22,454 bases of DNA from the IMG/VR virus record IMGVR_UViG_3300018080_000626, positions 1 to 22,454 of that record; one strand, 5' to 3'. This document shows, in pieces, positions 1 through 22,454 of this stretch. The position numbers and the translations under genes are program-made. This DNA comes from a virus. The notes under the pieces were generated by a model. It saw only the letters and a program-made list of their open reading frames with translations, was not told the DNA's origin and made no database searches. Position 1 is the stretch's first letter, and each line of letters begins with the position of its first letter.

Positions 1-475
<475 letters not shown>

Positions 476-487
476 AATAACCTCCGT

Positions 488-889
488 TTACAAATTAACC
501 ACAGTACATACAAGGAACTTTGATAATGTTGTTGTTGCCGCATTTGCTCCTTGACCTGTAATCTTCGCACGAAGAAACTTTGTAGTCGCCGGAGTATATG
601 CTTTAACATGATTAAGTTCATCAGTAATACTGTCATCAAAAGTGGCCGCGTCTTCTGGCACGACCATATTTGTACTTGCCGCACCTTCCGTTGCCGGAGG
701 TGTATTGCCCTGTTCAATTTCAATCTTACAATCTACAGCGCCATCCGATGTGAACTGATATTCAAATGCGTACGTCACATTAGGTAAGCATATAAAAGAT
801 TCCGAATATGCCACCCCAGTCCCCGCAACTGCAATCGGAGTACCCAGTGTAAGATCATCATTTCTTATGTGTCCATTAGTTTTGGCCAT
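488..889 (-). CDS. Small beta-rich virion protein, function unknown
   Basis: The product has 133 residues and starts at an ATG behind AAAGGAGGCACGTT. The gene overlaps the end of the upstream coiled-coil gene by 14 bases, so the two are probably translationally coupled. It has no signal peptide or membrane segment. Alternating hydrophobic residues and stretches such as YAFEYQFTSDGAVDCKIEIEQG suggest an antiparallel beta sandwich. Small proteins of this look occur among podovirus structural genes, often beside fibre genes, but I cannot name the family with certainty. The setting between a coiled-coil protein and two collagen-like fibre proteins suggests a minor virion or fibre-associated component. 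That function is inferred from context only. Confidence 0.8.
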   Translation of the reverse strand: MAKTNGHIRNDDLTLGTPIAVAGTGVAYSESFICLPNVTYAFEYQFTSDGAVDCKIEIEQGNTPPATEGAASTNMVVPEDAATFDDSITDELNHVKAYTPATTKFLRAKITGQGANAATTTLSKFLVCTVVNL

Positions 890-1745
890 AACGTGCCTCC
901 TTTAATTGTTTTTCTTTTCTCAACATTCTCTTAATCTGACCCTCAACTGCAAGTCTTTGGGTTTCAAGACTTTCTTTTTCTGCCTGTTGAAGATCTGCTA
1001 ATTCTTTTACATCTTGAGCCTTTATTTTTAAAGCCTCTTCTCGTTCAACTAGATCCTTTTCCCGGGCGTCTAATTCCGCCACTTTTTTTTCGGCACTTTT
1101 AATCTTGGCCAATATCTGATCCTGTTCCGCGTTCTGGGCTTTTATGCTTTTAAGAAGCGTTTCATTTTCTCCAATCAATTTACGTAATGTATTTGCGTCA
1201 GCTTGTGCAACAGCCGTTTGTTTCTTTAAAGCATGAGCACGTTCTTCTATTTCTTTAGTCGATGTTTTTGATTGAGTTGCGAGTGTCTCCTCATCTTTCT
1301 TTAATTGAGCGGTTAATTTTTCTAATGTAGCCACATTATCTTTATGTTTAATTTCCGCTTCCTTCAGTTTCTTGAGCTTCAAATCAATTTCATCTTTTAA
1401 TTTCCCATGATCGACCAAAATCTCTTCTCGTTTAGCTTCTCGATCCGCAATCTGAATGTCCAGATCAGAAATTTCTTTTTCTTTTTTTGATCGAAGTGCA
1501 GTGATTTCAACTCGAATAGCGTTCCGCGTTTTTTCAGCTACAATTATTTCATCCCCTAGAGCTTTTGCCCTCTTACTATAGGAGGCTTCAAGTTCTTTAA
1601 GTTTACTTGTTAGAGATATAATATTTTTTTCAATATTACTAACTTCTATAAGATGAGCCGCTTTAGCTTTTTCAAACTTCTTCAGTTCATTCTCTAACAT
1701 TTCCTCGCTATTTGCTTTAGCGATTAAATCTTTTAAATTACTCAT
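876..1745 (-). CDS. Long coiled-coil protein in the fibre module
   Basis: The product has 289 residues, with an excellent ribosome site (AAAGGAGGAGATTATG). It is almost wholly charged and helical: from about residue 15 to the C-terminus it is rich in Glu, Lys, Leu and Ala in heptad-like spacing (for example KKLKEAEIKHKDNVATLEKL), with no Cys or Trp and no Pro-rich breaks. It therefore looks like one continuous coiled coil tens of nanometres long. It lies between the fibre gene at 1757-2710 and the small beta-rich gene at 488-889, and overlaps the latter. A structural rod, a fibre chaperone or a trimerisation partner are all possible. SMC-like resemblance would come from low-complexity helix only, since no ATPase motifs are present. 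Confidence 0.85.
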   Translation of the reverse strand: MSNLKDLIAKANSEEMLENELKKFEKAKAAHLIEVSNIEKNIISLTSKLKELEASYSKRAKALGDEIIVAEKTRNAIRVEITALRSKKEKEISDLDIQIADREAKREEILVDHGKLKDEIDLKLKKLKEAEIKHKDNVATLEKLTAQLKKDEETLATQSKTSTKEIEERAHALKKQTAVAQADANTLRKLIGENETLLKSIKAQNAEQDQILAKIKSAEKKVAELDAREKDLVEREEALKIKAQDVKELADLQQAEKESLETQRLAVEGQIKRMLRKEKQLKEARYGQN

Positions 1746-1756
1746 AATCTCCTCCT

Positions 1757-2710
1757 TTACGTACTCCTGGTTATTTCCAGATTTAAAGTGATCTTTGTAG
1801 CAACATCATTTGAATCTACATTAAATCTCAATATGTCTCCATCAGATAACGCTGTCGTCCATCCTGTAAGTGTCGTATCATTACTTTTATTTGCCGCCGT
1901 TAATGTTGGAGGGGCCGCCGCTGTAATAGAATCAGCATTTGTCGGTGGAAAATTAGCATAAGTATCCACCCAAATGTCAATAACTGCGGTTGCCGCCTGA
2001 TCGGCTAATAAGGTAACACCGGTAATAGTTCCATCAAAAGGCACTTGAACATCTCCCCATATACCGGCAGATATTATATCAGTTCCATTTCCTATCACAA
2101 CCTGAACAGTAGTATTAGCCCCCAACCCCGTAGGGCCTGTAGGACCCGTAGGCCCGGTTGCACCTGTCGCTCCCGCCGGACCACCAGAAGGTCCTGTAGG
2201 GCCTGTCGCTCCGGTAACGCCAACCGGTGATTTATTCTCTAATTCGTCCCCAGTTGAGTTCCATCCTATATAAGCGTCCCCGGATCCTTCCGGTAAGTTA
2301 ATACCTGTTGCTCCTGTCGGCAATCCCACTTTTGTTGATAAATCGTAATTAAGCTGTTGAATCTGTCGTACTGTTCTATCCATACCTCCTTCAAGTGCTT
2401 CCTCACGAAGGTTTCCATCTGTAGGAATATCAACGGGTTGTGTATTGGGAATAATTGAAAAGATTTCTACCCAATCAGTAGACGCCGGAACACTTGCGGC
2501 TTCAAAAGTAATTGTACCCCCTTCTGCTACTGGATTGATTGTGACGCTATAGTCCACACCCAATACCTGTGTAGTCCTAACTTCTGTAGTTTTATCCTGT
2601 AAATATACAACCAGATCAGTGTCTGCATATATTTTAAAAGAAAAACTAAAAGTTAAAGTTGCGTCGTCACCTGAAACTTTCACCGGTACATATGTATTTT
2701 CTATAGTCAT
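1757..2710 (-). CDS. Tail fibre: T7 gp17-like N-terminal anchor with collagen-like shaft
   Basis: The product has 317 residues, start behind AAAGGAGTAGAGATG. Residues 1 to about 128 match the layout of the T7 tail-fibre N-terminal domain that attaches fibres to the tail: a beta-rich start with FSFSFKIYADTDLVVYL, then GVDYSVT, then IIPNTQPVDI, and an acidic helix ending QIQQLNYDL. Residues about 164-198 are collagen-like triplets ([11 protein letters not shown] onward). Residues about 200-317 are a beta-rich end domain with GTITGVTLLAD and DIWVDTYANFPP motifs, a layout seen in many collagen-like phage fibres. It is short beside T7 gp17 (553 residues), so it probably acts as the tail-proximal adaptor on which other fibre proteins assemble. 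Placement just after the ejection proteins matches T7 order. Confidence 0.88.
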   Translation of the reverse strand: MTIENTYVPVKVSGDDATLTFSFSFKIYADTDLVVYLQDKTTEVRTTQVLGVDYSVTINPVAEGGTITFEAASVPASTDWVEIFSIIPNTQPVDIPTDGNLREEALEGGMDRTVRQIQQLNYDLSTKVGLPTGATGINLPEGSGDAYIGWNSTGDELENKSPVGVTGATGPTGPSGGPAGATGATGPTGPTGPTGLGANTTVQVVIGNGTDIISAGIWGDVQVPFDGTITGVTLLADQAATAVIDIWVDTYANFPPTNADSITAAAPPTLTAANKSNDTTLTGWTTALSDGDILRFNVDSNDVATKITLNLEITRST

Positions 2711-2724
2711 CTCTACTCCTTTAT

Positions 2725-5700
2725 TTAGATATTAGAGGCTCCGCCTTTTGTCTTACCTTTATTATAAAATAAATATTCTTGCCACGGCTTTTCTCCACTC
2801 AAAAGGGCTGACATATCTTTATATGTCAAGTATCCCGGTATAAACGTTAAAGCGGCCGATTTTAGTTTTTGTGTGGCTACTCGTCTCTGGTTTTGTTCAT
2901 ACGCACTATTCCCGCGTGTGGTCAACAAAGTATACAAAGACGCCGCTATTTGAGCCGCAGGTGGCACTCCTGTAGGGGCCGTACCGAAAACAAAACTTTT
3001 TCCATATCCTAAAGTATTGAGTACAAGACCGCCTAACACCAAATACTTTAAAAAATTGGCCCGATCTTTCGGTGAAAGTTTTGGTGATATTTCTGCCTTA
3101 ACATCAGATCCTTGTGGACCGGCTCCCTTATATGTAACCTCTATATTATACCCGACATGTCCAGTAATAGCACGTGTCGCCGCTTCTCTTAAAAAAATAC
3201 CCCAATGATTCATCCACCAACTCTGAAGTCGTGTCAAAGGCGCCGCTGTTTTATATCTAAAAATCTCCGGCATTGCCATACCAATATACTGATACTGGGT
3301 AGTCTGCGCACCGTATTCCATTTCCTTTGCCAACAACTGAAGTTCACTAGGATAAAAAACATTTGGTCCTTCAGTATATGTACGTTTCGGATCTGCCCAT
3401 CCTAACCCTTTATATTTAGGATCCTGAATTTTTTGAGCCGTCCAATGGTAAGCGCTATTCATAGCCTGATTGACATTTGTCGAAGCGGTCCATTGAAATG
3501 ACGCCATCATTTTCTTTGAGATCTTACCTTTAAGATCAGGTGGAAGATCCTCTATACCAGAATAGGTCGCTAAAAACAAACTTTCTGTTTTTAATTTCTC
3601 AAGCACTGGATAATTCGATGTCGGAAATGTACCTCGAATAGCATTTCTTACACCATAAAGAGCAATATTCTGTATCAACTGCATTTTGTTACGCAATAGA
3701 AGTTTAGGCCTGAATCCACCTATAACTCCGTAAAGTGGCATTTTACTTACCGCCACCAATGCGTTTGTAACCGCTCGATCACCCAGAGCCATTCCAAATT
3801 TCCCTAATTGACTATTAAGAAAATCAGCTATCTTTCCTTCTTTTAGCCATTGATTAGTTTTCTGATCGATTGTTGTCTGCTTCTCATCAAGAAGAACAAT
3901 CTTTACATAATCATCAAGCCATGCCTTTGTTTCTGCCGGCATTTCTTCCATAGCCAAATAAACTGCTTTTTCTTCCGGTGTCATCTTTTCTGTCAACTTC
4001 TTATCAATCTGTGCCGCACCCAATTCCTTTTCAAGAAAAGCCTTTGCTTCGTCCATATGGATCTCTTTAAGCGCGGTATTGACCATTGACGTCATAGCAA
4101 ATTCTATGTCATCACTAAATACATTAAGCATTTCATCAGCGATTTTACGTTCAAGTTCCATTGGATTCCGAACTTCGCCAGTGATATTTTTATCGGCCCA
4201 TGCTTTCATCTTCTCCGGCATAGGCTCCTTACCTTTAAGAATATCATTTGCTTTTCTATCAACAACGTGCCGAAAATAAGCCCCTATATCTTTGATTTTC
4301 TCTCTCCCAGTACGTTCACGCACTTCATTTGTTCTCTCACGTATTGAACGAGTAAGTGCCCTGAAATAATCAAAAATGGCTTTTTCTTTTTCTCCAAAAC
4401 TTTTCGGTGCCTCTACCTGGGTATTAAGCGCAACAGCCATTTCACGAGAAGTAACTGTCTTCAATTTCTTTAAATTTTTAACAGCCCCTTCGATCTCATT
4501 TTTCAAAGTCCATCGTTCCTGGTCAAAGGCCATCTTACCACGCTCTAAAGGTTCAACCATTTTCTTCACACCTAAAAGTTCAGCATAACGATTCTGTGCG
4601 GTTATTAAAGAGGCATGGGTTGGTTTTTTAAATTTGGACGTTTTTCTTGGCTCTACTTTTGTAGTCTTTGTCGGCACCTTTTTAGGTGGTACATTAGCTC
4701 CAAAATCAAAAGTAATGTCTCCTTCATCTATAGGCACTTCAATTTCTTTCGCTTTTGCTTCTGCGATAGCCCTATCCTCTGCCTCTATCTGAAGATCTCT
4801 TGCCGCTTTATCTTGCACAGCCTCTTTCATATCCTGTATAAATTCTTCCTGACGCGGTCCCAATTTCTCTCCGGACATATATTTATCAATCGCGTTCAGG
4901 GCGGCTTTTTTTGTATATCCTTTATTCTTAAAATATTCAGGATATGTAGATCCCACTGCCATCCATACCTCTTTTTCAACGGGCATACGATACCCCGGTT
5001 CACCTTGTTCAATTTCTGTCCGAATCTCTTTCATATACATCTGTTCGTCTTGCGGGCTAACTACAATATCTTCTTTAGGAACGGCCTCTACCGTCGCGTC
5101 AAAAGCGTCAATTGCCTCTATCCCTTTAGCACCTGCTCTAACCGCTTTATCAATACCCTCTAACCCCATAGTAATTGCTTTACCTGACGCGTCACGTACA
5201 ATATTACCGCCAATCTCCGCGGGAAGAGGACGTATAATTTCAATATCTTTATTATTCACGGGCCCTTGAACTTTCTGCTGTTCTATTTGCTTACGAGCAA
5301 ATTTAGAAAGATCTAATTTTTTAGCTTTCCACCAGGCCTTCATCGCTTTTCCTAATGTAGTTCCTTTTGCCGCCTGGGCGATTTCTGTCTTTGTAGGAAT
5401 TCGACCTTTAGATATATCAACTCCCTGTTTCTGAATCTTCTGAACCACTTCTTTAACAGCGGAAGAAAGTGTTCCCTGTTTAGCTAAATTCATTGCGGCA
5501 CCTACTAAAGCAATGTCCGCTAAAGTTTCCCCTAAAGACGCCGCAACTTTTATAGCTGAAGGAGTTTCTTGAGGAAGAAGTTCCGCAAGAATTCTTCGCT
5601 CCATTGGGTCATATTTTTCTTCTTTAAGTTGACTCACCAAAACATTTTTACCCTGGTCAAGGACTTCATATGCTAAAGCCGTCCAAGGAGCCGCATACGC

Positions 5701-6345
5701 CAACGCTATACGAGGCGCGCGGCTCATAAAAAAAGAAATTTTCTTTTGTGAATCCGCCAATTCTTTAAGCCCTTCTTCTCCATATACATCAACCATCAAA
5801 TCATTAGTAAATAGTTCTACTTGTTTCTGAAACACTTCAAGATCTGAAATAGGTAATTCTTGAGGTTCTGCAAAAACAGATTTACCTTCAGCTTCTCTTT
5901 GCCTGGCATGATTGACAGCTTTTAATATCATATCCTCGGAGGGGGCTTTACCTTCCAATAAACTATTTACTTCATCCTGGGTAAGGGTAGGCACTAATAA
6001 AGGAATTTCTCGTTCAGGTTTTCCATCGTATTCAATACCGATTGAGAGTTCAGTTGCTACTTTACCATCCGGAGTTTTTAACTCACCTAAAAAACCTTGA
6101 CCTTTCGGAGTACCGTCTCTACGTTTTCCATAATCAGGAGCCGCACGAAGTTCTGGAATATCAGTTAAAGGTACGTCTTCAGGTAACGCGTCCGGTTCCC
6201 CAAACAATGCTCCTAAATCTACCTGATCTGGTGTAGACGTAGTTATATTGGAAACGGTTTCTGTACCGTCTTCAGTTTTCGTAACCGTTCCGTTATCCGG
6301 AGGTCCAAACATTTCCAATAAATCTACTTTAGTCTCTTCTGCCAT
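2725..6345 (-). CDS. Large internal virion / DNA ejection protein (T7 gp16 position)
   Basis: The product has 1206 residues, with a weak ribosome site (AAGGGCGTCTGATG) and a 17-base overlap with the upstream gene. Residues about 76-160 form a segment I recognise from large podovirus internal proteins: RRDGTPKGQGFLG, TELSIG, IPLLVPTLTQDEV and a closing NHAR...GKSVFA. Hydrophobic stretches occur near residues 205-230 (PRIALAYAAPWTALAYEVL) and 265-290, and near the C-terminus (FLKYLVLGGLVLNTLGYG). They fit a protein that enters the cell envelope to form the ejection channel. The middle is highly charged and helical. I see no lysozyme or transglycosylase motif like the one at the T7 gp16 N-terminus. 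The N-terminus carries two copies of a VDL..(M/L)FG.P motif, near residues 7-16 and 42-51. Function is assigned from family look and gene order. Confidence 0.85.
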   Translation of the reverse strand: MAEETKVDLLEMFGPPDNGTVTKTEDGTETVSNITTSTPDQVDLGALFGEPDALPEDVPLTDIPELRAAPDYGKRRDGTPKGQGFLGELKTPDGKVATELSIGIEYDGKPEREIPLLVPTLTQDEVNSLLEGKAPSEDMILKAVNHARQREAEGKSVFAEPQELPISDLEVFQKQVELFTNDLMVDVYGEEGLKELADSQKKISFFMSRAPRIALAYAAPWTALAYEVLDQGKNVLVSQLKEEKYDPMERRILAELLPQETPSAIKVAASLGETLADIALVGAAMNLAKQGTLSSAVKEVVQKIQKQGVDISKGRIPTKTEIAQAAKGTTLGKAMKAWWKAKKLDLSKFARKQIEQQKVQGPVNNKDIEIIRPLPAEIGGNIVRDASGKAITMGLEGIDKAVRAGAKGIEAIDAFDATVEAVPKEDIVVSPQDEQMYMKEIRTEIEQGEPGYRMPVEKEVWMAVGSTYPEYFKNKGYTKKAALNAIDKYMSGEKLGPRQEEFIQDMKEAVQDKAARDLQIEAEDRAIAEAKAKEIEVPIDEGDITFDFGANVPPKKVPTKTTKVEPRKTSKFKKPTHASLITAQNRYAELLGVKKMVEPLERGKMAFDQERWTLKNEIEGAVKNLKKLKTVTSREMAVALNTQVEAPKSFGEKEKAIFDYFRALTRSIRERTNEVRERTGREKIKDIGAYFRHVVDRKANDILKGKEPMPEKMKAWADKNITGEVRNPMELERKIADEMLNVFSDDIEFAMTSMVNTALKEIHMDEAKAFLEKELGAAQIDKKLTEKMTPEEKAVYLAMEEMPAETKAWLDDYVKIVLLDEKQTTIDQKTNQWLKEGKIADFLNSQLGKFGMALGDRAVTNALVAVSKMPLYGVIGGFRPKLLLRNKMQLIQNIALYGVRNAIRGTFPTSNYPVLEKLKTESLFLATYSGIEDLPPDLKGKISKKMMASFQWTASTNVNQAMNSAYHWTAQKIQDPKYKGLGWADPKRTYTEGPNVFYPSELQLLAKEMEYGAQTTQYQYIGMAMPEIFRYKTAAPLTRLQSWWMNHWGIFLREAATRAITGHVGYNIEVTYKGAGPQGSDVKAEISPKLSPKDRANFLKYLVLGGLVLNTLGYGKSFVFGTAPTGVPPAAQIAASLYTLLTTRGNSAYEQNQRRVATQKLKSAALTFIPGYLTYKDMSALLSGEKPWQEYLFYNKGKTKGGASNI

Positions 6346-7810
6346 CAGACGCCCTTAATGAGTTTGCTAACGTTTCTACTCTTTTATCATCCACTTTATA
6401 TCCCTGTGCTTTTAAAATATTCAATGCCTGTTGTTTATATGAATCCCCTACCGGGTCTTCAGAATTTGTAAGATTCGGATTATCTTCAATAACTTTATCG
6501 CGCTCCATTCTATTCACTGTGTTTTGCGCGGCTGTTTCTGGTGGAATACCTGTCTTTGCCTGTGCAACAAGATCCCTTAAATAATCGGCTTCTTTAGAAG
6601 ATCCCCTTCTATCCGCCCACATACGTTGAACTTTATCCGTTACCGTACGTGCACCTTTTAACCAACCATCAGCCATTTGTTCAGTGTGCATTTCTTGTAG
6701 GTTAGCTTTTAACTGTGCTAAAAACTGTAACTCATCCGGAGACGCCTCATCATCCGCCCAAACATCTATTACTTGTTCTAATGCTTGAGCTTGATCTACT
6801 CTATTATCAAAAATCTTATACACCAGGTCTATATATTTTTTAGATTCCGGATGAGCCGTTTTCACTTTACCGGCTTCAAGATCCATACGCTTTATAATAC
6901 CTTTATAAAGTGTACCTTTTTGTCCAGTCGTTATGCTCTTCATCGGATCCGCGTCTCTCAATGACCACGCCGCGTCTACTTCCGTGGTACTTAAATTGCC
7001 TTCAAGATGTTTAAGAGTAAGCACTCCAAAATTTTCCTTCTGGGCCTGTTTAATTTCAGAATCGATTTGTTTTGTCCTAGCCCTGGCCGCTTTAATGTAT
7101 TTATCACCCATTTTTTCGGTAAAATATTTAACGTCATCATACGCTCCGGATTCAAGATCTTTTTCAAGCTGTTCTGGATTCCTATACGCCTGATTGGTAA
7201 AATAAGATTCCAACACTCCCGGCATATCTTTAGCAATAAACGCTTCAGCTTCCCCGGGCGCCATAACTTCCGGAGGGAGATCGGCCATAGCCATTCCTTC
7301 TACGGTTTCAATACTGGCTTTTAACTGGTCAACCCCATCAGCCTGTCCGGTCATTACAGTACCAAGACGAATAGATTCTTTTGCGGAAACCTGAACATTA
7401 TCCAATTTTTTATCTTCAGCCCATTTCCCTGCCTGAAAAACACCGGCTCGTAAAATAGTATTAGTATTCTCTAAAAACTTATTACGAACTCCCTCGTCCT
7501 GAATATTTTCAGCATATGTATTCATCAACGCGGTACCATCTTCTAAAATCTTATTAGGGTATTCTTTTGGGTTTGCCGCCATACTGCGCTGTTCTGCGGC
7601 ACCCAGTCTCTGAAAAGCGAGACCAAATTCCATAACCGCAGAATTGGCCTGAATCGTATCATAGGTATCCGCACGACGAGCTTCCGCAGTAATCGCGGCC
7701 CCTAACTTGCTAACACCACTCCCTATAATTTGACCAGATCTATCTGGGGAAGCAACCCCGGCGGCACTTGAAGCAAATTGCCTTCTTTGATATTCATTTA
7801 TTTTTCCCAT
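6329..7810 (-). CDS. Internal virion protein (T7 gp15-like position)
   Basis: The product has 493 residues, start behind GAGGAGTATAATG. It is soluble, strongly helical and charged, without signal peptide or membrane segments. The segment ESYFTNQAYRNPEQLEKDLE, followed by GAYDDVKYFTEKMGDKYIKAARAR, is of a type seen in mid-size podovirus internal proteins. It sits between a gp14-like small protein and the very large ejection protein, which is the place of gp15 in T7-type genomes. It is shorter than T7 gp15 (747 residues). The likely role is a core protein released with DNA that builds the periplasmic part of the ejection tube. Gene order supports this more than sequence does. Confidence 0.78.
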   Translation of the reverse strand: MGKINEYQRRQFASSAAGVASPDRSGQIIGSGVSKLGAAITAEARRADTYDTIQANSAVMEFGLAFQRLGAAEQRSMAANPKEYPNKILEDGTALMNTYAENIQDEGVRNKFLENTNTILRAGVFQAGKWAEDKKLDNVQVSAKESIRLGTVMTGQADGVDQLKASIETVEGMAMADLPPEVMAPGEAEAFIAKDMPGVLESYFTNQAYRNPEQLEKDLESGAYDDVKYFTEKMGDKYIKAARARTKQIDSEIKQAQKENFGVLTLKHLEGNLSTTEVDAAWSLRDADPMKSITTGQKGTLYKGIIKRMDLEAGKVKTAHPESKKYIDLVYKIFDNRVDQAQALEQVIDVWADDEASPDELQFLAQLKANLQEMHTEQMADGWLKGARTVTDKVQRMWADRRGSSKEADYLRDLVAQAKTGIPPETAAQNTVNRMERDKVIEDNPNLTNSEDPVGDSYKQQALNILKAQGYKVDDKRVETLANSLRASDGRRD

Positions 7811-7819
7811 TATACTCCT

Positions 7820-8344
7820 CTAATAAACAGATCCGCGTTCTTTAGCCACATCAAATGCACTGTAAAACCCCCTTGAAGAACTCACGGTACCTTTAGATTT
7901 TTTAGTCGCGCTTGGTGCGGCACCCTTACTATTTCCCGCCGCTGAAAACATTGTGGATCCAGCCCCTACAATTCCACTTATTAAAGCCGCTCGGCCTTCA
8001 TTTTCTCGGGCACTAGCTCCCTTATACGCAACGTCACGTTTAGCCGCTCCACTTGATCTCACAGCGGCCGCTTCCGCTTCAGCGTATTTCTTTGTCTGCT
8101 GTATGGTGATTAAAGCTGATCCGGCTAATTCGACACCAGACCCAATATACTGTAATGCCTGACTTGCCGCAAACTTATACCCTTCTTCAAGTATTATGTT
8201 CGCTGTACGCTCTGCTTCACTAAAAAGAATATCTCCCTGTGCTCTCATATCTGAAGCAGTTTCGTTGGCCGCATTCATAGAGGTAACACCAGAATATATC
8301 TGACCTACCGCATTTATGGCCGCGCCGGCTAATAATAGACTCAT
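7820..8344 (-). CDS. Small internal virion protein (T7 gp14-like)
   Basis: I place the start at ATG 8344 (MSLLLAGAAINAVG), giving 174 residues, because a clean site (GAGGAGAATTAATATG) precedes it. An in-frame ATG 15 bases upstream lies inside the previous gene and lacks one. The N-terminal 20 residues are hydrophobic and Gly/Ala-rich, followed by long Ala-rich helices (SGAAKRDVAYKGASAREN) and another Gly/Ala segment (ALISGIVGAGSTMFSAAGN). This layout matches T7 gp14-type proteins, which insert in the outer membrane at the start of DNA ejection. The start directly follows the stop of the nozzle gene (TAATATG), indicating coupled translation. T7 gp14 is about 196 residues, close to this length. 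Confidence 0.8.
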   Translation of the reverse strand: MSLLLAGAAINAVGQIYSGVTSMNAANETASDMRAQGDILFSEAERTANIILEEGYKFAASQALQYIGSGVELAGSALITIQQTKKYAEAEAAAVRSSGAAKRDVAYKGASARENEGRAALISGIVGAGSTMFSAAGNSKGAAPSATKKSKGTVSSSRGFYSAFDVAKERGSVY

Positions 8345-8345
8345 A

Positions 8346-11300
8346 TTAATTCTCCTCACTAAATTCCATATCCAAGACCATGTTTACCAAAGTACAAGGA
8401 TACGGAACTGTTTGAACAACCCACATGGTCCGTTGTTCATCATAGTTATCAAAACCAGACTGTTCTTTCACCCCATTAAACAAAAATGCGGGGCGATCAG
8501 TATATTGTGGGCCGTCACGAAAACTTATTCTCTGCATATTATAAGGATCAGTACCATATGACACACCCAAACTATTCCTAAATAATAAATTAACTTTATT
8601 GACCGATTTAAACTTTCCAGGGGTTATACCGGTAAAAAGTAAAAGTTCAAGAGGCATTGTTTGGATCCGTCCATAATATGAGAGACCAATAATTGCATAA
8701 GTTACCTGATTATCTAAAGTAATAGCACCATCTGACACAACACAATCAGCATGGATTCCGCCATCAGCAACAACAGATACTGTTTCTCCTTCTAAATGAG
8801 TCAAACCTGAAACAGTGTCTTGAGTAAAATACCAATTTCCACCAGTAATTGTATTAACATTAGCGAAGTCTTGGAGGATCTTACATTTAACAAGTGTCTC
8901 TGAAACATACTCTGTAATAATGGCTATTCCTTGTTCATCACCTTCATTATATTTAACTTGAATTTTTCGTTTTAAATCTGTAGGACTAAAAATAGAAGCA
9001 CTTGCCCCAAACGTAACATCATCTCCCGATACCGCGCCCGGAGTAATACTTATGCTTTCTTCTGTAGTATCCAAAGTTAAAGAGCTATCTAAATGATTTT
9101 GCCGCTTCTGTGCATAAAATAATTTATTGTAATATATCATATCATCGTATTCTTTATCACTATTATCAGGACCACTATAAAAATCTGTACGTTCAGGAAT
9201 CCGAGAATTCTTCGCTAAATATTCTACATATCGACGAGTAACTCCATTAATTTCACGCTCAACAGCAATCCAAACCCTATCTTTATTATCATTTTGTGGT
9301 TGCGCTCCTACAGTTAAAACTGTTCCAGTTCCACCAACCAATTGTTCGTTCCAGGCAGACGCTTCTTCACTATCACTATAGACTAAAGAAAGAAGACGTC
9401 CGTCTTCCATTGCCGCCCATACGGTACTGGGCAGGCCCTGTTGGTACGCGAGTTGGGCGATTCCATTTGCGGCGATTTCATCTGATTGAACCGTTTCGTC
9501 TACCGATTTAAAACCGTCACTTAATAATGTATATTTAAAACTATAAAGAACGCCTCCTCCCCGCTGAACATAAAGAATATCCGTCCCAAAATTAAGAGGC
9601 ATAATATCGGCAACTCCATAACTATCAACCGGATAAGATTGAATCGCTGTAGCAGAAAGCGGCGTTGCGTCTGATCCACCATTAACCTTTAACATACCGG
9701 CATAAGTACCTACACCTAAAAACTGTCGAGTTCCAATAAAAAATCGGATACGATCTATAGAGCCAGTCGACGCAGAAGTAAGAGGAAACAAAATACCATC
9801 GTCCGCATTTGCCCCTAAAGTATATTCTTCATATCGTGGTTCTCCGGTTGTTGTGTCCGGAGCCATCGATCCAAATAATATATCGGGATCGTTTCTACTT
9901 CCGCCATGAAAAAGACGTCCTCCGTAAAAACCAGGAGCGGCAGGTTGATTACCGTCAAGCATACACGCACCACTACTGTCATACGCGGTATAAGAAGTAG
10001 TATCTACACCTATTGTGAAATTTTCATTATCAACTTTTGTTATAGTATAAATAGTTCCATTAACTTCCGTCATCCCCAAAACATCTTCTATAAGAATTTC
10101 ATCGCCGGTTTCAAATCCATGTGCGGCCGTAGTAGTTACTTGACCTGGATTCGCATTGGATATATTACTTATTTCCGCCTGTGCAAAAGGATCATCTGTA
10201 CGAGTATAGGGTAATAAAGTAAAAGAACCATCACTTAATCGTGTAAGTTTCCTGGGTATATAGTCTGGATGATCTATATACATAATATCTCCCTTACCTG
10301 CAAACTTTAATTGACGAAGATCTGCTTCAGCATAAGGAGATTCAATTTCATAAACCCGAGCAACTGTTCCACTACCCACATACGCGTCAAACGATGTAGT
10401 ATCAATAGCATTCCCGTCTTGATCGGTCAGCGTAAAAGTGGTTGATACCGGCGCAGTAAACGAAGTAAATACATTATCTAATTGCGGAGTTTTAGTGTTG
10501 TCACTTGTATGTAAAAAAGCTTTAATTTTTAAAGTACCGTTACTCGACAATGTAGAAATATTTGTATTAATAGTCGCCGCAGTATTACTCTGGGCATATG
10601 TGCCATTACTGGCTGACCATGCGGCCCCATCCCAATATTGATAATCAACCCCATCATTTACTGAAAGAATATATTTTATTTCAGTATTGGCGGGTTTGGT
10701 TGCCGTTTCTATAAAATCATCAAGAGCAACGCTAAAAGGAAAACCGGTTTTTGTTTCAATCGTCGGATCCGCTATAGAGTATGGCGGCACATTTACAAGC
10801 TGTGCATTTCCACCAGTGACTTCCACTAAAGAAGCGTTGTAGTCATAATTGGCTCCGTTAGAAAAAGTCCAGTTCCTTTCTGATGATCCAGTAGCGGGAG
10901 AACTTGATACTAAATAGTATTGTCCATTAAGATCCTCCATCCCAACACAATTATCAATAAAAACCTCATCACCGTCTACAAAAGTATTTCCTACAACAGT
11001 AAGTACACCTGGATTCGCCTGAGTGATTCCACTTATGCTCAATGCTGTTTCTGAAAGAACTCCGCCGGTATCGTTTACTCCATCAGTAAAAAATCGTAAA
11101 TAGCCATCAGTAAAGGAAAGCATATATGCTTCATCATCTGAAAAGGTAAAAGGAATAAAGTGTGCTACATTGTTTCGACGAGTTGTTCGGACATGTATAA
11201 ACCCTCCACGATACTGTGTAGGCCCGTGAAGTTGAGTAATAAAATTTTCTCCAACCAAGACACCACTTTTGTAGAGGTCTAGGTTAGGGCGTCCTATTAA

Positions 11301-11357
11301 CTTTGGAGTTAAAACGCCATGACGAAAATTATAAATAGGAAGATTAAGTTCTGCCAT
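8346..11357 (-). CDS. Tail tubular protein B / nozzle (T7 gp12-like)
   Basis: The product has 1003 residues using ATG 11357 (MAELNLPIYNFRHGVLTPKL). An earlier ATG at 11396 would overlap the previous gene by 53 bases and has no better ribosome site. The opening NFRHGVLTPKLIGRPNLDLY followed by NFITQLHGPTQYRGG is the characteristic start of podovirus nozzle proteins. Such proteins form the lower tail tube and fibre attachment site. The protein is longer than T7 gp12 (794 residues), and at least two similar inserted repeats explain part of the excess. They lie near residues 108-172 and 397-470, each with NPG, an H- or N-containing GDE strand, a GM..(L/V)NG motif and a Y/F-rich strand. They resemble FCCH-like beta repeats found in tail proteins. 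It follows the adaptor gene with a 14-base overlap, as in T7 gp11-gp12. Confidence 0.9.
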   Translation of the reverse strand: MAELNLPIYNFRHGVLTPKLIGRPNLDLYKSGVLVGENFITQLHGPTQYRGGFIHVRTTRRNNVAHFIPFTFSDDEAYMLSFTDGYLRFFTDGVNDTGGVLSETALSISGITQANPGVLTVVGNTFVDGDEVFIDNCVGMEDLNGQYYLVSSSPATGSSERNWTFSNGANYDYNASLVEVTGGNAQLVNVPPYSIADPTIETKTGFPFSVALDDFIETATKPANTEIKYILSVNDGVDYQYWDGAAWSASNGTYAQSNTAATINTNISTLSSNGTLKIKAFLHTSDNTKTPQLDNVFTSFTAPVSTTFTLTDQDGNAIDTTSFDAYVGSGTVARVYEIESPYAEADLRQLKFAGKGDIMYIDHPDYIPRKLTRLSDGSFTLLPYTRTDDPFAQAEISNISNANPGQVTTTAAHGFETGDEILIEDVLGMTEVNGTIYTITKVDNENFTIGVDTTSYTAYDSSGACMLDGNQPAAPGFYGGRLFHGGSRNDPDILFGSMAPDTTTGEPRYEEYTLGANADDGILFPLTSASTGSIDRIRFFIGTRQFLGVGTYAGMLKVNGGSDATPLSATAIQSYPVDSYGVADIMPLNFGTDILYVQRGGGVLYSFKYTLLSDGFKSVDETVQSDEIAANGIAQLAYQQGLPSTVWAAMEDGRLLSLVYSDSEEASAWNEQLVGGTGTVLTVGAQPQNDNKDRVWIAVEREINGVTRRYVEYLAKNSRIPERTDFYSGPDNSDKEYDDMIYYNKLFYAQKRQNHLDSSLTLDTTEESISITPGAVSGDDVTFGASASIFSPTDLKRKIQVKYNEGDEQGIAIITEYVSETLVKCKILQDFANVNTITGGNWYFTQDTVSGLTHLEGETVSVVADGGIHADCVVSDGAITLDNQVTYAIIGLSYYGRIQTMPLELLLFTGITPGKFKSVNKVNLLFRNSLGVSYGTDPYNMQRISFRDGPQYTDRPAFLFNGVKEQSGFDNYDEQRTMWVVQTVPYPCTLVNMVLDMEFSEEN

Positions 11358-11994
11358 TTTGCCCCGTATAAAGTCCAGTTGTTCGGGATCCGCCATAGAC
11401 CCGACGCCCGTTAAGCATTTTGCTTTGTCTGAACGCTACCGGGGGATTAGCCTTCCCGTTATTTGCCTTCGCTTCAAGCTGTGCTACTTTCTTACCTTCC
11501 TTAACGCGCCCAAGAAGAGCTACATTACCTGTCAGTTTAAAAACAATTTTTTCTGCTAAAGCATAGGCTAAATAAATTTTAAAAGACGGACTGAATTTTA
11601 CAGTCTCTGTTTGGTCAAAAGTATACCCAATATTTAAAGACTCTGCGGCACCGTTATCCATTTCTACCCGACCATCCTCAATAGTATAGTTCCATTGAGA
11701 AAGTGGATAGTCCCAATATTTAATATAATTCAATGATAAATAATCGTTAGGAAGGACATACGCGTCATCAAAATCAAATGATGGATCCGTAGAATCCAAA
11801 GGTATCGCGGCTTTTTTAGTGGCAAATACCCAGGGAAAGCCCTCAAGGCATAGTTGACGAATGTCGTCGTACCAACGATTCGCTACTTTGGCCGCCTTAT
11901 CGAACCCTGGTATTTCTACATCGTTAATATTTTCAGTCTTAATTACGTCCAAAGCCAGATTAACGATGTCCGTTTTTGAATTAGATACAGACAT
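11344..11994 (-). CDS. Tail tubular protein A / head-tail adaptor (T7 gp11-like)
   Basis: The product has 216 residues, start behind AAAAAGGAGATAATATG. The N-terminal region (DIVNLALDVIK, then VANRWYDDIRQLCLEGFPWVFATKKAAI) is the typical helical start of T7 gp11/P22 gp4-type adaptors: NLAL, a conserved YD..R, and a PW.FAT motif. A central beta part (DAYVLPNDYLSLNYI) and a later helix with YLAYALAEKIVFKLTG complete the family layout. Length is close to T7 gp11 (196 residues). Twelve copies are expected to form a ring below the portal and bind the nozzle. The ribosome site may be partly sequestered by an upstream hairpin, see the feature at 11999-12042. Confidence 0.9.
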   Translation of the reverse strand: MSVSNSKTDIVNLALDVIKTENINDVEIPGFDKAAKVANRWYDDIRQLCLEGFPWVFATKKAAIPLDSTDPSFDFDDAYVLPNDYLSLNYIKYWDYPLSQWNYTIEDGRVEMDNGAAESLNIGYTFDQTETVKFSPSFKIYLAYALAEKIVFKLTGNVALLGRVKEGKKVAQLEAKANNGKANPPVAFRQSKMLNGRRVYGGSRTTGLYTGQNGRT

Positions 11995-11998
11995 ATTA

Positions 11999-12042
11999 TC
12001 TCCTTTTTAAGGGGAGAAGCAGGGAGTTTTTACACTCCCTGC
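11999..12042 (-). promoter_or_regulatory. Intergenic hairpin(s) ahead of the tail adaptor gene
   Basis: On the transcribed strand GCAGGGAGT and ACTCCCTGC (12019-12042) form a perfect 9-bp stem with a six-base loop. Immediately after it, TCTCC can pair with the GGAGA of the adaptor gene's ribosome site, leaving a CCTTAAAAA loop. There is no T-run after the main stem, so a simple Rho-independent terminator is unlikely. A processing or stability element, or a translational brake between the high-copy decoration gene and the low-copy adaptor, is more plausible. The pairing is seen; the role is inferred. Confidence 0.55.
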
Positions 12043-12078
12043 CCAACATGACATCAGACATTCTCCCTTTGGATCGTA

Positions 12079-12582
12079 TTAAGACGCATATTCTCTACGA
12101 ACAAGATACAATTTTACGCATACTGTACCGGTAGCGCTTGCATTCTTGTTAATAGTCAACGCCAATGTATAAGCTTGTCTTTCACTTGACACATCGCTTA
12201 CCAGGGTATAGAGAGCCGCGTCCTGATTTGCTATTGCCACTGCTGAAATTGGGCTTAATCCACTTCCAGGCGCAAGCGCACTGGTAAGGTCTCCCCCATC
12301 TAAAAGAGCGTCAACATCAAGAACCGCACCACCCTGTTCAGTAGTCTCGTAAAGACCAAGGTCTACATCGTCCAAGCCAGTAAGAGCGTCACAAGTGATC
12401 TCTCCACCAACCGGAACGTAATTTGAAGGTATCTCCGCTATCCTATAGATAGATGTAGCACTGTCACCAGAAGTAATTGCCGCTTTAGCAACTACTATCA
12501 AGCTATCAGCACCCGCGACTTTTATCGCGTCCACCGGAGTGTTATCTGTCGATTTATAGGTTGTTTTATCAACTACAGCCAT
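12079..12582 (-). CDS. Candidate head decoration / minor capsid protein
   Basis: The product has 167 residues, start behind ACAGGAGGAAATAAAATG. It is acidic, Ala/Thr/Ser/Val-rich and lacks membrane segments. Alternating hydrophobic residues suggest beta structure, for example DSLIVVAKAAI, then SIYRIAEIPSNYVPVGGEI, and a final strand VCVKLYLVRREY. Proteins with this composition often follow capsid genes in podovirus and marine phage clusters and are detected in virions, but I cannot assign a named family. It lies two genes after the major capsid protein and directly before the tail adaptor, so a head-surface or decoration role is the best contextual guess. An abundant expression level is suggested by its strong ribosome site. 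Confidence 0.75.
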   Translation of the reverse strand: MAVVDKTTYKSTDNTPVDAIKVAGADSLIVVAKAAITSGDSATSIYRIAEIPSNYVPVGGEITCDALTGLDDVDLGLYETTEQGGAVLDVDALLDGGDLTSALAPGSGLSPISAVAIANQDAALYTLVSDVSSERQAYTLALTINKNASATGTVCVKLYLVRREYAS

Positions 12583-12611
12583 TTTATTTCCTCCTGTTTT
12601 AAGTTAGTCCA

Positions 12612-13571
<960 letters not shown>

Positions 13572-13578
13572 TTATCTA

Positions 13579-14532
13579 TTAATAAAATACAGCCGGATCT
13601 TTAACAGTGGTCTGGAACTTAATAACATTATTACCGTTCGTTCTCACCGCACCCGCTGTCAGAGTAAGTCTCAACCTTACAGTTGAAATCTTGGTCTCTT
13701 TCAGAGGTATGATCTCAAAGTTAATGCCGTCAGAAGCCATACCATACACAAGAGCATTGTTAGCCATAGCCAAACAATCTCTTACAGCGGAAGCTTCATT
13801 CAACATCTTACCGGTTGCAGACTGCGCACCAAAAGTAACATTCTGCATACCAAGCTGTCTACCAAACCCAGATTCATTAGGCTGACCCATCGCGTTCTGT
13901 GGGTAGACCTGCTGAAACTGCCAGGAAGTAAGCTGTGTAATTCCACCCATATCGTACTGTTCATCTTCCGAAATTACGAACTTGACATTGTTCATGCCAT
14001 TAGGTGAAACAACTTCAGTACCGGTAAATCTGTGATTGATTTTGCGAAGAAGGTCAACTGTAATACCACCAGTTGCGTCGATCGTTATACCTCCATCTTG
14101 AGCGAACGTAAGTTCGGTGTCGCCCTTTTCACCGTAGTACACGCTTGCTACTGACGCGTCAATACCAACCTTATCAAGAAAACGATATGAAGCATTCATC
14201 ATTTCCTCTGTGATAAGAGAAGACGGATTTGTAGAAGTAGTCTTACGGAACCAATGTTCGTCATAATCAACCTCTATAATCATTCTGTCAGTATCAAGTT
14301 TTCTACGGAAGTAGTTCGCGGCAACGCCCTGTGAATTGGCGTTGTAAGAATTGTCAATCCTGTAATCAACAGGAGCAACTCCGTCCAAGTACATCTGTTT
14401 ACCTTCTACTGTAACTTCAGGGTAGAAGCCAGTAAAAAGGCGAGTTTCTCTCTGCTGTGGTATCTTGAGAAGATTTCCTAAATAATCATCTTTCAAGACT
14501 GTTTCCACGCCTGCGTAATCATTTCTAGCCAT
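13579..14532 (-). CDS. Major capsid protein
   Basis: I place the start at ATG 14532 (MARNDYAGVETVLKDD), giving 317 residues, because GGAGG lies six bases upstream; an ATG two codons earlier abuts the GGAGG. The protein has no signal peptide, is acidic and mixed alpha/beta, and contains WFRKTTSTNPSS, VKFVISEDEQYDMGG and QLTSWQFQQVYPQNAMG segments of the sort seen in HK97-fold podovirus capsids of 310-350 residues. I assign it mainly from position: it directly follows the scaffold gene and has its own strong promoter with a roughly 110-base leader, as expected for the most abundant virion protein. A perfect hairpin follows its stop. There is no slippery sequence suggesting a T7 10A/10B-type frameshift product. 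Confidence 0.85.
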   Translation of the reverse strand: MARNDYAGVETVLKDDYLGNLLKIPQQRETRLFTGFYPEVTVEGKQMYLDGVAPVDYRIDNSYNANSQGVAANYFRRKLDTDRMIIEVDYDEHWFRKTTSTNPSSLITEEMMNASYRFLDKVGIDASVASVYYGEKGDTELTFAQDGGITIDATGGITVDLLRKINHRFTGTEVVSPNGMNNVKFVISEDEQYDMGGITQLTSWQFQQVYPQNAMGQPNESGFGRQLGMQNVTFGAQSATGKMLNEASAVRDCLAMANNALVYGMASDGINFEIIPLKETKISTVRLRLTLTAGAVRTNGNNVIKFQTTVKDPAVFY

Positions 14533-14646
14533 TGTCATCCTCCTTAATTAGGTTCATCAATAAGTGTTTTAAGTTTACTAACGATACCCGGTATTAAGTC
14601 GGACGACTAGGCCGATACCCGCTCTTTCACGGACGTTATATTATTC
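14533..14646 (-). promoter_or_regulatory. Structured 5' leader of the capsid mRNA
   Basis: About 110 untranslated bases separate the predicted transcription start from the capsid ATG, while most gaps in this window are under 30. On the transcribed strand the element CGGGTATC occurs twice. GGTAT can pair with ATACC across 14588-14621, enclosing a smaller AGTC/GACT stem. A competing small hairpin (ATAC-CGG-GTAT) uses the same ATACC. The end of the leader carries AATTAAGGAGG. The structure is weak and its role is inferred. Confidence 0.35.
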
Positions 14647-14652
14647 TCTTTA

Positions 14653-14681
14653 AATATACACTATGTTTTACTACTTGTCAA
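14653..14681 (-). promoter_or_regulatory. Sigma70-type promoter for the capsid gene
   Basis: On the minus strand TTGACA (14681-14676), a 17-base spacer and TATATT (14658-14653) form a near-consensus promoter. It begins six bases after the scaffold stop codon. An A-tract (AAAAAATT) lies directly upstream, like an UP element. The flanks and half of the spacer match the promoter at 21835-21863, including ATAGTGTATATT. Confidence 0.85.
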
Positions 14682-14686
14682 ATTTT

Positions 14687-15625
14687 TTACTTAAATAAAT
14701 CTATGCCCAACTCATCAGCCTTTGCACCAATCTTTGTCATTTGCGCATTTATGTTCGATAGTTTCATCCTCTTGATATGTTCCGGCATATTTTTATCTGT
14801 CTTAATTGCCACCTTCTGTCCGGACAATGCCTGAAAATCTGTCTTCAAATCTCCACTCATTCCCGGTTGCGCGCCAGGTTTACCTGGGATCCTATTTTCA
14901 CCAATATATGTATCATGGATCTTTTTACTAAATACAATTAAAGGCATTAACTCTTCGTTACTCATAGTCTCAATTTTATCAGCTAAATAAGCTTTCTCCC
15001 CAAGAGACTCACGCATAATAGACTTAAAAGCTGTCATAGCGGCTACTTTATCCTCACCTAAAACTTCATCAGCCAACTTTTGAAAATCTAAATTTCGTTG
15101 AGCCGACTGCTCGATCATAGGCTTATTCATCTCATACAATGCGGCCTCATATTTATTGACGATACGCTGACCGGCTTCTTTAGGTACGTTTTCCTCAAAA
15201 AAGATCTTTTTCATGGTGTGGTCAAGATCCACATTTCTTTCAACATCTTTCAGAGTTTCGATACTCTTAAACTCATAACCTTCCGGATTTTCTGGAATTC
15301 CCATTTTCTTTCGAAATTCGGCCACTATCTCTGGATCTGCATTTTCCCCGGGAAGCACAACCTTATCTTTTCCAATCAATTTCTGAACGCCACTCATTTT
15401 CTCCCAAAGATCTTCTACACTTTTAACTTCTTTAGCCCAGGGTTCTTTTTCGAATTTTTCCGGAACTTTAAAAAGATCAAGCCTTCTGTCTTTAGGACCC
15501 GTAGCTCCTGTCGCTCCCGTTGCTCTACCTGTAGCTCCGGTTGCTCTACCTGTTGTTCCTGTCGCCCCTGTTGGGCCTCCGCCTGTTGGGGCGCCGCCTG
15601 TTGGTCCACCTGCTCCTGTCGTCAT
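14687..15625 (-). CDS. Head scaffolding protein with collagen-like N-terminus
   Basis: The product has 312 residues, start behind AAAAGGAGAACAACATG. From residue about 48 it has the usual phage scaffold layout: FKVPEKFEKEPWAKEVKSVE, a DLWEKMSGVQKLIGK helix, PGENADPEIVAEFRKKMGIP followed by ENPEGYEF, then long charged helices and a basic C-terminal region (MPEHIKRMKLSNIN) of the type that binds coat protein. It lies between the portal region and the capsid gene, as expected for a scaffold that guides procapsid assembly. The odd part is residues 1-45, which are Gly/Thr/Pro/Ala-rich and include about eight consecutive Gly-X-Y triplets (GATGTTGRATGATGRATGAT). Collagen-like triplets are rare in an internal, transient assembly protein. 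Confidence 0.87.
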   Translation of the reverse strand: MTTGAGGPTGGAPTGGGPTGATGTTGRATGATGRATGATGATGPKDRRLDLFKVPEKFEKEPWAKEVKSVEDLWEKMSGVQKLIGKDKVVLPGENADPEIVAEFRKKMGIPENPEGYEFKSIETLKDVERNVDLDHTMKKIFFEENVPKEAGQRIVNKYEAALYEMNKPMIEQSAQRNLDFQKLADEVLGEDKVAAMTAFKSIMRESLGEKAYLADKIETMSNEELMPLIVFSKKIHDTYIGENRIPGKPGAQPGMSGDLKTDFQALSGQKVAIKTDKNMPEHIKRMKLSNINAQMTKIGAKADELGIDLFK

Positions 15626-15640
15626 GTTGTTCTCCTTTTG

Positions 15641-15991
15641 TTATTTTTCCCAGTCGTGTCTTTCTATTTTCTTTATCACGTCTGATGAAAGATTAAACCT
15701 AATTGTTTCGTACACACTTTTCGCGCCCAAAGTAACAAGGGTGTCTTCAATATCAATTTTTGTCTGCCTGTCTCGTCGAATAGATCCTTTATCCCCACCA
15801 CAAAGCAAGAAAAGATACTTCAAAAAAGTCTCTCCATCTTCTGTAGCGGCTAAACGTTCCATCGTCTGTCGCATTTCAGTTACTTGTTTCTCGTACGCTT
15901 CACGCGATTCTTGTTGTTTCTTCAGAATCGATTGTTTACTAAAAACCGATTGAACTACATCTTCTGGGGTACGCTCTTGTCCTTCTGTCAT
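15641..15991 (-). CDS. Small Bbp19-like phage protein
   Basis: The product has 116 residues, start behind AAAAAAGGAGAACCCAACATG. The core ATEDGETFLKYLFLLCGG, a spacer with basic residues, and an amphipathic helix (IEDTLVTLGAKSVYETIRFN) match the pattern of Bbp19-type proteins: a DG...L..LL..CG segment followed by a hydrophilic loop and a final helix. These are small proteins found between portal and scaffold or capsid genes of many podoviruses and have no settled function. Placement between portal and scaffold fits. A head-assembly role is likely from context. The family match is by eye and moderate. Confidence 0.8.
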   Translation of the reverse strand: MTEGQERTPEDVVQSVFSKQSILKKQQESREAYEKQVTEMRQTMERLAATEDGETFLKYLFLLCGGDKGSIRRDRQTKIDIEDTLVTLGAKSVYETIRFNLSSDVIKKIERHDWEK

Positions 15992-16011
15992 GTTGGGTTC
16001 TCCTTTTTTAA

Positions 16012-17802
16012 TTATCCTTGTTGGCTATTTGGCTGGCCAACTTCCGCCATATTACGAACAGCACCACTACGCGCGGCGTCTGCTTGAGCATTTGCCTGGT
16101 TAGCCGCGGCAATCTTCGCCTGGGCCTCTATCTTCGCCATTTCCATCTGGGCTTCTGCTCTTGATTTTCGAATCGCTTCTCTATCTTTCATCGTACGACA
16201 AACAATAGAATCAGTCGCTGTCAAATCTTTCAACTTCTCCGCGGTGCCATCTGGATCAATAACATCAATAAATTCCTGACTAATCGCACCGGCTTCACCC
16301 ATTACGGATATAAACTTCAACGTACTCTGTAATTCTTCATTATTCATTATCCTGGCCGCCGGAGAGATGAACTGTATATCATACCAATCCATTCCAGACA
16401 TCTGTGCTTTCAATACTTCTTCCGGAATTTGAATAGGTTCTATTCCATTAGCCCGTAATAGCTGAACGCGAGGGTCGTCTTCATTACCCGGATCCGGAAC
16501 ACCAAGAAGTCCCATCCCATAAAGAATATCCATCGATCGTGTAATAACCTCAATCAAAAAAGACATGATCTGCGTAAAAATAGGAGAGAGTGCGTCAGAA
16601 CGAATCTGATCTCTCATTATCGCCTCGCCCAAAGTCATACGTTGTTTAGCATTCAAATCATAAAGTTTATCGAGCAAGAAATATCCGGAGATCTCTTCTT
16701 TAAGTCCTTGAAGCCAATCATAAATAACCCGAAGATCTCCTACTTGAAAAAGTGGAAATATGGGTTGCTCTGTTGGAATAGTCCCGGCAACATTAAACAC
16801 GTTAAGTGCACCGGCTGATAGATCAACCGCCAAACCTGCGAGAGATCCGTTATCATACATACCAAGTGCCGGCTGTGCTGTAAGTTCTCCACCAATAGCC
16901 AAGATCTCATTTGCTATGTTTGCCTGGACTACTGTAGGTAAGGCGTCCATACCAGGACCACGACCATAAGATTCGTATTCCAACTTATCGTGAAAAAGAA
17001 CTTTAAGTGGAAGAGATTCATACCCACCACCTTCTAAATAGATATTTTGGTTGGGCATAAACAAATCCGCGGAATAAGGCATTCCCATCTTACCTTTCTT
17101 GCCCTTTATATCCGCTTCAGATCGTGGACGTATCGCTTCGGTAACAACAAACCTTTGAATATGATCGTTATTCTGAATCGCCTGCTGTACTGAAGGACCG
17201 GCCGCAAGACCATATCTATCCCATAACTCATCCGCCGATAAATTATAATCAATAAATATTTCCATGATCTCGCCAAACCCATCGTACCCAATATAAAAGG
17301 ATAGAATAGATTTATTAAAATATTTCAATGGACTATCGTACTGGCCCTGTTGAACTACCATACCAGACGTACCATAAATAACAGATTCCAAAATCGTCTT
17401 GAAAAGCGAAGTTGTTATCCGAGACTTTGGTCGTTCCATATAGGTTGCCGTATCTGTACTTATTCTATTGAAATATGTTTTACTGTCTTCAGTTTCAGAG
17501 ATCATTTTTGATGGAATAATTCTAAACGTTCCCTGTTCGTCTTTCCATACCATACCCATAAGCGCAGAAGCCATCAACTTCGCACTCTTCGCTCCGACAT
17601 TATCATTTATATTTCCATCATTTTCAAATTGGCCCTGGATAATCTGGGGCGTATACATCTGGTAATCAGACTTGATCTGATAGTAATACATAGACAGCGC
17701 GGAATATTGATTGTTGAAATTGACCTTCGCCGTCTGGTACCCCACACGTGCGCGTTTCAATTTCTCCAATAATGTGCCACCTACCATTGGTTTCTCGGCC
17801 AT
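16012..17802 (-). CDS. Portal protein / head-tail connector (T7 gp8-like)
   Basis: The product has 596 residues, start behind AGGTAGGTGACTGATG. It has the look of the podovirus head-to-tail connector family: an N-terminal helix with LLEKLKRARVGYQ, an aromatic-rich early region (SALSMYYYQIKSDYQ), NVGAKSAKLMASALMGMVW, then SLFKTILESVIYGTSGMVVQ. A central stretch IPTEQPIFPLFQVGDL is followed by the long crown helices. The last about 55 residues are an Ala/Gln/Lys-rich helix (EAQMEMAKIEAQAKIAAANQ). Length is close to T7 gp8 (536 residues). Twelve copies should form the DNA entry and exit ring, bind the terminase during packaging and the gp11-like adaptor afterwards. Confidence 0.92.
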   Translation of the reverse strand: MAEKPMVGGTLLEKLKRARVGYQTAKVNFNNQYSALSMYYYQIKSDYQMYTPQIIQGQFENDGNINDNVGAKSAKLMASALMGMVWKDEQGTFRIIPSKMISETEDSKTYFNRISTDTATYMERPKSRITTSLFKTILESVIYGTSGMVVQQGQYDSPLKYFNKSILSFYIGYDGFGEIMEIFIDYNLSADELWDRYGLAAGPSVQQAIQNNDHIQRFVVTEAIRPRSEADIKGKKGKMGMPYSADLFMPNQNIYLEGGGYESLPLKVLFHDKLEYESYGRGPGMDALPTVVQANIANEILAIGGELTAQPALGMYDNGSLAGLAVDLSAGALNVFNVAGTIPTEQPIFPLFQVGDLRVIYDWLQGLKEEISGYFLLDKLYDLNAKQRMTLGEAIMRDQIRSDALSPIFTQIMSFLIEVITRSMDILYGMGLLGVPDPGNEDDPRVQLLRANGIEPIQIPEEVLKAQMSGMDWYDIQFISPAARIMNNEELQSTLKFISVMGEAGAISQEFIDVIDPDGTAEKLKDLTATDSIVCRTMKDREAIRKSRAEAQMEMAKIEAQAKIAAANQANAQADAARSGAVRNMAEVGQPNSQQG

Positions 17803-17815
17803 CAGTCACCTACCT

Positions 17816-18115
17816 TTATTTTAACTTTGCTTGCGATGTACTGGATTTTGTTTCCAGACCCGTAGCTGAAGTGTTGATAACGCCTGCTCTATACGCTCTC
17901 TTTTTTGCTGTCGCTCTCGCCTCATCAGGAGTAAGAGCACCAGTACCGGTAGCCGCTTCGATTCTGCTATCCCCGCTACTCTGGTTAAACCCACCACCGG
18001 CCGCGTAAGCACCAACACCTACCGCCGTCGCCAAGGCTGTCGCACCAACACCTACACTAAATGCAGTCGCGGCACTGGCCCCTAACGCTGTTCCTATCGC
18101 TGTGAATAAAGCCAT
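17816..18115 (-). CDS. Small Ala/Gly-rich phage protein upstream of portal
   Basis: The product has 99 residues, start behind AAGGGGGAAATTATG. Residues 1-45 are hydrophobic and Ala/Gly/Thr/Val-rich (LFTAIGTALGASAATAFSVG), resembling a membrane-active or glycine-zipper segment. The C-terminal half is hydrophilic and contains TPDEARATAKKRAYRAGVIN followed by TSATGLE. An RA-G-TS-TGL end of this kind is seen in small podovirus proteins encoded next to portals. It could be a minor virion or internal protein related to ejection. I know no established function. A 13-base gap to the portal gene supports co-expression. Confidence 0.75.
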   Translation of the reverse strand: MALFTAIGTALGASAATAFSVGVGATALATAVGVGAYAAGGGFNQSSGDSRIEAATGTGALTPDEARATAKKRAYRAGVINTSATGLETKSSTSQAKLK

Positions 18116-18125
18116 AATTTCCCCC

Positions 18126-18521
18126 TTATTTGTATTTTCTTCTTACATTATCTGATACTTCTATAAATCTACAATTAGAAAACTCATAGTGACCATCATT
18201 ATTTATTCTATCAAGACTGGGGCGCTTCATCATAAAAGCACAGTCCCTAAACCAAAGCTCTTTAATCTCCTTAACCGATAAAAAATACTTAATCCCACGA
18301 CCACCATAATTTTTCCAATAGGAGTGGTTAGAATTATTACATCTTTGACGAGCGGCCGCATGAGACTTCATCCAAGGATTTCGATTTCGATAGGCGTACG
18401 CATTTGCGGTGGCCTTCTCGGGATTCGCTCGCGCCCATTTTTGGGAATACCCACTTTCTTTTTCTCTGTTTTTTCTACCCCATTCTCGTCTATACTTTCG
18501 GCGCTCTAAAGTCTCTTTCAT
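18126..18521 (-). CDS. HNH-like putative homing endonuclease
   Basis: The product has 131 residues, start behind AAAGGAGTTAAAATG, overlapping the acetyltransferase stop by four bases (ATGA). The N-terminus is Arg/Lys-rich with a Y-Q-K-W-A-N-P-E-K type segment (GYSQKWARANPEKATANAYA) common in small phage HNH proteins. Then come ARQRCNN near residues 58-63, NYGGRGI near 71-77, and SLDRINNDGHYEFSNCRFIE near 102-121. This DRI-NDG-Y-NCR pattern is the conserved end of a family of phage-encoded HNH-type nucleases. Classical paired zinc-binding cysteines are absent. Such genes are usually selfish insertions between conserved genes, and its place between terminase and portal agrees. Activity is unproven. 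Confidence 0.75.
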   Translation of the reverse strand: MKETLERRKYRREWGRKNREKESGYSQKWARANPEKATANAYAYRNRNPWMKSHAAARQRCNNSNHSYWKNYGGRGIKYFLSVKEIKELWFRDCAFMMKRPSLDRINNDGHYEFSNCRFIEVSDNVRRKYK

Positions 18522-18955
18522 TTTAACTCCTTTATGAATCGAGTCTCCATAGGTCTAAAACCTAATTTTTCGTATAATGTAAACAAAGATTCTTTTTTAG
18601 AATTCCACATACAACACATTGTCATTCTTTTGATGTTATGAACCTCACACCACTGTTGAACATGACGAAAAAGTTTTAAACCATAACGTCGATGTTTTTC
18701 ATCCATGTACCAAAGAACTTCCTCATATACCGGAAACCCACTACAAAAATCTTTCACTATATGCCCCGCCAAAAGACCAACAACTTTTCCTTCTTTTTCG
18801 ACAACAAAACTGGTGGCATACACCGCTTCAAAAACTTCTTTCATTCGATCAAGTTCCATATAGTTTCCATATTCAGACAAAGAAGAATCATTAAACTGTG
18901 CAACCAGTTCAATTCCATCTGGAAAATCTTTCTGTTCCATGGCTCGTATCTTCAT
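18518..18955 (-). CDS. GNAT-family N-acetyltransferase
   Basis: The product has 145 residues. Its ATG shares a base with the stop of the micro-ORF upstream (TAATG) and follows AAGGAAG. It has the GNAT layout: an N-terminal strand and helix (IRAMEQKDFPDGIELVAQF), central strands (SFVVEKEGKVVGLLAGHIV), EEVLWYMDEKHRRYGLKLF around residues 78-96, which should be motif A for acetyl-CoA pyrophosphate binding, and a C-terminal SLFTLYEKLGFRPMETRFIK. The RRYGLK loop departs from the usual (Q/R)xxGx(G/A) in its last position. Phages often carry such a gene near terminase or portal. The substrate is unknown; candidates are a virion or host protein. It overlaps the HNH gene by four bases. Confidence 0.85.
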   Translation of the reverse strand: MKIRAMEQKDFPDGIELVAQFNDSSLSEYGNYMELDRMKEVFEAVYATSFVVEKEGKVVGLLAGHIVKDFCSGFPVYEEVLWYMDEKHRRYGLKLFRHVQQWCEVHNIKRMTMCCMWNSKKESLFTLYEKLGFRPMETRFIKELK

Positions 18956-19005
18956 TACTTCCTTGGTTTCTTCGGCTTTGGTTTTGGTTTTCTTTTACAG
19001 CCCAT
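18955..19005 (-). CDS. Candidate 16-residue highly basic micro-peptide
   Basis: An ATG lies three bases after the large-terminase stop, with GAGGT at proper spacing (AGAGGTAGAATATG). It opens a 16-codon frame, MGCKRKPKPKPKKPRK, closed by TAA that overlaps the acetyltransferase ATG (TAATG). Nine of 16 residues are Lys or Arg, alternating with Pro, and the third residue is Cys. The frame fills the only gap between the two flanking genes, and start, stop and ribosome site are all well placed. It could be a real peptide that binds nucleic acid, or a translated leader that couples terminase and acetyltransferase synthesis. There is no homology evidence. Confidence 0.5.
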   Translation of the reverse strand: MGCKRKPKPKPKKPRK

Positions 19006-19008
19006 ATT

Positions 19009-20616
19009 CTACCTCTTCTTTATATAAAGTTCACTAGGTTTTTCATCCCGTACAAATCTTTCCGCGAGTCTCCGGGATCTAAAAGGACTCTTTACCCGAA
19101 CTACTTCCGGGCCGGCAACGTGGATCCTTGAAGCGTGTGTTCTTGCTTTTACCGGAAACGCAAACGTCAATGCCGTTGCGTCACTTATATCCGGGGAGAT
19201 CCCATCGTTATCTTTCTTTATCTGTTCTTTCGGAGGGAGAGTGAGTAGACCGCGGGACGTTGTTCTTTCAAATCCTGGAATCATCAACAGGTCTCTAGCA
19301 AATATGTCTTCGTCCGGGATACTACACCCTCCCTCTTCAAACCAATCTTTTAAAAATCCATACATCTGCGCTCTTTTGTTTCTATATAATTCAGGCATAA
19401 GTGGGGTACTGCCGAAGGCAATCGCCATAGTTTTTGAGCCATACCCCATCTCAACCAATCTATCCCGGCAACCGTAACCGTAGGCTACGTCTAAAAACGT
19501 CATGTCAAGTCCTAACTGATCTGTCTTCTGGGCGATTATCCCGGCTAGGCGCATGGGTTTCACTGGTTCGGTATAGACTTTATAATCAACTATGCGTCGT
19601 CCTTGTCTGACAACCCAGACAGTACGATCAGCACCTTCTCCACTTCCATCCACTCCCATAACCATTGGAGCAAGACCATCAAGGTACGCTTGAGTTTTCC
19701 GCGCCGTCTGAACATACTCCGGTTTAAGAAGCGTGTTCCCTGTTGACTGAAAGGCTTCCGCCAAACAGCATGGATACTCTTGCAAAAATTTCCATAGATC
19801 TCCATTATACTCATCCTCCAATTTTCGCCTACGCCAGAAGATCTGGTCAATGGAAAGGCCATAAAGTTCCATCAATTCCATCTCTTCTCGCGTAGGTTTA
19901 AATCGGGAAGGGGGCGTTTCTCTATACTCATCCTGGATATACCAGGGAATAAATAAGGTCTTATATCTTGTCAGTGCATTAGGGTCCGTCCCTTTCATAC
20001 ACAGATTATAGAACATGTTGTTCACACCGTTAGCTGTGGACTCCATGATAATTTCCGTTTTTAAGTTTGTCGCAACTCCCTGCATTAGCCCAGTAGATAA
20101 ATCGTCGGTATTGCCATAAAACGCGGCCTCTGATAAATGTAGGAGTTGCGGGTTCATGCCCCTTCCGACATCCTGTGCCCCCGCGGTCCCTAAACCATAT
20201 TCAGAATCGATCTTACCGAATTTTAATTCTTTTTTGTTAGATCGTTCAATGGAGGGACGTAGGGGGTCAGGTAGGTTGCTATACATTCTTTTGACCATAT
20301 CAAATAAGTAATCTGTAGACTTCGATATATGTGCAAGTATAAAAACACTCACACCTAAATTCATTGAGGCTTTATGTAAAAAACGAGCCGCCGTGTAAGT
20401 CGATACGCCTTGTTGTCTTCCTTTGACAACGCATACTCTCACAAGCTGACCCGCTTTTCTAATGTCTTCAATAAAATGATGTAACATCATCTGCGCCTTA
20501 TTGAAAACTAACGGCACAGATTTACCACCTTCTTTTGGTCTGATACGAATAAATCGCCTGGCATACTCGGGGAGAGCATTACGCAAGTGATCTATTTTTA
20601 AGTTCACATCAGACAT
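19009..20616 (-). CDS. terL: Terminase large subunit
   Basis: The product has 535 residues, start behind AAAAGGAGAAACTATAGATG, overlapping the previous gene by eight bases. The N-terminal ATPase has a Walker-A-like VVKGRQQGVST (residues about 63-73), an acidic LSEAAF segment (161-166) in the Walker-B position, and a MESTANG motif (191-197) in the coupling position. YPCCLAEAF near 281-289 is a family signature. The C-terminal RNase-H-like nuclease has candidate metal ligands at VDGSGEGADRT (D323), DVAYGYGCRDR (D376) and DISDATALTF (D476/D479), and NKRAQMYG near 413-420. It cuts concatemeric DNA and drives it into the procapsid through the portal encoded downstream. All key motifs are present. 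Confidence 0.95.
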   Translation of the reverse strand: MSDVNLKIDHLRNALPEYARRFIRIRPKEGGKSVPLVFNKAQMMLHHFIEDIRKAGQLVRVCVVKGRQQGVSTYTAARFLHKASMNLGVSVFILAHISKSTDYLFDMVKRMYSNLPDPLRPSIERSNKKELKFGKIDSEYGLGTAGAQDVGRGMNPQLLHLSEAAFYGNTDDLSTGLMQGVATNLKTEIIMESTANGVNNMFYNLCMKGTDPNALTRYKTLFIPWYIQDEYRETPPSRFKPTREEMELMELYGLSIDQIFWRRRKLEDEYNGDLWKFLQEYPCCLAEAFQSTGNTLLKPEYVQTARKTQAYLDGLAPMVMGVDGSGEGADRTVWVVRQGRRIVDYKVYTEPVKPMRLAGIIAQKTDQLGLDMTFLDVAYGYGCRDRLVEMGYGSKTMAIAFGSTPLMPELYRNKRAQMYGFLKDWFEEGGCSIPDEDIFARDLLMIPGFERTTSRGLLTLPPKEQIKKDNDGISPDISDATALTFAFPVKARTHASRIHVAGPEVVRVKSPFRSRRLAERFVRDEKPSELYIKKR

Positions 20617-21028
20617 CTATAGTTTCTCCTTTTGCCTGCACCCCATTTAAAATATCGTCTATCGTGAGGTTCAGGTTCGTACTTTCAGAAACCTGTTTCG
20701 CTTTACCCGCGATACGATCGAAAAGTTCCTGTGTCGCTTTGAGATCTCCCGCCGCCGCAAACGCCGCGAGTTTAATCGCCGCGATCTCTAAATGACTCAT
20801 ACTCCCAAAATCAAGTGTCTCCAACATCTCGGGAGTGAGTAACGCCGCCTGCTGTATCGCGCGATTAAAAACATCTTTTATTTTCCCCAGATCCGCAACC
20901 TTTACCGGCACCCCAGATTCCATTTTGTATTTACACACGTTCCCAGATTCATCAATCTCGTTGTAATATACATCGCGTTCGACAATTTCTTTCGTCGGTT
21001 CAGGTTGCGGGCTGAAAGGATCAGTCAT
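20609..21028 (-). CDS. Probable terminase small subunit
   Basis: The product has 139 residues. The ATG lies three bases after the preceding stop with a weak GGGGGTG site, so translation is probably coupled. Residues about 40-130 are helical, with AIQQAALLTPEMLETLD, AAIKLAAFAAAGDLKATQELFDRIAGKAKQ and a C-terminal TIDDIL. The LFDRIAGKAKQ pattern occurs in small terminase or related DNA-binding proteins of several phages. Its eight-base overlap with the large terminase and its size support the small-subunit role: recognising viral DNA and feeding it to the large subunit. No clear helix-turn-helix is visible at the N-terminus, which instead holds a charged, Pro-containing segment. Identity therefore rests mostly on position. 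Confidence 0.72.
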   Translation of the reverse strand: MTDPFSPQPEPTKEIVERDVYYNEIDESGNVCKYKMESGVPVKVADLGKIKDVFNRAIQQAALLTPEMLETLDFGSMSHLEIAAIKLAAFAAAGDLKATQELFDRIAGKAKQVSESTNLNLTIDDILNGVQAKGETIDV

Positions 21029-21031
21029 ATT

Positions 21032-21787
21032 CTACACCCCCGCAAATGGATCCGGTTGCGCTTCTGCCGCTACCGCCGGTCCCGTGGGTCCGGTAGGTTT
21101 ACCGGTACTCAACAGTTCCTTCTCAACTGCGGAAGGTTCAACCTCTTCAGTAGGCGCCACTTTCTTCGGTACGTCAGTTACCGGAATCTGTTTTTCAAGT
21201 TCCTCAAATTCACTCGCCTCCGCTACCGCCGCCTCTTTATCACCTCTCATATTATCCAACTCCGGATAACTTCTCTGTTTACCTTCACGATACTCCGCCA
21301 GATGTCGTTTGTATCCACCCTCGTCCGCCTGACGAAGTGCGACCATCTCCCTCGCCTTCTCAATCGAATAGAACTCATGTACGTCAACACCCAACTCCCA
21401 TTTGCGACAATACTCCGCAAGCTGTTCGATCGTCATAACCCTCATCGGTATATCCGTTATGTCCGTCGGGTTCGTCCTGTTAATGAGTTTCAAAATCTTG
21501 ATTTCGTAAATGCGTTGCCATGCAACTTCGATTGGCCCGTACTTCTTCGTGAGAAATTTTGGTACCGTGTAATTGCGTAATACATACCACGGCATTGTCG
21601 CTGAAGCTGAGTCAAGTTTGAAGATAACTTCTTCCTTGTACTTCGCCTCTTTCGATTGGTCATTCATCTTTGTGAAAGTAATTAGCACTCTCACCAAAAA
21701 TGGATAATTTTGTAAATCCTTCTTCGCGTCCGCCGCGGGTGTCGGACTTACACCACTTGCCACTGTCTTCTCCCTGTTCGTTGTCAT
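21032..21787 (-). CDS. Phage protein of unknown function with collagen-like C-terminal tract
   Basis: The product has 251 residues, start behind AAAAAGGAGGACACATG and about 40 bases downstream of a strong promoter, so it heads the packaging operon. Residues about 25-175 are a mixed alpha/beta domain (YPFLVRVLITFTKMND, AWQRIYEIKILKLINRTNP, PMRVMTIEQLAEYCRKW) that I do not recognise. Residues about 180-251 are acidic and Pro/Glu-rich, look disordered, and contain a short GKPTGPTGPA tract like the collagen-like triplets elsewhere in this phage. No membrane segment or catalytic motif is visible. It could be a packaging accessory or a minor virion protein; the neighbours do not decide between these. 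Confidence 0.8.
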   Translation of the reverse strand: MTTNREKTVASGVSPTPAADAKKDLQNYPFLVRVLITFTKMNDQSKEAKYKEEVIFKLDSASATMPWYVLRNYTVPKFLTKKYGPIEVAWQRIYEIKILKLINRTNPTDITDIPMRVMTIEQLAEYCRKWELGVDVHEFYSIEKAREMVALRQADEGGYKRHLAEYREGKQRSYPELDNMRGDKEAAVAEASEFEELEKQIPVTDVPKKVAPTEEVEPSAVEKELLSTGKPTGPTGPAVAAEAQPDPFAGV

Positions 21788-21834
21788 GTGTCCTCCTTTT
21801 TGAGATTAAATGTCTGATATAAATAGTTAATTTG

Positions 21835-21863
21835 AATATACACTATATATCACGTATTGTCAA
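21835..21863 (-). promoter_or_regulatory. Sigma70-type promoter for the packaging operon
   Basis: On the minus strand TTGACA (21863-21858), a 17-base spacer and TATATT (21840-21835) lie about 50 bases before the ATG at 21787. A-tracts upstream (AAAAAATTT, then AAAAATTTGACA) resemble an UP element. It shares AAAAATTTGACAA and ATAGTGTATATT with the capsid promoter at 14653-14681. Confidence 0.85.
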
Positions 21864-21890
21864 ATTTTTAGAGAAATTTTTTATATATGT

Positions 21891-21926
21891 AATAAAGGCC
21901 TCGGTCATCACCGATGACGGAAGTCC
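21891..21926 (-). terminator. Terminator-like hairpin upstream of the packaging promoter
   Basis: On the minus strand a perfect core GTCATC-GGT-GATGAC (21904-21918) is extended by imperfect GC-rich pairing to 21897-21926, then followed by TTTATT. It sits about 30 bases before the -35 box. It may stop transcription arriving from the right, or act as an operator. The T-run is short, so confidence is modest. Confidence 0.4.
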
Positions 21927-21993
21927 TGTTCAATTTTACTACGGGTAGGGTGTCGAATGATTGAAAAGAAAAAAGATCAGAGAGAAGATTAAA

Positions 21994-22057
21994 CTGAAAG
22001 ATGAATGAGAAGATGGCGGGAGAGAGGCTGAAAGGTGGGTGAAAGGATGGAGACAGA
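21994..22057. repeat. Diverged purine-rich direct repeat
   Basis: Two segments of about 30 bases, starting CTGAAAG at 21994 and 22028 (34 bases apart), share CTGAAAG, TGA and GATGG blocks at equal spacing with scattered purine-for-purine changes. They lie in a tract where the plus strand is almost all A and G. Confidence 0.5.
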
Positions 22058-22399
22058 ATATACTATTTAACATTCGCCCGCGGTACGGTGGAGGGTTCGC
22101 CACCCCAAAAAACAACAGGGGGTGGGGGGTCTGAAAAATACATAAGCCACCGCGCGCGAGCTAATCAGCCATTATGCCCATGACCCACCCATATTTGACG
22201 CGCGACGTTGCCGTGTAAGCGACGTTCTCCACCCACCCCATGCTATGACATACCCTTGTTTGTGCTTGTCGTGTTTGTCAATAACTGACATGGTGTTGCG
22301 TTTGTTCAGTTCATACAGCATATAACGGCTCATTTGGGAGGTGTTCGCCATGTTAGTTTTGTGCAAAAGCACCATCTAACAGCTATTTGGTGATTTTTT

Positions 22400-22429
22400 C
22401 AAGACTCTCACAGTAAAAATCTTGAGAGT
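22400..22429. repeat. Overlapping inverted repeats (alternative hairpins)
   Basis: ACTCTCA (22404-22410) pairs with TGAGAGT (22423-22429), while CAAGA (22400-22404) pairs with TCTTG (22420-22424). The two stems share bases, so only one can form at a time. No T-run follows on either strand. Confidence 0.5.
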
Positions 22430-22454
22430 TTACAGACCTCTACACCCATCAGTA

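Follow-up and report, generated by a model that had tools for sequence, protein, structure and literature searches.

The window, by which we mean the whole stretch of DNA analysed here (IMG/VR record IMGVR_UViG_3300018080_000626, 22,454 bases), carries its late genes all on the minus strand, and relatives served for the wider comparison. The genes follow the order small open reading frames (ORFs), terminase, acetyltransferase and HNH-like ORFs, portal, a scaffold-like ORF, capsid, a collagen-like fibre protein, two tail proteins and an internal virion protein, which is a T7-like head and tail block. The closest annotated phages, judged by the portal only, are Manatee Spring podovirus and Pelagibacter phages, with 22–30% identity. 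Relatives were collected as 29 loci by capsid searches and 22 loci by terminase searches, and a search of bacterial genomes for capsid relatives gave none. The HNH endonuclease-like ORF (18521–18126, minus), which lies between terminase and portal with the acetyltransferase adjoining, is possibly a free-standing homing gene, and the tail region encodes three collagen-like Gly-X-Y proteins (13556–12612, 2710–1757 and 475–2, all minus). The principal features around the capsid and terminase genes are:

21835–21863, minus strand: putative packaging promoter, -35 TTGACA at 21863–21858, -10 TATATT at 21840–21835
19009–20616, minus strand: terminase large subunit gene (PHROG 2), 3' of the packaging promoter
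14687–15625, minus strand: scaffold-like gene (PHROG 3742, unknown function), between portal and capsid, just 5' of the capsid promoter
14653–14681, minus strand: putative capsid promoter, -35 TTGACA at 14681–14676, -10 TATATT at 14658–14653
13579–14532, minus strand: major capsid gene (PHROG 3437 major head protein; Pfam Phage_capsid_2)
13543–13570, minus strand: intrinsic terminator after the capsid stop codon, a 12-bp stem followed by TTATTTT

The capsid start was taken at 14532 as in the relatives; an in-frame ATG at 14538 overlaps the spacer of the Shine-Dalgarno sequence (SD).

The two TTGACA-17-TATATT sites had been pointed out in an earlier note on this DNA, and both were found on the minus strand as described, each with 11 of 12 consensus matches. 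Their TTGACA and TATAAT-like hexamers, separated by 17 bases within the 16–18 that characterize the sigma70 type, suggest that both act as promoters of this type. They are the top two among 42 promoter-like sites scanned in 20 kb, of which the others score 10 or less, and this total equals the number expected from shuffles. The shared blocks outside the hexamers that the note described are also present at both sites, with a gap of 10 bases instead of the 11 it gave: within the window, the extended motif AAAAATTTGACAA-N10-ATAGTGTATATT occurs exactly twice, at the two known sites, with zero occurrences expected (100 shuffles, up to three mismatches). The idea that one promoter is a duplicate of the other is not supported, as the flanks beyond the shared 35 bp are unrelated, which rules out a long segmental duplication, and the shared flank follows a consensus found throughout the family. 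Two other elements lie 5' of the packaging promoter. The ACTTCCGTCAT motif (21923–21901, minus) is present once in the window, inside a hairpin, and twice in the relative G001 (L373); it may be a terminator remnant, a replication iteron or a packaging signal. A conserved GCGAACCCTCCACC...GCGGGCGAAT block, found in two genomes at ~22100–22060 (minus) of the window and at the start of G002 (L378), may represent a packaging site in the vicinity of terminase.

Among the relatives, a capsid promoter that matches the consensus at 10 or more of 12 positions lies in the same place, directly upstream of the capsid gene, in 22 of 24, and its flank conserves T-17, A-16 and G-13 (~1.2 bits each) together with an A-rich tract 5' of the -35. 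Of the 15 loci examined, which include the window and several redundant entries, 12 have a packaging-type site 1.2–1.6 kb 5' of terminase. Strict TTGACA-17-TATANT sites number three in the 45.4-kb relative G001 and two in the 45.3-kb relative G003, corresponding to the capsid and packaging promoters plus, in G001, a site on the other strand that serves a gene for a small secreted protein; G002 has the same three kinds of site. The product of the gene behind this third strong promoter (G001:24653 plus, L373; G002:42005 minus, L379) contains YSDEEIVNAIYKAEGG and is possibly lysis-related. Similarity outside the hexamers, for which the earlier note had looked to related phages, does recur there at capsid and packaging promoters. 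Within one genome, the packaging and capsid flanks share 13 (window), 11 (G002), 9 (G001) and 8 (G003) of 13 positions, whereas flanks taken from different genomes share 9.1 on average, and the two sites of the window are thus both good examples of the family consensus. Judged from these comparisons of sequence, the extra bases common to both (the A-tract, TA at -17/-16 and G at -13) are the promoter consensus of a podovirus family. The flank consensus being family-wide, with no matched pair, the dedicated regulator site proposed earlier is not supported. A phage-encoded activator or sigma-like factor that binds the extended sequence and fires the packaging and capsid promoters together could account for the non-hexamer bases conserved among capsid promoters and recurring at packaging promoters, as well as for the third site of G002, which on the opposite strand ends in the same GTAGTGTATATT. 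We consider such a factor quite unlikely, because the hexamers and their 17-base spacer are the best-conserved part, so that host sigma70 suffices, while the flank is free to vary in some genomes (8–9 of 13 positions shared) and the third promoter of G001 belongs to a gene on the other strand that is not part of the late block.

The early strand of G001 bears on which polymerase reads these promoters. Its longest ORF does not exceed 701 aa, leaving none big enough for a T7-type enzyme, and RNA polymerase is not among the early ORFs tested by PHROGs, which include primase-helicase, helicase, exonuclease, SSB and DNA polymerase. The PF00940 RNA polymerase profile gave zero matches, but the control genomes likewise gave zero. 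The absence of a large early ORF in G001 fits transcription by the host enzyme. The same early block also encodes an RtcB-type RNA ligase (L373:5567–6727) and a peptide deformylase (L373:18141–18914).

According to the earlier note, one promoter drives the packaging genes and the other boosts the capsid gene from inside the same transcription unit. The positions agree with this division of labour, since one site precedes the terminase block and the other immediately precedes capsid, and both are kept in relatives; the notion of a booster within the packaging unit is incomplete, because the capsid gene has its own terminator. In the window, and likewise in 13 of the 21 relatives inspected, the capsid stop codon is succeeded by a strong terminator, the stems being of similar strength and different sequence, and this makes the capsid its own unit; after the capsid gene of the second lineage described below, a strong terminator was not found. 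Promoter, 114-nt leader, capsid gene and terminator are, as far as can be read from the DNA, a self-contained unit. In T7, phi10 lies immediately 5' of gene 10A and Tphi immediately 3', within a longer late transcript (PMC6068830). The major capsid gene is bracketed by its own promoter and terminator in both cases, and the order of head genes is the same. In contrast, the promoter of the window is of host sigma70 type, whereas that of T7 is for the phage RNA polymerase, and the window adds a conserved, switch-like leader.

This leader, a conserved RNA between the capsid promoter and the capsid gene, was not mentioned in the earlier note. Its elements are:

14533–14646, minus strand: 5' leader of the capsid mRNA, a conserved structured RNA of 114 nt counted from the presumed transcript start
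14630–14638, minus strand: 5' strand of outer stem P1 (UAACG-U-CCG), partner at 14590–14579, with covariation
14611–14624, minus strand: 5' strand of inner stem P2 (GAG-CGG-GUAU-CGGC), partner at 14607–14596, with covariation
14596–14607, minus strand: 3' strand of P2 (GUCG-U-CCG-A-CUU), overlapping the anti-SD strand UCC-GA-CUUAA at 14603–14594
14579–14590, minus strand: 3' strand of P1 (CGG-GUAU-CGUUA), overlapping the alternative stem P3
14576–14582, minus strand: 5' strand of alternative stem P3 (GUUAGUA), partner at ~14563–14556
14539–14545, minus strand: capsid SD, AAGGAGG, partner of the anti-SD strand in the alternative fold

The leader of the window contains CGTCCG...CGGGTATCG twice. 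Conserved counterparts are present in 27 related contigs, invariably before the capsid gene, and a covariance model detects exactly one good leader in each contig, in every case 5' of capsid. P1 and P2 are nested and both carry the internal loop CG-U-CCG / CGG-GKAY-CG. In a structure-blind alignment of 23 sequences, this nested model has 92% of its cells paired, against ~40% for slid registers, and 11 of its 20 pairs are changed on both sides, giving 29 such cells versus 6.7 in shuffles. Compensatory changes include CCG/CGG to CCA/UGG in P1 (L012) and CGG/CCG to either AGG/CCU (L008, L012, L018) or CAG/CUG (L023, L025, L030) in P2. A topology of tandem local hairpins was rejected for the lineage of the window, as it shows no covarying pair or double change. 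We do not use the stability of the fold as proof, since other stretches of the window, several of them coding, are equally strong by z-score. The leader thus possesses the conserved structured domain with covariation that is expected of a riboswitch. It reaches the gathering threshold of no family in Rfam 15, and the leader DNA of each lineage has no match among 50,697 phage records; the main text presenting a 2010 list of 104 candidate RNAs (PMC2864571) mentions no capsid-linked RNA, the 2017 list of 224 RNAs by Weinberg et al. being outside the comparison. The leader is well supported as a conserved RNA family and, set against Rfam and these phage records, appears to be previously undescribed.

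For the full-length leader, the predicted best fold breaks P1 and P2: the UCC-GA-CUUAA strand of P2 pairs with the SD region UUAAG-GA-GGA, and GUUAAUA of P1 with UAUUGAC, a preference for the hidden state that may be overstated because nearest-neighbour energies omit the non-canonical contacts of the internal loop. The mean pairing probability of P1/P2 depends on where the transcript ends, being 0.81/0.80 after P1, 0.40/0.70 after P3 and 0.00/0.04 at full length. In the alternative fold, 6 of 14 pairs have double changes versus 1.5 in shuffles. The anti-SD strand pairs with its own SD at -8.5 kcal/mol and with the SDs of others at -7.7, a difference reached in 8 of 20,000 permutations with a flat control region; small counts of this kind overstate significance, since the permutations ignore the ancestry shared by the metagenomic sequences from which all our results were computed. 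Where the P2 partner of CUU has been lost (L014, L016, L017), the alignment still has CUUA opposite the UAAG of the SD. On average, the SD is not clearly less accessible than with shuffled leaders in most homologues, and the deepest branches (L023, L027, L029) have a weaker or different predicted alternative fold. In silico, the leader contains the mutually exclusive, SD-hiding strand that riboswitches possess, and two conserved folds that exclude each other, with opposite effects on the SD, provide what a translational switch needs. We read the leader as such a switch; the switching, its direction and any trigger are inferred.

A second lineage carries the same loop. A loosened scan with the leader pattern returned mostly GC-rich chance matches, yet yielded L284, from which capsid searches led to further contigs. 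Its capsid and portal are 31% and 28% identical to those of the window. The same internal loop occupies the same position before capsid, in one or two local hairpins of the form NCG-U-CCG / CGG-GKAY-CGN', with compensatory changes that include ACG/CGU to ACC/GGU, UCG/CGA and GCG/CGC (10 double-change cells versus 3.3 in shuffles). Each module also pairs better with its own SD (1 of 20,000 permutations, n = 9, leaning on L330). A scan for this hairpin alone found only capsid leaders or GC-rich chance matches. In the leaders of L351, L355, L357, L330 and L331, the first hairpin is enclosed by an outer stem AGYGACA...UARCU and the second by CUCAA...GAG, which suggests that the RNA is a larger composite.

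The reading we favour, with a probability of about 0.6, is that of a podovirus with few strong host-type promoters, in which a separate capsid unit is headed by a cis-acting leader of two folds, leaving the SD either free or hidden. Very few, strong sigma70-type promoters would be used, one starting the packaging block and the other the capsid unit. The leader, acting in cis, would adopt mutually exclusive folds: in one, the nested P1 and P2 would be formed and the SD free; in the other, the anti-SD strand of P2 would pair with the capsid SD and hide the ribosome-binding site. P1/P2 are predicted to form first during RNA synthesis, and whether the open state lasts would depend on a factor, most likely a protein, that recognises the doubled internal loop, or just on the speed of folding and translation. 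Phage-borne regulatory RNAs of comparable kind are the glutamine riboswitch in methylophage Melnitz (PMC9004378) and the manA and wcaG RNAs in cyanophages (PMC2864571). Like these and translational riboswitches, the leader appears as a cis-regulatory RNA whose conserved domain overlaps the SD-hiding strand; unlike them, it would control capsid instead of a metabolic gene or tmRNA, and it is not in Rfam. The wider proposal of a new riboswitch-like family, in which two copies of one internal-loop module, nested or tandem, sense a protein or metabolite and switch on translation of the major capsid in at least two uncultivated podovirus lineages, is tentative, and we place it clearly below even odds.

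How might the open and hidden states be selected? In the T4 late mRNAs e, soc, 49 and I-TevI, an mRNA helix occludes the SD (PMC3014915), as predicted for our leader. For gene e and I-TevI, the occluding fold is present in longer early transcripts and a late promoter avoids it; unlike T4, the window has its anti-SD strand 3' of the capsid promoter and hence on every capsid transcript, and a T4-style escape by an internal promoter was therefore rejected. An autogenous operator, with capsid translation controlled through binding of the capsid or scaffold protein to the doubled loop, is somewhat unlikely. It would explain why both lineages have the element linked to the capsid gene, a loop present twice would suit a dimer or two protomers, and translational autoregulation by phage proteins is established, for example by T4 gp32 and gp43 (PMC3014915); however, the SD is free in the loop-bearing fold, so that simple binding would activate and not repress, and the capsids of the two lineages are only 31% identical. 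The leader of the MS2 maturation gene has its start site exposed by a transient fold and hidden by a later one (PMC6071253), and the window is predicted to behave alike, with an early fold that leaves the SD open and a later fold that hides it. A ligand-free timer of this sort, new mRNA being translated while P1/P2 lasts and shut off after refolding, would draw on the MS2 precedent (PMC6071253) and on the stepwise prediction that places P1/P2 first and the SD-hiding fold last in nearly all homologues. We still deem it unlikely, as it leaves unexplained the invariance of the U/GKAY internal loop across two lineages. MS2 itself is an RNA phage without a doubled conserved internal loop.

Improbable to a similar degree is a static stabiliser or processing element, such as a 5' hairpin against RNases, with the SD complementarity incidental. 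Stability would benefit a highly expressed capsid mRNA, any CC-rich strand will look like an anti-SD, and SD occlusion is not in excess over shuffles, whereas the comparison of own with others' SDs and the CUUA retained despite its lost P2 partner argue the other way. The put RNA of phage HK022 is a cis-acting RNA that suppresses downstream terminators, and our leader may resemble it. Hairpins with conserved loops that begin just 3' of the promoter, and a terminator after capsid, would suit a leader that modifies RNA polymerase to read through this terminator into the tail genes; yet the second lineage has the element without a strong post-capsid terminator and the SD complementarity would be left unexplained, making such antitermination very improbable.

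Capsid protein is among the most abundantly made products of tailed phages, and to our knowledge its control by conserved structured RNA has been little described. Should the leader prove to be a switch, as we favour, it would offer a testable answer to the question of how the timing and amount of capsid are set in a phage dependent on host-type promoters. With its doubled loop nested in one lineage and in tandem in the other, the element is also a natural experiment in RNA architecture.
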